DNA from: Phycisphaerae bacterium
GTDB taxonomy: Bacteria; Planctomycetota; Phycisphaerae; UBA1845; PWPN01
DNA: 55,126 nt
Direction of reading: 5' to 3'
Assembly (NCBI GenBank): GCA_012729395.1
Contig: JAAYDF010000245.1
Coordinates: 1-55,126, forward strand
Shown here in pieces: positions 1-55,126 of the stretch. How positions within the stretch are numbered: the first letter of the stretch is position 1; every line of letters begins with the position of its first letter. The notes beneath the pieces are model-generated. The model did not search any database. It was not told the origin of the DNA and saw only the letters and a list, made by a program, of their open reading frames with translations. A program made the translations under genes and the position numbers.

Positions 1-20
1 CCTGGGGATTTTAGACTAAC

Positions 21-1835
21 GTGAAGATCAACGACATCCGTAACATCGCGATCATTGCCCACGTGGACCACGGGAAGACCACCCTGGTTGACCAGATGCT
101 GCGCCAATGCGGGCAGTTCCGCGAGGCACAGCTCAAGGGCGAGCGCATCCTCGACTCGAACGACCTGGAGCGCGAGCGGGGCATCACCATTCTGGCCAAG
201 AATATCGCGATCAACTATCAGTCGACGAAGATCAACCTGATCGACACCCCTGGCCACGCGGACTTCGGCGGCGAGGTCGAGCGGGTGCTCAAGATGGCCG
301 ACGGGGCCCTGCTGCTGGTCGACGCTTTTGAAGGACCGATGCCGCAGACGCGGTTCGTGTTGCGCAAAGCGTTCGAGTTTGGTCTGCGGCCGATCGTGGT
401 CATCAACAAGATGGACCGCCTCGACGCTCGCCCCAAAGAGGTGCTCGGCGAGGTTTTCGATCTGTTCGTCGAGCTGGATGCCGGCGACCAGGCTCTGGAC
501 TTCCCGGTGGTTTATGCCTCGGCGACACAGGGTTGGGCATCCACGGATCCACAGAAGCACCCCGGCCACGTGACAGCCCTGTTCGATACGATCCTTCGTC
601 ACGTGCCCGCCCCGGACGTCGACCCCAAAGCCCCGCTACAAATGCTGGTGACGACGTTGGACTACAACGACTATGTCGGGCGCATTGGGGTGGGGCGGGT
701 GTTTGCGGGCACGCTTCGGCCGGCCGTCGACGTCGCCCTTCTGCATCGCGACGGGGGGCGGACTACCGAGCAGGTGGGCGAGTTGTTCGTCTTCGACGGG
801 CTGGGCCGCCGCAAGGTGGAGCAGGTCGTTGCCGGAGATATCTGTGCCGTGGTGGGCATCGAGTCGGTGGATATCGGCAGTACCATCGCCGACGCCGAGA
901 ATCCCCAGCCGCTCCCCATCGTCTCGATCGACGAGCCCACGCTGCACATGACCTTCCGCGTGAACGATTCGCCCTTTGCCGGGCGCTCCGGCAAGTACCT
1001 TACCAGCCGCCACCTGCGAGACCGGCTGGAGAAGGAGTTGCAGCACAACGTGGCCTTGCGTGTCGAGCAGGGCTCGACTCCGGAGGAATTCCACGTTTCA
1101 GGTCGTGGATTGCTGCACCTGTCGGTGCTCATCGAGAATATGCGTCGTGAGGGTTACGAGCTGGCCATCGGCAAGCCCAAGGTGATCTACCGCGAACTCA
1201 ACGGCCGCAAGACCGAACCCATCGAGCTGTGCGTGATCGATGTGCCCCCGCAACACGTCGGGTCGGTCATGGAACTGATGGGTGGCCGGCGGGGAATCTG
1301 CATGCGCATGGAGAGCCGCGGCGACTATACGCATACCCAGTTCACGATTCCCGCTCGCGGCTTGATCGGGTTGCGTAACCGCCTGCTCACCGCGACCAAC
1401 GGGATGGCGATCATTCACCACAACTTCTATGAGTACGAGTATCTTCGCGGTGCGATCCCAGGTCGGTCTTGCGGCGTGCTGATCGCCAGCGAGGCCGGTC
1501 AGGTTCGGCCGTACGCGCTCGATGGCCTGGCCGACCGCGGCATCATGTTCGTCAGTCCCACCGATGAGGTCTACGAAGGGCAGATCGTCGGGGAGCACTG
1601 CAAGGACAACGACATCGTGGTCAACGTCTGCCGGGCCAAGAAGATGACCAACATCCGGGCCGCCTCCGCGGACAAGACCGTGGTGCTCAAGCCCCCACGC
1701 AACATGACTCTGGAGATCGCCCTCGAGTTCATCGAGGACGACGAACTCGTCGAGGCCACCCCGGACGCTCTCCGCCTGCGCAAGCGTTATCTGAAAGAGC
1801 ACGATCGCAAGCGGGCCCTTCGCGGCGAAATGTGA
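21..1835 (+). CDS. typA: Ribosome-associated translational GTPase TypA/BipA
   Basis: The 604-residue protein has the full length and order of TypA/BipA. Its G domain carries G1 AHVDHGKTT (13-21), G2 RGITI (53-57), G3 DTPGH (75-79) and G4 NKMD (129-132), followed by EF-G-like domains and the BipA-type C-terminus ([15 protein letters not shown] region near residue 450). The family binds the 70S ribosome and hydrolyses GTP, and is linked to ribosome assembly and stress or cold adaptation. The start is GTG and only 20 bases precede it, so no promoter or ribosome binding site can be judged. The next gene is convergent. The identification is very secure; regulation is unknown. Confidence 0.97.
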
Positions 1836-1876
1836 TGCCTGAGGCCGGGCTTTGCTACGGGCCGTATGCGATCGTG

Positions 1877-2560
1877 TCAGTCGGCTGATGAGGGCTTGGT
1901 GGTGGTTGTGCCCGGCTGATAACGCTGCCGCCACGCGGGCATCTGCTCGATGGTCAGACCGGCCCAGAGCCCGACGGCGTGCTGGCGGGCCCGCTTCTCC
2001 AGATCCGTGAACCGCACCCGCCAGACGTGGTCGAAACGCCGATCCGCGTAGCCCAGCCCGTTGCGAATCAGTTCCTCGTTGAGCATGGTCTCGCCGTCAC
2101 TCAGCTCGATATACCCGAGCAGCCGATGGTAGCGGTCGCGGGTCTCGTGTGGCGGCAGGAGGATGCGCACCGGTCGGCCGTCGACCAGCGAGCGGGTGAA
2201 CGCGGCCGCCTCGGGGCCGAAGTGCATGGCCGGCCGGTCGCCGTGGGCGATCTCAGGGGCATCGAGGCCCAGCAGGCGGACGCGCGTGGTATGCGAGCGA
2301 CCGTCGGGGCAGGCGAGTTCCAGGGTGTCGCCGTCCAATACATGCACGCAGGTGAAGACGCGGTTGTGATAACGGTCGTGGTCGGTTCCCAGCGGGGTCC
2401 GCAGGCGGATCCATAGAACCAGCCCGACGGCAACGCTCATCACCGCGACGAGAACCGGTCGCCGACGCCAGAGGGCGGGCCACAGTTCGCGGCGATGTCG
2501 TGCCGACCTGGATGCGGCCGAGTGCACAAGAAGCTCACAGGTTCTCGCGATACCAATCAA
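1877..2560 (-). CDS. Membrane-anchored thermonuclease (staphylococcal nuclease family)
   Basis: This 227-residue protein has one N-terminal membrane segment (about 35-52) and then an SNase domain. Measured against staphylococcal nuclease, the active-site set appears complete: D78 in LDGDT, R95 and D100 and E103 in RVRLLGLDAPE, and R146 in RDRYHR. It should be a calcium-dependent nuclease on the outer face of the cytoplasmic membrane, possibly for nutrient DNA or defence, which is inference. The full frame begins with TTG and overlaps the upstream epimerase by 26 bases. A GTG at 2527 would avoid the overlap and still keep the membrane segment, so the start is uncertain. It is probably co-transcribed with the epimerase. 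Confidence 0.88.
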   Translation of the reverse strand: MIGIARTCELLVHSAASRSARHRRELWPALWRRRPVLVAVMSVAVGLVLWIRLRTPLGTDHDRYHNRVFTCVHVLDGDTLELACPDGRSHTTRVRLLGLDAPEIAHGDRPAMHFGPEAAAFTRSLVDGRPVRILLPPHETRDRYHRLLGYIELSDGETMLNEELIRNGLGYADRRFDHVWRVRFTDLEKRARQHAVGLWAGLTIEQMPAWRQRYQPGTTTTKPSSAD

Positions 2561-3470
2561 TGGCTCGACGGAGGCCCTCTTCGAACATCAGCAGCGGTTC
2601 GTACCCGAGGACCTCTCGGGCCAGGCTGATATCCGCGAGCGAATGCTTCACGTCGCCGGGACGAGCGTCCACGTATTTCGGGGCGACGTTCTTGCCCAGC
2701 AATTGGTTGATGAGCCCGATGATCTGGTTGACGCTGACGCGTTCGCCGCACGCGATGTTCATGACCTGGCCGTTGGCGTTCGGTGTCTGGGCGGCGAGCA
2801 TGTTGGCGTGCACGACGTTGTCGATGTGGGTGAAATCGCGGGTCTGTTCGCCGTCGCCGAAGATGGTCGGCGGTTCGCCCTTGAGAATGGCCGAGACGAA
2901 CGCGGGGATGGCGGCCGCGTATTGGCTGGCCGGGTCTTGCCTCGGGCCGAATACGTTGAAGTACCGCAGGGCCAGGGTCTCGAGCCCGTAGCAGGTCCGA
3001 AAGGCCCGCAGGTAGGCCTCACCGGCGAGCTTGGCGACCGCGTAAGGGCTCAGCGGGGCCGGGCAGGCGGTCTCACGCTTGGGTAGATCGGGCAGATCGC
3101 CGTAGGCACTGCTGCTGGCTGCGAAGATGACCCGCCGGCAGCCGGTATCGCGGGCGGCCATCAGCACGTTGAACGTCCCGGTGATGTTGGCCTCGTGCGA
3201 GGTGAGCGGGTCTTCGACCGACTTGGGAACCGACGGCACGGCCGCCTCGTGGTACACGATCTCCACACCTTGGCAGGCATGCTTGCAGTCTTCGGGTCGC
3301 CGGATGTCGCCCTCGATGATCTCAATCTCCGAGGCAAACGGGGCGAGGTTCTGCCGCTTGCCGGAGTAGAAATTGTCCAGCACGCGGACGGAGTGCCCAT
3401 CGCGTACCAGCCGTTCGACGATGTGCGACCCAATGAAGCCCGCACCACCGGTAACCAGATACTTCGTCAT
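2535..3470 (-). CDS. NAD-dependent epimerase/dehydratase (UDP-hexose 4-epimerase type, extended SDR)
   Basis: The protein is 311 residues from the ATG at 3470, which follows a good Shine-Dalgarno (GGGAGG, about 6 bases away). The upstream in-frame ATG at 3497 lacks one. The Rossmann motif GGAGFIG is at 8-14, an ASSSAYG active-site serine region at 118-124, and the catalytic pair YAVAK at 143-147. NVFGPRQDP and FGDGEQTRDFTHIDN segments match UDP-glucose or UDP-GlcNAc 4-epimerases (GalE/WbpP-like). It likely makes a nucleotide sugar for cell-surface polysaccharide. The exact substrate cannot be assigned. No glycosyltransferases lie beside it. Confidence 0.9.
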   Translation of the reverse strand: MTKYLVTGGAGFIGSHIVERLVRDGHSVRVLDNFYSGKRQNLAPFASEIEIIEGDIRRPEDCKHACQGVEIVYHEAAVPSVPKSVEDPLTSHEANITGTFNVLMAARDTGCRRVIFAASSSAYGDLPDLPKRETACPAPLSPYAVAKLAGEAYLRAFRTCYGLETLALRYFNVFGPRQDPASQYAAAIPAFVSAILKGEPPTIFGDGEQTRDFTHIDNVVHANMLAAQTPNANGQVMNIACGERVSVNQIIGLINQLLGKNVAPKYVDARPGDVKHSLADISLAREVLGYEPLLMFEEGLRRAIDWYRENL

Positions 3471-3590
3471 GCAGATCCTCCCAGTCCAAGCGGCCAACGT
3501 ATATGACCGCCGCGTTCAGCCGCCCGTGTGCAACTTGTCTCGCATAAGCTCCCGCGTGCAACCTCTCGCGTGCAAAGCGTCGTCTGGTAC

Positions 3591-3640
3591 GTCGCTGACG
3601 CTCCGCGGGACCCGGCGCTCGCGCTTCGGGCTCGTTGGGA
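3591..3640. repeat. Dispersed repeat, copy 1 (partner at 9028-9074)
   Basis: The 50 bases here match the reverse complement of 9028-9074. The shared core ends GCGCTTCGGGCTCGTTGG and includes GTCGCT-GCGCTCC and CCCGGCGC blocks. It lies in the 240-base gap between two minus-strand genes, which holds no other feature that I recognise. Function unknown. Confidence 0.7.
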
Positions 3641-3710
3641 CTCATCGAGCCGATTGCCGGGCGTCGTGTCCGTTGGGGCCCGTTGCGTCTGTTGGAGTGC
3701 ATCATCGCTC

Positions 3711-4700
3711 TCATAGCACTTGCGGGTCGGCCACATACCGCGGCGACTTGCCAGCCAACACCGCGATCACATCATCTACGACATCGTTCATGGCCGCCAG
3801 TCCCTCTCGCGAACGGGACGCGACATGCGGCGAGAGAACGCAATTCGGGGCACTGAGCAGTGGGTGGTCCGGCGGCGGCGGTTCGGGGTCGAAGACATCA
3901 ATCGCCGCTCCGGCCAGCCGGCCTTCCTTGAGGGCGTCGGCCAGCGGGGCCGCCTGCACCACCGGCCCACGCGAGGTGTTCACCAGATAAGACCCACGTT
4001 TGAAGTGGGCCAGGGCCTCGGTACCCACCATCCCCCGCGTCAGCGAGGTCAGCGGCACATGCAGCGAAATTACGTCCGCCTCGGCATAGACCGCCTCCGC
4101 CGACGCCAGTGCCTGGGCCGCGAACGGCAGGTACCCAATCTCCCGAATGTCGTAATAGACAACCCGCATGCCCAAGCCGTCGTGCATTCGCTTGCTCACC
4201 GCTTGGCCGATGCGACCCATGCCGATGATGCCCAGCGTCTGGTGCTGCAACTCAGGTGTGAGGCCGCCCTCGGCCCGCAACGACGCGAACTCGCCTTGCC
4301 TTACCCGCTGGTCGAAGAGCGCGATCCGCCGTTGCACCGCCACGATCAGCCCGACCGTCAGCTCCGCCACGGCAAAGGTGCAGGCCGCCGGCGTATGGAC
4401 GACAGGGATGCCCGCCTCGGCCGCCGCCCGCAGATCGATGTTGTCCACCCCGACGCCCGCCCGGCCGATGACCTTGAGTCGCCCGCCCGCTCGACCCGCG
4501 GCAATCACCGACGCGGTCACCTTCGAGTACGTCCGCACCACCAAGGCGTCCGCCCTGCGCACCGCGTCCGTCAGGGCCGCTTCGCCGCAGGTATCCAGCA
4601 CCGCCACCTGCCCCGCCGCTTCGAGCCGCGTCATGGCCGACTCGCTCAGCCGCTCCGCCACCACGATCACCGGTTGCGCCTCGTTTGCCATGCCCGGCAT
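3711..4700 (-). CDS. D-isomer-specific 2-hydroxyacid dehydrogenase (phosphoglycerate dehydrogenase-like)
   Basis: About 329 residues, starting at MPGMANE (4700) or MANE (4691); a longer frame to 4733 has no better signal. It has the two-domain 2-hydroxyacid dehydrogenase layout, with NAD-binding GIIGMGRIGQ in the middle, catalytic Arg in VNTSRGPVV, Glu in FDPEPPP and His in LSPHVAS. Family members reduce 2-keto acids or oxidise 2-hydroxy acids with NAD. The single-domain length, with no ACT or ASB regulatory domain, makes a dedicated SerA less certain and hydroxypyruvate/glyoxylate reductase equally possible. It stands alone, about 240 bases downstream of a repeat-bearing region on its own strand. 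Confidence 0.88.
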   Translation of the reverse strand: MPGMANEAQPVIVVAERLSESAMTRLEAAGQVAVLDTCGEAALTDAVRRADALVVRTYSKVTASVIAAGRAGGRLKVIGRAGVGVDNIDLRAAAEAGIPVVHTPAACTFAVAELTVGLIVAVQRRIALFDQRVRQGEFASLRAEGGLTPELQHQTLGIIGMGRIGQAVSKRMHDGLGMRVVYYDIREIGYLPFAAQALASAEAVYAEADVISLHVPLTSLTRGMVGTEALAHFKRGSYLVNTSRGPVVQAAPLADALKEGRLAGAAIDVFDPEPPPPDHPLLSAPNCVLSPHVASRSREGLAAMNDVVDDVIAVLAGKSPRYVADPQVL

Positions 4701-4737
4701 TATGCAAACACCGCTCACCCCGCACAAGCACAAAAAG

Positions 4738-4837
4738 GGTGTCAGGATGATTTTCTGGGGGGCAAAAACGCCGCTCAGATGCTCTAAGTTAAAACCGGCG
4801 ACCGCGTTGCAGACCCCGCAAAAATCATCCTGACACC
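4738..4837. repeat. Inverted-repeat element with GGTGTCAGGATGATTTT ends
   Basis: The 17 bases GGTGTCAGGATGATTTT at 4738-4754 recur in exact inverted form at 4821-4837, enclosing 66 bases. The same sequence occurs at 55072-55088. The right arm starts four bases after the stop codon of the ankyrin gene on the minus strand. GGTGTCAGGA-type palindromes are, from general knowledge, often seen near RAYT (IS200-like, REP-associated) transposases; none is encoded in this window. It may be a small non-autonomous element or a transcript-end hairpin. Confidence 0.8.
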
Positions 4838-4840
4838 ATT

Positions 4841-5560
4841 TTACTCGACGGCGCCGTAGCTTCGGAGCAGCTCGACGAGCGGGGTGTTACGCAGGTCCTT
4901 GGCGAAGCTGAGGGCGGATTGGTTCTCGTTGTCGCGGACGTTGGCGTCGGCGCCGTGCCGCAGGAGCACCTCGACGATATCCTTCAGGCCGTGGGCGGCG
5001 GCGGCCAGCAGGGGGGTGCGGCCGTGCATATCGAACGAGTCGACCTGCGCGCCGCGGGCGATGAGCAGTTCGACCATGTCCTTGTGGCCGAGGGTGGCCA
5101 CCCAGTGCAGCGGTGTGACGTGGTAGCGATTGCGGACATCCACGTTCGCTCCACGGTCGAGCAGCAGGGCAACGACCTCCGCGGATTTGCCAGCCGCCGC
5201 CCAGTGCAGGGCGGTTGAGCCGTTCGCGTCGCCGGCTTCGATCGGGGTGCCCTCATCCAGCAGAGCTTTGACTCGCTCCACGTCGCCTTCGCGTGCAGCC
5301 AGATGCAGGCTTTCGAGTCCGGCCGTCGTCTCCGGCTGCGTGGCTGACGGCGGTAGGGCGGGTTGCGTCATGGGGGAGGAGGGCGAGGTATCGGGAGCAG
5401 GTACCGTGGACGTCACCCTCGTCGAGCTGCGTTCCTTCGGGTCGGCAGAGGTGGACTCGGACGTTGATTGACCGCGGTCACAGCCCACAAGCACCAGGGC
5501 CGTCGTCAGAGTCAGGCCTATTCGGACCAGCCAAGCACACCTGCACAGATTCTGCGTCAT
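4841..5560 (-). CDS. Ankyrin-repeat lipoprotein
   Basis: The 239-residue protein begins with a lipoprotein signal (hydrophobic stretch and lipobox LVGC with Cys27). A Ser/Thr/Pro-rich linker (about 30-80) follows, then four to five ankyrin repeats (about 84-239) with typical TALHWAA, TPLHWVA and TPLLAAA helices. It is probably anchored to a membrane and presents the ankyrin stack for protein binding; the partner is unknown. The stop codon is followed at once by the GGTGTCAGGATGATTTT inverted repeat. No enzyme domain is present. The gene is monocistronic as far as can be seen. Confidence 0.9.
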   Translation of the reverse strand: MTQNLCRCAWLVRIGLTLTTALVLVGCDRGQSTSESTSADPKERSSTRVTSTVPAPDTSPSSPMTQPALPPSATQPETTAGLESLHLAAREGDVERVKALLDEGTPIEAGDANGSTALHWAAAGKSAEVVALLLDRGANVDVRNRYHVTPLHWVATLGHKDMVELLIARGAQVDSFDMHGRTPLLAAAAHGLKDIVEVLLRHGADANVRDNENQSALSFAKDLRNTPLVELLRSYGAVE

Positions 5561-5680
5561 GCCATATCACTCCTCATCCGGTGATCCAAGGCCGTTCATG
5601 GTACCCCGGCCCCTGTGTACGGCAATACCGGCGCAGAGCTGTGTGTTGCCCCCAGCAGTACCCCCTGGCCGCTATCAGGT

Positions 5681-5710
5681 TTGTAGGCCTTCGCTGGATC
5701 GGGGTATAAT
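5681..5710 (+). promoter_or_regulatory. Possible sigma70-type promoter upstream of prenyl diphosphate synthase
   Basis: A perfect TATAAT at 5705-5710 is preceded by TTGTAG at 5681-5686 with an 18-base spacer. It lies about 220 bases before the chosen start of the isoprenoid gene and would include the palindrome at 5784-5850 in the leader. The -35 box is weak, so this is tentative. Confidence 0.4.
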
Positions 5711-5783
5711 CGAGGGCTTGGCTGCGGGGATGTGGTGCTGGTCTTCCGGCACGGAGGCATCGGCGACCATGGCAGAACCGTAG

Positions 5784-5850
5784 CAGAGCCGCGACCGTCA
5801 GGGAGCGGTTCTGCCCGCGAGAGGACCGCTCCCTTACGGTCGCGGCTCTG
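5784..5850. repeat. Long palindrome (26-bp arms)
   Basis: Arms at 5784-5809 and 5825-5850 are inverted copies with one mismatch, beginning CAGAGCCGCGACCGT, around a 15-base loop. The unit would fold into a very stable hairpin in RNA or single-stranded DNA. Its form is like REP-type elements. It has no T-run, so an intrinsic terminator is unlikely. Confidence 0.85.
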
Positions 5851-5929
5851 TTAGGGCTGCGGGTCTGGCACGGCCTGCATGGGGAGAGTTCCTTTTTCGT
5901 TCGGATCCAGACAGGCGGGCGCAGGCGAT

Positions 5930-6871
5930 ATGGCTTTGACACCGGCAGAGAGCAGCGGGCGCGCGGCGGACGCCGAGAGCCGAGCGGGCGGTGATGACAT
6001 CGCTGGGAAGTTGGCCGCCTGGGGCCGGTCGTTTGAGCCGGTGCTCGACGCTCTCTTGACGCCCGGTCCCGCGGTTCCGACCGTACTGGCGGAGGCCGTG
6101 CGTTACTCGGCCCAGGGCGGAGGTAAGCGGGTCCGGCCGTTCATCGTGACGAGGATCTGTGAGTTGTGCGGCGGCAGTGCGACGGACGCGACGCCGGCGG
6201 CGGCGGCCTTGGAGTGCGTCCACGCGTTTTCGCTGGTGCACGATGACCTGCCGGCGATGGACGACGACGACCTTCGTCGCGGCCGACCGACCTGCCATCG
6301 CGTGTACGGCGAGGCGGTGGCGATTCTGGCGGGGGATGCCTTGCTGGCGTTGGCGTTCGAGATCGCGGCGACACGCATTGCGGACGCGGGCACTGCTCGG
6401 GCGGTTGTCGTGGAGCTGGCCCAGGGGACGGGCTGGGGCGGGATGATCGGTGGTCAGACGACGGATATCGAAAGCGAGGAGCAGCCGACGGATCTGGCCT
6501 TGGTCGAGACCATTCACCGATACAAGACTGCGAGACTGTTGGAGGCGGCGGGTCGATTGGGTGCCCTGTCGGCCCGGGCATCGGCAGCCCAGCTGGCTGC
6601 GGCCGCGAGCTATGGGCATCATTTGGGGCGGGCGTTTCAGATCGCCGACGACCTGTTAGACGTGACCGGCGACGCCGCTCTGCTGGGCAAAGCGGTAGCC
6701 AAGGATGCGGCGGCGGGCAAGCAGACGTACCCGGCCGCGGTGGGGGTGGATGCGAGCCGGCAGGCGGCGTGGGATGCCGCCCGGCAGGCCATTGAGGCCC
6801 TGGCGGACTTCGGGCCGCAGGCCGACGACCTCCGCGCTTTGGCTCGGTACGTCGTCGAACGTAAGAAGTGA
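5930..6871 (+). CDS. ispA: Polyprenyl (farnesyl/geranylgeranyl) diphosphate synthase
   Basis: The 313-residue form starts at ATG 5930; an in-frame ATG at 5879 would add 17 residues. The first aspartate-rich motif DDLPAMDDDD is at 105-114 with RRGRPTCH after it, and the second DDLLD at 240-244. The GGGKRVRP substrate-binding segment is at 63-70. The spacing in the first motif is the DDx4D form of bacterial farnesyl/geranylgeranyl synthases. It condenses IPP with allylic diphosphates. The next gene is DXS, so the pair covers the first step and chain elongation of isoprenoid synthesis. Product chain length is not certain. Confidence 0.93.
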   Translation: MALTPAESSGRAADAESRAGGDDIAGKLAAWGRSFEPVLDALLTPGPAVPTVLAEAVRYSAQGGGKRVRPFIVTRICELCGGSATDATPAAAALECVHAFSLVHDDLPAMDDDDLRRGRPTCHRVYGEAVAILAGDALLALAFEIAATRIADAGTARAVVVELAQGTGWGGMIGGQTTDIESEEQPTDLALVETIHRYKTARLLEAAGRLGALSARASAAQLAAAASYGHHLGRAFQIADDLLDVTGDAALLGKAVAKDAAAGKQTYPAAVGVDASRQAAWDAARQAIEALADFGPQADDLRALARYVVERKK

Positions 6872-6896
6872 ATGCATCCAACCGGCCGACTGCCAA

Positions 6897-6995
6897 CAAC
6901 GAGCCGCGGGCTTCTAGCCCGCGCGGCCATTTGGCGGAGATCGGCGGTCGCCTTGCGCACGAGCACCGCGCGGGCTGTAAGCCTGCGGCTCGTTG
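6897..6995. repeat. Long imperfect palindrome between prenyl synthase and DXS genes
   Basis: The arm at 6897-6926 (CAACGAGCCGCGGGCTT...) pairs with 6966-6995 (...GCCTGCGGCTCGTTG) around a 39-base centre. Each arm also contains its own small palindrome (GCGGGCTTCTAGCCCGC). It fills most of the 182-base gap between two genes of the same pathway. It may be a REP-like element or affect readthrough into dxs. Confidence 0.8.
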
Positions 6996-7053
6996 GAGTT
7001 GCGGTCACGGGTATCCGTGAACCGGTCGGTTTGAGTCAAATGGGAACGTATGC

Positions 7054-9003
7054 ATGAAGTGGTTGAACACCATCCGGCAGCCTGAAGACCTTCGCAAGCT
7101 CTCGATGGAGCAGCTCAACGAGCTGGCCGCCGAGATTCGGCAGCGGATCATCGAGGTCGTCGGCAAGAACGGCGGCCACTTGGCCAGCAACCTCGGGGTG
7201 ACCGAGCTGACCTTGGCGCTGCACTACTGCTTCGATTTCCGTCGCGACCGGCTGCTGTGGGATGTTGGGCACCAGTGCTACCCACATAAACTGCTTAGCG
7301 GGCGGCATGAGCGGTTCGACTCGTTGCGCAAGGCGGGCGGGGTCAGCGGTTTTCCGGAGCCCGCCGAGAGTGAATACGATCTCTTCAAAGTCGGGCATGC
7401 GGGCACGGCCATCGCGACAGCGGTCGGGCTGGCTCGGGGCGATCAAGCCCTTGGCCTGGACCGGCGCATCGTCGCCCTGGTCGGTGACGCGAGCATCGTG
7501 AACGGCCTGTCCTTCGAAGGGCTCAACCAGGCGGGCCTGCTGAACCGGCAGTTCCTCGTGGTGCTCAACGACAACAACTGGGGCATCGCACCCACGCAGG
7601 GGGCCATGGCCGAGTATCTCGCCAAGTTTCGCACCAGTACTCTCTATGAAGAGGTTAAGCAGCGGGCCCAGCGGGTGCTGTCCTGCGTGCCGCTGGTGGG
7701 CAAGCCGGTGGCCGGCGCCATCGGAGCGATCCGCGACGGTATCAAAGCGACGGTTTCGCCGCACCAGATATTCGAGCAAATGGGTTTCATGTGCGTCGGC
7801 CCGGTGCAGGGGCACGACGTGGCCCACCTCATCGAGTTGCTGCAGTTGCTCGGCGGGGTTCAGCACCCGGTCCTGCTGCACGTGCACACCAACAAGGGCC
7901 AGGGTGCGGACTTCGCCACCGCCGAGCCCGGGCGTTTCCACTCGCCGCGTCCGTTCTACATCGAGTCGGGCGGGAAAGTGACCATCCAGAAGGGCTCGGG
8001 CAAGAGTTGGACGGCGGCCTTCTCCGATGCCCTGACCGAGTTGGCCGCGGAGGACGATCGGATCTTCGCCCTGACCGCCGGTATGCCCGACGGCACCGGA
8101 CTGGATAAGTTCGCCAAGGCGTATCCGAAACGGTTCCTCGATGTCGGGATTGCCGAGAGCGCCGCGGTGGACATGGCCGCCGGGATGGCCCGGGCGGGGC
8201 TCAGACCCATTGTGGCCGTGTATTCCACATTCCTCCAGCGGGCATTTGACCAGGTGTTCCAGGAGGCCTCTCTCCAGGGTTTGCCGGTGATCTTCTGTAT
8301 GGACCGGGCGGGTTTGGTGGGCGGCGACGGGGCGGTGCACCATGGCTTCCTCGACGTGAGCTACCTGCGGGGGCTGCCGGGCATGATCCTGGTCGCTCCG
8401 GCCGACGAGCCGGAACTCAAGGCCGCGTTGCGCTTTGCTCTGCGGCAGAACCAGCCGGTGGCCATCCGTTATCCCCGAGCCGACGTGCCCGAGCCGATGG
8501 GCGAAGCTCCGCCGTTCGAGCTGGGGCAGTCGCGGCTCGCGCATCCGGGCCGGGACGTCACCATTCTGGCGTACGGCGCGACCGTCAGTCACGCCCTGGA
8601 TGCCGCCGAACTGCTGGCGACCGACCATGTGTCCGCACAGGTGATCAACGCCCGATTCGCCAAGCCGGTGGACACGCGGATGCTGGCGAACGTGTTGAGC
8701 GCGGGGCATCCGGTGATCACGGTGGAGGACCACTCGCTGGCGGGTGGATTTGGCTCAGCGGTGTTGGAGGCGGCCCAGGAACTGCGGCTGCCGACCGAGC
8801 ATATTCTGCGGCTGGGCATGCCCGTGGATCGGTTCATTCCCCAGGGTACGCGGGCCGGCCAGTTGGCTGAGTGCGGCATTGATGCGGCTGGTATCGCCGC
8901 CGCCGTCCAGCAGGAACTCGAGCAACTGCGGACCGCGCCGGCCAGAGCGGTGGCGGAGCGGAATGTGTCGACGCTGCACGTCTCGCCCACCCCGCCGGAA
9001 TGA
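7054..9003 (+). CDS. dxs: 1-Deoxy-D-xylulose-5-phosphate synthase
   Basis: The 649-residue protein follows DXS from end to end: SNLGVTELTLALHY (46-59), WDVGHQCYPHK (69-79), thiamine-diphosphate region VGDAS (143-147) to NDNN (172-175), and the transketolase second half with YSTFLQRAFDQ (390-400) and DRAGLVGGDGAVHHG (417-431). It joins pyruvate and glyceraldehyde 3-phosphate to make DXP, the entry to the MEP pathway. Two departures from the usual pattern were seen: GDA instead of GDG in the cofactor motif, and IAESAAV (366-372) where most DXS have IAEQHAV. The catalytic Glu (368) and Arg (418) remain. It follows the prenyl synthase gene. Confidence 0.95.
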   Translation: MKWLNTIRQPEDLRKLSMEQLNELAAEIRQRIIEVVGKNGGHLASNLGVTELTLALHYCFDFRRDRLLWDVGHQCYPHKLLSGRHERFDSLRKAGGVSGFPEPAESEYDLFKVGHAGTAIATAVGLARGDQALGLDRRIVALVGDASIVNGLSFEGLNQAGLLNRQFLVVLNDNNWGIAPTQGAMAEYLAKFRTSTLYEEVKQRAQRVLSCVPLVGKPVAGAIGAIRDGIKATVSPHQIFEQMGFMCVGPVQGHDVAHLIELLQLLGGVQHPVLLHVHTNKGQGADFATAEPGRFHSPRPFYIESGGKVTIQKGSGKSWTAAFSDALTELAAEDDRIFALTAGMPDGTGLDKFAKAYPKRFLDVGIAESAAVDMAAGMARAGLRPIVAVYSTFLQRAFDQVFQEASLQGLPVIFCMDRAGLVGGDGAVHHGFLDVSYLRGLPGMILVAPADEPELKAALRFALRQNQPVAIRYPRADVPEPMGEAPPFELGQSRLAHPGRDVTILAYGATVSHALDAAELLATDHVSAQVINARFAKPVDTRMLANVLSAGHPVITVEDHSLAGGFGSAVLEAAQELRLPTEHILRLGMPVDRFIPQGTRAGQLAECGIDAAGIAAAVQQELEQLRTAPARAVAERNVSTLHVSPTPPE

Positions 9004-9027
9004 GCCCCGCCCAAACAGAACCGCGGA

Positions 9028-9074
9028 CCAACGAGCCCGAAGCGCAGGCGCCGGGGTGAGGGAGCGCAAGCGAC
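9028..9074. repeat. Dispersed repeat, copy 2 (partner at 3591-3640)
   Basis: This is the reverse-oriented partner of 3591-3640, starting CCAACGAGCCCGAAGCGC and continuing through GGCGCCGGGG to AAGCGAC. It fills about half of the 102-base gap between dxs and the Tat lipoprotein gene. Confidence 0.7.
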
Positions 9075-9105
9075 AGGGGCACAACACGCACGCGAGGAAC
9101 GGAGC

Positions 9106-10656
9106 ATGAGTCGCAATACCGAGCACAATGGCCAGCATCCCGTATCCCGCCGCCGATTCATGCGCAACGGGTTACTTGCGGGATCGGCCGCGGTTGCCGG
9201 GGTCATCACTGGTTGCAGCCAGCATTCAGACTCGGCAGCACGGGTGGCCAACTCGGGCGGCGGCACTGGTTCGGCCTCCAAAACCTTCGTGGCCAGCGGT
9301 GTCATGCCCCATCTCACCGTCAGTGCCGACCTGCGTGGGCCGCGAAGCGAATGCGGTATCGGCGCACTCATGCCCTGGGCCGGCCGACTGTGGTTGATTA
9401 CCTACGTCGCCCACACCGGAACGACCGGCGGCGGCACCGGGCTCTACTACGTTGACGACGCCCTCGCTTTGCACAAACACCCCGCCTCCGTCGTCGGCAC
9501 CTACGCCAACCGTTTCGTGCACGGACCCTCCGAGCAGATGCTCATCGGCCCGCACGTCATCGACGCCGACAACCACGTACGCACCATCGGCGATCTCGTC
9601 GGCCATCGGCTCACCGCGACCATGACCCACTTGACCGACCCGGAGAACAAAGTCTACATGCTGGGCATGGAGTCACTCCTCTGGGAAGTCGATGTGCGCA
9701 CGCTCGCGGTCAAGCTGCTGTTCACGCTCAACGACAACCTCGCCCTGCCCGCCGGCTACAAGCCGCACTACAAGGGCGGATTCACCACCCGCGACCGCGT
9801 GATCGTCGGCAACAACACTTACCACGAACGCGACGAGGTCGAAGGTGTCTCCACCGGCGGGCGCCTGGCCGAGTGGGACGGCCGAGGCAACTGGCGCATC
9901 CTCGAAGAAACCGCCTTCACCGACATCAACGGTACGCCCATGGGCGACCACGCCAACGCCCTGGCCATCGGCTGGGACCGGGCCTCCGTCCTGCTCAACG
10001 TGCTCACCCGCGGCCGATGGACCCGCTACCGCCTGCCCAAGGCCAGCCGCTGCTACGACCACGCTTGGTACACGGAGTGGCCGCGCATCCGCGAAGTCGA
10101 GACCGAGCGGTTCCTCATGGATGTGCACGGCATGTTCTACGAGCTGCCGCGTCAGGCTTTCGGCGGACACTTCTTCGGCGTCAAGCCCGTCTGCCAGCAC
10201 CTGCGCATGGTGCCGGACTTCTGCACGTGGAAGGGCTTCCTCGTGCTGGCGGGCGATCAGAACTCCGCCGTCGGCGACAATGCGCTGATCGGCGAGCCGC
10301 AGTCCAACCTCTGGTTCGGGGCCACCGACGATCTGTGGCGGTTCGGCAAACCGCAGGGTTGGGGGGGACCGTGGCGCGACACGCCGATCAAGCCGGGCAA
10401 ACCCTCTGATCCGTTCCTGATGACCGGCTTCGAGCACAAGTGCCTGCATCTGGCCCACGACGCCGCCGAGCCGGTCACCTTCACCATCGAGGTGGACTTC
10501 CTGGGCAACGGATCATGGCGAGCGTGCGAGGAGCTGCGGGTCAATGGCGGCCGGGGTTACCGCGCCCACGTTTTCCCCATCGGCTTTTCCGCCCACTGGG
10601 TCCGCCTCACCGCCGACCGCGCCTGCACCGCCACCGCCCAGTTCGTATACACCTGA
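9106..10656 (+). CDS. Tat-exported lipoprotein of unknown function
   Basis: The 516-residue protein starts after a GAGG ribosome site. A twin-arginine motif SRRRFM (14-19) precedes a hydrophobic stretch and lipobox ITGC (Cys37), so export by Tat in folded form and lipid anchoring are likely. The mature part has no motif I can name. It is rich in Trp, Tyr and Gly and contains repeated short strands, which would suit a beta-propeller or other beta-rich fold, but this is inference. The last 70 residues resemble a carbohydrate-binding-type beta-sandwich only loosely. It follows dxs by 102 bases. Confidence 0.8.
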   Translation: MSRNTEHNGQHPVSRRRFMRNGLLAGSAAVAGVITGCSQHSDSAARVANSGGGTGSASKTFVASGVMPHLTVSADLRGPRSECGIGALMPWAGRLWLITYVAHTGTTGGGTGLYYVDDALALHKHPASVVGTYANRFVHGPSEQMLIGPHVIDADNHVRTIGDLVGHRLTATMTHLTDPENKVYMLGMESLLWEVDVRTLAVKLLFTLNDNLALPAGYKPHYKGGFTTRDRVIVGNNTYHERDEVEGVSTGGRLAEWDGRGNWRILEETAFTDINGTPMGDHANALAIGWDRASVLLNVLTRGRWTRYRLPKASRCYDHAWYTEWPRIREVETERFLMDVHGMFYELPRQAFGGHFFGVKPVCQHLRMVPDFCTWKGFLVLAGDQNSAVGDNALIGEPQSNLWFGATDDLWRFGKPQGWGGPWRDTPIKPGKPSDPFLMTGFEHKCLHLAHDAAEPVTFTIEVDFLGNGSWRACEELRVNGGRGYRAHVFPIGFSAHWVRLTADRACTATAQFVYT

Positions 10657-10681
10657 ACGGGCGTGCCGATGACGGCGCTGT

Positions 10682-10730
10682 GGCACCGGCGTCTCGCCGG
10701 TGCCTGTAGCGGCCGCCCCCCGTGGCGGCC
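10682..10730. repeat. Two adjacent hairpins downstream of the Tat lipoprotein gene
   Basis: The first is a perfect 10-bp stem with a 3-base loop (10682-10704). The second is GGCCGCC-CCCCGT-GGCGGCC (10711-10730), part of a family seen again at 14271-14290 and in related form near 17590 and 43770. There is no T-tract after them, so a role as intrinsic terminator is doubtful. Confidence 0.75.
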
Positions 10731-11393
10731 GGCGAGACCAACGGACGGGAGACAGAAGACCGCAAGGGAAGCGAAGACTGCGGACGGCTTGCTGAGTGTC
10801 TCCTTGAGCCATTCCTCTTCTGCTCTCTTTGCGTTTTTCTGTTCCTCCCCTTGTCCTTCACACCAGGCCCACGCGTCTTCCTAGGCCGCGAGGATCAGCC
10901 GAGGCATGGAGGACTCACCACGAAGGCGCGGAGCACACGGAGAAGAAGGAACACCGGGCTTCTCGCTGTATTCTCGATGCCTCAATGGTGCTCTCGCCGG
11001 TCCACGGAGAATCCGCCGGTCTGCGGAGAACCTGTCCGCTCCGCGCAAAAAAACAGAGAGCATGATCGGTCGGAAGAGAACTCCGAGCCGCTGCTCTCTG
11101 GGGTTCGTCCGATGGCCGCCGGCCGTTCATCGGGGCAGACCGCACCGCCGTGGTCTGCCGCGACGAAGCCCGGGGTCCAGCCCCGGACGACAAACCCTTT
11201 CCCCTGGGTACGCACCGTGCGGTACCCGTCCTGCTGGGCGCCCGAGACACCCTCAGACGCCAGCATCCCGCCTCCCCTGCGACTTCCATAGGATATTATC
11301 GGTCGTTGGTGGCCGAGTCCATCAGGTTCTTGCCCCAAAACAGCTGCGAGCACCCGTCAGCTTCGAGGGCTCCCGCTTGGCGAGGCGGGTTCG

Positions 11394-11493
11394 TGGCAGA
11401 ATAGGCCGGCTGCCGATTCGACAAGGATCGAATCAACTTGTTGAGGGGCGCGTCCACGCGTATGGGACGAACAGCAACAAGCTGCCTTGGTCC
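11394..11493 (-). repeat. About 100-bp dispersed imperfect palindrome, copy B
   Basis: Read on the minus strand it begins GGACCAAGGCAGCTTGTTG and ends in GAATCGGCA...ATTCTGCCAC. It aligns along its length with 36865-36969 on the plus strand, at roughly 80 percent by eye. Its outer arms can pair imperfectly. A shorter relative lies at 53796-53847. It encodes nothing. Confidence 0.75.
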
Positions 11494-11552
11494 TGGGGAC
11501 TCAGTCGCCTTGGACCTGGGGGCTCAGTTGCCTTGGTCCTGGGGACTCACCT
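11484..11552. repeat. Tandem array, three 23-bp units
   Basis: Three units start at 11484, 11507 and 11530, each GCCTTGG(T/A)CCTGGGG followed by a CTCA-containing end. The array extends the right end of the neighbouring palindromic element. The GCCTTGGTCC core is related to the arrays at 38511 and 53745. Confidence 0.8.
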
Positions 11553-11609
11553 GACTTTTCGAGTGGACGTCGGTGGGGTGGTGATCGCCCGGCCGATGAG
11601 GTCGGGCGA

Positions 11610-12512
11610 TCAGGTGTCGGCGGGTCCGTGGCGGGCCACGTAACCCTGCCACAGCTCGTACCAGTAGGCCAGGAACTCGTACGGATGCCAGCGGCGGTAG
11701 TACGCCTGGATCCGGGCGGGCGTGGGGTTGAGCCGCGGGTGACGCTCGCGGAAGAACCGGACCAGCTCGGTATCCACCGCCAGCCGGTCGTACCGGCCCA
11801 GGAGCATGGCGAGGTTGGCGGCGGCGTAGGGCCCGATGCCGCGAATCCGGCACAGTCGGTGATGCAGCTCGTCGGAGTCGCCCGCGAACGATTCGAACGC
11901 GGCGAGGTCCAGCCCGCCGGTCGCCACCTCGGTCGCCAGCCGGTGGATGAAGTCCGCCCTGTAACCCACGCGGGCCACGCGTTTGAGTTCGTCGCTCGGC
12001 ACGGCCGCGAGCAGGGCCGGCGTGGGGAAACCGCGTGGCAGGCCGTCTGGAGTGGGCACCCCCCAAGTCGCGACGATCCGTTCGATCATGCCCACCGTCT
12101 GTCGCCAAGCCACGTTGCAGGTGCAGATGACCTTGACGCAGTCCTCGAAAAGGGTCGCGCTGCGAAGCAAGCGGCCGAAACGCATACGGGCGGCGGCTTG
12201 GTGTGAAGGATGCCGTTCGCAGAGAGCATGGAAGGATCCCAGGTCTTCGTCGAGCCGCAACATGCGGATGACCGCCCGGCGGACGGCCGCCCGCTGATTG
12301 GCAGGCAGCGACGCCGGCGATGCAATTCGCAGGGCCGTCTGGCCCACAGCACGTACGGTGACCCGCACCGCGGTGTCGTCGTCGAGGGTGATGACCGTCG
12401 TCAGCGCGCGGCCCGCCGAATCCCATCGATTCGGCGACAGAACGAAGAACCCATGTGAACACACGGCACTGCCGAGCTCGAAGTCCGCGGGCGTGTCAAG
12501 GGTCGTGCGCAT
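11610..12512 (-). CDS. HhH-GPD superfamily DNA glycosylase (AlkA-like)
   Basis: The 300-residue protein has an AlkA-like N-terminal beta domain (about 1-85; SHGFFVLSPNRWD) and an all-helical HhH-GPD domain. The helix-hairpin-helix IRGIGPYAAANL is at 223-234 and the catalytic aspartate at D247 in AVDTE. The lysine found in this hairpin in bifunctional enzymes is Tyr here, so a monofunctional glycosylase acting on alkylated or other damaged bases is expected. No iron-sulfur cysteine cluster is seen at the C-terminus. It is divergent from the downstream transglutaminase gene and has no operon partner. Confidence 0.88.
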   Translation of the reverse strand: MRTTLDTPADFELGSAVCSHGFFVLSPNRWDSAGRALTTVITLDDDTAVRVTVRAVGQTALRIASPASLPANQRAAVRRAVIRMLRLDEDLGSFHALCERHPSHQAAARMRFGRLLRSATLFEDCVKVICTCNVAWRQTVGMIERIVATWGVPTPDGLPRGFPTPALLAAVPSDELKRVARVGYRADFIHRLATEVATGGLDLAAFESFAGDSDELHHRLCRIRGIGPYAAANLAMLLGRYDRLAVDTELVRFFRERHPRLNPTPARIQAYYRRWHPYEFLAYWYELWQGYVARHGPADT

Positions 12513-12656
12513 GCCGCGAGACTACCCCGCGGTCGTGCGAAGCCGCAAGCGGCGGGGGGGCTGGCGTGAAAAGCCCCGGCCAGCGGCTACAATGGCGACT
12601 TGGCGGAACGGCCGGGAGCAACGCGGCCGAATGCGGCCTGGAAGGAGTCAGATCAC

Positions 12657-14171
12657 ATGCGTTTCATGGGATGGTTCACGATGGCAGTCATGATGGCGGG
12701 AATCGGGCAGGTGTACGCCGCTGGGCCGACCGGTGCGTCGTTGTTCTGGACCTCGGACGACGCCGTGGTGCGAGAGGCTCGCGATCTGGTCAATCAGGGC
12801 GAACTGGCCCGGGCGGAGAAGATGTTGACCGAGGCACCGGCCTCGGCCGAGGGCCAACGTGCCCGACGCGAGGGCCTGGAGACCATTCGCCGCATCCGCG
12901 GCGATTACAGCCAGGATCTCGATAGCCTGTTGGCCGCCATCCGCAAAAACCTGCCCAGCGCAACCGCCGCGGACGTAGAGCATTGGCGAGAGCAGGGTCA
13001 GGTCCAGTACCGCGTATTGGATGGCAAGATCTGCTACTTTCGCCGTGAGCCCTCGAACATCTGGCTGTTCTGTACCGAGGCCAAGGAACGCAGGGCACGC
13101 CATGAGGGACGCGACCCCAAGGCCGCCAGCGGCCCCTCGGACAAGGAGCGGCGGTTGTTCGCCCACCTCGAACAGGTGATCGCTGAGGCAGAACAGACAG
13201 GCGACGTCGAGGCCGTACCCATCAAGCACACCATCCGCTACCGGTTGTCGGTGCGTCCCAATCGCCCCGGCGCTAAGGCCGGCTCGCTGGTGCGCTGCTG
13301 GCTGCCCTTCGCACAGGAATATCGCCAGCAAAAGCAGGTGAAGCTGCTGCGTACGCAACCGGCCCAGCATCTGGTCGCCCCCAACGCGGTCGACGGCTGG
13401 CCGCTGGGCGGTGCCCCCCAACGCACGATCTACCTGGAGCAGAAGCTCGCCGACCCCGGCCAAGCGGTTACCTTCGAGGCCGACTTCGAGTACGTCTCCT
13501 TCGCCTACTACCCGCAATTAGACGACGCCAAGGCCAGGCCGCTACCCGCGGATTACCACGGCGGCTACTTGGCCGAGCGCCCGCCGCACATCGTCTTTAC
13601 CCCCGAGATCCGAGCCACGGTCAACCGGATCGTCGGCGATGAAACCAACCCGCTTGCCCGAGCCCGCAAGATCTTCCATTGGATGTCGCGCACCTATCCC
13701 TGGGCGGCGGAACAGGAATACGCCATCATCCCCAACCTGTCCGAGAAGCTCTTCAAGGTCGGGCGCGGCGATTGCGGCACGCACGCCTTGCTTTACATCA
13801 CCATGTGCAGGATCGCCGGCGTGCCCGCCCGGTGGCAGTCGGGCTGGGAGACCATCCCTGAAAGCTACAACATGCACGACTGGGCTGAGATCTACGTCGA
13901 GCCCTGGGGCTGGTTGCCCACCGATATCTCTTACGGCCTCAAGGACTCGCCGAACTCCAAGGTGCACGAGTTCTACTTCGGGCATCAGGATTCGTACCGC
14001 CTGATCGTCAACCTCGACTACGGCTGGGATCTGCATCCACCCAAGGATGACCTTCGCAGCGAGCCGGCCGACTTCCAACGCGGCGAAGTCGAAATCGACG
14101 GCCGCAACCTGTACTTCGACGAGTGGACCTACCGATTCGAGTTCGACGCGGAACGGGTGACGGCGAAGTGA
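12657..14171 (+). CDS. Secreted transglutaminase-like cysteine protein
   Basis: The chosen ATG at 12657 lies 8 bases after AAGGAG; an in-frame upstream ATG at 12600 would destroy the signal peptide. The 504-residue product has a signal peptide (1-22, cleaved near VYAAG). A helical region (30-185) and a beta-rich domain (190-300) follow. The transglutaminase core has the triad Cys373 (GDCGTHA), His407 (MHDWAEI) and Asp423 (PTDISYG). Bacterial proteins of this type are usually periplasmic peptidases or amidases rather than crosslinkers. Target unknown. No partner gene is adjacent. Confidence 0.88.
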   Translation: MRFMGWFTMAVMMAGIGQVYAAGPTGASLFWTSDDAVVREARDLVNQGELARAEKMLTEAPASAEGQRARREGLETIRRIRGDYSQDLDSLLAAIRKNLPSATAADVEHWREQGQVQYRVLDGKICYFRREPSNIWLFCTEAKERRARHEGRDPKAASGPSDKERRLFAHLEQVIAEAEQTGDVEAVPIKHTIRYRLSVRPNRPGAKAGSLVRCWLPFAQEYRQQKQVKLLRTQPAQHLVAPNAVDGWPLGGAPQRTIYLEQKLADPGQAVTFEADFEYVSFAYYPQLDDAKARPLPADYHGGYLAERPPHIVFTPEIRATVNRIVGDETNPLARARKIFHWMSRTYPWAAEQEYAIIPNLSEKLFKVGRGDCGTHALLYITMCRIAGVPARWQSGWETIPESYNMHDWAEIYVEPWGWLPTDISYGLKDSPNSKVHEFYFGHQDSYRLIVNLDYGWDLHPPKDDLRSEPADFQRGEVEIDGRNLYFDEWTYRFEFDAERVTAK

Positions 14172-14216
14172 GCCCACAAGGAGAACATCGCCCAGACATC
14201 TGGATTTGAGATCTCA

Positions 14217-14263
14217 GATTTGTGATTACAGATCACATCGCGGATTTGTGATTGCAGATCACA
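14217..14263. repeat. Direct repeat, two 21-bp copies
   Basis: Copies at 14217-14237 and 14243-14263 differ at one base. Each contains the small palindrome GTGATT(A/G)CAGATCAC. A related GAGATCTCAGATT segment is present beside it and again near 38402. Confidence 0.75.
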
Positions 14264-14270
14264 GAGTAGC

Positions 14271-14290
14271 GGTCGCCCCCCGTGGCGACC
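14271..14290. repeat. Hairpin of the GGYCGCC-CCCCGT-GGCGRCC family
   Basis: The stem pairs 14271-14277 with 14284-14290. Compared with 10711-10730, one C-G pair has become a T-A pair on both sides, a compensated change. The flanks GTAGC and CGGCGA are shared as well. Confidence 0.7.
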
Positions 14291-14550
14291 GGCGAATATG
14301 GCATTTACCTCGTCCCCGGCGGCCGGCTTCCTGCCCCACCGCGGCCTTCCCGCCCCGCGGCAGCCTGACCGCTGTGGCGTGGCGAACAGGCCGGCATGGG
14401 GCGAACAGGCAGTGACGACCGGCGAATCGCTCACGATTTCGCCGGCCGCCACGGCCTGCCGCTGTCACATCGTCTCGTGTAGTCCCCCAAGTTGAACCGG
14501 TCACTTACAGCCACGGCTCCGACAAGATCGACGCCGTCCGGTAAGAAGAC

Positions 14551-15459
14551 CTATTCTACCGGGGCGAGTGGTACCCAGATTTCCACCCGCAAATCATCGG
14601 CGGGCGTATCATCGGGGCAGTTGAGATAGACCTCGAACGTGGGGGTATCCTGAGGCTCACGTCCGCTGGCGGGGATCCATTCGCCGTACATCTCCTTCCA
14701 GGTGATCTTCAGCTTGTCGTAGCTTCCGCAGTGCAGACCCACGGCATAATCGCCGCCGGGGATCTCCTGTACCCGAACCTCGCCTTCGGGCTGCACTTTG
14801 CTGTCGATACTGATGCAGGCGTCATAGCGGATCTTCTCGGGCGGCGTGCACGCCGGATCGTCGTAACAGATGCCGAGGCAGCGAGTGGCCGGACCGCAGA
14901 GGTTACGCGGACCCGCCCAGGCCATGAGACGCTCCCACACGGGACCGCATTTCTCGTAGGGCCCTGTGTGGCGAATGTATGCCACCCGAAACGGTGCGAT
15001 TCTCTTGATCTCGACTTCCATGGCGGTTACTCCCTTCGTTCTAGGTGTGAAGTCCTCGATACATCCCCCAACCTGATAGTGGATATTCGATGGGACCCTT
15101 TTGAACATGACCGCTCCGCCCACCTTGCGAAAGGCGGACGGCGAGATGCCGAACAGCGTCCTGAACGCTCGCGTGAACGACTCGTGGGCCTCATACCCGG
15201 CACCGAACGCGATCCGGGTCACCGGCTCGTCACCGCTCCGCAGCAGGTGGGCGGCCCGCTCCAGACGCAGTCGCCGGGCCAACTCCGTCACCGATTCCCC
15301 CACCATGCCCTGAAACACCCGATGAAAATGGTAGGGCGAGAAGTGAGCGATGCGGGCAAGATCGCTCAGCGACAAGGCGTGATCGAGGTGCGCGTGCACG
15401 TGCCGCAGTACACGCAGAATCCGCGAGTGGTAGTCCAGGCGTGTGTCAGCCCTCATCAT
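14551..15459 (-). CDS. AraC-family regulator with GyrI-like effector domain
   Basis: About 302 residues. Two AraC-type helix-turn-helix units occupy roughly 8-110 (LSLSDLARIAHFSPYHFHRVF and VTRIAFGAGYEAHESFTRAF, each cited by its position near 30-50 and 80-100). A linker leads to a GyrI-like/SOUL-type ligand-binding domain (about 145-300) with the typical ending EVYLNCP and EIWVPL. Family members (SbmC/Rob/BmrR-like) bind small hydrophobic or cationic molecules and activate stress or efflux genes. The next gene downstream on the same strand is the Gfo/Idh-aldo/keto fusion, 91 bases away in the order of the map, although the fusion gene lies upstream in transcription. Target unknown. Confidence 0.9.
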   Translation of the reverse strand: MMRADTRLDYHSRILRVLRHVHAHLDHALSLSDLARIAHFSPYHFHRVFQGMVGESVTELARRLRLERAAHLLRSGDEPVTRIAFGAGYEAHESFTRAFRTLFGISPSAFRKVGGAVMFKRVPSNIHYQVGGCIEDFTPRTKGVTAMEVEIKRIAPFRVAYIRHTGPYEKCGPVWERLMAWAGPRNLCGPATRCLGICYDDPACTPPEKIRYDACISIDSKVQPEGEVRVQEIPGGDYAVGLHCGSYDKLKITWKEMYGEWIPASGREPQDTPTFEVYLNCPDDTPADDLRVEIWVPLAPVE

Positions 15460-15541
15460 GCCAGAAGCCTACCGCCGGCCACGACCGAAAACTTGACCCA
15501 TCTTGCTCGTTTGGCGCACATCCGCCGTCGGCGGTTCCGCC

Positions 15542-17545
15542 TCAGGCGTCGAGGTTGAGCCAGTAGAGATCCTGCGGCTCAAGCTCGATGGTCAGGGCCT
15601 GCATGGCGACGCGCGTCTCGGCCAGCGTCCGCGGCCCGATTAGGGCAAACGTCGGGAACGGCTGGCAGAGCACGTAGGCCAAGGCTACGTTGATCGGCAA
15701 CACGCCAAGCCGACCCGCCAGTTCCCGTGCCCGCTCCAGCCTGCGGAAGTTGTCCTCGCTGTACCAGCATCGCGACATCTCCGCGTCTGAATCATCGTCG
15801 GGATGTGCCCGCCCAGCAAAGAAACCCCGCGATTGGCTTGACCACGCCAGGAGCGGTATCTGCCGTTCCGTATGCCAGGCCCGGGATGCTGGATCCGACG
15901 CGCATACGCCGCCCGCCCAGATCGGCGTGATCAACCGGGCCAGGCTGAACTGATTGCTCACCGCCACGATGCCGTCCAGATCGCGGGCACTGGCGTAATC
16001 ATTGGCCTCGTCGATCCTGGCCGGCGTCCAGTTCGAGACCCCGAACGCCCGGATATGCCCTGCCTTCTTCTGGAGGTTCAGGGCGTCGATGAACTCGCCG
16101 ACCGGCACCTCCGGGTTGTCGCGGTGCAGCATGTAGAGATCGATGTAGTCCGTCTGCAGCCGTTCGAGACTCTCCAGCAGTTGCACGCACAGATCCCGCG
16201 GGTTGCACCAAGGCGTGTGGGCCCCCTTGTCCAGGATCACCACCTGCTCGCGAATGCCGCGGTCCTTGACCCACTGCCCGAGCACACGCTCGCAGGCCCC
16301 GCGGCCGTAGATGTGCGCGGTGTCAAAACAGTTGCCGCCCCGCTCGAAGAAGTCGTCGAACATCACCGCCGCGTGCGGCATCGCCGTCTGGTTGTCCACC
16401 CCCATGACCAGACGCGAGACGGGCAAGTTAAGGCCCGCGATCGACCCGTAGGGCATCGCGTGCCCCGGCCGGGCCGACAACTTGCGACCGTGCAACGGCG
16501 GCCGCGAGGCCTCCGGACGCTCCGACTCGTACATCACGCCAATCGTCGCCCGCCACCAATCGAGCGCTCGCATGTTCCCCAACGTATCATCCCAGCTCAT
16601 CAGCGGCGATGGCGGATCACGGCGAGCGAGGTGCTCGGCTACGGCGTCAGCCTCCAAAGCGTACAAGCCCCGCGTATCCTCGACGACGATCTCCCCCGGT
16701 GTGGCTTCTCCCTTGCGCTGCACCAAGATCCGTGAGCTGCCACCCTGAGGGGTCGGTATCCACGGCACGGGAATCACAATGCTCCCCTCCGTGCCGAAAA
16801 CACGCACCACGCTCTCCTGGTCCACCTCGATCCCCGTCGCCAGCGACGCCAGGATGCCGCCCGGGAATCGCAGCGTCGCCACCGTGTACGCGTCCACGCC
16901 CGTCGGGCAAAGCTGACCGGTCGCCTTGAGTTCGATCGGCTCGGCGAAATCGCGACCCGTGGCCGCCCCCGCAATCAGCCGGGCCATCGACGTGCAGTAG
17001 CAGCCCACGTCCAGGATACCTCCGCCGCCCAGTTCATTGCTGAATATCCTGCTCGCGGCGTCAAATATCGAGTGGAAGCTGAACGTCGCCTGGATCACCC
17101 GCACTTCGCCGATCGCCTTCTTGCGGATCAGCTCGACCAGCCGGGCGGTCTGCGGATGGCAGCGGTACATGAACGCTTCCATGAGGAAAACGTCCGCGCG
17201 ACGGGCCGCCTCGATCACCGCCATCGCCTCGGCATGATTGAGCGTCAGCGGTTTCTCGCACAGTACGTGCTTGCCCGCCTCCGCCGCCCGAATCGCCCAC
17301 TCCGCGTGCATGGGGTGCGGCGTCGAGATGTAGACCGCTTCAACCTCCAGGTCGGCCAGCAGAGCCGAGTAGCTGGCGTGTCGCCGGGGAACGCCGAACT
17401 CCTGCCCAAACCGCTCCGCCGAGCCCTCCGACCGACTGCCCACCGCGACCAGCCGGCCCGTGCGACTGCGGGCCAGCCCCTTCGCGAAAATGCCGGCAAT
17501 GCGACCAGTACCCAGTATGCCCCAGGCCAGATTCTCGCTCATCAC
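15542..17545 (-). CDS. Fusion protein: Gfo/Idh/MocA oxidoreductase plus aldo/keto reductase
   Basis: The 667-residue protein joins two NAD(P) oxidoreductases in one frame. Residues 5-345 are a Gfo/Idh/MocA enzyme with GILGTGRIA (9-17) and the EKP signature (97-99). Residues 363-667 are an aldo/keto reductase with all four tetrad residues: Asp408, Tyr413, Lys440 and His474. A short linker (345-365) separates them. Both families oxidise or reduce sugars and related carbonyls, so successive steps on one substrate are plausible, but this is inference. No frameshift or stop is present, so the fusion is real unless the assembly is wrong. It sits upstream of the AraC/GyrI gene on the same strand. 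Confidence 0.92.
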   Translation of the reverse strand: MMSENLAWGILGTGRIAGIFAKGLARSRTGRLVAVGSRSEGSAERFGQEFGVPRRHASYSALLADLEVEAVYISTPHPMHAEWAIRAAEAGKHVLCEKPLTLNHAEAMAVIEAARRADVFLMEAFMYRCHPQTARLVELIRKKAIGEVRVIQATFSFHSIFDAASRIFSNELGGGGILDVGCYCTSMARLIAGAATGRDFAEPIELKATGQLCPTGVDAYTVATLRFPGGILASLATGIEVDQESVVRVFGTEGSIVIPVPWIPTPQGGSSRILVQRKGEATPGEIVVEDTRGLYALEADAVAEHLARRDPPSPLMSWDDTLGNMRALDWWRATIGVMYESERPEASRPPLHGRKLSARPGHAMPYGSIAGLNLPVSRLVMGVDNQTAMPHAAVMFDDFFERGGNCFDTAHIYGRGACERVLGQWVKDRGIREQVVILDKGAHTPWCNPRDLCVQLLESLERLQTDYIDLYMLHRDNPEVPVGEFIDALNLQKKAGHIRAFGVSNWTPARIDEANDYASARDLDGIVAVSNQFSLARLITPIWAGGVCASDPASRAWHTERQIPLLAWSSQSRGFFAGRAHPDDDSDAEMSRCWYSEDNFRRLERARELAGRLGVLPINVALAYVLCQPFPTFALIGPRTLAETRVAMQALTIELEPQDLYWLNLDA

Positions 17546-17636
17546 GGTCTGCCCTCCACCTCAGAGCCGCGCCAGTAAGGAAGCGGTTCCGCCGGCCGCC
17601 ACGGGGGGACGGCCGTTACCAGGCATCGCTGTCGTA

Positions 17637-19412
17637 CTACCCCCCGGGCACGGTGCTGGGCGACACAGTTCGGTCTTTCATTTGCTCCAGCAGTGCCGCG
17701 CACATCCGTCGAACCCATTCGTCCGGGTCGCGTTCCGCCCCTGTCTTCAGTACCGACTCGGCCTGCCGCCCGCGCTGGTCGGCGAGCATGCGCATCGCCA
17801 AACCACGCACCGCCCAGTGCGGGTCGCTCAGCAGCCCCGTCGCCGCCTGCATCGCCTGCGAGTTCAGAACGAACCATCGCATGCACTCGGCCAGCCTCGC
17901 ACGCACTTGCCAGTCCGCGTCACTCGCCCGAGCCAGCAGCACCGCCTGCACCGTCCCCGCGTCCACCTGACGCGCCGGGTATCGCGAGCGCCCAGCCGCC
18001 AAGTGCTGATGCTCCGCCAGCAGCATGGCCAGCAACTCCGTCGCCTCGATCCGCTCCGCGATTGCCGTCGACTGCGACTGCTGCATCAAGGATCGAGCCT
18101 TCTGATCCTCGACCCGGTACGCACTGCGACGGAACCGCGCTTCCTGCTTGAGTCCACCCGGCCCGGCCTGCCATACCATCCCGCCATCGGGCCCTTGTGA
18201 CGCCATCGGGTTGAGCAGAGCGGTCACCCGCACTTGGTGGGCCATCTGTGCCGTGCCGATCATGCCCGCCCGCACGACCCCGATATCCAGTGTCTGCGGT
18301 ATCTCCAGCACGCCGCCCGGCTCCAACTGCAACCGCCGGTTGATCGGCACGCGCAACACCGGGCCCGATGAACGCAGACGGTCACCTTGGGCCTCTATCA
18401 GGCAGAGCAGCTCGGGCTCGAGCATCAGCCCCGAGCCGATAGTCACCGCGAACGGCCCCTTGTTGCGAATCTCAATCGTGCACCGCCACGGCTCGGCCGG
18501 GCGAAACTCCTCGGCCGCCGGACGCAAGGTGAGGGCCACATACTTGTCCGCGTGCAACGGGTACTCCAAGACCTCGGCCGGAAAAGCGTCCAGCACTGCC
18601 CGGATCGCATCCGCGGCCGGCTTCGTGGTCGGCGCGTCAGCGTCGGGTGGCTGCTTACCTCGCAACTGCTCCGCCGTCGACCCTCCGCCGACCAGCGCCA
18701 GAACCCGTGCCACGTGCTGATACCAGCGGTCCGCATCACTCGCCAGACCTTGAGCCGCCAGCAGGTCCGCCAACCTCACCGCCGTCTCCACGTCCGCCGG
18801 GCTCATCTCCAGGCGACCCAGCAACAGGTCCACTTGCCGCTCGAACCCACCGCCGTCTGGTTCAAGCTCCGCCAGCAGTCCCCGGGCCGCGAGATTGTTC
18901 TTGTCCTGCTGGAGGGCCGCCTCCGCTTCTTGTCGGGCCAGAGCCGCTTCGCCTCGGTTCCAGTGGAACACCGCCAGGCGGTAATGCAGCTCGCTCACCG
19001 CCTCAGGCGTAAGATCCCCCGCGTCGATCCTTGCCCGGCAGAAGTCGCGCCGGGCCTCCGCCGTCTGCAATGCCTCGATGGTCGCCCCCAGCCACGTCAG
19101 ACAGGCCGGCACGTTCCGCAGGTCCAGCCGCCAGTATGCCTCCAGGGCGGCCCGTGCCTCAACCTCACGGCCCAAGGCGTCCAGCAGGTGCGCCTGCCAC
19201 AGATGACTGTCCGCTGTCGCCGAGTCCAGCCGCGAAGCCGCCTCCATAAACAGCAGTGTGATCTCCGCGTCGGCGTCCGACACCCCCGCGCCGGGCGAAA
19301 GCGGATAATCGCGACCTAACTCCACCAGCCATTCACTTGTCGCTAATGGCTGGCCCCAGGCGGAGCCGCCAACCAAGCACGTGATCCACAACGCCCATGC
19401 AGCCGTTCGCAT
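17637..19412 (-). CDS. Secreted TPR- and HEAT-repeat protein
   Basis: The ATG at 19412 follows AGGAG with 10 bases spacing and opens a clear signal peptide (ALWITCLVGGSAWGQ), so the longer frame to 19463 was not used. The 591-residue product has TPR-like helices in the first half (about 35-260), a beta-rich middle (about 270-420) and HEAT-like helical repeats at the end (about 490-580, with DWQVRARLAECMRWF and HWAVRGLAMRML). It is probably an exported scaffold protein. No enzyme motif is visible and the function is unknown. It follows the AlaC-like gene by about 200 bases on the same strand. Confidence 0.8.
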   Translation of the reverse strand: MRTAAWALWITCLVGGSAWGQPLATSEWLVELGRDYPLSPGAGVSDADAEITLLFMEAASRLDSATADSHLWQAHLLDALGREVEARAALEAYWRLDLRNVPACLTWLGATIEALQTAEARRDFCRARIDAGDLTPEAVSELHYRLAVFHWNRGEAALARQEAEAALQQDKNNLAARGLLAELEPDGGGFERQVDLLLGRLEMSPADVETAVRLADLLAAQGLASDADRWYQHVARVLALVGGGSTAEQLRGKQPPDADAPTTKPAADAIRAVLDAFPAEVLEYPLHADKYVALTLRPAAEEFRPAEPWRCTIEIRNKGPFAVTIGSGLMLEPELLCLIEAQGDRLRSSGPVLRVPINRRLQLEPGGVLEIPQTLDIGVVRAGMIGTAQMAHQVRVTALLNPMASQGPDGGMVWQAGPGGLKQEARFRRSAYRVEDQKARSLMQQSQSTAIAERIEATELLAMLLAEHQHLAAGRSRYPARQVDAGTVQAVLLARASDADWQVRARLAECMRWFVLNSQAMQAATGLLSDPHWAVRGLAMRMLADQRGRQAESVLKTGAERDPDEWVRRMCAALLEQMKDRTVSPSTVPGG

Positions 19413-19616
19413 CCCGCAAGTCTCCTGCCTGCCATCCGCCATTGCTGATGTGCGATTCCGCATCCGCCAATCCCTGTCTAAGCACGAAGTGTTCCGGCCG
19501 TCCGCGCCGCGGGCGAACGGAGACGACGCGGACTCCCAGAGCCGCGTTCTCCCCTTCTTGCACGCATTCGTCGCCGTCGTCGGCTCAACACGCCGGGCCG
19601 GCCGCGGAGACCGCGA

Positions 19617-21008
19617 TCACTCTTCCGCGAGATCCGTGCCGTCCTCTCCGCTGTCGATCGGCTGATGAACGAGCGGGGGCGACGGAGGCGTGCCGCCTTG
19701 CGAGTTCGACGATGAAGGTTTCTCCAGGCACCCTTCCGACAGTTGAGGCTCGGGGAAACAGGGCTCTGTGGGTTCCGGCGCACTCGGCTGATCGCTCCGG
19801 CCGGTAGCCGCCGACCGACGCTTCTTCAACGCCCGGTCGATCTGCCGGAAAGCCTGACGCAGCCGTTGCTCGTTCTCCACCAGAGCGATACGCACCCAGC
19901 CCTCGCCATTCTCGCCAAACGCCCGGCCCGGGGCCAGAGCCACCTCCGCCTCCTCCATCATCCGCATCACGAAGTCGATCGTGGATTGCCCCGCCAGGTG
20001 CTCGTCCGTGACCCGGGCCCATACGAACATGCTCGCCCGAGGGATCTCCGCCTTCCAGCCGAGCCGCCGGCAGCACGCCAGCACCACATCTCGACGCTGC
20101 TGGTAGATCTCGCCTTGCCGCTCCACTTCCTCCTGGCAGTGACGCAGAGCGATGATCGAGGCGATCTGCACCGGCTGGAAGATGCCATAGTCGTAGTAGC
20201 CCTTGATCGTGCCCAGGGCGTCGACCATCGTGCGGTTGCCCGCGCAGAAACCGATGCGCCAGCCGGCCATGTTGTAGGGCTTGCTCATCGTGGTGAACTC
20301 GACGCCGACGTCCTTGGCTCCCGCAGCCGACAGGAAGCTCGGCGCCTTGTACCCGTCGAAACACGTCTCGCCGTAGGCGAAGTCGTGGATCACCGCGACG
20401 TTGAACTCGTTGGCCAGCTCCACGACCCGATCAAAGAACGGCGGATCTACGGTCATAGCCGTCGGATTGTGCGGGTAGTTGAGGATGATCACCTTGGGCC
20501 GCGGGTAAAGGTGGGCGACGACATACCGGATCCGCTGGATGAATGCTTCGTCGTTCCCCAGCGGCACCGAGATCACATTCGCCCCAGCCAGGCCCACACC
20601 GTAGACGTGAATCGGGAATGCCGGGTCTCCAACCACGGCCGTGTCGCCTGGGCCCAGCATGGCCAGCAACATGTGGCTGATGCCCTCTTTGCTCCCGATG
20701 CACGCAATGACTTCCGTCTCAGGATCCAACTCCACGCCGTAGCGCTCGCGGTAGTGGCGGGCCACGTCCCGACGAAGGTTGAAGACTCCGCGCGAAGCGC
20801 TATAGCGGTGGTTCCGTGGATCCCGGGCCGCCTCGCAGAGCTTGTCCACAATCACCTTGGGAGTCGGGTCGCTCGGGTTGCCCATTCCCAGATCAATGAT
20901 GTCAATACCTCGCTGCCGTTTCTGATGCTTCAGGGCATTGATGCGCCCGAACAGGTACGGTGGAAGCCGACTGATGCGTTGCGATGGATTGATACGCGAT
21001 TCTGGCAT
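19617..21008 (-). CDS. alaC: Class I aminotransferase, AlaC-like (glutamate-pyruvate type)
   Basis: Starting at ATG 21008, the 463-residue protein matches the AlaC pattern closely: N-terminal RISRLPPYLFGRINALK (11-27), DLGMGNPSDPTP (39-50), Asp209, and the PLP-binding Lys243 in TTMSKPYNMAGWRIGF. AlaC transfers amino groups between glutamate and pyruvate; the wider subgroup includes LL-diaminopimelate aminotransferases. A low-complexity Pro/Ser/Glu tail of about 75 residues follows the conserved domain (from about 385) and is unusual. A TATAAT-like box ends only 6 bases before the ATG (21015-21020, minus strand), which would make a nearly leaderless message, although no good -35 box is visible. 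Confidence 0.88.
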   Translation of the reverse strand: MPESRINPSQRISRLPPYLFGRINALKHQKRQRGIDIIDLGMGNPSDPTPKVIVDKLCEAARDPRNHRYSASRGVFNLRRDVARHYRERYGVELDPETEVIACIGSKEGISHMLLAMLGPGDTAVVGDPAFPIHVYGVGLAGANVISVPLGNDEAFIQRIRYVVAHLYPRPKVIILNYPHNPTAMTVDPPFFDRVVELANEFNVAVIHDFAYGETCFDGYKAPSFLSAAGAKDVGVEFTTMSKPYNMAGWRIGFCAGNRTMVDALGTIKGYYDYGIFQPVQIASIIALRHCQEEVERQGEIYQQRRDVVLACCRRLGWKAEIPRASMFVWARVTDEHLAGQSTIDFVMRMMEEAEVALAPGRAFGENGEGWVRIALVENEQRLRQAFRQIDRALKKRRSAATGRSDQPSAPEPTEPCFPEPQLSEGCLEKPSSSNSQGGTPPSPPLVHQPIDSGEDGTDLAEE

Positions 21009-21181
21009 GGTCTGATTATACTCTTTTCTTGGTAACGGCCGCCCTCGGGCGGTCAACGATAACACGATGTTGCGGATCTCGGTTCTGATCGACTCCTCGG
21101 CTCACTCAGCGGGCCATGACCCGCTCGACACGGGCGTCTCGCCGATGCCGGCTTCCTGCCGGCCGTCGCAGGAGGCGTTCG

Positions 21182-22531
21182 TTACGGTGCGGGGGGCGGC
21201 GCTCCGTCGGAGCGGCACGCGGCCAGCAGACGCTTGCCCGTGGCGTTCTCAGGGTCCGTCGCGAGCAGTCGTCGACAAGTCTCGGCCGCTTCCTGCTTCT
21301 TGCCAAGGGCCGCTTGCACCTCCGCCAGTTGCTCAAGCAACTTCACGTGCGGATCGGAGTCGGCCGGCACCGCGGAAAGAATGCGCAACGCGCGGTGAAG
21401 GTCAATCTGCTGCCGAATGACCGCCAGTTCCTTTACCGCGCGGCCCAGGTCCGCGCGGACCGAAACGTCTGTCGGACGCTGATCCAGAAGCCGCGTCAGG
21501 GTTTGCTCCCAAACCACGCTGTAATCGGCCAGCGTTCGCATGGGGGCGATCTTGTCCGGCGCCTCCGCTAGTTTTGCCCGGCCAAGCTCGACCGCCCGTT
21601 GAGCCTCCAGGCTGGCCTGCTCCGGCTCACCAGCGGACAACAGAACCTGTGCCCGAACATAGCGGTAGCGAGGCTCCTGAGGATCCCGGTCCACCGCCGC
21701 CTTCGCCGCCGCCAACGCGTCATTGAACCGCTCCGCCCGCTGGTAGGCCCTCGCCAACGCAATGTCCACGTCTGCGTTCGTCGCGTCCAACTGCTGCGCC
21801 CGCGTCAGGTGCTCCAACGCCTGCCGCCACAGATCATCCTCCAAGTACAGCTCCGCCAGATCGAGGTAGGCCTTCGCATTGCCCTGCCCTTCCGGCGTCT
21901 GCAGATAGACGCGGTAGCGGTCGATGGCCTGCAGTCGTCGTCCGGTCTTTCCGTAGACCCGAGCCAGCCCCAGAACCGCGGGGCCATGGCCCGGCCGATG
22001 AACCAGTACCCGCCCGTAAACCTGCTCCGCCGACGCGTTGTCTCCGACCCGCAAGGCCAGATCCCCGGCTTCCATGTACACGTCAACCGCCTGCCGGATG
22101 TAGGCGACCGCTTTCTCGCCGGCCTGAGGGTCCGCCCGGTCCGCCCGAGCTTGCTCCGCCGAACGCTCATACGCATAGCCCAGGCTTCCAATCGCTAGGA
22201 CGCTCTGACGATCCTGAGCCACCACGGCCAGGAGAATCTGACGGCTGATCGCTAGCTGGTCGCCCCGTAACGCCTCCAGCCCCACTTCGACCAGTTCCTT
22301 CGTGGTCATGCCCGCACGCACGCCGGGAATGCCCTCCAGGCCCGCCGTCACCGACGGGGCGACCGCAGGTGCAGTGGCCGGGCCTTGGGCTGTGGCGGCT
22401 GCCGGGTTCTGCGTCGCGGCCGGCTCAGCGTGAAGCACGGCGGCAACCAACGCCACCGCGCAGAGGAGAACCACGCTGCGGGGCCTTCCGCCCGGAGCTC
22501 CGGTCGAGGGGGACATCGCCTGCACGGTCAT
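21182..22531 (-). CDS. Exported tetratricopeptide-repeat protein
   Basis: ATG 22531 lies 7 bases after AAGGAG. The 449-residue protein has a long signal region (hydrophobic about 17-33, then an Ala/Pro/Thr-rich linker). At least five TPR units follow, including AYIRQAVDVYMEAGDLALRVG, VYGRVLVHRPGHGPAVLGLA, and repeats up to about residue 390 ending in a Glu/Ala-rich helical tail. It probably acts in the periplasm as a protein-protein scaffold. No specific partner is visible; it lies between fliS and the AlaC-like gene on the same strand, with 173 and 213 bases on either side. Confidence 0.85.
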   Translation of the reverse strand: MTVQAMSPSTGAPGGRPRSVVLLCAVALVAAVLHAEPAATQNPAAATAQGPATAPAVAPSVTAGLEGIPGVRAGMTTKELVEVGLEALRGDQLAISRQILLAVVAQDRQSVLAIGSLGYAYERSAEQARADRADPQAGEKAVAYIRQAVDVYMEAGDLALRVGDNASAEQVYGRVLVHRPGHGPAVLGLARVYGKTGRRLQAIDRYRVYLQTPEGQGNAKAYLDLAELYLEDDLWRQALEHLTRAQQLDATNADVDIALARAYQRAERFNDALAAAKAAVDRDPQEPRYRYVRAQVLLSAGEPEQASLEAQRAVELGRAKLAEAPDKIAPMRTLADYSVVWEQTLTRLLDQRPTDVSVRADLGRAVKELAVIRQQIDLHRALRILSAVPADSDPHVKLLEQLAEVQAALGKKQEAAETCRRLLATDPENATGKRLLAACRSDGAPPPAP

Positions 22532-22743
22532 GAGCTTGCTCCTTGTGCCTGTCAGCGGCACAACGCTGATCCGGGACGCGCGAGTCATCGCCCGCCGCCT
22601 CGCAGTCTACCGTCCGCCAGTGCCTCAGGTCCAGCCCCGTTCGCAAGATCCAGGCCGCCGCCTGCGGTACGCGGAGCCCGCGTGCGTGTTGAGCATTCCC
22701 GAGGACTGGTTCTTGTCTGCCGGTGTGGGGTTGTCCGCGTGGC

Positions 22744-23328
22744 TCAGCCGTGGAGGCTCAGGCTGCCGTAGGTGGAATCCTGCTCGGATTCGGAAACCTG
22801 CTGAGGCGGGGGCTGAGACGGAGGTGTACGCCGGGTGTTCTTCGGGGCGCTTGGGACGGCCGCGTGTTCCTCCTGCGCCTTCTTCATGAGCATGACCCAA
22901 GTTTCTCGCTGGTATTCGAGAAGGCCGATAACCTCCTCGGCGATGCCAGGGTTGCGCTCCACGCTTGCTTCGACGAGCTTGCGGTAGATGAAGTTATAGA
23001 GGCTTGCCATCCGCTGGCATAACGCCCGGTCCACGTCGTAATTCAGCGAGTTGTGCATCTCCAACACAATTTTCTGGGCCCGGGTGAAGCCGTTGAAGGC
23101 TGTCTCCCAGTTCTGGATCCGCAAGCCTTCGAGACCCGCCCGAGTGAAGCGGATTGCCCCATCGTAGAGCATGAGGTGCAATTGCTCCGGAGAGGCGGTG
23201 AGGACCGCGTTGCGGAGATACTCATTGGAGACGTTATCCATGACGGTGTTGTTATCGGTTGCCAGGGGCGTCGGGTTCACCTTCTTGTTGGCGGGACTTA
23301 CCCTGGATCGGTCTGCTAACCTGCTCAT
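22744..23328 (-). CDS. fliS: Flagellar export chaperone FliS
   Basis: The FliS core runs from MDNVSNEYLRNAVLTAS to the LLEYQRETW region and has the typical YLRNAV, SPEQLHLMLYDGAIRF and NFIYRKL segments. It binds the C-terminus of flagellin in the cytoplasm and stops it from polymerising early. From ATG 23328 the protein is 194 residues; a start at 23241 gives 165 and a longer frame reaches 23376. None has a strong ribosome site. All forms carry a Pro/Gln-rich C-terminal tail of about 45 residues not found in ordinary FliS (about 130 residues). It follows fliD. Confidence 0.88.
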   Translation of the reverse strand: MSRLADRSRVSPANKKVNPTPLATDNNTVMDNVSNEYLRNAVLTASPEQLHLMLYDGAIRFTRAGLEGLRIQNWETAFNGFTRAQKIVLEMHNSLNYDVDRALCQRMASLYNFIYRKLVEASVERNPGIAEEVIGLLEYQRETWVMLMKKAQEEHAAVPSAPKNTRRTPPSQPPPQQVSESEQDSTYGSLSLHG

Positions 23329-23521
23329 ACCGTCCGATAATCCTTTGGCGGCTACGGCACGCAGCGGGGAATCCAATGCGGCCCCCCAACGCAGCCGTTC
23401 ACTTAGGCTCTGGTGGCGCGACTGGACGGCTCAACGAGCAGCGACACGTGTCGTACCCGCTCTGCTGTCGCCTCTTCCCTCGCCCGGCCATCGTCGCTCT
23501 CGAGATGTCGAGCCAACCGCT

Positions 23522-26500
23522 CTAGCTGCCGCTCGAGCCAATCAGGTTGACCAGTGATGAGAGGGAGGATTGCTGACTTTGCAGATCGGCCAAAGCCGTC
23601 TCCATGGCCTGAAACTGGGCGTAGAGCCGTGCTTCCTTCGCGTCCAGCCGTTCCTGGAGTCGCGTCGCCTCATCCTCAAACTGCTCGATCCTCTGGCTCA
23701 GCATCAGGTTCTGGTTGGCAATCGTGCCGTTGGCCGAGCTGGTGATGGCGTCGAGTTCCGCGTTGAGCCGGGCCATGATCCCGCGATTGGTCGCGTTACC
23801 TTCATCGTCCGTCTCGACCAGACTCATCAGCTTACGCACCGCGTCAGGATCGGCCGTCAGGGCCGCTCGGAGCTGGGCCTCGCCGTCCACAATCGTCTGA
23901 TGGTCCGTGCCCGACGCCAGCGTACGGCTCATGGTGAGGCGAACCCCGCTCCCGCCGCTGGAATCGACCATGATTCCGATCGAACGCAGACGGTTGTAGG
24001 TCAGACCGGAGTCGTTCACGGACGATTCGATAATGCGATAGAGCCGCGACTGAATTTGCCGGACCGTGCTTTCGCCGAACAACAGGCCGCGAGTCTCCGT
24101 CTCGGAATCGTAGCTGGTCAGTTCCGAAATGGCGTCCATGGCGCTGTTGAAGTTCTCCACGAATGTCTGCACCGCCGTCACGACGTTATCGAGATTCTTC
24201 TGGACGGTCACCCGAACAGGTGTGTCACTGGCGGACACCAGGTTGATGGTCATGCCGGGAACAATATCCTGCATCGAGTTGCTGCTGCTGGTGACGGTGA
24301 TGGAGTTGGTGGACCCCGCCTCGCCGACCACCACGACCGCATCTTGGGCTTCGGTCAACGTGTTGAACGACAGGCCGGCAATGTCCGTGCTGTAGGACAT
24401 CTTGCCGACCGTGCCGGAGGTCTTCGAGGATAGAACCAGCCGGTAAGGATTGGATCCAGTACCGTCGTTGACGATGCTGGCGGTGATGGGCGCCCCCGCC
24501 TGGTTGATCTTGGCGACCAGCGTGTCCAGGGTATCGGAAGCGGAGACTTCAATTGTCCGAGCGAAGCTCCCGGTGAGTATGCCCGCTTGGGCTTTGCCCG
24601 CGATGCCCAACTCGGCGGCGGTCGTCGAGGTTCCTTCAGCCTCCACGGTGAGTGTGCCGCTGCCGCCGGTCGTGTCCTCGAGCTCGATGCCGTCGCCGTT
24701 GGCGTTGATCCGAGCGGTGACGCCCATGCTCAGGTCGTTGATCGTGGACAGGACGTCGCCCACGGTCTTGTGCAGGTTCTCGCTGAGGGTGATCAGTTGC
24801 GAGGTGCCGTCGGCGGCGGTGATGCGGAAACGTCCAAAGGTCACCCCTACACCCTGATTCAGGTCTGCCAGGCGGGTGTTCTCCGAGACGTACTGGAGCT
24901 GCAGGTCATCGCTGACCAGCTCGGCCGTCGAGGCGGAGGTCAGACCGAGTGCCTCGGCCATAGCCCCCGTTGCCGAGATCTGACCCGTACCTTGCGTCAA
25001 GTCGGTGATCCGCAGACGGGTTCCGCCGGTGTCGATGGAGGCGGTGAGTTGGCCGTCGGCATTGATGATGTTCAGCACATCCGAGAGGGTCTGAGCGCCC
25101 GAGAGATCGAGATTCACGGTGGAGCCGTCGCGGCGAGTAATACTCAGTGGGCCGGCAGTCAGGCCGTTGCCCCCCTTGAGTGAAGAGAGGAGCACGGTGT
25201 TCAGGCCGGCCAGCAAGTGCCGCGTTTGCAGTTGGCCGCCGCTGCCGGTGGTCCCATCGAGTCCCAGGTCGCGAAGCGCCCGGGAGCCGTTCAGGGCCGT
25301 CACCTCCGTGGCCAATCCGCCGACGGTGTGATCGGTGAAGACCAGCCCGTTCGCCGACAGTTCCACCGACAATCGTCCATCATTGAACTCGCCGTTGCCG
25401 TCGCGAGCGTATTCGATCGCTCGCATCATCGCCCCGACGGTATCAAGCCGGTAGGCCTGCGTGCCGGTCAGTGTGCTGCTGTCGGATTCGCCCGCGATGC
25501 CCAGGTCCGCCGCCGCGTATCCGGTCACATCCTCGATCTTCAGGTTGGATTCGGTCCCCTCGGTGCTGTCCGCCAGCACCAGCTTCGAGCCGGTGATGGC
25601 GCTCAGTGTGACCCCGATGCCTGCCGCCCCGATCGCGTCCTTCACGTCTTGGATCGTCTGAGCACCGCTCAGATCGACCTCAGCCGAATCACCCTCTCGA
25701 TTGGTGATGCGCATCACGCCCAGCCGGACACCCGCCCCATCGTTGAGCTGAGCCAGGGCGGTGTCGAACCCGAGCGTGCTGGAAAAATTGACCTGGAGTT
25801 CGCTGCCGTCCGCCAGGCGGAAGTTCAGGTCGGCCTGGGTGTTGTTGAAACGCAGACCCGTCCCGTCGTTAAGCTGGCTCAGCAGGGTCGATTCCGACAG
25901 GGCGATCAGATCTCGGCCGACAAGCTCGCCGCTGGAACTGCTGCCGATAATGCCCAGATCGTGGGCCGCATAGCCTCCGCCCAGATCGACAATTTGCAGG
26001 TTGCTCGCACTGCCATCGCTCAGATCGGTGACTACGATGGCGTTGCCGCGCACGCTGGCCTGGACATCGATGCCGCTTTGGGAGTTGATGGCGGTGAGCA
26101 CATCGTCGACCGTGATCGCCGAGGTCAGATCGATGTTCGCGAACTGGCCGCTCCCGTCCGTGATGCGGATCGTGCCCCGACGAACACCTTCCCCATTGTT
26201 GAGCGCGTTGAGAGCCGTGCTTGGGAGGACGTTGGCCTGGGTCGATTCAAAGGCAATACTGCCCGTTCCCACCGGGGTCGTGCTGCGATCGCGGAAGCCG
26301 CGGGAAACCAGTTGGTGGGAACTCACCAGTGACCGCACGGTGAAGGTGTAGGAGCCCAACGGCGTGCTGCTGCCCGCGCTGGCGGTCAGAACGCTCTCGT
26401 TTGAACTGGTCGTGCCAACTGCGGAGAAGGTGCTGGCGCGGGTCAGGGAACTGAGCGAGGCCTTCAGGACCGCAAGCCGGGCGTTCAGCGTCGAGTATGC

Positions 26501-26638
26501 CGTCTGCTGGTTCTGCGTGTTGGCGATTCTTGTCTGCAGGTTCGTGAGCGGCTGGGTCTCCAACGCGATAAGCTGGGTTACCAGACTCTGAATATCCAAG
26601 CCGGAGATCAGCCCTGTTCCGGAAGAGATCGTTCCCAT
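23522..26638 (-). CDS. fliD: Flagellar hook-associated protein 2 (filament cap) FliD, enlarged
   Basis: The N-terminal SGLDIQSLVTQLI (12-24) and ALETQPLTNLQTRI (25-38) and the C-terminal FVENFNSAMDAI and ERLDAKEARLYAQF segments match FliD. At 1038 residues it is about twice the usual length. The extra middle part has four copies of an IN-type unit, LNxGxGVxxGxxRIT followed by DLSxAxTxxDVLxxIN, at about 143-230, 295-382, 484-567 and 590-680. FliD caps the growing filament and guides flagellin insertion. The added domains probably project outward and may serve adhesion. The next gene downstream is fliS; no flagellin gene is in the window. Confidence 0.93.
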   Translation of the reverse strand: MGTISSGTGLISGLDIQSLVTQLIALETQPLTNLQTRIANTQNQQTAYSTLNARLAVLKASLSSLTRASTFSAVGTTSSNESVLTASAGSSTPLGSYTFTVRSLVSSHQLVSRGFRDRSTTPVGTGSIAFESTQANVLPSTALNALNNGEGVRRGTIRITDGSGQFANIDLTSAITVDDVLTAINSQSGIDVQASVRGNAIVVTDLSDGSASNLQIVDLGGGYAAHDLGIIGSSSSGELVGRDLIALSESTLLSQLNDGTGLRFNNTQADLNFRLADGSELQVNFSSTLGFDTALAQLNDGAGVRLGVMRITNREGDSAEVDLSGAQTIQDVKDAIGAAGIGVTLSAITGSKLVLADSTEGTESNLKIEDVTGYAAADLGIAGESDSSTLTGTQAYRLDTVGAMMRAIEYARDGNGEFNDGRLSVELSANGLVFTDHTVGGLATEVTALNGSRALRDLGLDGTTGSGGQLQTRHLLAGLNTVLLSSLKGGNGLTAGPLSITRRDGSTVNLDLSGAQTLSDVLNIINADGQLTASIDTGGTRLRITDLTQGTGQISATGAMAEALGLTSASTAELVSDDLQLQYVSENTRLADLNQGVGVTFGRFRITAADGTSQLITLSENLHKTVGDVLSTINDLSMGVTARINANGDGIELEDTTGGSGTLTVEAEGTSTTAAELGIAGKAQAGILTGSFARTIEVSASDTLDTLVAKINQAGAPITASIVNDGTGSNPYRLVLSSKTSGTVGKMSYSTDIAGLSFNTLTEAQDAVVVVGEAGSTNSITVTSSSNSMQDIVPGMTINLVSASDTPVRVTVQKNLDNVVTAVQTFVENFNSAMDAISELTSYDSETETRGLLFGESTVRQIQSRLYRIIESSVNDSGLTYNRLRSIGIMVDSSGGSGVRLTMSRTLASGTDHQTIVDGEAQLRAALTADPDAVRKLMSLVETDDEGNATNRGIMARLNAELDAITSSANGTIANQNLMLSQRIEQFEDEATRLQERLDAKEARLYAQFQAMETALADLQSQQSSLSSLVNLIGSSGS

Positions 26639-26799
26639 GCCTTGTCACCTCGGCGCATACCCCATGCGCTGATGGTATCATCGGCCTGCGGGCACCCCGG
26701 GCTTCATCCGTTGTGGGGCAATGCGGACCTCATGCGGTGGGCACGGCTGGTGATGCGTTAAAGCGTTTCTTTATCGGACGCGGATCGGACAAATGGGGG

Positions 26800-27528
26800 T
26801 CACGATCCTCGATCGAGACCTTTCGGCGCATCGCCGGCACGGCCGAGTTCGCGGATGCGGTTCAGCAGCAGGGTACTCACCTCGGCCAGCGAGGATGGGT
26901 CAGTCTGGGATGATCGCCAAGCGTCCAGATCGAGCGGCTCACCGAAACGGACACGAGCCCGGTGCCGCCGGAAGAACGACCGGCCCACATGGTTGTCGTA
27001 CACGGTGCCCGAGATGTGGGCAGGCACGACGACCGCCCGAGTACGCAAAGCGAGCAGGGCGGCTCCATCCTTGGGCGGGAGCACTTCGCCGGGCCGGGCG
27101 ATACGACCCTCGATGAAGATCCCCAGGGCCTTGCCGGCCTTGAGATGACGCAGCGCGGCTTTAGTGCCCGCCACATCGGTGCCGTCTCGCCGGACGGGAA
27201 TGCACTCAAGCATTCTGGTCAGCCCCCCAAAGACCGGCACGGCGGAGTATTCCTTGGCGATGAGAAACGCCGGCACGCGATGCGGCGTGCCACTGATCAG
27301 GAGGAGTGGGTCGATGGAGCTGGTGTGGTTGGCGACGATGATGACCGGCCCGTCACTCGGGACGGTGCAGGGGCCTTCGCGTCGAAAACGGAACCAGACC
27401 TTGCAGTAGAACCAGGTGATATGCCACCAGAACGCGACCGTCGGTCGCAGGGGGCTGGTCAACACGCGGCCGAAGAGGAGGCCGGCCGTCAGCACGAGGA
27501 CTATCCCGAGCAGCAGCAGTACCCACAT
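26800..27528 (-). CDS. plsC: 1-Acyl-sn-glycerol-3-phosphate acyltransferase (PlsC family)
   Basis: The ATG at 27528 has GGGGGAA upstream and gives a 242-residue protein of normal family size; the frame continues to 27744 but without signal. An N-terminal membrane helix (1-20) leads to the acyltransferase domain with NHTSSID (67-73, the HX4D catalytic pair), the EGR motif in FIEGRIARPGE, and a conserved proline loop (VVPAHISG). It adds an acyl chain to lysophosphatidic acid in the cytoplasmic membrane. It lies about 160 bases from fliD and appears unrelated to it. Confidence 0.9.
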   Translation of the reverse strand: MWVLLLLGIVLVLTAGLLFGRVLTSPLRPTVAFWWHITWFYCKVWFRFRREGPCTVPSDGPVIIVANHTSSIDPLLLISGTPHRVPAFLIAKEYSAVPVFGGLTRMLECIPVRRDGTDVAGTKAALRHLKAGKALGIFIEGRIARPGEVLPPKDGAALLALRTRAVVVPAHISGTVYDNHVGRSFFRRHRARVRFGEPLDLDAWRSSQTDPSSLAEVSTLLLNRIRELGRAGDAPKGLDRGS

Positions 27529-27816
27529 GCAGACCGTTCCCCCGGTCCCGACACGAACAGCCGAGCAGATGGCCCCATGCAGCGGCATTGGGCGAAGCGA
27601 ATCGGCGAGAGCCAAGGCCTCACACCAGGACAGGCCGACCGTCAGGTTGTGATGGATGAGGAACCCACTCATGCAGGCGGATTCTACCCACATCACGGCG
27701 TGGCGGCATCCTGTGCGGGGCGGCAATGGTGGCGAACACGGCACGGCTCACCGGGGAGGTTCAGGCGCGCAGACCAGCTGCGGGGGCGGCTGGGGTGGTC
27801 CGCGGCGAGCGCCGCG

Positions 27817-28707
27817 TCATTTTCCGGCCGCGGTGGTGCCGGTGGTGGTCGTCGGCAGCGGCATTCCCGGCGCGAGGAAGTGGTGCCGGACCGGGTCGTC
27901 TGCGCGAGCGGTGTTGAACCTCACCGACCTGTACGAAGCCACGTGCATGTCATGGAAGGAGACCATGGCCTGTCCGGCGCTGTCGTTTTGCAGGGGCTTG
28001 GCGAAATCGGCGATCTTCTCGGCGGTGGCGACTTCACGGCCGCCGTGTCGCGTGGTCAGGTAGTCGAGGCTGTTTTGCCCGCCGGAGTCCAACTCGTTGA
28101 CGAAGTGCCCGTCATTCATCGGCGAGTACTCATACTCCTCGAGCAGCAGGGGGGTGTCGGCGGGTCGCTTGGGCTTGTTGATGGGGAAGTAGTTGGCGGC
28201 GATCTCGATTCCGCCCTGGTCACTGGGTGCGAATCCAAGCCGGTTCATGACATACTTGTTACGGGTGTAGCTGAAGGTCGGGGGGCGGAGGGCGACGGCT
28301 CGCCCGGGCGGATCCCATCGATGGCCCTTGTCCGATGGGCACAGGTAGATCTGCGCGGTGGCAGCGTAGTTGCGGGCGTGCCCACGAGGCCTGTCTGGGG
28401 TCTTGAGGCCGAAGAGCTGTCCGCACTCGGGAACCGCACCGGCCGGCAGCCCGGTCGAGCTATCGCGCGTATAAAGCCAGTAGTCGAAGTGGGGCAGCCG
28501 GCCGCGATGATCGGCGCTGTAATAGTAGTTCGCGTTGGCGAGCTGCTTCTGGTGGTTCATGCAGACCACTTTCCGAGCTTGATCGCGGGCCTTCGCCAGG
28601 CTGGGCAGCAGGATGCTGATCAGCAGAGCGATGATGGCCACAACCACCAGAACCTCAATGAGGGTGAACGCCAATCGGTTCTGTCGGTCTTGTGTATTGC
28701 GTCTCAT
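27817..28707 (-). CDS. Type II secretion/pseudopilin-like protein (planctomycete type), first copy
   Basis: The 296-residue protein begins MRRNTQ at 28707, after AGGGAG. The prepilin motif [18 protein letters not shown] starts at residue 13, with cleavage expected before Phe14 and the conserved Glu at 18. A long soluble domain follows with Asn/Tyr/Pro-rich segments (YYYSADHRGRLPHFDYW). Planctomycetes encode many such proteins; their roles in secretion, adhesion or envelope assembly are largely unassigned. Its ATG overlaps the TGA of the zinc-ribbon gene by four bases (ATGA), so the two are translationally coupled. A second member is at 47645. Confidence 0.88.
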   Translation of the reverse strand: MRRNTQDRQNRLAFTLIEVLVVVAIIALLISILLPSLAKARDQARKVVCMNHQKQLANANYYYSADHRGRLPHFDYWLYTRDSSTGLPAGAVPECGQLFGLKTPDRPRGHARNYAATAQIYLCPSDKGHRWDPPGRAVALRPPTFSYTRNKYVMNRLGFAPSDQGGIEIAANYFPINKPKRPADTPLLLEEYEYSPMNDGHFVNELDSGGQNSLDYLTTRHGGREVATAEKIADFAKPLQNDSAGQAMVSFHDMHVASYRSVRFNTARADDPVRHHFLAPGMPLPTTTTGTTAAGK

Positions 28708-29198
28708 TTTGCACTCCCTTCCGGACGCTTCCCGGAAGTCTTGCATGTGGGACAACCGCCTGCCACCGGCTTTCCATCGACACGGGCATGTGCCGGAACC
28801 ATTGGCTGGCCGCACTTGGGGCACGGTTCGGCCCGATATAAAGTCAACTTGCCGCATTTCGGGCACAGGCCCAACGGGGATCGCGGGGTCTGGCCGGCCT
28901 CGGTGTGGCCCTGGTCGTAGGCTGTCTGGACAAGCTGCGTCATCCCGGTGAACGTCGTTGGCACAGCGTGGCCGCAAGCGGCACAGATCAGCGTCATGGG
29001 CAAATCCTGCTCGCCGCTCCCACCGCTCGCGGACCGCCACGACAACCAAGCCACGCCCACAATAATGATAGCACCCCCAATGATGCCGAGCACCATGGTG
29101 CTGTTGATTTGCCCTCGCCGCCGCGGAAAGGCTCCGCTGTACGTCCGGGGAACCTCCGGCTTCTCATGGCCGCCGGCATAGGTGTTGTCGAACCCCAT
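28704..29198 (-). CDS. Single-pass membrane zinc-ribbon protein
   Basis: From ATG 29198 the product is 164 residues; ATG 29219 or the frame end at 29300 are alternatives, and none has a good ribosome site. One membrane helix (MVLGIIGGAIIIVGVAWLSW, about 35-54) is followed by four CxxC pairs: CAAC, CPKC, CPKC and CPTC, enough for two zinc ribbons. The rest has no known domain. The last codon overlaps the pseudopilin start, so the two proteins are probably made together. It could be a membrane assembly or quality factor for the pseudopilin, but this is only an inference from position. Confidence 0.75.
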   Translation of the reverse strand: MGFDNTYAGGHEKPEVPRTYSGAFPRRRGQINSTMVLGIIGGAIIIVGVAWLSWRSASGGSGEQDLPMTLICAACGHAVPTTFTGMTQLVQTAYDQGHTEAGQTPRSPLGLCPKCGKLTLYRAEPCPKCGQPMVPAHARVDGKPVAGGCPTCKTSGKRPEGSAK

Positions 29199-29623
29199 CT
29201 GTCTGTCACCGTACCACATGGCTGTCCGCAACGATTTCGAGGTGGACCGGGACGTCTGGCTCGCTCCATAAAGATCGGCAGAAACACCGCCCCGGCACAA
29301 TCAACCAACCGCCATTGTGCCATGATGGAGGCCGAATGTCCAGAGGTTGGAACGGCACAGACGGCCAAAAAGTTCATGTTTTTCGGGCTTTTTTCGGCGT
29401 TTTGCGCGAACCGCATTCGTGAGATTCAAGGCTCGTGGCGGGTTTTACCAGTCTGTTAAATCGCGACAACGAGGGGCGAGCGGGGGGTTGTGTTCACGTT
29501 CGGCCGGTCAATCCGAAAGGTACGTAAACCGCGGACTTCCAGCCCGCCTGTCGGGTGTTCACTGTGGTGCGGATTGGCCGGTTCAAGATGAGCGTCGCGT
29601 AAGGGACGCTGTGGCACAATCGC
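29199..29623. other. Intergenic region, little recognisable content
   Basis: The gap lies between the zinc-ribbon gene and the RsbU-type phosphatase gene, both on the minus strand. It has a run of T-rich sequence near 29380-29400 and a small 6-bp hairpin at 29591-29610. Neither is a clear terminator. No gene was seen. Confidence 0.5.
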
Positions 29624-30922
29624 CTAACCGAGGTGTTCGATGCCCACCAAGGTCACGTCATCGAGCGGTTGGAGACTGCCTTCGAGCCCGTCCAGGCGTG
29701 CGCCCAGTGATCGCAGGCAGACGTTGAGCGGCTGGCGGGCGAGTTCGCGGAACTCGGGCGTGAATTGGACCTGGCCTTGCTGGCGGTTACGGCCGGCGAT
29801 GATCTTGTCCTCAAGACCATCGCTGTAAAGCAGGAGTTTCTCGCCGGGCAGGAGCTCAAGCCGGGCGGACACGAAGTTCTCCTCGGGAAATACGCCCAGC
29901 AGGCCCCCGATGGTGCGAACTTCGGAGCATTCGCCGCTCGCGGACACGTGAATGGGGTGTGGATGGCCCGCACGCGAGAAGGTGATCTCAGTCGTCTGCG
30001 TGTCGATCAGAGCGTAGCAGGCGGTGACGAACTGGCAGTTGGGCAGTTCCTGTCGGGCCAGCTCGGCGTTGAGGCTGGCGAGTACCTCGGCAGGAGGGAC
30101 GATGGTGTAACCGCCCTGGTGGATACGTTTGCCGATGACCGCCTGCTTGATAAACATGGTCAGCAGACCGGCCGCGATTCCGTGTCCGACGGCGTCGGCG
30201 AGGTAGCATCCGACGTGGTTCTCGTCGATGCGGAAGACGTCGTACATGTCGCCTGAAACCCATGCGGCCGGCCGATACATGGCCCCAAAGCGGATCTCGC
30301 CCAATTGTGGAAAACTCCTGGGCAGGAAGTCCCGCTGTAAACGACTGGCCAGTCGCAACTCCTGGTCGACCTCGACGAACTGCTGGTTGAGCTTCTTGCC
30401 CAGCCGCTGCATGGCCGCCACCTGCTGATCGAGTTGCAGGAGGAATGGTCGGTACTGGCGGATCGTAGCGACGCGGCCCCACAGTTCCTCGGCGGAGGCG
30501 TCGGCCGGCGTTACCATGAGGGCATGGTCGTCGCCGGACGCCACCCCGGCGGTGTCCGGCGACAACCGTATTCCGGTCAGCCGCTGGGAAGCCAACGCAT
30601 CGGCGAGTAGCTGGAGGTCCTTCTGCCAGGCTTCGGCGTCAAGATCGTCGGGAGGTTCGCAGACCAGGACGGCATCGACTTGGGAGAGCAACTCCGGATC
30701 GCAGGCCTTGCGGCAGGAGGGGACGCCGAGCGGTTTGATCCCGTGGACGCCGATCATCTCGTGAACCGCCAGCGGCCAGTCGCCTTGCTCGTTGACCACC
30801 AGCAGGCGCAAAGGTTGGATCTCACGCGCAACGGGTTGTGCCGATAACCTGGACAGTGGTGTGCTCCCTGGAGTTCGGGTTGGCCGGCCTTTCGGTTGCC
30901 TGTACGGCCTCTTGTGGACCAT
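29624..30922 (-). CDS. RsbU/SpoIIE-type PP2C serine phosphatase with receiver-like N-terminus
   Basis: The 432-residue protein has a PP2C-SpoIIE domain from about 200 to the end, with SGDMYDVF (223-230), LADAVGHGIAA (241-251), LYSDGLED and LDDVTLVG, so the metal-binding aspartates are present. A coiled coil (about 162-195) links it to an N-terminal alpha/beta domain (37-120) that resembles a response-regulator receiver. The usual phospho-Asp position appears to be Cys88 in DAVLVCEPP. Proteins of this kind release anti-sigma factor control by dephosphorylating an antagonist. No anti-sigma or antagonist gene is adjacent; DUF192 lies just upstream on the same strand (9 bases). Confidence 0.88.
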   Translation of the reverse strand: MVHKRPYRQPKGRPTRTPGSTPLSRLSAQPVAREIQPLRLLVVNEQGDWPLAVHEMIGVHGIKPLGVPSCRKACDPELLSQVDAVLVCEPPDDLDAEAWQKDLQLLADALASQRLTGIRLSPDTAGVASGDDHALMVTPADASAEELWGRVATIRQYRPFLLQLDQQVAAMQRLGKKLNQQFVEVDQELRLASRLQRDFLPRSFPQLGEIRFGAMYRPAAWVSGDMYDVFRIDENHVGCYLADAVGHGIAAGLLTMFIKQAVIGKRIHQGGYTIVPPAEVLASLNAELARQELPNCQFVTACYALIDTQTTEITFSRAGHPHPIHVSASGECSEVRTIGGLLGVFPEENFVSARLELLPGEKLLLYSDGLEDKIIAGRNRQQGQVQFTPEFRELARQPLNVCLRSLGARLDGLEGSLQPLDDVTLVGIEHLG

Positions 30923-30930
30923 TCGGCCGT

Positions 30931-31479
30931 TCAGGGAAGTTCCTTGAGTACCGCGGGCGGGATTTCCACGTGGTCGCCGCGCTGGATCCCCAGCTCAGCC
31001 AGAAGGCCTGCCGGAACCTCTAGAACGAACTTGGCGGGCTCGATCGATGGGTAAAGCTTCGTTTCAAGCGGGGCCATGGTATACGTGCTGACGATGCGGC
31101 CGTCGCTGCGAATATAGGCGATGTCCAGCGCGGTGATCGTGTTGTACATCCAGAAGGCTTGAAGGCGATCATCGTCGAACACGAACAACATGCCGCGGTG
31201 TGCTCCATCGGGCAGCCCCCGGCTGGCATCGGGCACAATCGGGGCCAGCTCATCCGCCTCCACTTGCATCAGCCCGAGCCTCTGCTGTTCTTGGGTGGTG
31301 GCCAGCCAGACTTCGAAGGTCTGGTTGTTGATGGCGATGCGCGCGGTGGGCAGGGCGGCCAAGTCATTGCGCATGCTGGGGTCGGTGCCGCAGCCGGTGA
31401 AGGTCAGTGCCAGCATGACCAATGCTCCCGCGACCGCATGCATCGGTCGGTTTGTGGTCGATTCTCGCCGTGTCCGCAT
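30931..31479 (-). CDS. DUF192-family lipoprotein
   Basis: The 182-residue protein has a lipoprotein signal ending at LTFTGC (Cys30). It then has the DUF192 fold with FEVWLATTQEQQRLGLM (about 54-70), GMLFVFDDD, and the AFWMYNT...LDIAYIRSDGRIV signature. The family is small, secreted and of unsettled function. An ATG at 31443 is an alternative start. It ends 8 bases before the phosphatase gene, so the two are likely co-transcribed, and it is divergent from the nicotinate phosphoribosyltransferase-like gene. Confidence 0.88.
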   Translation of the reverse strand: MRTRRESTTNRPMHAVAGALVMLALTFTGCGTDPSMRNDLAALPTARIAINNQTFEVWLATTQEQQRLGLMQVEADELAPIVPDASRGLPDGAHRGMLFVFDDDRLQAFWMYNTITALDIAYIRSDGRIVSTYTMAPLETKLYPSIEPAKFVLEVPAGLLAELGIQRGDHVEIPPAVLKELP

Positions 31480-31593
31480 GGCGTCAGTATAGTCGCTGGC
31501 GGGGTTTTGTGCACAGGAGTGGAAAGCGGTTCACTGAGGGTGGCCGTCCGCCATGTGGCGGCCGTCGTGTCTGGCTTGGGTGGGAGATGGACC

Positions 31594-32769
31594 ATGGGCG
31601 AGTTGGAGTTTGCGGACGAGTACTTCAATCGATCCTATCGGACGGTGCAGGGTACGCCGACCGCGGACCAGCCGGTGGTCTACGGCGTGTTCTGTCGCCG
31701 GTCGGGTCTGCTGTGCGGCGTGCAGGATGTGGTCGAGGTGGTGGACGCCCATTGTGCCGGGCCGGTGATCGTTCGAGGGCTGTCGGACGGCGATCGGTAC
31801 GGACCGTGCGAGATTGTCCTGCTGATCGAGGGGCCGTTTGGCCAACTGGTGGTGCTCGAAACGGTGCTTTTAGGGTTGCTGTCGTTGTCTGCGGCGGCGG
31901 CGAACATGGCGGCGATGTGTGAGGCGGTGGGCGATGTGCCGGTGGTGGACATGAGTGCCCGGCACTATCCGCCGGAACTCATTGAACGCATCGCTCTGGC
32001 GGCGGCGGTCGGTGGCGCGGCGGGCACGAGCACGCGGGCCGGTCACGCGGTGGTGATGGACCGTTACGGCACGGGGCATGACCGCATTCGCGTCGGGCAG
32101 CGCGAGTCGCGGCCCTTCAAGCTCTACGGCTCGATCCCGCATGCCCTCAACGCGGTGTACCAGGGCGACAGCATCGCCAGCGCCCGGGCCTACCGCGAGC
32201 GTGTCCCCGAGGTGCCGCTGACGGTGACGCTGGACTTCGAGGGGCGGGAGCGTGAGGTCTGCGCGGCCGCGGTGCAGGCGTTCGGGGACCAGTTGGCGGC
32301 GGTGCGGCTGGACGTGCCGGGTAATCGCGTGCACCAGGGCGGGCACGATCGTCCTCAACGGGCTCTGGAGATGCGCATTCTCTCGCAGGCGCCCGACCGG
32401 GCCGCCGCTCAGCAGGCTCTTGATCGCTACGGTTTTGGGCCGGGCGTGACCATCGAGTCGGTGTATGCCATCCGCGATCTGCTCGATTCGCTGAACGCCA
32501 GGCACACCAAGATCGCGGTGAGCAGCGGGTTCGATCTGGAGAAGGTCCGGGCGTTCAAGGCCTGCCGGGCGCCGATGGATACCATCGGCACGGGTTCGTG
32601 GGTGGACTTCGCTACCTTCACCAGCGACATCCTGCGGGTCTTCGAGGATGACCGCTGGGTTCCCCGCTGCAAGGCCGGCCGTCGCGAGGAACTCATCGAG
32701 CCCGACTCGCTGCCGGTGTTGCTGGAGAAGGCGGCAGGGCAGCAGAGCAGCGAGTGCACGAATCCGTGA
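31594..32769 (+). CDS. Nicotinate phosphoribosyltransferase-like protein
   Basis: The ATG at 31594 follows GGGAG by 8 bases; the open frame runs further upstream without signal. The 391-residue protein has the NAPRTase-type pattern: YFNRSYRTVQ near the N-terminus, DMSARHYPPE, a GGAAGTST turn, KIAVSSGFDLEKV and the PMDTIGTGSWV phosphate loop. The family makes nicotinate mononucleotide from nicotinate and PRPP. It is shorter than many true PncB proteins, so a related or altered substrate is possible. No other NAD gene is nearby. Confidence 0.8.
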   Translation: MGELEFADEYFNRSYRTVQGTPTADQPVVYGVFCRRSGLLCGVQDVVEVVDAHCAGPVIVRGLSDGDRYGPCEIVLLIEGPFGQLVVLETVLLGLLSLSAAAANMAAMCEAVGDVPVVDMSARHYPPELIERIALAAAVGGAAGTSTRAGHAVVMDRYGTGHDRIRVGQRESRPFKLYGSIPHALNAVYQGDSIASARAYRERVPEVPLTVTLDFEGREREVCAAAVQAFGDQLAAVRLDVPGNRVHQGGHDRPQRALEMRILSQAPDRAAAQQALDRYGFGPGVTIESVYAIRDLLDSLNARHTKIAVSSGFDLEKVRAFKACRAPMDTIGTGSWVDFATFTSDILRVFEDDRWVPRCKAGRREELIEPDSLPVLLEKAAGQQSSECTNP

Positions 32770-32872
32770 CCCGGCAGGCAAGCGAGTGAGTCAGCTACCG
32801 ACTTGCCGCTTGGCGGTCACTTGCATGCCAAGCGTTGGTATCTCGCCGGCTGGCTCTTTTGTCTGGGCAGCG

Positions 32873-34417
32873 TCAATCACCTGATGTGGCGAGGATGCCC
32901 AATTCGTTGAGGGCGCCGGTGATCGCCTCGACGTAAGCCTGCGAGCCGAGCAGGTTCGGATGCCCGACGGAAATGTACAGGCATTTGAGGGCGTAGATGC
33001 CCTCATGGTCCGACGTGCAGACCGGCAGACGTTCGGCGAGGTTGGGGTCCTCGGGGAAGACTTCCATATCGGTGTCCACGCCATCAAGTTGGGGAACCTC
33101 GGTGGTCAGGCCCCACAACCAGCTATCCGGAGCGAACAGGGCGTTGTCCGGCCCAAACCCAGGGTCAGCGAAGGCGGCCACCTGTTGGCCGGCCGCGGTG
33201 TTCACCAGAGTGACCGCAGAGACCATGCCCGGATGAGCGGTATCGACGAACACCCGGCTCGTATCCGCGGCGTGCTCGAAGAAACCCTCCAAATCACCTG
33301 CCGATTGCCCATCGATCGACTCCAGCCAATTGCCCAGGGCCGGGAGTCCCGAGGCCGGGCTGATGATCGGGAAGTACCCGGCCACCACGATGCGGGCACG
33401 AGGCAGACGAACGCGTAGAGCGGTGAGCAGATCAACCATTTCGTCGCGGCAGAAGTGCTCGGTCAGTTCCGCGATTGTCTCAATTGACGTCGTCTGATCC
33501 AACAGCGTCGTCGCGCTCACGTCGTTGAGGCAGCCCGTGAGCAGCACCAGATCGACGAGGTCCGGCCGTTGAATGAGCTCGGCCTGGAGGGGCAAGGAGG
33601 ACGAGACCGTGGGGGCCTCGGCGTAGCAGCGGCCGGTACAGGGGGTGTCGTTCGCGTGGGGCACGACCGTGGCACCGGAGACGGCCAGGAACTGGTGGAT
33701 GACCTTGCGGCCAAGCCGTCGCTCGATGAGTTGTGCCGTCTGGCTGGCGTACTTGTCAGCGAAGGGCAGACCGTTGCCGCTGGCCACGGAGTCGCCCAGC
33801 GTGGCCATGTAGAAGAAGTCCTGGACCAGTTCGATCCGGTCTCCGCCGAGGGGGAAGCCATCCGGCGTGGTGGCGGTGAATGCGTTGAGCAGGGCGAAGG
33901 AGCCGAGGATGTCTGTCGGTATGGCGACCGCCACCTGCCATTCGCAGCTCGGGCCGTCGCCCGTTGTCGGGCGAAGCCAGTACACACCCTGCCCGTCGGC
34001 TAATCGCTGCCGAACGTCCGGGTCGATGATCCAATCTTCGGCATCGAGTGTGACCGCCGCTTGGGCGGCCGAGGGCTGTAGAGAGGCAAACCGGTGTACG
34101 GCGTGGCTCGCGATGGCCTCGGACTCTGCCTGCGTATGATCCAGCTCGAACCGCAATTGTTGGGGGCTTGTCGTCGCGACGGTGAGGAAGAAGCAGATGG
34201 CCTGTCCCGCCGCCGGGTCGGCCGCGTCGATCGGTCGGATGCGCTCGGGCCGGTAAGCTTTCTGGTACCCGACAGCCGGCGGCTCCAATCCCTCGACCGC
34301 CAGGACGAACACCGGTCCCGCCTCCTCGTCGGCGGGAAGATCCTGCCACCCGCAGCCCGCCCCCATCCCAAGGCCCGCCAAACCGATCGCAAGAATCACT
34401 CGACCGCAGAAGCTCAT
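32873..34417 (-). CDS. Lipoprotein with SGNH (GDSL) hydrolase domain
   Basis: ATG 34417 is 6 bases after GAAGG and begins a lipoprotein signal (lipobox GAGC, about residue 22), so the longer frame to 34492 was set aside. The 514-residue product has an N-terminal beta-rich region (about 25-195). An SGNH domain follows with block I GDSVASG, block III GCLND and block V GHPNLLG. Such enzymes are esterases or lipases, often acting on acetylated sugars. Two extended insertions in the domain are typical of large secreted forms. Its stop lies next to a 100-base gap; the DUF1080 gene is 28 bases upstream in the same direction, so they form an operon. Confidence 0.87.
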   Translation of the reverse strand: MSFCGRVILAIGLAGLGMGAGCGWQDLPADEEAGPVFVLAVEGLEPPAVGYQKAYRPERIRPIDAADPAAGQAICFFLTVATTSPQQLRFELDHTQAESEAIASHAVHRFASLQPSAAQAAVTLDAEDWIIDPDVRQRLADGQGVYWLRPTTGDGPSCEWQVAVAIPTDILGSFALLNAFTATTPDGFPLGGDRIELVQDFFYMATLGDSVASGNGLPFADKYASQTAQLIERRLGRKVIHQFLAVSGATVVPHANDTPCTGRCYAEAPTVSSSLPLQAELIQRPDLVDLVLLTGCLNDVSATTLLDQTTSIETIAELTEHFCRDEMVDLLTALRVRLPRARIVVAGYFPIISPASGLPALGNWLESIDGQSAGDLEGFFEHAADTSRVFVDTAHPGMVSAVTLVNTAAGQQVAAFADPGFGPDNALFAPDSWLWGLTTEVPQLDGVDTDMEVFPEDPNLAERLPVCTSDHEGIYALKCLYISVGHPNLLGSQAYVEAITGALNELGILATSGD

Positions 34418-34445
34418 GATTGCCTTCGGGCGTTCATTGCCCGCC

Positions 34446-35126
34446 TCAGTCCTCCAGGGGTGTGATAACGATTTTCCGGAAGTGCACTTCACCGCCCTCG
34501 GATTGCAGGCCGATCGGGCCGGGCGCGATTTCCGCTTCGGTAGCCTCGTTCACCAGTTGCTCGTTGACCCACACCTTGATATGGGGCCCTTGCACATGGA
34601 TGTCGTAGACGTTCCACTCGCCGGGTTCCTTCTCGTTGCCCTGGATTTTTCCGACGCCGCGCAGGTGACCGCCGATGTTGTGTTTTTCGACTTCGCGGAA
34701 GCGTGCCGTGTCGCCGGCCAGCTTCATGCCGTGGAACCCGAAGAGGTCGCCGGCGTTGCCGCTCATCAGTTGGGCCTCGATGCTGCGTGGCAGGGGCATG
34801 GGTGCCCCGTTAATCCGCATGAGTACGCCGCTGTTGCCGGGTTTGCCCCCGGGTGCCCATCGCCACTCGACCCGCAAGCGGAAGTTCTTGAACGCCCGCT
34901 TGGTATACAGATAGCCCATCGGCTCGCCCTTGCAGATCAGCAGGCCGTCGCGAACGCTCCACACATCCTCCATGCCCACCATGTGGTCATCGAGGTAGTA
35001 TCGCCAGCCGTCGAGGCTTTTGCCGTCGAACAGCGGTTCGGCTTTGCCGGCCGACACCTGTGGGGCACTGGGCCCGGTGAGTTGGACGCAAACCACCAAT
35101 GTGGACAAAAGGCTAAAGCCTACCAT
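34446..35126 (-). CDS. DUF1080 (3-keto-disaccharide hydrolase-like) secreted protein
   Basis: The ATG at 35126 follows AAGGAGG by 5 bases, a near-perfect site; the frame reaches 35309 without support. The 226-residue protein has a signal peptide and then the DUF1080 beta-sandwich with EPLFDGKSLDGWRYY, GNSGVLMRI, EAQLMSGNAGDLFG, GEWNVYDIHV and IGLQSEGGEVHFRKI. These proteins are common in planctomycetes and are linked to breakdown of 3-keto sugars. It is followed 28 bases later by the SGNH hydrolase gene. Related oxidoreductases (Gfo/Idh) occur elsewhere in the window but not beside it. Confidence 0.93.
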   Translation of the reverse strand: MVGFSLLSTLVVCVQLTGPSAPQVSAGKAEPLFDGKSLDGWRYYLDDHMVGMEDVWSVRDGLLICKGEPMGYLYTKRAFKNFRLRVEWRWAPGGKPGNSGVLMRINGAPMPLPRSIEAQLMSGNAGDLFGFHGMKLAGDTARFREVEKHNIGGHLRGVGKIQGNEKEPGEWNVYDIHVQGPHIKVWVNEQLVNEATEAEIAPGPIGLQSEGGEVHFRKIVITPLED

Positions 35127-35154
35127 GAGAACCTCCTTGGATTGCATGGGGATG

Positions 35155-35212
35155 ACGGCCGCCCTTGTCAACTTGCCATTCGCTGCCGATAGGGCGGCCG
35201 ACTCACCCCGTG
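35155..35212. repeat. Hairpin with GGCCGCCCT arms upstream of the DUF1080 gene
   Basis: The arms GGCCGCCCT (about 35157-35165) and AGGGCGGCC (about 35202-35210) can pair across roughly 36 bases. It lies just before the start of the minus-strand DUF1080 gene, in its 5' region. It could affect expression or be a dispersed repeat of the GGCCGCC type. Confidence 0.5.
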
Positions 35213-35336
35213 ACGCCGGACGCAGACCAAGAGCAGGGTATCGCCCGTCTTGATGGCGGGCAAGCGACGCTTGGGGCGCCGCTTGGCGGTGGGGCCTCGC
35301 CCACTGCACGCGGTCCGGCGAGACTTCGAGGCGAGG

Positions 35337-36761
35337 TCATCCTGCGGGCAGAGGGCTGGGCGTTGTGCGTTCGAGCCAGGAGCTGCTGGCGGCCCGTCGG
35401 GTGGGGTGGATGAGCTTGCTGAGGATGAACGCAATGCGTTTGCGGTTGATCCAGATGGCCTCGGCCATCTCGCGGAAACGCAGATTGCGAAGGTAGACCG
35501 TCAGGTAGGCCTGGAGTTGCAGCCGCTCCATGGTCCGGCGGGAGAGGGTTTCGAGTTCCAGGGCATTGCCGATCTGCTTATTGAAATCCTCCCAATTCAC
35601 GCTGATGAGCTTGTAGCCGCCCTCTCCGCGGGTGACCATCTCCCATATCTGCGTCCCCGGGTAGGGCACCATCAGGCCGAAGGCCACCGTGTCGGGGTTG
35701 ACGCGAGCGGCCAGGCGGATGGTGTCGCGGACGGTCGCCGCCGTCTCGTTCGGGTGCCCGATGATGAAGTAAGCGGCAAACCGCAGGCCCGCTTCGCGGA
35801 GAATGCGCGCCGCCCGGAGCACGTCCTCCGGCCCGACGCCCTTCTTCATTTGCCGCATGATCTCTGGATTGCCGGACTCTACGCCGAAACCCACCTCGGC
35901 GAAGTGCGCCGCCTTCATCAGCTTGGCGGTTTCCAGATCGATGGTGTTCGCGTGCACATAGGCCCAGAGCCGCAACTTGCGGTGCAGCCCCTCGTCGACG
36001 ATGGCCCGGCACAGGTCGGCCACGTGGTCTTTGCGCACGGTGAAGGTTTCGTCGTAGAAGTCGGTGCGCGTGCAGCCGAACCGCTCGACGTTGCGTTTCA
36101 TCTCCGCGATGACGTGGGGAACGGAGCGCTGCCGATTGCGGCGGCCGTAGGGCCGGCTGCAGAAGTTGCACGCGAAGGGGCAACCCCGCTGGGTCATGAT
36201 CGGGTACATGCGCGCGGGCGGGAACAGCTCCCACGCGGGCATGCCCAGGTCGTCGAGGTTGTCGGGGATCTCGCCGCGGCCGTTGAGTCGGATGTCGTCG
36301 CCCCGCCGGCTGGCAACACCCTGGATATCCGCGGGATCCTGGCCGGCCAGCACCGCCCGCACCAGCTTGTGAAAGGCAATCTCGCCCTCACCGACCACCA
36401 CGTAGTCGAACGCGGGGAACTCGCGCAGCGTCCGCTCGGGCAGGAAGCTGCCGTGGAAGCCGCCGAGCACGACCACCGTCTCCGGCAGGGCGGCCTTGAC
36501 CGCCGCCGCGATCTTGTGCGTGGCGACGATCATGTGGGTCATCGCCGTCAGCCCGAGAATCCGGGGCTGGCGTTCGATCAATGCGGCAATGGTGTCGTCC
36601 AGGGTCATCCGGGCGAGTTTGCTGTCAATCACCGCGCAGGGAATCCCCTGCGTCTGGAGATACCCCGCGACGTACGCGATGCCGATGGCGGGGTAGTCCG
36701 GCGTGTCGTAGCACTCCCGCGGCACTTCGGCCGGCGGGTTCACCAGGATGATCTGCTCCAT
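35337..36761 (-). CDS. B12-binding-domain radical SAM protein
   Basis: The 474-residue protein starts at ATG 36761 after GGAGG (8 bases). It has a cobalamin-binding-like Rossmann half (1-140, with VVVLGGFHGSFLPERTL) and a radical SAM half with CPFACNFCS (Cys194, Cys198 and Cys201) and the GFGVESGN strand. The order matches the BchE/class B methylase-like group. The usual DxHxxG cobalamin signature is not evident, so cobalamin binding is not sure. It may do a radical modification in cofactor, lipid or sugar metabolism. It is alone; DUF1080 is about 210 bases downstream on the same strand. Confidence 0.88.
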   Translation of the reverse strand: MEQIILVNPPAEVPRECYDTPDYPAIGIAYVAGYLQTQGIPCAVIDSKLARMTLDDTIAALIERQPRILGLTAMTHMIVATHKIAAAVKAALPETVVVLGGFHGSFLPERTLREFPAFDYVVVGEGEIAFHKLVRAVLAGQDPADIQGVASRRGDDIRLNGRGEIPDNLDDLGMPAWELFPPARMYPIMTQRGCPFACNFCSRPYGRRNRQRSVPHVIAEMKRNVERFGCTRTDFYDETFTVRKDHVADLCRAIVDEGLHRKLRLWAYVHANTIDLETAKLMKAAHFAEVGFGVESGNPEIMRQMKKGVGPEDVLRAARILREAGLRFAAYFIIGHPNETAATVRDTIRLAARVNPDTVAFGLMVPYPGTQIWEMVTRGEGGYKLISVNWEDFNKQIGNALELETLSRRTMERLQLQAYLTVYLRNLRFREMAEAIWINRKRIAFILSKLIHPTRRAASSSWLERTTPSPLPAG

Positions 36762-37057
36762 AGCGCGGTCCTCCGGGCATTTATCGGAAGCGAGGCCGAC
36801 CGAGTGTAGCTATGCCCGGCGGCGGAGCGGAGTTGGGCTATCGTGACCGCGGGGGCCTTCGCCTGGACCAAGACAGCCTGTTGCTGTTCCTCTCCCACGC
36901 ATGGACACGTCCGTCAACAAGCTGACTCGATCCTCTGTGAATCGGCACCTTGGCTGATTCTGTCACACACTCCTGCCCGGCTTGTCCGCGCAGCCGGGGT
37001 TGACACCGGCCCGCCACCGGCGATAAAGAGGCTTTTGGGGTATACAAGGAGACCGGT
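36762..37057. other. Intergenic region with dispersed element
   Basis: The gap separates the radical SAM gene and the beta-helix gene, which point apart. Most of it is the dispersed imperfect palindrome at 36865-36969. The last bases carry the AAGGAG ribosome site of the next gene. No gene was seen. Confidence 0.6.
36865..36969 (+). repeat. About 100-bp dispersed imperfect palindrome, copy A
   Basis: This copy begins GGACCAAGACAGCCTGTTG, has CAACAAGCTGACTCGATCC in its second half and ends near GATTCTGTCAC. It matches 11394-11493 in the other orientation. The two half-sites pair imperfectly around the centre at about 36900. It lies between divergent genes. Confidence 0.75.
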
Positions 37058-38362
37058 ATGTGTCATGCAAAATGGGTAGCGCTATGGATTGGGTCATGCG
37101 GCCTATGGCTGGCGGGCAGTGCGCACGGGCAGGAGCCGGCAACACGTCCGGCCGACTCGACCTACAATGTCCGCGATTTCGGGGCGGCCGGTGACGGCCA
37201 GAAGGACGATACCGTGTCCTTCCAGGCGGCCTTGGACGCGGCAGGGGCGGCGGGAGGCGGCATCGTGCTCGCCCCGCGAGGCAACTACCTGATCGCCGGG
37301 CGGCTGCGGGTGCCCATGGCGGTGACGCTGCGGGGGATCTTCTCCGCCGTGCCCGCCCATGCGGGAATCCGCGACAAGGGCCAACAGCCCCGGCCGGAGT
37401 ATGGAACCACCCTCCTCGCCGTGGCCGACGAGGGCAACGAGGATGGTCCGCCCTTCATCGAGTTGACCACCAATGCCACCTTGCAGGGTGTGGTCATCTA
37501 CTACCCCCGGCAAGCCGCCGACCAGACCCCAAAACCCTATCCCTACACCATCGCGATGCGGGGTAACAACCCGGCCGTGCTCGATGTCGAGCTACTCAAC
37601 CCGTACAACGCCATCGACGCTTCGCTCAACCAGCGGCACCTCATCCGCAACGTGCACGGGCAGCCCCTCCGCCGCGGCATCTACGTCGACCAAATCTACG
37701 ACATCGGGCGCATCGAGAACGTGCACTGGAACCCCTGGTGGTCGATGAGCGAGCCGGTCATGAAGTTCCTGGCCGAGCAGGGCGAAGCGTTTATCTTTGG
37801 CCGGACCGACTGGCATTACGTGCTCAATACCTTCTGCTTCGGCTACCGCTACGGGTACCGCTTCATCCAGACGCAGCACGGGGTGTGCAACGGCAACTTC
37901 CTGGGGATCGGGGCCGACGATTGCCGGGAGGCCGCGGTCATCGTCGAAGAATGTGCCCCCATGGGCCTGCTGATCACCAACGGCGAGTTCGTGAACTTCA
38001 AAGGGCCCGACCCAACCATGATCATCGTTGGGCCGAAGCACAGCGGCAGCGTTCGCTTGGTGAATTGTGCCTTCTGGGGGCCGAACCACCAGATCGCCAA
38101 GATTGCCGGCCGAGGCACGGTCGGGTTCTCCGACTGCACCTTCATGCAGTGGGACCGCAACAAGGAGGGCCGGGCCGCGATCCAGGCCGACGGCGGCACC
38201 GTGCTGATCCGCGGATGTGAGTTCCGCGATGATCGGCCGCAAATCCGCCTCGGCCCCGACGTGCGCCGAGCGGTGATCATGGGTAACCTGTTTGCCGGTG
38301 CCGAGCGAATCGATAACCAGAGCACAGGCAACGTGCAGATCGGCCTGAACGCGGCGGAATGA
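37058..38362 (+). CDS. Secreted right-handed beta-helix protein (pectate lyase 3-like)
   Basis: The 434-residue protein is preceded by AAGGAG (8 bases) and has a signal peptide (about 1-24, cut near SAHGQ). The motif YNVRDFGAAGDGQKDD (33-48) and the repeated short strands up to about residue 410 mark a pectate-lyase-3/GH28-type parallel beta-helix. Such proteins bind or cut polysaccharides. Catalytic residues cannot be assigned without structural alignment, and many relatives are only binding proteins. A role in polysaccharide use fits the sugar-acid genes elsewhere. Confidence 0.86.
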   Translation: MCHAKWVALWIGSCGLWLAGSAHGQEPATRPADSTYNVRDFGAAGDGQKDDTVSFQAALDAAGAAGGGIVLAPRGNYLIAGRLRVPMAVTLRGIFSAVPAHAGIRDKGQQPRPEYGTTLLAVADEGNEDGPPFIELTTNATLQGVVIYYPRQAADQTPKPYPYTIAMRGNNPAVLDVELLNPYNAIDASLNQRHLIRNVHGQPLRRGIYVDQIYDIGRIENVHWNPWWSMSEPVMKFLAEQGEAFIFGRTDWHYVLNTFCFGYRYGYRFIQTQHGVCNGNFLGIGADDCREAAVIVEECAPMGLLITNGEFVNFKGPDPTMIIVGPKHSGSVRLVNCAFWGPNHQIAKIAGRGTVGFSDCTFMQWDRNKEGRAAIQADGGTVLIRGCEFRDDRPQIRLGPDVRRAVIMGNLFAGAERIDNQSTGNVQIGLNAAE

Positions 38363-38424
38363 GCGAGTGCGCAGAAGTTGGCACGAGCGGATCGCAGATT
38401 GGAGATCTCAGATTGCAGAGCCGT

Positions 38425-38489
38425 GTGGCACTGCTCTGCGTGCAGTGTTGACGTGGGAGCCAACATGTGGCACTGCTCAGTGAGCAGTC
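38425..38489. repeat. Two copies of a GTGGCACTGCTC hairpin
   Basis: Similar 23-base units at 38425-38447 and 38467-38489 have ACTGCTC and GAGCAGT- or GTGCAGT-type inverted halves. They are 42 bases apart and lie in the gap after the beta-helix gene. They may form hairpins, but no T-run follows. Confidence 0.6.
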
Positions 38490-38510
38490 ATTGCGTGAAT
38501 GGCTCAGACC

Positions 38511-38585
38511 ACGAGCAAGTTCGCCTGGTCCAGAGACGAGCAAGTTCACCTGGTCCAGAGACGAGCAAGTTCACCGGATCCTGAT
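38511..38585. repeat. Tandem array, three 25-bp units
   Basis: Units start at 38511, 38536 and 38561. The core GAGCAAGTTCACCTGGTCC is exact in the second, differs by one base in the first, and by more in the third. The array shows a 14 of 16 base match to the 53745 array in reverse orientation. It is too short and has no spacers, so it is not CRISPR. Confidence 0.85.
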
Positions 38586-38609
38586 ATGAGCCAATGAGCG
38601 AGTGTGTTC

Positions 38610-39479
38610 ATGACTGACCTTGTACCTCCCCACGATTCATCGCCGCCTGATTCATCGCTGTCGGCATCCCCTGGCCCGTCCGTTTCCTGGGCGCGGGTCG
38701 TTCCGCTCGCCCGGCCGGCCGGCGTGATACCCGATGTCCCTCTTGCCGCCATGCGGCACAGTGGCCCACCCGCTTGGCCCGTCCCCACAACCCGCGGAAA
38801 GGCGGCCGTGGATCTGCTGGTGTTCGCAACCTTCTTCATTGTCGCGGAGCTGGCCGTTGTGATCCTCAATCTCCTGCCGACGACGGCCGATCCCAGGTGG
38901 CGGCAAGTAGCCATGAGCGGTGCGATTGGCTGCGCCTCCTTGTGCGCGTGCATTCTCATCGTGTTCATGCGAGGTCACGGGGCGGCCTCGATCGGCTGGA
39001 CCGGTCGGCACTTCTTCACCAACATCGCCATCGGCATCGGCGCACTCATCCTGCTGTACATAGCCTGCATGGCCCTCGTGTTGTGCATCATGCTTATCAT
39101 GCCCGAGCTGCTGGCCGGCCCATCCACCGCTCAGCAGGCCATCGAAGCGGTCTTTCCCCCCATGCGCCCCGCCTGGGTCGTGTCGATGATGTTCTTCGTC
39201 GCTCTTTGGGAGGAGATCGCCTTCCGCGGATTGGTCCTGACCCGCACGTTCGCTCTGCTCCGCCGGTGGTGGCTGGCCATACCGGTCGCGTCCGTCATTT
39301 TCGGCCTCCCGCACTACTACCAGGGGCCCGTGGCCGTCGTCTTCACCACCATCCTCGGGGCCATCATGGCCTGCCTGTTCGTGTGGCGACGCAGCCTTGT
39401 GCCCGCCATCACCCTCCACTGGCTGCACGATGTGATCTTCTTCTTGCTCCTCGGGAGCATGTCGACCACTTGGGAGTGA
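38610..39479 (+). CDS. CPBP-family intramembrane metalloprotease
   Basis: The chosen ATG is at 38610 (a GTG at 38604 is in frame). The 289-residue protein has a Pro/Ala-rich cytoplasmic start (1-60) and about seven hydrophobic segments. The catalytic region has EEIAFRG (the EExxxR motif), FGLPHY and the third motif HWLHD. CPBP proteases (CAAX, Abi, bacteriocin-processing type) cleave inside or near membranes. Substrate unknown. The region before it carries repeats only. It is 50 bases from the methyltransferase gene on the same strand, so they may share a transcript. Confidence 0.88.
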   Translation: MTDLVPPHDSSPPDSSLSASPGPSVSWARVVPLARPAGVIPDVPLAAMRHSGPPAWPVPTTRGKAAVDLLVFATFFIVAELAVVILNLLPTTADPRWRQVAMSGAIGCASLCACILIVFMRGHGAASIGWTGRHFFTNIAIGIGALILLYIACMALVLCIMLIMPELLAGPSTAQQAIEAVFPPMRPAWVVSMMFFVALWEEIAFRGLVLTRTFALLRRWWLAIPVASVIFGLPHYYQGPVAVVFTTILGAIMACLFVWRRSLVPAITLHWLHDVIFFLLLGSMSTTWE

Positions 39480-39528
39480 CCTCGCTCGTACGTTGCAGTG
39501 CGCCAGGCGGAGGGTATCATGACCGACC

Positions 39529-41937
39529 ATGCCGCTCTCGTGGAATGAGACTCGTTCTCGGGCGATCAGTGTTCCCTTGGCTGGCTTTTCCACGCATCTT
39601 CGCGATGCCTCCTTTGCCGCGGGTCACGAAGCCCGACGGCACGACCCCGAAGACCCTGCCCATGCCCGGGCCGTGGAACTCCTCGGCAACCTCCGCGACC
39701 GGTTGGAAGATGCGGGCTATGGGAATCACGACCTCCAGCGATTCATGGTCCGCATCCTCTTTTGTCTCTTCGCCGACGACACCGGCATCTTCGAGCCTGA
39801 CATCTTCAGGCTGTTCATCCAGAACCGCACCCGCGAGGACGGCTCGGACCTCGGCCCGCAGCTTGCCCGCTTCTTCGGTGTGCTCAACACGCCTCCCGAC
39901 AAACGACAAGCCACGCTGGACGAGGACTTGGCCGCCCTGCCCTACGTCAACGGCGAGCTGTACGCCGAGGCCCTGGCCTTCCCCGAGTTCGACCACGCCA
40001 TGCGGGTTGCGTTGCTGTCGTGCTGCGCCTTCAGGTGGGAGCGGATCAGCCCGGCCATCTTCGGCTCACTGTTCCAGGCGGTCATGTTGCCGCGGCAACG
40101 CCGCCAGATCGGCGCCCATTACACCTCTGAACGCGACATCCTCAAGCTCATCCGCTCGCTGTTCCTCGACGACCTGCGGGCGGAGTTCGAGGCGATCAAA
40201 CACGACAAAAAGAAACTCGGTGACTTCCACCGCAGGCTCGCCCGGCTCAAGTTCCTCGATCCCGCCTGCGGTTGTGGCAACTTCCTGGTCATTACCTATC
40301 GCGAGCTTCGCCGCCTGGAGATGGACGTGCTCCAGGCCCGCTTCGGCAAAGATCTGACCGAAGGCGACATTCGGGCCGAGTGCCGACTGGACGTGTCGCA
40401 ACTTTTCGGCATCGAGATCGAGGAATGGCCCGTCCGCATCGCCGAGGTCGCTCTCTGGCTCATGGACCACCAACTCAACCAGGAACTCTTCGAGCGGTTC
40501 AGCCAGATCCGACCCAGCGTGCCGCTGACCAAGTCCCCGCACATCCACCACGGCAACGCGCTGCGACTGGACTGGAACGACGTCCTGCCCGCCGAAGAGT
40601 GCGCCTACGTCCTGGGCAATCCGCCGTTCGTGGGCGCCAAGTATCAGACCGTCGAGCAACGCGGTGACATGGCTCATGTGGCTGGAGACGTGGAGAACTC
40701 CGGCCTGCTTGACTACGTCACCGGTTGGTACTTCAAAGCCACCGAGTACGCAAAGGCTACTCGCATCCGGGTTGCGTTTGTTTCCACCAACTCGATCACG
40801 CAAGGCGAGCAGGTCGGCGTGCTGTGGAACGAGTTATTCCGCCGGGACACGCGGATTCTCTTCGGCCACCGCACCTTCGCATGGGAGAGTGAGACCCGTG
40901 GTAAGGCTCACGTGCACGTGGTCATCATCGGATGGGGGCTCTTCGACGCGAACAACAAACGCATTTACGATTACGAGACCGACCCGCACAAGGCCGTCGT
41001 CTCGGGCGCAAGGAACATCAGCCCCTACTTGGTTCCAGGGTCAAACGCGGTCATTCTGAACCGCGGCAAGCCGCTGTGCGATGTGCCGGAGATCGGCATC
41101 GGCAACAAGCCCATCGACGATGGCAACTACCTTTTCACGGCGGAGGAGAAGGACGCTTTTGTCGCCAGGGAGCCCGCCTCGCGCAGATTCTTCCGCCCCT
41201 GGTACGGATCCGAGGAGTTTATCAACGGACACCACCGATGGTGTCTCTGGCTCGGCGACTGTCCGCCGGAGAAGCTGCGCCGGATGCGCGAGTGTATGAA
41301 GCGCGTCGAGGCGGTGCGACGATTCCGCGAGAAAAGCAAAAGCGCCCCAACCAGGAACATCTCCAAAACGCCGACGCGCTTTCACGTTGAGAACTTCCCG
41401 AAAGGCAAGTTTCTGGTCATCCCCAAGGTGTCATCGGAGAAAAGGCCCTACATCCCGATTGGATTCATGCGGCCGCCTGCCTTGGCAAGCGACCTCCTCT
41501 TCGTCGTCAAGGATACAACTCTCTACCATTTCGGTGTCCTGACCTCGGCGATGCACACGGCTTGGATGCGGCAGGTGTGCGGTAGGCTCAAGTCCGACTT
41601 TCGATACTCCAGCAAGCTGGTCTATAACAACTACCCTTGGCCGCAAGAGGCCACAGAGAAGCAGAAGGGCCGCGTGGAGAGATGCGCCCAGACGGTGTTG
41701 GACACCCGGGCCAAGCATCCCGCGGCGACCTTGGCGGACCTCTACGATCCGCTGGCCATGCCCGCTAACCTCGCCAAGGCCCATGCCAATCTGGACCGAG
41801 CGGTCGATGCCTGTTACCGCCCCCAACCCTTCACCAGCGAGCGCCAGCGGGTCGAGTACCTCTTTGCCCTCTATGAGAAACTGATCACTCCGCTGACCAT
41901 CGCACCCCCGCGACGAAGCCGGAGACAATCCTCTTGA
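39529..41937 (+). CDS. MmeI-type DNA methyltransferase that lacks the nuclease core
   Basis: The 802-residue protein has MmeI-type helical spacer (FMVRILFCLFADDTG, 72-86), SAM-binding motif I DPACGCGNF (244-252), the N6-adenine motif NPPF (364-367), a target-recognition region (about 500-700) and MmeI C-terminal helices. Its start MPLSWNETRSRA is typical of MmeI_N, but residues 13-45 then run straight into the part that normally ends that domain (PLAGFSTHLRD...FAAGHEARRHDPEDP). The 110-150 residues with the D-(E)xK nuclease sites are missing in frame. It should therefore modify DNA but not cut it. No separate nuclease gene is adjacent. Confidence 0.85.
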   Translation: MPLSWNETRSRAISVPLAGFSTHLRDASFAAGHEARRHDPEDPAHARAVELLGNLRDRLEDAGYGNHDLQRFMVRILFCLFADDTGIFEPDIFRLFIQNRTREDGSDLGPQLARFFGVLNTPPDKRQATLDEDLAALPYVNGELYAEALAFPEFDHAMRVALLSCCAFRWERISPAIFGSLFQAVMLPRQRRQIGAHYTSERDILKLIRSLFLDDLRAEFEAIKHDKKKLGDFHRRLARLKFLDPACGCGNFLVITYRELRRLEMDVLQARFGKDLTEGDIRAECRLDVSQLFGIEIEEWPVRIAEVALWLMDHQLNQELFERFSQIRPSVPLTKSPHIHHGNALRLDWNDVLPAEECAYVLGNPPFVGAKYQTVEQRGDMAHVAGDVENSGLLDYVTGWYFKATEYAKATRIRVAFVSTNSITQGEQVGVLWNELFRRDTRILFGHRTFAWESETRGKAHVHVVIIGWGLFDANNKRIYDYETDPHKAVVSGARNISPYLVPGSNAVILNRGKPLCDVPEIGIGNKPIDDGNYLFTAEEKDAFVAREPASRRFFRPWYGSEEFINGHHRWCLWLGDCPPEKLRRMRECMKRVEAVRRFREKSKSAPTRNISKTPTRFHVENFPKGKFLVIPKVSSEKRPYIPIGFMRPPALASDLLFVVKDTTLYHFGVLTSAMHTAWMRQVCGRLKSDFRYSSKLVYNNYPWPQEATEKQKGRVERCAQTVLDTRAKHPAATLADLYDPLAMPANLAKAHANLDRAVDACYRPQPFTSERQRVEYLFALYEKLITPLTIAPPRRSRRQSS

Positions 41938-42223
41938 CCCCAATGGGCCGCTTCACGGATGTCGCGAATCGCACCGCCCAAGAGCCGCCTCACCGTGTGA
42001 TCGCCGAACGTGGGCCCGCTAGCGCCACCGCTTGCTCAGCGAAACGTCGACGATGTTGATTCGGCGAATTCGCCGTGGGGCAAACAAACACACAGCGAGG
42101 TTCTTATCTGACAGGCATTGGCGTTCATCCGCGTCGAGCGGCGGTTCCCAACCGGTTGGCGTGTGGGTAGAGCCGGCCCTGCGTCTCGTCGCTTCGGCGT
42201 ATCCCAATTCCCGGAAGGATCGG
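41938..42223. other. Short gap between convergent genes
   Basis: About 286 bases between the methyltransferase and symporter genes. No repeat or terminator is obvious, and no gene is supported. Confidence 0.5.
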
Positions 42224-43699
42224 TCAGCTCGATGTTCGCGGCTTGTAGGTCGCCGCACTGAGCGGAATCGCCACGGCCATGTTCACCGTCAGCGAGATCA
42301 GGCTGATCCACTGAAAGCTCAACGTCGCTCCTCCGGTGATCAAGTCCCAGTACGCGATCACGACCGCGACCGCGCACCCGGCCACCGCGCCCACGATCGT
42401 CCCCACCGTCGTCGCGAACGGCACGAACAACGCCATGAAGAACAACCCGAACAGCGGGGCCACGAAGATGTGATTGGTCCGGACCGTCACCTCCATGATA
42501 TTGCCCGTTACCCCGCCCATCACCGTACTGAGCAGAACCGCTGCCAGCCCACTGACCACGGCAATCAGCCGGGCACGACGCATCTGCGCCGCGTCCGAAT
42601 CCACGCGGTCCGGCGGGCGGAAGCGGTCCACAAAATCTACGCTCACCACCGACGAGGCCGAGTTGATCCCCGAAGACAGACTCGACATCGCCGCCGCCAG
42701 CAGACCCGCGATCACCAGCCCGGTGATACCCGGCCGCAGGAACCGCACGATGAAGAACGGGAACAGCTTGTCACCATCCTGGTCGATGGTCATGCCTTGG
42801 GCCAGAAGCTCGGGATGCGTCTGGAAGAAGCCCAGACTTGCCAGACACAGCGTGATGATGATGTTCGCCAGCCCGGTCACCAGGAACGCCCGTCGGGCCG
42901 CCTTCGCGTCCCGCGTCGCCAGGTAGCGTTGAATGGCCATCTGGTCCGAGCCCGCCGTGCAGATCCACCACACGGTCATGAACACGATCGACCCGAGGAC
43001 CGTTGCTCGCGTGGTGGGATCCCACGAGAAAACCGGTTGCGCGTCCCAACTGGGCGACCACTCCCGCGGCCACCAGGCCGAAACCCCGCCCATCTCGCTG
43101 GTGATCACCACAATGGACAGAATGGCTCCGCTCAGCAGAATCAGCGACTGGATCACGTCGGTCAGCACTACCGCCCGCAGCCCGCCCATCGACGTGTACA
43201 CCACCGTCACCAGCCCGATCACCACGGAGACGTACGGAATCACCTTCGGATCCCAGCCGAACATCACCACGATGATCTTGTCCGCCGTCAAGTGAATGAT
43301 CAATGCCATCCACAGCAGCCGGGTCGCCAGAAAGATGATCGACGCCAGCAGCCGGACCTGGATCCCCAGCCGCGTCTCCAGCAACTCGTACGCACTGGTT
43401 ACCCGCAGGTCCATGAACCGCGGAATCAGCAGGTAGCCGACCACCACATAGGCAATGGGGATCGCCACCATGGTCCAGAGGATGACCGGCCCCTTGTTGA
43501 TGACCTCGCCGGGCATGGCCAGATAGGTGATCGTGCTCAGCAGGGTGGCGAACAGCGAGAGCCCGACGAACGACGAACGCATTTGCCGCCCGCCCAGCAG
43601 GTAGTCCTCGCGGCTGACCGTTCGCCGGGCGTAGTACGCCCCGACCGCCAGCATTCCCAGCCCGTACGCGATGATGACTCCGTAGTCCAGGGGCGCCAT
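42224..43699 (-). CDS. Sodium:solute symporter (SSS family)
   Basis: From ATG 43699 the protein is 491 residues; a further 69-base frame extension has no clear start signal. About 13 hydrophobic segments are visible. SSS patterns include YGVIIAYGLGMLAVGAYYARR at the start, SLFATLLSTITYLAMPGE in the second helix, GGLRAVVLTDVIQS, and AGLLAAAMSSLSSGINSASSV. The family imports sugars, organic acids, sialic acid, proline or similar solutes with sodium. The gene is next to a GntR-type regulator on the same strand and faces the aldolase set, so its substrate may be the one that set degrades. Confidence 0.92.
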   Translation of the reverse strand: MAPLDYGVIIAYGLGMLAVGAYYARRTVSREDYLLGGRQMRSSFVGLSLFATLLSTITYLAMPGEVINKGPVILWTMVAIPIAYVVVGYLLIPRFMDLRVTSAYELLETRLGIQVRLLASIIFLATRLLWMALIIHLTADKIIVVMFGWDPKVIPYVSVVIGLVTVVYTSMGGLRAVVLTDVIQSLILLSGAILSIVVITSEMGGVSAWWPREWSPSWDAQPVFSWDPTTRATVLGSIVFMTVWWICTAGSDQMAIQRYLATRDAKAARRAFLVTGLANIIITLCLASLGFFQTHPELLAQGMTIDQDGDKLFPFFIVRFLRPGITGLVIAGLLAAAMSSLSSGINSASSVVSVDFVDRFRPPDRVDSDAAQMRRARLIAVVSGLAAVLLSTVMGGVTGNIMEVTVRTNHIFVAPLFGLFFMALFVPFATTVGTIVGAVAGCAVAVVIAYWDLITGGATLSFQWISLISLTVNMAVAIPLSAATYKPRTSS

Positions 43700-43823
43700 G
43701 CCCGGAGTATGCTGGTTGACGATAGACACGAAGAGCACTCCGTGGTGGGTTACTCTCGTAGCGGCCATCCCCCCGCGGGGGCCGTCCGGCCCGCGGCAGC
43801 TCGATGATCCAATGAGCCTGTAT

Positions 43824-44483
43824 TTAGCCGGCGTAGAGCGGAATAAACGCCCGTTCGTCCAGGTGAGTTCGCAACAACTGCTGTGCTCGGGCCACCTCAG
43901 CCGCCTGGATCGCCGTCAGAATCCCCCGGTGCTCCTCCAGCGTCTGCTGCACCCGGGCCTTCCATTGCTCGCCGCTGATGATCACCGGATGAATGATCGG
44001 AAGAGGTGCTCGCTGGTAGAGCATGGTCAGCCGCTTGTTCGAGGCCGCATCGATCAATGCCTCGTGAAAGCGCCGGTCGGCCTCGGCGACGCCCAGGACG
44101 TACTCCTCTCGCACCAGCCGCTCCAACTGGTCGCAGGCTTCCTTCATCGGCCGTAACTCGCGAAGCGTGTTGTGCCCCAGGCGAACCACCCGCTCGATCG
44201 CGCCCCCTTCCAGCATCACCCGGACTTCGATGATCTCCAGGATGTCTTCGGTGCTCAGATCCGGCACGAAGTAGCCCGTTTTCGGCCCCTTGCGAATGAA
44301 ACCCTCCGCCTCCAATCGGGCAAACGCTTCACGCAAGGCGGCGCGGTTCACACCCAACCGCTCAGCCCATTCCGTCTCCCGAAGGCGCTCGCCCTCCGTG
44401 ACCTGCTCGAGCACCAGGAGACGACGCAGCCGTTGGTATGCTTGCTCGCGCTGCGAGCCTTGGTCTGACGCCGCCATTGACAT
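43824..44483 (-). CDS. GntR-family regulator with FCD ligand domain (FadR type)
   Basis: The 219-residue protein has an N-terminal winged helix (about 12-75: LRETEWAERLGVNRAALREAF, GFIRKGPKTGYFVP) and a C-terminal all-helical FCD domain (80-219) with the metal/ligand residues Asp and His in EADRRFHEAL, EEHRGIL and LRTHLDER. FadR-type regulators sense organic acids or acyl compounds. ATG 44477 has AGGGG before it and is the better-supported start; 44483 is the longer one. A strong promoter lies upstream. It probably represses the symporter and the divergent aldolase set, which is inference from position. Confidence 0.92.
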   Translation of the reverse strand: MSMAASDQGSQREQAYQRLRRLLVLEQVTEGERLRETEWAERLGVNRAALREAFARLEAEGFIRKGPKTGYFVPDLSTEDILEIIEVRVMLEGGAIERVVRLGHNTLRELRPMKEACDQLERLVREEYVLGVAEADRRFHEALIDAASNKRLTMLYQRAPLPIIHPVIISGEQWKARVQQTLEEHRGILTAIQAAEVARAQQLLRTHLDERAFIPLYAG

Positions 44484-44519
44484 CCCCTGAAAGCTGTGTT
44501 ACACGTTACTGAAAGATAC

Positions 44520-44548
44520 AGTATACAGGAAGGGCACGGTTTTGTCAA
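44520..44548 (-). promoter_or_regulatory. Strong sigma70-type promoter for the GntR-type regulator
   Basis: On the minus strand, TTGACA (44543-44548) and TATACT (44520-44525) are spaced by exactly 17 bases. Both boxes are close to ideal and lie about 40 bases before the GntR gene start. A short inverted element CTGTATACTG overlaps the -10 box and could be an operator for the gene product itself. Confidence 0.8.
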
Positions 44549-44633
44549 CAGCTGCCCGGCCTGAGCATTGCCAACCGCCCCGGAAGGCAAGACGAAGCCT
44601 GTCGCGACGGTAGTGAATAGGGACTATATAACC

Positions 44634-45425
44634 ATGCGGAAGAGCGTTATCAAGCAGAAACTTGCGCGAAACGAGCCCGTTTTGTTGACGCAGCTCCACT
44701 TCACCGACCCGTCTGTCTTCGAACTGACTAGCCTGATGGGTTTCGACGGAATCTGGATGGACCTCGAGCATCACACGTACAGCATGGAGACGGCCACCGC
44801 CATGATGCGCGCCGCCCGCGTTGGCGGAGCCGAGATCCTCGCTCGACCGGCGAAGGGGGAGTTCACCCGGATCAGCCGGCTCCTCGAAGCCGGCGCCCAC
44901 GGCATCATGTACCCGCGGTGTGACCACGCCGCCGAGGCCGCCGAGGTCGTGCGATGGGCCAAGTTCGCACCCCAGGGCAAACGCGGCTTCGACGGCGGGA
45001 ACCCCGACATGCCCTACTGCACCATGTCCATGGCGGACTACATCCGCCAAGCCAACGAGGAAACCTTCCTGCTGATCCAACTGGAAGAACAACAGGCGGT
45101 CGATAACGCCCAGGCCATCGCCGAGGTGCCCGGCGTCGATGTGCTTTTCTTCGGGCCGGGTGATTTCACCGTGCTCAGCGGGATCCCCGGACAGTTCGAC
45201 CATCCCAGCGTGACCAAGGCGATGGAGAAGGTCGCCGAGGCTGCCCGCAAAGCAGGTAAACACTGGGGTACCCCCGCGTTTTCCGTCGACCATGCCAAGA
45301 AACTGCTCGATATGGGAGCAACCTTCCTGTGTCATACGGCCGACATTCTTCTGGTCAAGGATGGACTGAGCCGCGTCCAGCGGGAATTCGCTCCGCTCGG
45401 GTTCCGCTTCAGCAGCCGGCTCTGA
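44634..45425 (+). CDS. HpcH/HpaI-family aldolase
   Basis: The chosen ATG 44634 gives 263 residues; the frame starts further upstream but without signal. It has the class II pyruvate-aldolase fold with GFDGIWMDLEHH (36-47), ILARPAKGE, GIMYPRCDHAAEA, LIQLEEQQAVDNA and GPGDFTVLSG, including the metal-binding Glu and Asp. Members cleave 2-keto-3-deoxy sugar acids or hydroxy-keto acids to pyruvate and an aldehyde. It begins the plus-strand set aldolase, Gfo/Idh, SDR (gaps 38 and 18 bases), which would be one operon. It is divergent from the GntR/symporter pair. Confidence 0.9.
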   Translation: MRKSVIKQKLARNEPVLLTQLHFTDPSVFELTSLMGFDGIWMDLEHHTYSMETATAMMRAARVGGAEILARPAKGEFTRISRLLEAGAHGIMYPRCDHAAEAAEVVRWAKFAPQGKRGFDGGNPDMPYCTMSMADYIRQANEETFLLIQLEEQQAVDNAQAIAEVPGVDVLFFGPGDFTVLSGIPGQFDHPSVTKAMEKVAEAARKAGKHWGTPAFSVDHAKKLLDMGATFLCHTADILLVKDGLSRVQREFAPLGFRFSSRL

Positions 45426-45463
45426 CCGCTGGGCAAGTGGTCATCCCCCCGGAGGCATAGGAC

Positions 45464-46459
45464 ATGCATCGGATCTTGATTATCGGCGTGGGCTCCATCG
45501 GGGAGCGACATCTGCGCACCTTCAAGGCCACCAACCGGGCCGAGTTGTGCCTCTGCGAAACCGGTGAGCAGCTTCGCCGGACCGTGGCCGATCGCTACGG
45601 CGTCACGCGGGTTTTTGCCAACCTGGACGAGGCCCTGGGCGATCGGTGCTTCGACGCGGCCGTGGTCTGTGTGCCTTCGCATCTGCACATTCCCATGGCC
45701 CGGCAACTGGTCGACGCGGGCGTGCATGTATTCATTGAGAAGCCTCTCAGCCTCAACCTCGACGGCATCGACGAACTCATGCGACGCATCGACGAGCAGG
45801 GGGTCAAGGCCGCCGTGGCGTATACCTACCGTTCGCACCCCGCGCTGCGCTCGATGAAACAGGCGATCATCGAGGGACGCTTCGGGCGTCCGGTGCAGGT
45901 TGTGTCGACGTGGGGCCAGCACTTCCCCAAGTACCGGCCCGCGTATCGGCAGATTTACTACACCAGCCGAGCCACCGGCGGCGGGGCCATTCAGGACGTG
46001 CTCACCCATGCGATCAACGCCGGTGAGTTCCTCGTCGGGCCGATCGACCGCATCGTCGCTGACGCCGCCCACCAGGTGCTCGAAGGCGTTGAGGTCGAGG
46101 ATACCGTGCATGTCATCGCCCGCCACGGGTCGGTCATGGGTTGTTACAGCCTGAACCAACACCAGGCGCCCAACGAGAACACCATCACGGTCATTTGCGA
46201 GCGGGGCACCGCCCGTTTCGATCTCAACCACGCCCGGTGGCAATCAATGACTGAGCCGGAGGGCGGCTGGAAGACGGAGTTCCAGTTCTCGCGAGAGCGG
46301 GACGACATCTTCGTTCACCAGGCACACCTGTTCATGGACTATCTGGAGGGTAAGAGCGGGCCGGCCTGTACCGTCGCCGAGGGATGGCAGACCCTGCGGG
46401 TCAATCTCACCGTTTTGGGGGCCGCGTTCAACCCGCCTTGGGTGCCACTTGTGGGCTGA
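45464..46459 (+). CDS. Gfo/Idh/MocA-family oxidoreductase
   Basis: The 331-residue protein follows GGAGG (about 9 bases). The N-terminal Rossmann motif GVGSIGERHL is at 7-16, and IEKPLS around 94-99 provides the family lysine. The C-terminal beta-sheet domain has the usual GGGAIQDVLTHAIN pattern. Enzymes of this type oxidise inositols, sugars or sugar acids with NAD(P). It is the middle gene of the aldolase-Gfo/Idh-SDR operon. Confidence 0.93.
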   Translation: MHRILIIGVGSIGERHLRTFKATNRAELCLCETGEQLRRTVADRYGVTRVFANLDEALGDRCFDAAVVCVPSHLHIPMARQLVDAGVHVFIEKPLSLNLDGIDELMRRIDEQGVKAAVAYTYRSHPALRSMKQAIIEGRFGRPVQVVSTWGQHFPKYRPAYRQIYYTSRATGGGAIQDVLTHAINAGEFLVGPIDRIVADAAHQVLEGVEVEDTVHVIARHGSVMGCYSLNQHQAPNENTITVICERGTARFDLNHARWQSMTEPEGGWKTEFQFSRERDDIFVHQAHLFMDYLEGKSGPACTVAEGWQTLRVNLTVLGAAFNPPWVPLVG

Positions 46460-46477
46460 TCGTGGGAGACTTCGCTG

Positions 46478-47287
46478 ATGAGTGAATCCGCACGCAACGA
46501 GCCGACCGTTCCGCAATTGTTCGATCTGACCGGTCAGGTCGCCCTGGTCACCGGAGCGACGGGCTACTTGGGGCAAGCTCTCAGCCGGGCCCTGGCCGAG
46601 GCCGGCGCCAGCGTGGTCATCTCGAGCCGTGACCAGGCCCGGGCTGACGAGGCCGCCGCCCAACTACCCGTGGTCGGCCAAGCCTGCCACCACGGCGTGG
46701 TCCTCGACTATATGGATGCCGCCTCAATCGAGCAGGGCGTCGCCCAGGCTATTCGTGTCGCCGGCCGAATCGATATCCTCGTCAACAACGGCTACGAGCG
46801 GGTCACTTCCGACTGGCGCGACGTGACCGCCGAGCAGTTCACCCGCCAACTCTCCAACGCCACCGGATGTTTCATCCTTGCGCGGCTCATCCGTCAGCAC
46901 GCCGTGGAGCGCGGTGGGGGAGCGAGCATCATCATGCTGGGCTCGATGTACGGCCTGGTTGGCTCGTACCCGGACGCATATGTCGACGTACCCATGTCCA
47001 GCCCGGTCGCCTATCACGCCCTCAAGGGCGGTATTCTCTCGATGACCCGGCATCTGGCGGTCTACTGGGCCAAGGACGGCGTACGCGTGAACTGCCTGTC
47101 GCCGGGCCCGTTCCCCGCCCCTGCGGTGAGCCCCAAGATGGTCGAGCGGCTCTCCGGAAAAAGTCCCATGCGCCGCATGGGGCGGCCCTGGGAACTCAAA
47201 GGGGCGGTTGTCTTCCTGGCCAGCGACGCCAGCAGCTACATGACCGGAGCCAACCTGATCGTTGACGGCGGCTGGTCTGCCTGGTGA
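46478..47287 (+). CDS. Short-chain dehydrogenase/reductase (SDR)
   Basis: The 269-residue protein has VTGATGYLGQ (about 24-33), NNGYERV in the usual NNAG position, catalytic Ser in LGSMYG, and AYHALKGG with Tyr and Lys. The ending GRPWELKGAVVFLASDASSYMTG is a typical classical SDR. It differs at NNAG by a Tyr-containing NNGYE. It would oxidise or reduce a hydroxyl/carbonyl in the pathway started by the aldolase. It is 18 bases from the Gfo/Idh gene. Confidence 0.93.
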   Translation: MSESARNEPTVPQLFDLTGQVALVTGATGYLGQALSRALAEAGASVVISSRDQARADEAAAQLPVVGQACHHGVVLDYMDAASIEQGVAQAIRVAGRIDILVNNGYERVTSDWRDVTAEQFTRQLSNATGCFILARLIRQHAVERGGGASIIMLGSMYGLVGSYPDAYVDVPMSSPVAYHALKGGILSMTRHLAVYWAKDGVRVNCLSPGPFPAPAVSPKMVERLSGKSPMRRMGRPWELKGAVVFLASDASSYMTGANLIVDGGWSAW

Positions 47288-47644
47288 ACCCGCCGGTTGG
47301 CGGCCGCATGCAGTCCCTGTCGTCATGAGTGAGCCGTCTGCCTCTCTAAGTTCTTTTTTTGTAAATAGTTGCGTCGCCTGACGCGTGGCCGGTGGGCTCT
47401 TGTCCTTCGCACGCGGCGGCGGGAGCGGGCACTTTCCCATGTGCGATCCGGGTGACCGTTCGCAGCCCTACTCGCCGACGGCCCTGTCCCCTACAATCTA
47501 ACAGGTTATGTGCGGTCGGCTATGGCAAGTTCTTGGGCTGCGGGTTTGCTTTGCCAACGGCATGTGGTATAATTGTGTTGACAAGTCAGCGTGTTGTGCC
47601 GACAATTGAGCAGATGGACAGGGGTACCAGACGAGGACCCACAC
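47288..47644. other. Intergenic region with promoter
   Basis: The gap begins after the SDR operon and includes a T-run near 47358-47364 without a clear stem. A strong extended -10 promoter is at 47545-47573. No gene is seen. Confidence 0.55.
47545..47573 (+). promoter_or_regulatory. Extended -10 promoter before the second pseudopilin gene
   Basis: TGGTATAAT (47565-47573) is a perfect -10 box with a TG extension. The -35 region is weak (TTTGCT at 47545-47550, 17-base spacer). It is about 75 bases before the pseudopilin start. Confidence 0.6.
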
Positions 47645-48625
47645 ATGTCGCATACACGGTCAGTTCGGCGGACAAGGTCAAAGCGAGGGACGCTGCTGGC
47701 GGTTGACCAGACCGGCGGGGCGCGGCCCAAGCCTCGGGCCTTTACCTTGATTGAGGTTTTGGTTGTGGTGGCGATCATCGCTTTGCTGATCGCCGTGCTG
47801 CTGCCATCGTTGCGCCAAGCCCGAGAACAAGCCCGGCGCGTCATTTGCGGCACCAATATGCGCACCTGCTTCCAGGCGCTGGTGATGTATGGTGCAAGCA
47901 ACAAGGATTTCTTCCCCTACGACGACAGTCAACGAGAGGAGGAGGACACCGCCGAGTTTGTCAATGGGGGTGCCAACGCCTGGGAGTTTTTCCACCGCTA
48001 TGTGCAGAAGGGCATCCCCCTCGAGTTCAGGGATTGGTCGAAGTGTCTAACCGCCCCGCGGCCTCCTTCCGCGAGCACCTACTATGCTTGGCTGGAATGG
48101 TACACCTGCCCCAGCGACCAGTACTATCACATCTCGCCCAGCAAGAAGGCAGGTTTGCCGGACGGCAAGACCCACGTTGAGTACATGTTGAGCTACTGCA
48201 TAGCCACGGATATCCCGTTCGTGGTGCCGCGGCGGCCGGACGGGACCAGGATCGGTGTTGACATCATGGGTATTCGGCGGCAGTCTTCGGTGAAGCCGCC
48301 TTCGGGCAAGATTCTCTTCACTGAGGCGGGCGATGATGTGGCAGACATGTCGACCGCTCCTTGGGAGATGGCTGATCGCAACGGGCCGCCTCGTCCGCTG
48401 AATCAGATCGGCATCCAGAGGCAGCATCGGGGCAGTGGTTCGTCGGGAAGTAATATCGTGTACATGGATGGAAGCGTTCGTTACCATCAGGCCCTGCTGA
48501 ACTCACCGCCATGGTACGGTCTTCCGCCTTCGAGCGCGGGTCTGTTCGACAATGTCCCGCTCACGAGGTTGCATGCGTCCCTGCAGAAGCGCGAGGAGCC
48601 GAGGCCGCCGGACTATGCCTATTGA
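47645..48625 (+). CDS. Type II secretion/pseudopilin-like protein, second copy
   Basis: The 326-residue protein starts at ATG 47645 after GAGG. A basic 30-residue leader precedes [18 protein letters not shown], with cleavage expected before Phe33 and Glu37 in the pilin position. The soluble part ends with [14 protein letters not shown], a typical planctomycete pseudopilin signature. It differs from the first copy in its long leader and in most of the C-terminal domain. The gene is alone, with its own promoter upstream and a terminator 140 bases downstream. Confidence 0.88.
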
Positions 48626-49073
48626 TTGGCCGGCCCGCGTGGTCGAGCGGGGCATTGGCGCGTAGCAGATGCAGGGCGGTGGCTTGCCCAATGGCTGTCG
48701 CGCGGCGAGCGGGCCCCGTCGAACAACATGATTTCTAGCGGCTGTTTGATCACCCCACCAGGGGAGCTCCGGGCACGTGTGGTCCGGGGCTCCTTTTTTT
48801 TCACATCTTGATTTGGGCTGCCGAATGCGGTATTGTTACCAGACTTCCAGCTCGCTGTGTCAACAATCCGGCTTGGCGTTGCGTTCGGCGGCGTCGAGGA
48901 GGTGAGAAACAAGCGATGATCCAGCCGTGTTTCCCATACTTGCCGGGCAATCTCATCGATGGTGGTTTGCGGCGGCAGGCGTGGGTGGCGGCACTGGCTG
49001 TGTCTTCCTACTCACAACCAAGATCCCCCCATGCTGTGTCATGCGGCAGGGGGGGCAGGGGGGCCGCGACGCG
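48626..49073. other. Intergenic region with terminator
   Basis: The 448 bases between the pseudopilin and symporter genes contain a clear intrinsic terminator (48763-48801). The rest, including a GTGGTCGAGCGG stretch at 48637, does not form a tRNA. A G-run near 49048-49065 precedes the symporter start. Confidence 0.6.
48763..48801 (+). terminator. Rho-independent terminator
   Basis: Arms GGAGCTCCGG (48763-48772) and CCGGGGCTCC (48784-48793) pair with one mismatch around an 11-base loop. Eight T residues follow (48794-48801). It closes the pseudopilin transcript and isolates the next operon. Confidence 0.9.
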
Positions 49074-51095
49074 ATGAACATGCACCTGATCGATTGGGTG
49101 ATCGTGGCGGCGGTGCTGTCGGTGTTGATCTTGATCGTCACCAGCACCAGGAAACACATGCACGGGGTGAGCGGTTTTCTGGCGGCCGACCGGTGCGGCG
49201 GACGGTATCTATTATGCATTTCGGAGGGCATTGCCGGGCTGGGGGCGGTGACACTGCTGGCGTTTTGGCAGCAGTACACGAAGACGGGCTTCACGGGCAT
49301 CTGGTGGAGTCTGCCCAACTGGCCGCTGCTGTTTGTGTTGGCTTTGAGCGGCTGGGTGCTCTATCGCTATCGGCAGACGCGGGCCCTGACGCTGGCCCAG
49401 TTTCTGGAGATGCGGTACAGCCGCAACTTTCGGGTGTACGCGGGCATGCTGGCCTTTCTGTCCGGGGTCATCAACTACGGCGTGTTTCCGGGCTTGAACG
49501 CCCGGCTGTTCATCCACTTTTGCGGTTTGCCGGAGCAATTCGATGTGGCGGGCGCGCAGATCCCGACTTTCCCCGTGGTGATGGCCTTGCTGCTGGGTCT
49601 GGCCCTGTTCTTCACCTTCATGGGTGGGCAGATCGCGATCATGCTCAGCAACTTTTTCCAGGGCGTGCTGTGCATGATTGTGCTGGTGGTGGCTGCCCTG
49701 GTGGTTTACGTCAAGGTGGGGTGGCCCCATATCGGCGAGGGCTTGGCGACGGCCCCGGCGAACCAGTCGTTGGTCAATCCGTTCAAGACGAGCGAGATTG
49801 AAGGCTTCAACATGTGGTTCTTCCTGATCCAGTACTTCCTGTGGTTTTACCAGTGGAAGGCCTGGCAGGGCACGCAGGCGTACAACGCCTCGGCGAAGAC
49901 GCCGCACGAAGCCAAGATGGCCCAGATCCTGGGCATGTGGCGGTACTTCGCTCAGGAGATGCTGGTTCCGATTTTCGCCATTTGCGCGTTGGCGTTTCTG
50001 GTGCACGCGGACTTCGCCTCGGAAGCGGCGTCGGTCAAGCAGACATTGGCCCAGATGGGCAGCGAGAAGCTTCAGACGCAGATGACAGTTCCGATTGTCC
50101 TCGGGAAGATACTGCCGGTCGGCATCATGGGAGCCCTCACGGTGGTGATCCTGGCGGCGGCGGTGAGCACGGACGAATCGTACCTGCATTCGTGGGGCAG
50201 TATTTTCATCCAGGATGTGGTCATGCCCCTGCGGAGAACGCCGCTGAGCCCGGAGGCTCACCTCTGGTGCCTGCGTCTTTCGATCTGCGGGGTGGCCCTG
50301 TTCGCATTTGTTTTCAGCATGTACTTCAGCATGACGGATTACATCCGCATGTTTTTCGCGGTGACGGGGGCGATTTACCTGGGCGGGGCGGGTTGTTGCA
50401 TCATCGGCGGGCTGTATACGCGACTGGGTACGACGACGGCGGCGTGGGCGGTGATGATCGTGGCCCCGATCATGGCGGTGGTGAATATCTTGTGCGGGCA
50501 GATCGTGGCCGCGGATCCTGCCGCCCGTGGGCTGATGCCCTGGCTGCAGTCCGCGCTCTACCCATTGGGAGGCCTCGGTGAAATCATTCGGGGGATCGGC
50601 CGTATCGATGGGCAGGTGGCTTCGTTCCACATCAGCGCGGCCGCCATCGCGACCTACGTACTCGTGTCGTTGCTTTCGTACCGGGGGAAGTTTGACCTGG
50701 ACCGCATGCTGCATCGCGGTCGGCACGCCGTCGCCGAGGACATCGCCAAGGGCGGCGCGGAGATGACCGGGTTGGCCAAGTGGTTGGGCATCACCAGGGA
50801 TTTCACCCCCTGGGATAAGGTGATCTACTATGGTTCGGTGGGGTGGATGGTCCTTTGGGCGGTGGTGTTCGCCCTGGGGGTCTACTACCACTATCTGATT
50901 ACCGAGATTCCCGACGCGCTCTGGAGTTCCTTCTGGAGGATGATCATCTGGCTCGCCCTGATACTCGGGTTTGTGGTTACGGTCTGGTTCCTGATCGGGG
51001 GCGTTCGGGATGTCAAGGAGATGATCCATCTGCTGCGGACGCGCGTGCAGGATGAGACTGACGATGGCCGAGTTGTTCACGAGGAAGAGGTGTGA
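49074..51095 (+). CDS. Large sodium:solute symporter-like transporter
   Basis: The start MNMHLIDWVIV at 49074 gives 673 residues; the frame begins earlier (48927) without a matching N-terminus. It has about 14 hydrophobic segments with SSS features such as AGLGAVTLLAFWQQY, GALTVVILAAAVSTDESYLHSWGSIF and FSGVINYGVFPGLNARL. The long C-terminal part (from about 560) has one additional hairpin and an acidic tail. Imported solute is unknown. Its TGA overlaps the GTG of the next gene (GTGA). Confidence 0.88.
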   Translation: MNMHLIDWVIVAAVLSVLILIVTSTRKHMHGVSGFLAADRCGGRYLLCISEGIAGLGAVTLLAFWQQYTKTGFTGIWWSLPNWPLLFVLALSGWVLYRYRQTRALTLAQFLEMRYSRNFRVYAGMLAFLSGVINYGVFPGLNARLFIHFCGLPEQFDVAGAQIPTFPVVMALLLGLALFFTFMGGQIAIMLSNFFQGVLCMIVLVVAALVVYVKVGWPHIGEGLATAPANQSLVNPFKTSEIEGFNMWFFLIQYFLWFYQWKAWQGTQAYNASAKTPHEAKMAQILGMWRYFAQEMLVPIFAICALAFLVHADFASEAASVKQTLAQMGSEKLQTQMTVPIVLGKILPVGIMGALTVVILAAAVSTDESYLHSWGSIFIQDVVMPLRRTPLSPEAHLWCLRLSICGVALFAFVFSMYFSMTDYIRMFFAVTGAIYLGGAGCCIIGGLYTRLGTTTAAWAVMIVAPIMAVVNILCGQIVAADPAARGLMPWLQSALYPLGGLGEIIRGIGRIDGQVASFHISAAAIATYVLVSLLSYRGKFDLDRMLHRGRHAVAEDIAKGGAEMTGLAKWLGITRDFTPWDKVIYYGSVGWMVLWAVVFALGVYYHYLITEIPDALWSSFWRMIIWLALILGFVVTVWFLIGGVRDVKEMIHLLRTRVQDETDDGRVVHEEEV

Positions 51096-52162
51096 GTGTC
51101 ATCGCGATCGGCGAGCGTGTGACCCGGTTCCGGCAGTTTTATGCCCGGGCGAATGATCGGCCGCTCCTGGGTTTCTTCGTCGGGAGCGACTATCCGCTGC
51201 ATCGTTACCCGTGTTCGCGGTCGCTGCCGGAGGACCGCCCGCTGGCGCCGGAGGACTTCCCCGTCGCGGGCTACCTTGACGATTCCGATGCTCTTTTCGC
51301 GCGGCACGAGGCTTGCGGCGGGGACTTCATCTGGAGCGCGAGTGCCTTTTGGGGTATTCCCTGGCTGGAGGCGATTCTGGGTTGCCCGCTGCATGCGGAC
51401 CACGCGACGGGGTCGATTCGCGCGGAGCCTGTGCCGGGCTTCTCAGGGCCTGGGGATATTCCGGCAATGGACCCGGCCGCGTCGTGGCCTGCCAAGGCGG
51501 TGGAGTTCATCGAAGCATTGGCCGAACGAAGTGCCGGGCGGTATCCGATCGGCACGACGCGCATGCGCGGCATCGCCGATCTTCTGGCCGCCCTGTACGG
51601 CAACAGCGAGTTCATCTTCGCCATGATGGACAAGCCCGCGGAGATCCGCGAGGTCTGCCGAAGGTTGACGGATTTGTGGATTGCCTTCGGGCGTATGCAG
51701 CTTGAGCACATTCCGCTTTTTCAAGGCGGAGTGGGCTCGTTCTACTACAACATGTGGGCCCCCACGGGCACCGTATGGCATCAGGAGGACGCGGCCGCAC
51801 TCCTGTCGCCGCCCCTGTACGAGGAGTTCATTCGCGAGCACGATCAGCGGATTGCCGAGTCGTTCTCTGGATGCATCATGCACCAGCACCCGACGCGGTT
51901 CGTGCCGACGGCGGCTTATGTGGAGATGCCGTTCATCGCGTTGGAGCTGCATGTGGACGAGGGCGGTCCCGGTGTCCGGGCGTTGTACGACGCACACATT
52001 CGCATCCTGGCAAGCAAACCGCTGTTGATTTGGGGCCGGCTTTCGCCGGATGATCTGGCCTGGATCTTCTCCAGGTTGCCGGCGGCCGGTCTGGCGGTGA
52101 TGACCGTCGTGGATAGCCCGCAAGAGGCGGACCGAATCTGGGAAAGCTATGTGGGTGAATGA
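51092..52162 (+). CDS. URO-D-fold protein with HQH motif (uroporphyrinogen decarboxylase-like)
   Basis: The 356-residue protein starts with GTG overlapping the symporter stop. It has the URO-D TIM-barrel pattern but lacks the N-terminal arginine pair of HemE, so a true heme enzyme is unlikely. Where MtaA-type methyltransferases have a zinc HxC pair, it has His264-Gln-His266, so a changed metal site is probable. A methyltransferase or decarboxylase acting on the imported compound is possible. It is translationally coupled on both sides (GTGA before, ATGA after). Confidence 0.8.
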   Translation: MSVIAIGERVTRFRQFYARANDRPLLGFFVGSDYPLHRYPCSRSLPEDRPLAPEDFPVAGYLDDSDALFARHEACGGDFIWSASAFWGIPWLEAILGCPLHADHATGSIRAEPVPGFSGPGDIPAMDPAASWPAKAVEFIEALAERSAGRYPIGTTRMRGIADLLAALYGNSEFIFAMMDKPAEIREVCRRLTDLWIAFGRMQLEHIPLFQGGVGSFYYNMWAPTGTVWHQEDAAALLSPPLYEEFIREHDQRIAESFSGCIMHQHPTRFVPTAAYVEMPFIALELHVDEGGPGVRALYDAHIRILASKPLLIWGRLSPDDLAWIFSRLPAAGLAVMTVVDSPQEADRIWESYVGE

Positions 52163-53718
52163 CTATGAGTGACGAGTTTCGCGGAAGCAACGGCCCGGAC
52201 GTATCAGCAAGCATGGATGATCTGCCGATGGGCTCGGCCATCACTGCCGAGGCCCTGGCCCGAGAGAAGGCGTACCTGCACGCGCTCAGGGGTCAGCCAC
52301 TGCCGGCCCGGCTGGGGGGGTACTTCCGGCTCAGCGGACCTGGGTGGATCCAAAGCGCCTTGACCCTGGGCGGAGGGAGCGGCAGCACTTCGCTGTTTGC
52401 CGGCGCCTTGGCGGGTTACGCCCTGCTCTGGGTGCAGCCGACTTCGATGTTCCTCGGCGTAATCATGATGGGAGCGATGGGGTACATGACCCTGTCGACG
52501 GGCATCCGGCCGTTCGACGCGGTGAACCGGTTCGCCCATCCGGTGCTGGGCTACGGCTGGGCGGGGGCGACGCTCATCGCCAACTTCGTCTGGATTTTCG
52601 GGCAGTTCAACGTCTCGTCGTCGGTGATCGGAAACGTGCTGACGGTCGGCGGGGAGTACGCCCCGGGCTTCGCGGCTGCTGTGGGCCGGTACTTCGGTTC
52701 TGCCGAGGCCCCGGCGGGCGAGGCGGCGGCGTTGGGCTTCGGCATGACGGCTTGCCCGATCATCGCCGTGCTTGCTCTGTGGGTCGCCTGGCACTACAGC
52801 TCGGGCTCGCGGGGCGTGCGCTGGTTCGAGAACGCGATGAAGATCTTTGTGGCCGGCATCATCATCTGCTTCGCCATCGTGGTCTTCAAGACGGATACCC
52901 GCTGGGGCGAGGTCTTCCGGGGCTTCACCCGCTTCGACCTGCCCCGCGTGCACGAGACCGATAAGCTTGACGTGGTCATCGGCATGTTCGCCACCGCGGT
53001 AGGGATCAACATGACCTTCCTGTTCCCCTACACGCTGCTGGCCCGCGGTTGGGGGCGGGAGCATCGCGGGCTGGCCCGCTTCGATCTGACGGCGGGGATG
53101 TTCATTCCTTTCGTGTTCGCGGTGAGCTGTCTAGTCATCTCGGCTGGCAACACCCTGCACCAGCGGTTGCCGGAGATCGAGGCTCGCATCGCCGAGATCG
53201 AGGCTGACCCGTCGCTGTCGCCCGTTGAGAAGGCGGATCTCATCCAAACCGCCAAGCGACCGTTGCAGAGCGCCGTTTCGATGTCGCAATCGCTCCAGCC
53301 GTTGCTGGGGGCGAGGATGAGCCACATCGTGTTCGGGATCGGGTTCCTGGGTATGACCACCAGTAGCATCGTGACCATGATGCTGGTCAGCGGGTTCACG
53401 CTGCGGGAGTTGTGCGGCGGTCGGCCCAATGGGCTGGCGTACAAGATCGGGCTGATGATTCCCGGACTGGGGATGTTCAGCCCGTTGGTGTTCGGCAAGC
53501 TGGAGATGTGGCTCATGGTGCCGATCTCGGTCTTCTGTTTCTTCTTCATCCCCATCGCCTACATCACCTTCGCGATCTTGATGAATAGCCGCCGATTCCT
53601 GGGCGATGATCGCCCCAAGGGTCTCAACAGGCTGTTCTGGAACCTGGGTATGGCCCTGGCTATTGCGGTGGTGACCTTCGGCGGTGGGTACAAGGTTTAC
53701 GCCCTGCTGTCGACGTGA
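52159..53718 (+). CDS. Nramp-like (metal/other solute) membrane transporter
   Basis: The 519-residue protein begins with ATG overlapping the URO-D stop. The cytoplasmic N-terminus (1-60) leads to SGPGWIQSALTLGGGSGSTS, the region that in Nramp transporters has the DPGN metal site. About 11 hydrophobic segments are seen. Ser replaces the usual Asp in this motif, so classic Mn or Fe transport is doubtful. It may be an altered member. The coupling to the URO-D gene suggests a joint role. Confidence 0.75.
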   Translation: MTMSDEFRGSNGPDVSASMDDLPMGSAITAEALAREKAYLHALRGQPLPARLGGYFRLSGPGWIQSALTLGGGSGSTSLFAGALAGYALLWVQPTSMFLGVIMMGAMGYMTLSTGIRPFDAVNRFAHPVLGYGWAGATLIANFVWIFGQFNVSSSVIGNVLTVGGEYAPGFAAAVGRYFGSAEAPAGEAAALGFGMTACPIIAVLALWVAWHYSSGSRGVRWFENAMKIFVAGIIICFAIVVFKTDTRWGEVFRGFTRFDLPRVHETDKLDVVIGMFATAVGINMTFLFPYTLLARGWGREHRGLARFDLTAGMFIPFVFAVSCLVISAGNTLHQRLPEIEARIAEIEADPSLSPVEKADLIQTAKRPLQSAVSMSQSLQPLLGARMSHIVFGIGFLGMTTSSIVTMMLVSGFTLRELCGGRPNGLAYKIGLMIPGLGMFSPLVFGKLEMWLMVPISVFCFFFIPIAYITFAILMNSRRFLGDDRPKGLNRLFWNLGMALAIAVVTFGGGYKVYALLST

Positions 53719-53866
53719 TTGGCAATAGGGGGCCGAATCGTCCGAGGACCAAGTCAACTGGTTGATGGCAGGACCGAGTCAACTTGTTGATGGTAGGACC
53801 AAGTCAACTTGTTGATGGACGCGAACGGCAACAAGTTGCCTTGGTCCTGGCGGCAGGGGTACGGGA
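53719..53866. repeat. Tandem 25-bp array and palindrome before the second URO-D-like gene
   Basis: Three 25-base units start at 53745, 53770 and 53795 (core GACCAAGTCAACTTGTTGATGG). The third forms the left arm of a hairpin: GGACCAAGTCAACTTGTTG (53796-53814) pairs with 53829-53847 with one mismatch across a 14-base loop. The structure lies only 20 bases before the next start codon. Confidence 0.9.
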
Positions 53867-55084
53867 GTGACCGGCATGTATCCTACGCTGAATCAGATGC
53901 TCGATTTGCTGAGCGTGGACGCGGACCGGCTGGCGGCGGCCCGGCAACGGCAAGCGGCCGTCTGGTACCGGCAAAAACCCGACCGCGTGCCTATCCTCCT
54001 GGGCCGCAGCGAGTCCCGGCAAGTCGCCGACCGAGTCGGTCCCCAGCACCTGCGGCTCTGTGAGCATCAACTTCGCGGCGGTTCGCCCGTGCCCGAGTAC
54101 CACAACTTCGACCACTACACCCTCCGCGAGCAGTTCCACGACCCAGTAAGCATGCTCATCGAGTCGCTGTGGGACATGATCGGCTGGGCCCGCACGCCCG
54201 GCGACGCCATGCTCTCGCTGCGTCCCAACTACGGCGTGGGCACGGTGGCCAGCGTGTTCGGCTGCGGGATCGACCTCGGCGAGCACGATATGCCCTGGGT
54301 GACCGACCGCCCCGACCGCGAGAAGCTGCTGGAGGTGGATCTCGACAACCTGGAGCGGCTGGGACTCATCCCGCGGGTCATCGAGTTCATCCAACTGACC
54401 CGCGAGACGCTGTGCGATTTCCCTGACGTACACGTGTTCATGCCCGACCTGCAGGGGCCGATGAACACCGCGTTTCTCCTTCGCCAGCAGGAGATCTTCA
54501 TCGAGATGCTCGCCGACGCCGAGTACTACCATCAACTCATGGCCGTGGTCACCGAGGTTTTTCTGCGATTGACGCGGCGGCTCAAAAAGGAGATCGGCGA
54601 ACCGCTCGACAGCGGGTGCCACGGAGCTTTGTACATGGCCCGCGGCGGAGTCCGGGTGGTCGATGACGTGAGCATCATGCTCTCGCCCCAGCAGTACCGC
54701 GAGTTTTCGCTGCCGTATGTGCGGCAATGCCTTGCCCCGTTTGGCGGCGGGTGGGTGCACAGTTGCGGCAACATCCTCCACCAGCTTGACGCCTATCTGG
54801 AGACGCCGGAGATCCACTGCGTCAACTTCGGCGAGCCGGAGTATTACGATTTCAGCGAGCTTCTGCCGCGTTTCGCCGCCGCGGGCAAGTTCTGCTACGG
54901 CGGGCCGGTCCGCGAGCCCGACGAATCGCTGCCCGACTACCTGCGCCGCACGGCCGACGCCATGCAGGGCCATTTGACCACGCTGATCTTCATGCCCCGC
55001 GTCCGCGGGCAGGACATGCGCGAAGGCGACTGGCCCGCCCCGCAAGAAACATTGCGGCTCTGGGAGAAAATGGTGTCAGGATGA
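53867..55084 (+). CDS. URO-D-fold protein with HxC zinc motif (MtaA-like)
   Basis: From GTG 53867 (or ATG 53876) it is 405 residues. It has the URO-D barrel and the pattern WVHSCGN with His298 and Cys300, plus Cys343 (KFCYGG). This is the zinc site of MtaA/MtbA-type corrinoid methyltransferases, so methyl transfer rather than decarboxylation is likely. The last four codons and the stop (KMVSG, 55070-55084) are formed by the GGTGTCAGGATGA repeat. It is a paralogue of 51092-52162 but the zinc ligands differ. Confidence 0.85.
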   Translation: MTGMYPTLNQMLDLLSVDADRLAAARQRQAAVWYRQKPDRVPILLGRSESRQVADRVGPQHLRLCEHQLRGGSPVPEYHNFDHYTLREQFHDPVSMLIESLWDMIGWARTPGDAMLSLRPNYGVGTVASVFGCGIDLGEHDMPWVTDRPDREKLLEVDLDNLERLGLIPRVIEFIQLTRETLCDFPDVHVFMPDLQGPMNTAFLLRQQEIFIEMLADAEYYHQLMAVVTEVFLRLTRRLKKEIGEPLDSGCHGALYMARGGVRVVDDVSIMLSPQQYREFSLPYVRQCLAPFGGGWVHSCGNILHQLDAYLETPEIHCVNFGEPEYYDFSELLPRFAAAGKFCYGGPVREPDESLPDYLRRTADAMQGHLTTLIFMPRVRGQDMREGDWPAPQETLRLWEKMVSG

Positions 55085-55110
55085 TTTTCTGACCTGAAAA
55101 GGTGTCAGGA
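55072..55110 (+). repeat. GGTGTCAGGA repeats at the end of the second URO-D-like gene
   Basis: GGTGTCAGGATGATTTT (55072-55088) is identical to the arms at 4738-4754 and 4821-4837. A second GGTGTCAGGA follows at 55101-55110. The first supplies the end of the reading frame of the URO-D-like gene. The window stops 16 bases later, so a paired inverted arm may lie outside. Confidence 0.8.
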
Positions 55111-55126
55111 ACCTTGAATGCGGTCG

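Follow-up and report, generated by a model that had tools for sequence, protein, structure and literature searches.

A putative stand-alone adenine methyltransferase probably derived from a type IIL restriction enzyme by in-frame loss of its nuclease

The window considered in this work, i.e., the whole stretch of 55,126 nucleotides analysed (contig JAAYDF010000245.1, assembly GCA_012729395.1, from a Phycisphaerae bacterium), contains a gene whose product resembles MmeI along nearly all of its length and lacks the nuclease core. The question raised by this locus is how the nuclease disappeared, and what the remaining protein may still do. As will be discussed, the most probable answer, and one that we regard as likely, is that the gene encodes a stand-alone m6A methyltransferase that arose from a type IIL enzyme by in-frame deletion of the nuclease, and that would methylate the predicted site NNGGAG without cutting it. 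DnmA and other orphan methyltransferases have already illustrated the principle, of which the gene is a clean example, with a cleaner cause than usual: the passage of a one-chain restriction enzyme to a methyltransferase is caught in one step, and its traces can still be read, as it is mainly the leftover of the nuclease that decays.

The gene and the missing nuclease

The open reading frame, supported by Pfam and by a PDB match, lies on the forward strand (39529..41937, stop included, as are all features below on this strand), starts with ATG and encodes 802 amino acids. An in-frame stop at 39520-39522, two codons 5' of the ATG, limits the open frame to 804 amino acids and rules out a longer N-terminus hidden upstream in the same frame. 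Pfam recovers MmeI_hel, MmeI_Mtase, MmeI_TRD and MmeI_C, all four above cut-off, and has no match N-terminal to residue 67. These correspond to a helical spacer (residues 67-145, 39727..39963), a gamma-class N6-adenine methyltransferase domain (residues 221-480, 40189..40968, also defined by its motifs and the family consensus), a target recognition domain, or TRD (residues 504-706, 41038..41646, delimited with the PDB alignment as well), and a C-terminal helical domain (residues 710-787, 41656..41889). PADLOC assigns the protein to REase_MTase_IIG (1029 bits), and the sole match in the PDB search is MmeI (5hr4, E 1.2e-243), with residues 20-798 aligned to MmeI 137-912. An identity as BREX PglX/BrxX was rejected, the NCBIfam PglX models giving 27 and 16 bits versus cut-offs of 900 and 500, and no BREX genes were found among the ten neighbouring genes scanned.

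Regarding the N-terminus, residues 1-155 of MmeI form a PD-(D/E)xK nuclease domain, in which D70, E80 and K82 are essential for cutting (PMC4833311). In the alignment to MmeI, the part of the nuclease that holds these three residues has no counterpart in the 802-aa protein: the PD-(D/E)xK nuclease with its D..(E)xK residues is absent, and the roughly 121 residues containing it are gone. Measured against the closest relative (923 versus 802 residues), the gene lacks about 121 codons following residues 10-13, an in-frame gap of 363 bp (a multiple of 3). The preliminary description had proposed that the start and a downstream segment were joined after residue 13 with the frame kept, and that the methylase motifs were intact; the alignment bears out the first point, and the second holds as well, with DPACGCGNF at residues 244-252 (40258-40284) and NPPF at residues 364-367 (40618-40629). 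Judged by its sequence, the 802-aa protein is thus a member of the MmeI family by descent, but no type IIL restriction enzyme.

Residues 1-13, MPLSWNETRSRAI (39529..39567), correspond to the beginning of the original MmeI-family nuclease domain, according to the alignment of relatives and the family consensus. Since the first dozen residues agree with this consensus, MPLSWNEIRxxAI, the protein has the family's own start, which indicates an internal deletion and rules out a different start site as its explanation. The alignment with relatives places the joint between residues 10 and 14 (39556..39570), and because RAI (residues 11-13) can be assigned to either flank, its position is uncertain by a few codons. 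Downstream of it, residues 14-40 (39568..39648) are what is left, in decayed form, of the nuclease domain at its C-terminal edge, and are largely predicted to be disordered. The relatives, as distinct from the ancestral sequence, suggest that a CGATC-like stretch may have stood on both sides of the joint, and no claim of microhomology is made from it.

The predicted structure is in line with this picture. The AlphaFold model, built from the protein and 42 viral-contig relatives only, has a mean pLDDT of 86.6, with a body mostly above 90 and residues 1-11 and 24-41 below 50. Foldseek ranks MmeI 5hr4 first (TM 0.87, 48% identity in the structure alignment), followed by CamA (7lt5, TM 0.49), M.BseCI and, more distantly, BpuSI and BrxX. 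The model therefore combines a confidently predicted MmeI-like body, matching DNA-bound MmeI, with a disordered stub. In the crystal of DNA-bound MmeI the nuclease domain is itself disordered (PMC4833311), which means that the body can hold DNA without that domain.

A private deletion and the decay of its leftover

For full-length relatives, the order of the source organism was searched whole (114 genomes), its class and phylum were sampled, and relatives of two genomes with close homologues (G121 and G758) were added. The closest relative, placed as sister by the tree and found in G121 (L005/L056), is 71-72% identical, has 923 amino acids and carries its own nuclease. All 24 relatives aligned residue by residue show the family start, a nuclease with D..(E)HK, and then a segment like F-x-F-(I/L)-x-G. 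With a full-length protein as query, some 34 full-length matches begin at query residue 1-4, whereas the window protein begins at 132, and the same deletion is present in none of them; it was likewise not found among the plasmid records listed, and viral contigs with a relative showed no comparable clean internal deletion. The deletion is accordingly private to this gene, with the nuclease kept in all 24 relatives inspected, and this single occurrence in one lineage, with no sister gene bearing the same deletion, was counted against the preferred explanation.

Another nuclease-less protein was encountered in the course of the search, an 803-aa open frame (G129:C1:2676757-2678532) in which an N-terminal nucleotidyltransferase, AbiEii-like by eye, is fused to an MmeI-type methyltransferase and TRD. 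In this case most of the spacer is also gone, the cause is the fusion to another domain, and the genome has a full-length MmeI copy as well, at a distance of about 24 kb.

A frame is kept by chance in one third of deletions, and for this reason the kept frame carries little weight by itself; stronger evidence that the deletion is real comes from how the later substitutions are distributed. At positions identical in the four nearest relatives, residues 14-40 are changed at 6 of 13, compared with 21 of 362 elsewhere (p = 1e-4), and each of these four relatives has 0-2 changes at the stub positions. When the joint (residues 14-17) is left out and two more relatives are added, residues 18-40 are changed at 5 of 11 conserved positions versus 11 of 310 elsewhere (p = 6e-5), and none of the six relatives has an excess of stub changes. 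As an illustration, FAFIAGYET of the relatives has become ASFAAGHEA. In residues 71-790, the share of conserved positions that are changed (18/340) lies within the span of the relatives (16/338 to 37/359), with the caveat that the boundary at residue 70 was picked after looking, while that at 40 lies near the equivalent of residue 155, where the MmeI domain ends. A codon model with five taxa agrees in direction, in that on the branch of the window gene the nonsynonymous rate is elevated for residues 14-40 (2dlnL 11.3) and not for the body, although synonymous sites are saturated, so that it gives neither an absolute dN/dS nor an age for the deletion. Once the catalytic core is lost, the leftover stub would be expected to be free to change, and a working methyltransferase body would not; the extra changes in the stub are thus evidence for a deletion that appears to be real and not recent.

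These data also bear on two other explanations. The first is an assembly artefact, i.e., that the true gene has its nuclease and that 363 bp were skipped, for example through mixed strain variants, an idea compatible with the fragmentation of the genome assembly into 370 contigs. However, the reading frame is unbroken, the breakpoint regions share, in four relatives, exact matches of 6-7 bp at most, which is too short for a typical k-mer misjoin, and the additional stub changes beside the joint occur in no relative and would not be made by a misjoin. We consider such an artefact very unlikely.

The second explanation is that of a decaying relic, in which restriction was inactivated by the deletion and the rest of the gene drifts neutrally towards loss, with the methyltransferase working or not and of no benefit. 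The single occurrence, the absence of the gene from other members of the family, a few unusual residues at the edge of the spacer (45, 56, 66), and the existence of related loci with frameshifts or stops (G758, G161, G172) all lean this way. At the columns conserved across the family, 11 of 252 are changed in the window protein versus roughly 4 to 9 in near relatives, which would also fit a mild relaxation. Against this stand 802 codons with neither stop nor frameshift, intact catalytic motifs, and changes that cluster in the useless stub rather than in the body, which neutral drift after the deletion would not give. A relic of this type seems unlikely to us, and the preferred reading remains a putative stand-alone methyltransferase. 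Among the related loci, those at G758:C7:189438-192193 and G161:C100:3477-6098 are close relatives that keep the nuclease and are split, frameshifted or gapped, the former into 585 and 447 amino acids.

Genomic setting and known nuclease-less homologues

Between 35.3 and 51.1 kb, ten neighbouring genes were scanned; they serve metabolism, transport or regulation (Radical SAM, pectate-lyase-like, Rce1-like, SSF, GntR, HpcH, GFO/IDH, SDR, DUF1559 and SSF), and neither a helicase nor a nuclease was found among them. No detached nuclease was detected in the organism's own genome: the matches were weak, and the best (E 0.06) falls inside another open frame of 982 amino acids, a distant type IIG-like enzyme (G000:C108:42819-44495), so a nuclease encoded elsewhere was rejected. 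Further type IIG-like open frames occur on other contigs of the same genome. With no nuclease in cis, in the ten neighbouring genes, or detached in the genome, the gene has the profile of an orphan methyltransferase. Its GC content resembles that of the surroundings. It is absent from all 12 other genomes of its family, in which the neighbouring symporter has relatives, so it was probably acquired, or lost elsewhere in the family; the same absence was weighed against the preferred reading, in that it gives no indication of long-term retention in the lineage.

MmeI homologues devoid of a nuclease have already been described (PMC7261158, PMC9973331). One of them is DnmA (YeeA) of Bacillus subtilis, which makes m6A and has been called a restriction-modification relic (PMC7261158, PMC9973331). 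DnmA is similar to the window protein in being an MmeI homologue with the nuclease motif missing, but it keeps as neighbours YeeB (helicase) and YeeC (GIY-YIG), neither of which accompanies the window gene. Moreover, in DnmA-like proteins, such as one of 895 amino acids from an Aeromonas plasmid and a second one (L131), the N-terminal domain is present and degenerate, whereas the window protein lost its nuclease through a private deletion that kept the frame. The plasmid protein belongs to Aeromonas salmonicida pS44-1, in which positions 3725-9762 encode the MmeI-type methyltransferase, a helicase and a GIY-YIG nuclease in the order dnmA-yeeB-yeeC; several Aeromonas plasmids gave match scores equal to this locus. 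The Aeromonas plasmid hits whose N-terminus had no counterpart in the search are of this DnmA-like form, with helicase and GIY-YIG genes.

As nuclease-less MmeI homologues often adjoin helicase and GIY-YIG nuclease genes (PMC7261158, PMC9973331), a fact exemplified by pS44-1, the window gene could in principle be part of a multi-gene system, of the DnmA-YeeB-YeeC or BREX-like kind, whose partner restricts in trans. The neighbours listed above are unrelated to such a system, which rules out a locus of the DnmA-YeeB-YeeC type, and the deletion is internal and private, with a sister that has its own nuclease, unlike the degenerate form of DnmA. We hold such a multi-gene system to be very unlikely. 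The proposal of the preliminary description, that a restriction enzyme was converted to a methyltransferase, has instead gained ground, given that all relatives inspected keep the nuclease, none was found in trans, the stub has decayed, the body is conserved and its predicted fold matches that of DNA-bound MmeI.

CamA of Clostridioides difficile (7lt5) offers a further comparison, being a solitary m6A methyltransferase of similar fold with about 13% identity to the window protein. It is shorter, belongs to another branch of the family, and is not known to stem from a recent deletion that can still be seen.

Predicted target and possible function

The mechanism that we propose would start with an in-frame internal deletion stripping the catalytic PD-(D/E)xK part from a type IIL (MmeI-family) restriction-and-modification enzyme. 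The remaining protein would act as a stand-alone m6A DNA methyltransferase, the TRD of which would bind an asymmetric 6-bp site, with the adenine at position 5 methylated on one strand and no cutting.

The identity of this site can be approached with the TRD determinants of MmeI and their residue-to-base rules (PMC4833311). The specificity residues are I524, K527, S605, H619, V620, K633, D655, L656, K688, D690 and R692, which match, in the same order, MmeI positions 642, 645, 723, 737, 738, 751, 773, 774, 806, 808 and 810. The rules give G:C at position 3 for K633 with D655 (MmeI 751 and 773), at position 4 for L656 with R692 (MmeI 774 and 810), and at position 6 for K688 with D690 (MmeI 806 and 808). 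K527 (MmeI 645) most often goes with C:G at position 2, and S605, H619 and V620 are a weak fit to G:C at position 1. Together they point to NNGGAG, perhaps GCGGAG, as the target, methylated at the A; this is to be read as a rule-based prediction and not as a result. We infer expression, DNA methylation and NNGGAG specificity of the 802-aa protein, and m6A in NNGGAG is a concrete prediction that can be tested. The spacer, the gamma-class m6A methyltransferase, the TRD and the C-terminal domain can be aligned with those of MmeI over their whole length; unlike MmeI, the protein is devoid of the catalytic part of the nuclease, and its predicted NNGGAG differs from the TCCRAC of MmeI.

As to its purpose, the protein may serve in epigenetic control or for protection only, as the preliminary description suggested, or may be a neutral relic. 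It may also be imagined that the enzyme, once rid of its nuclease, came to serve as a resident epigenetic regulator and that its target shifted, the loss of the nuclease removing the cost of the shift for the host; we regard this as doubtful. The sister differs only in the last determinant pair (position 6), which is E-R there and K-D in the window protein, and the target of the sister is accordingly predicted, from the same residues, to have C at position 6, i.e., NNGGAC.
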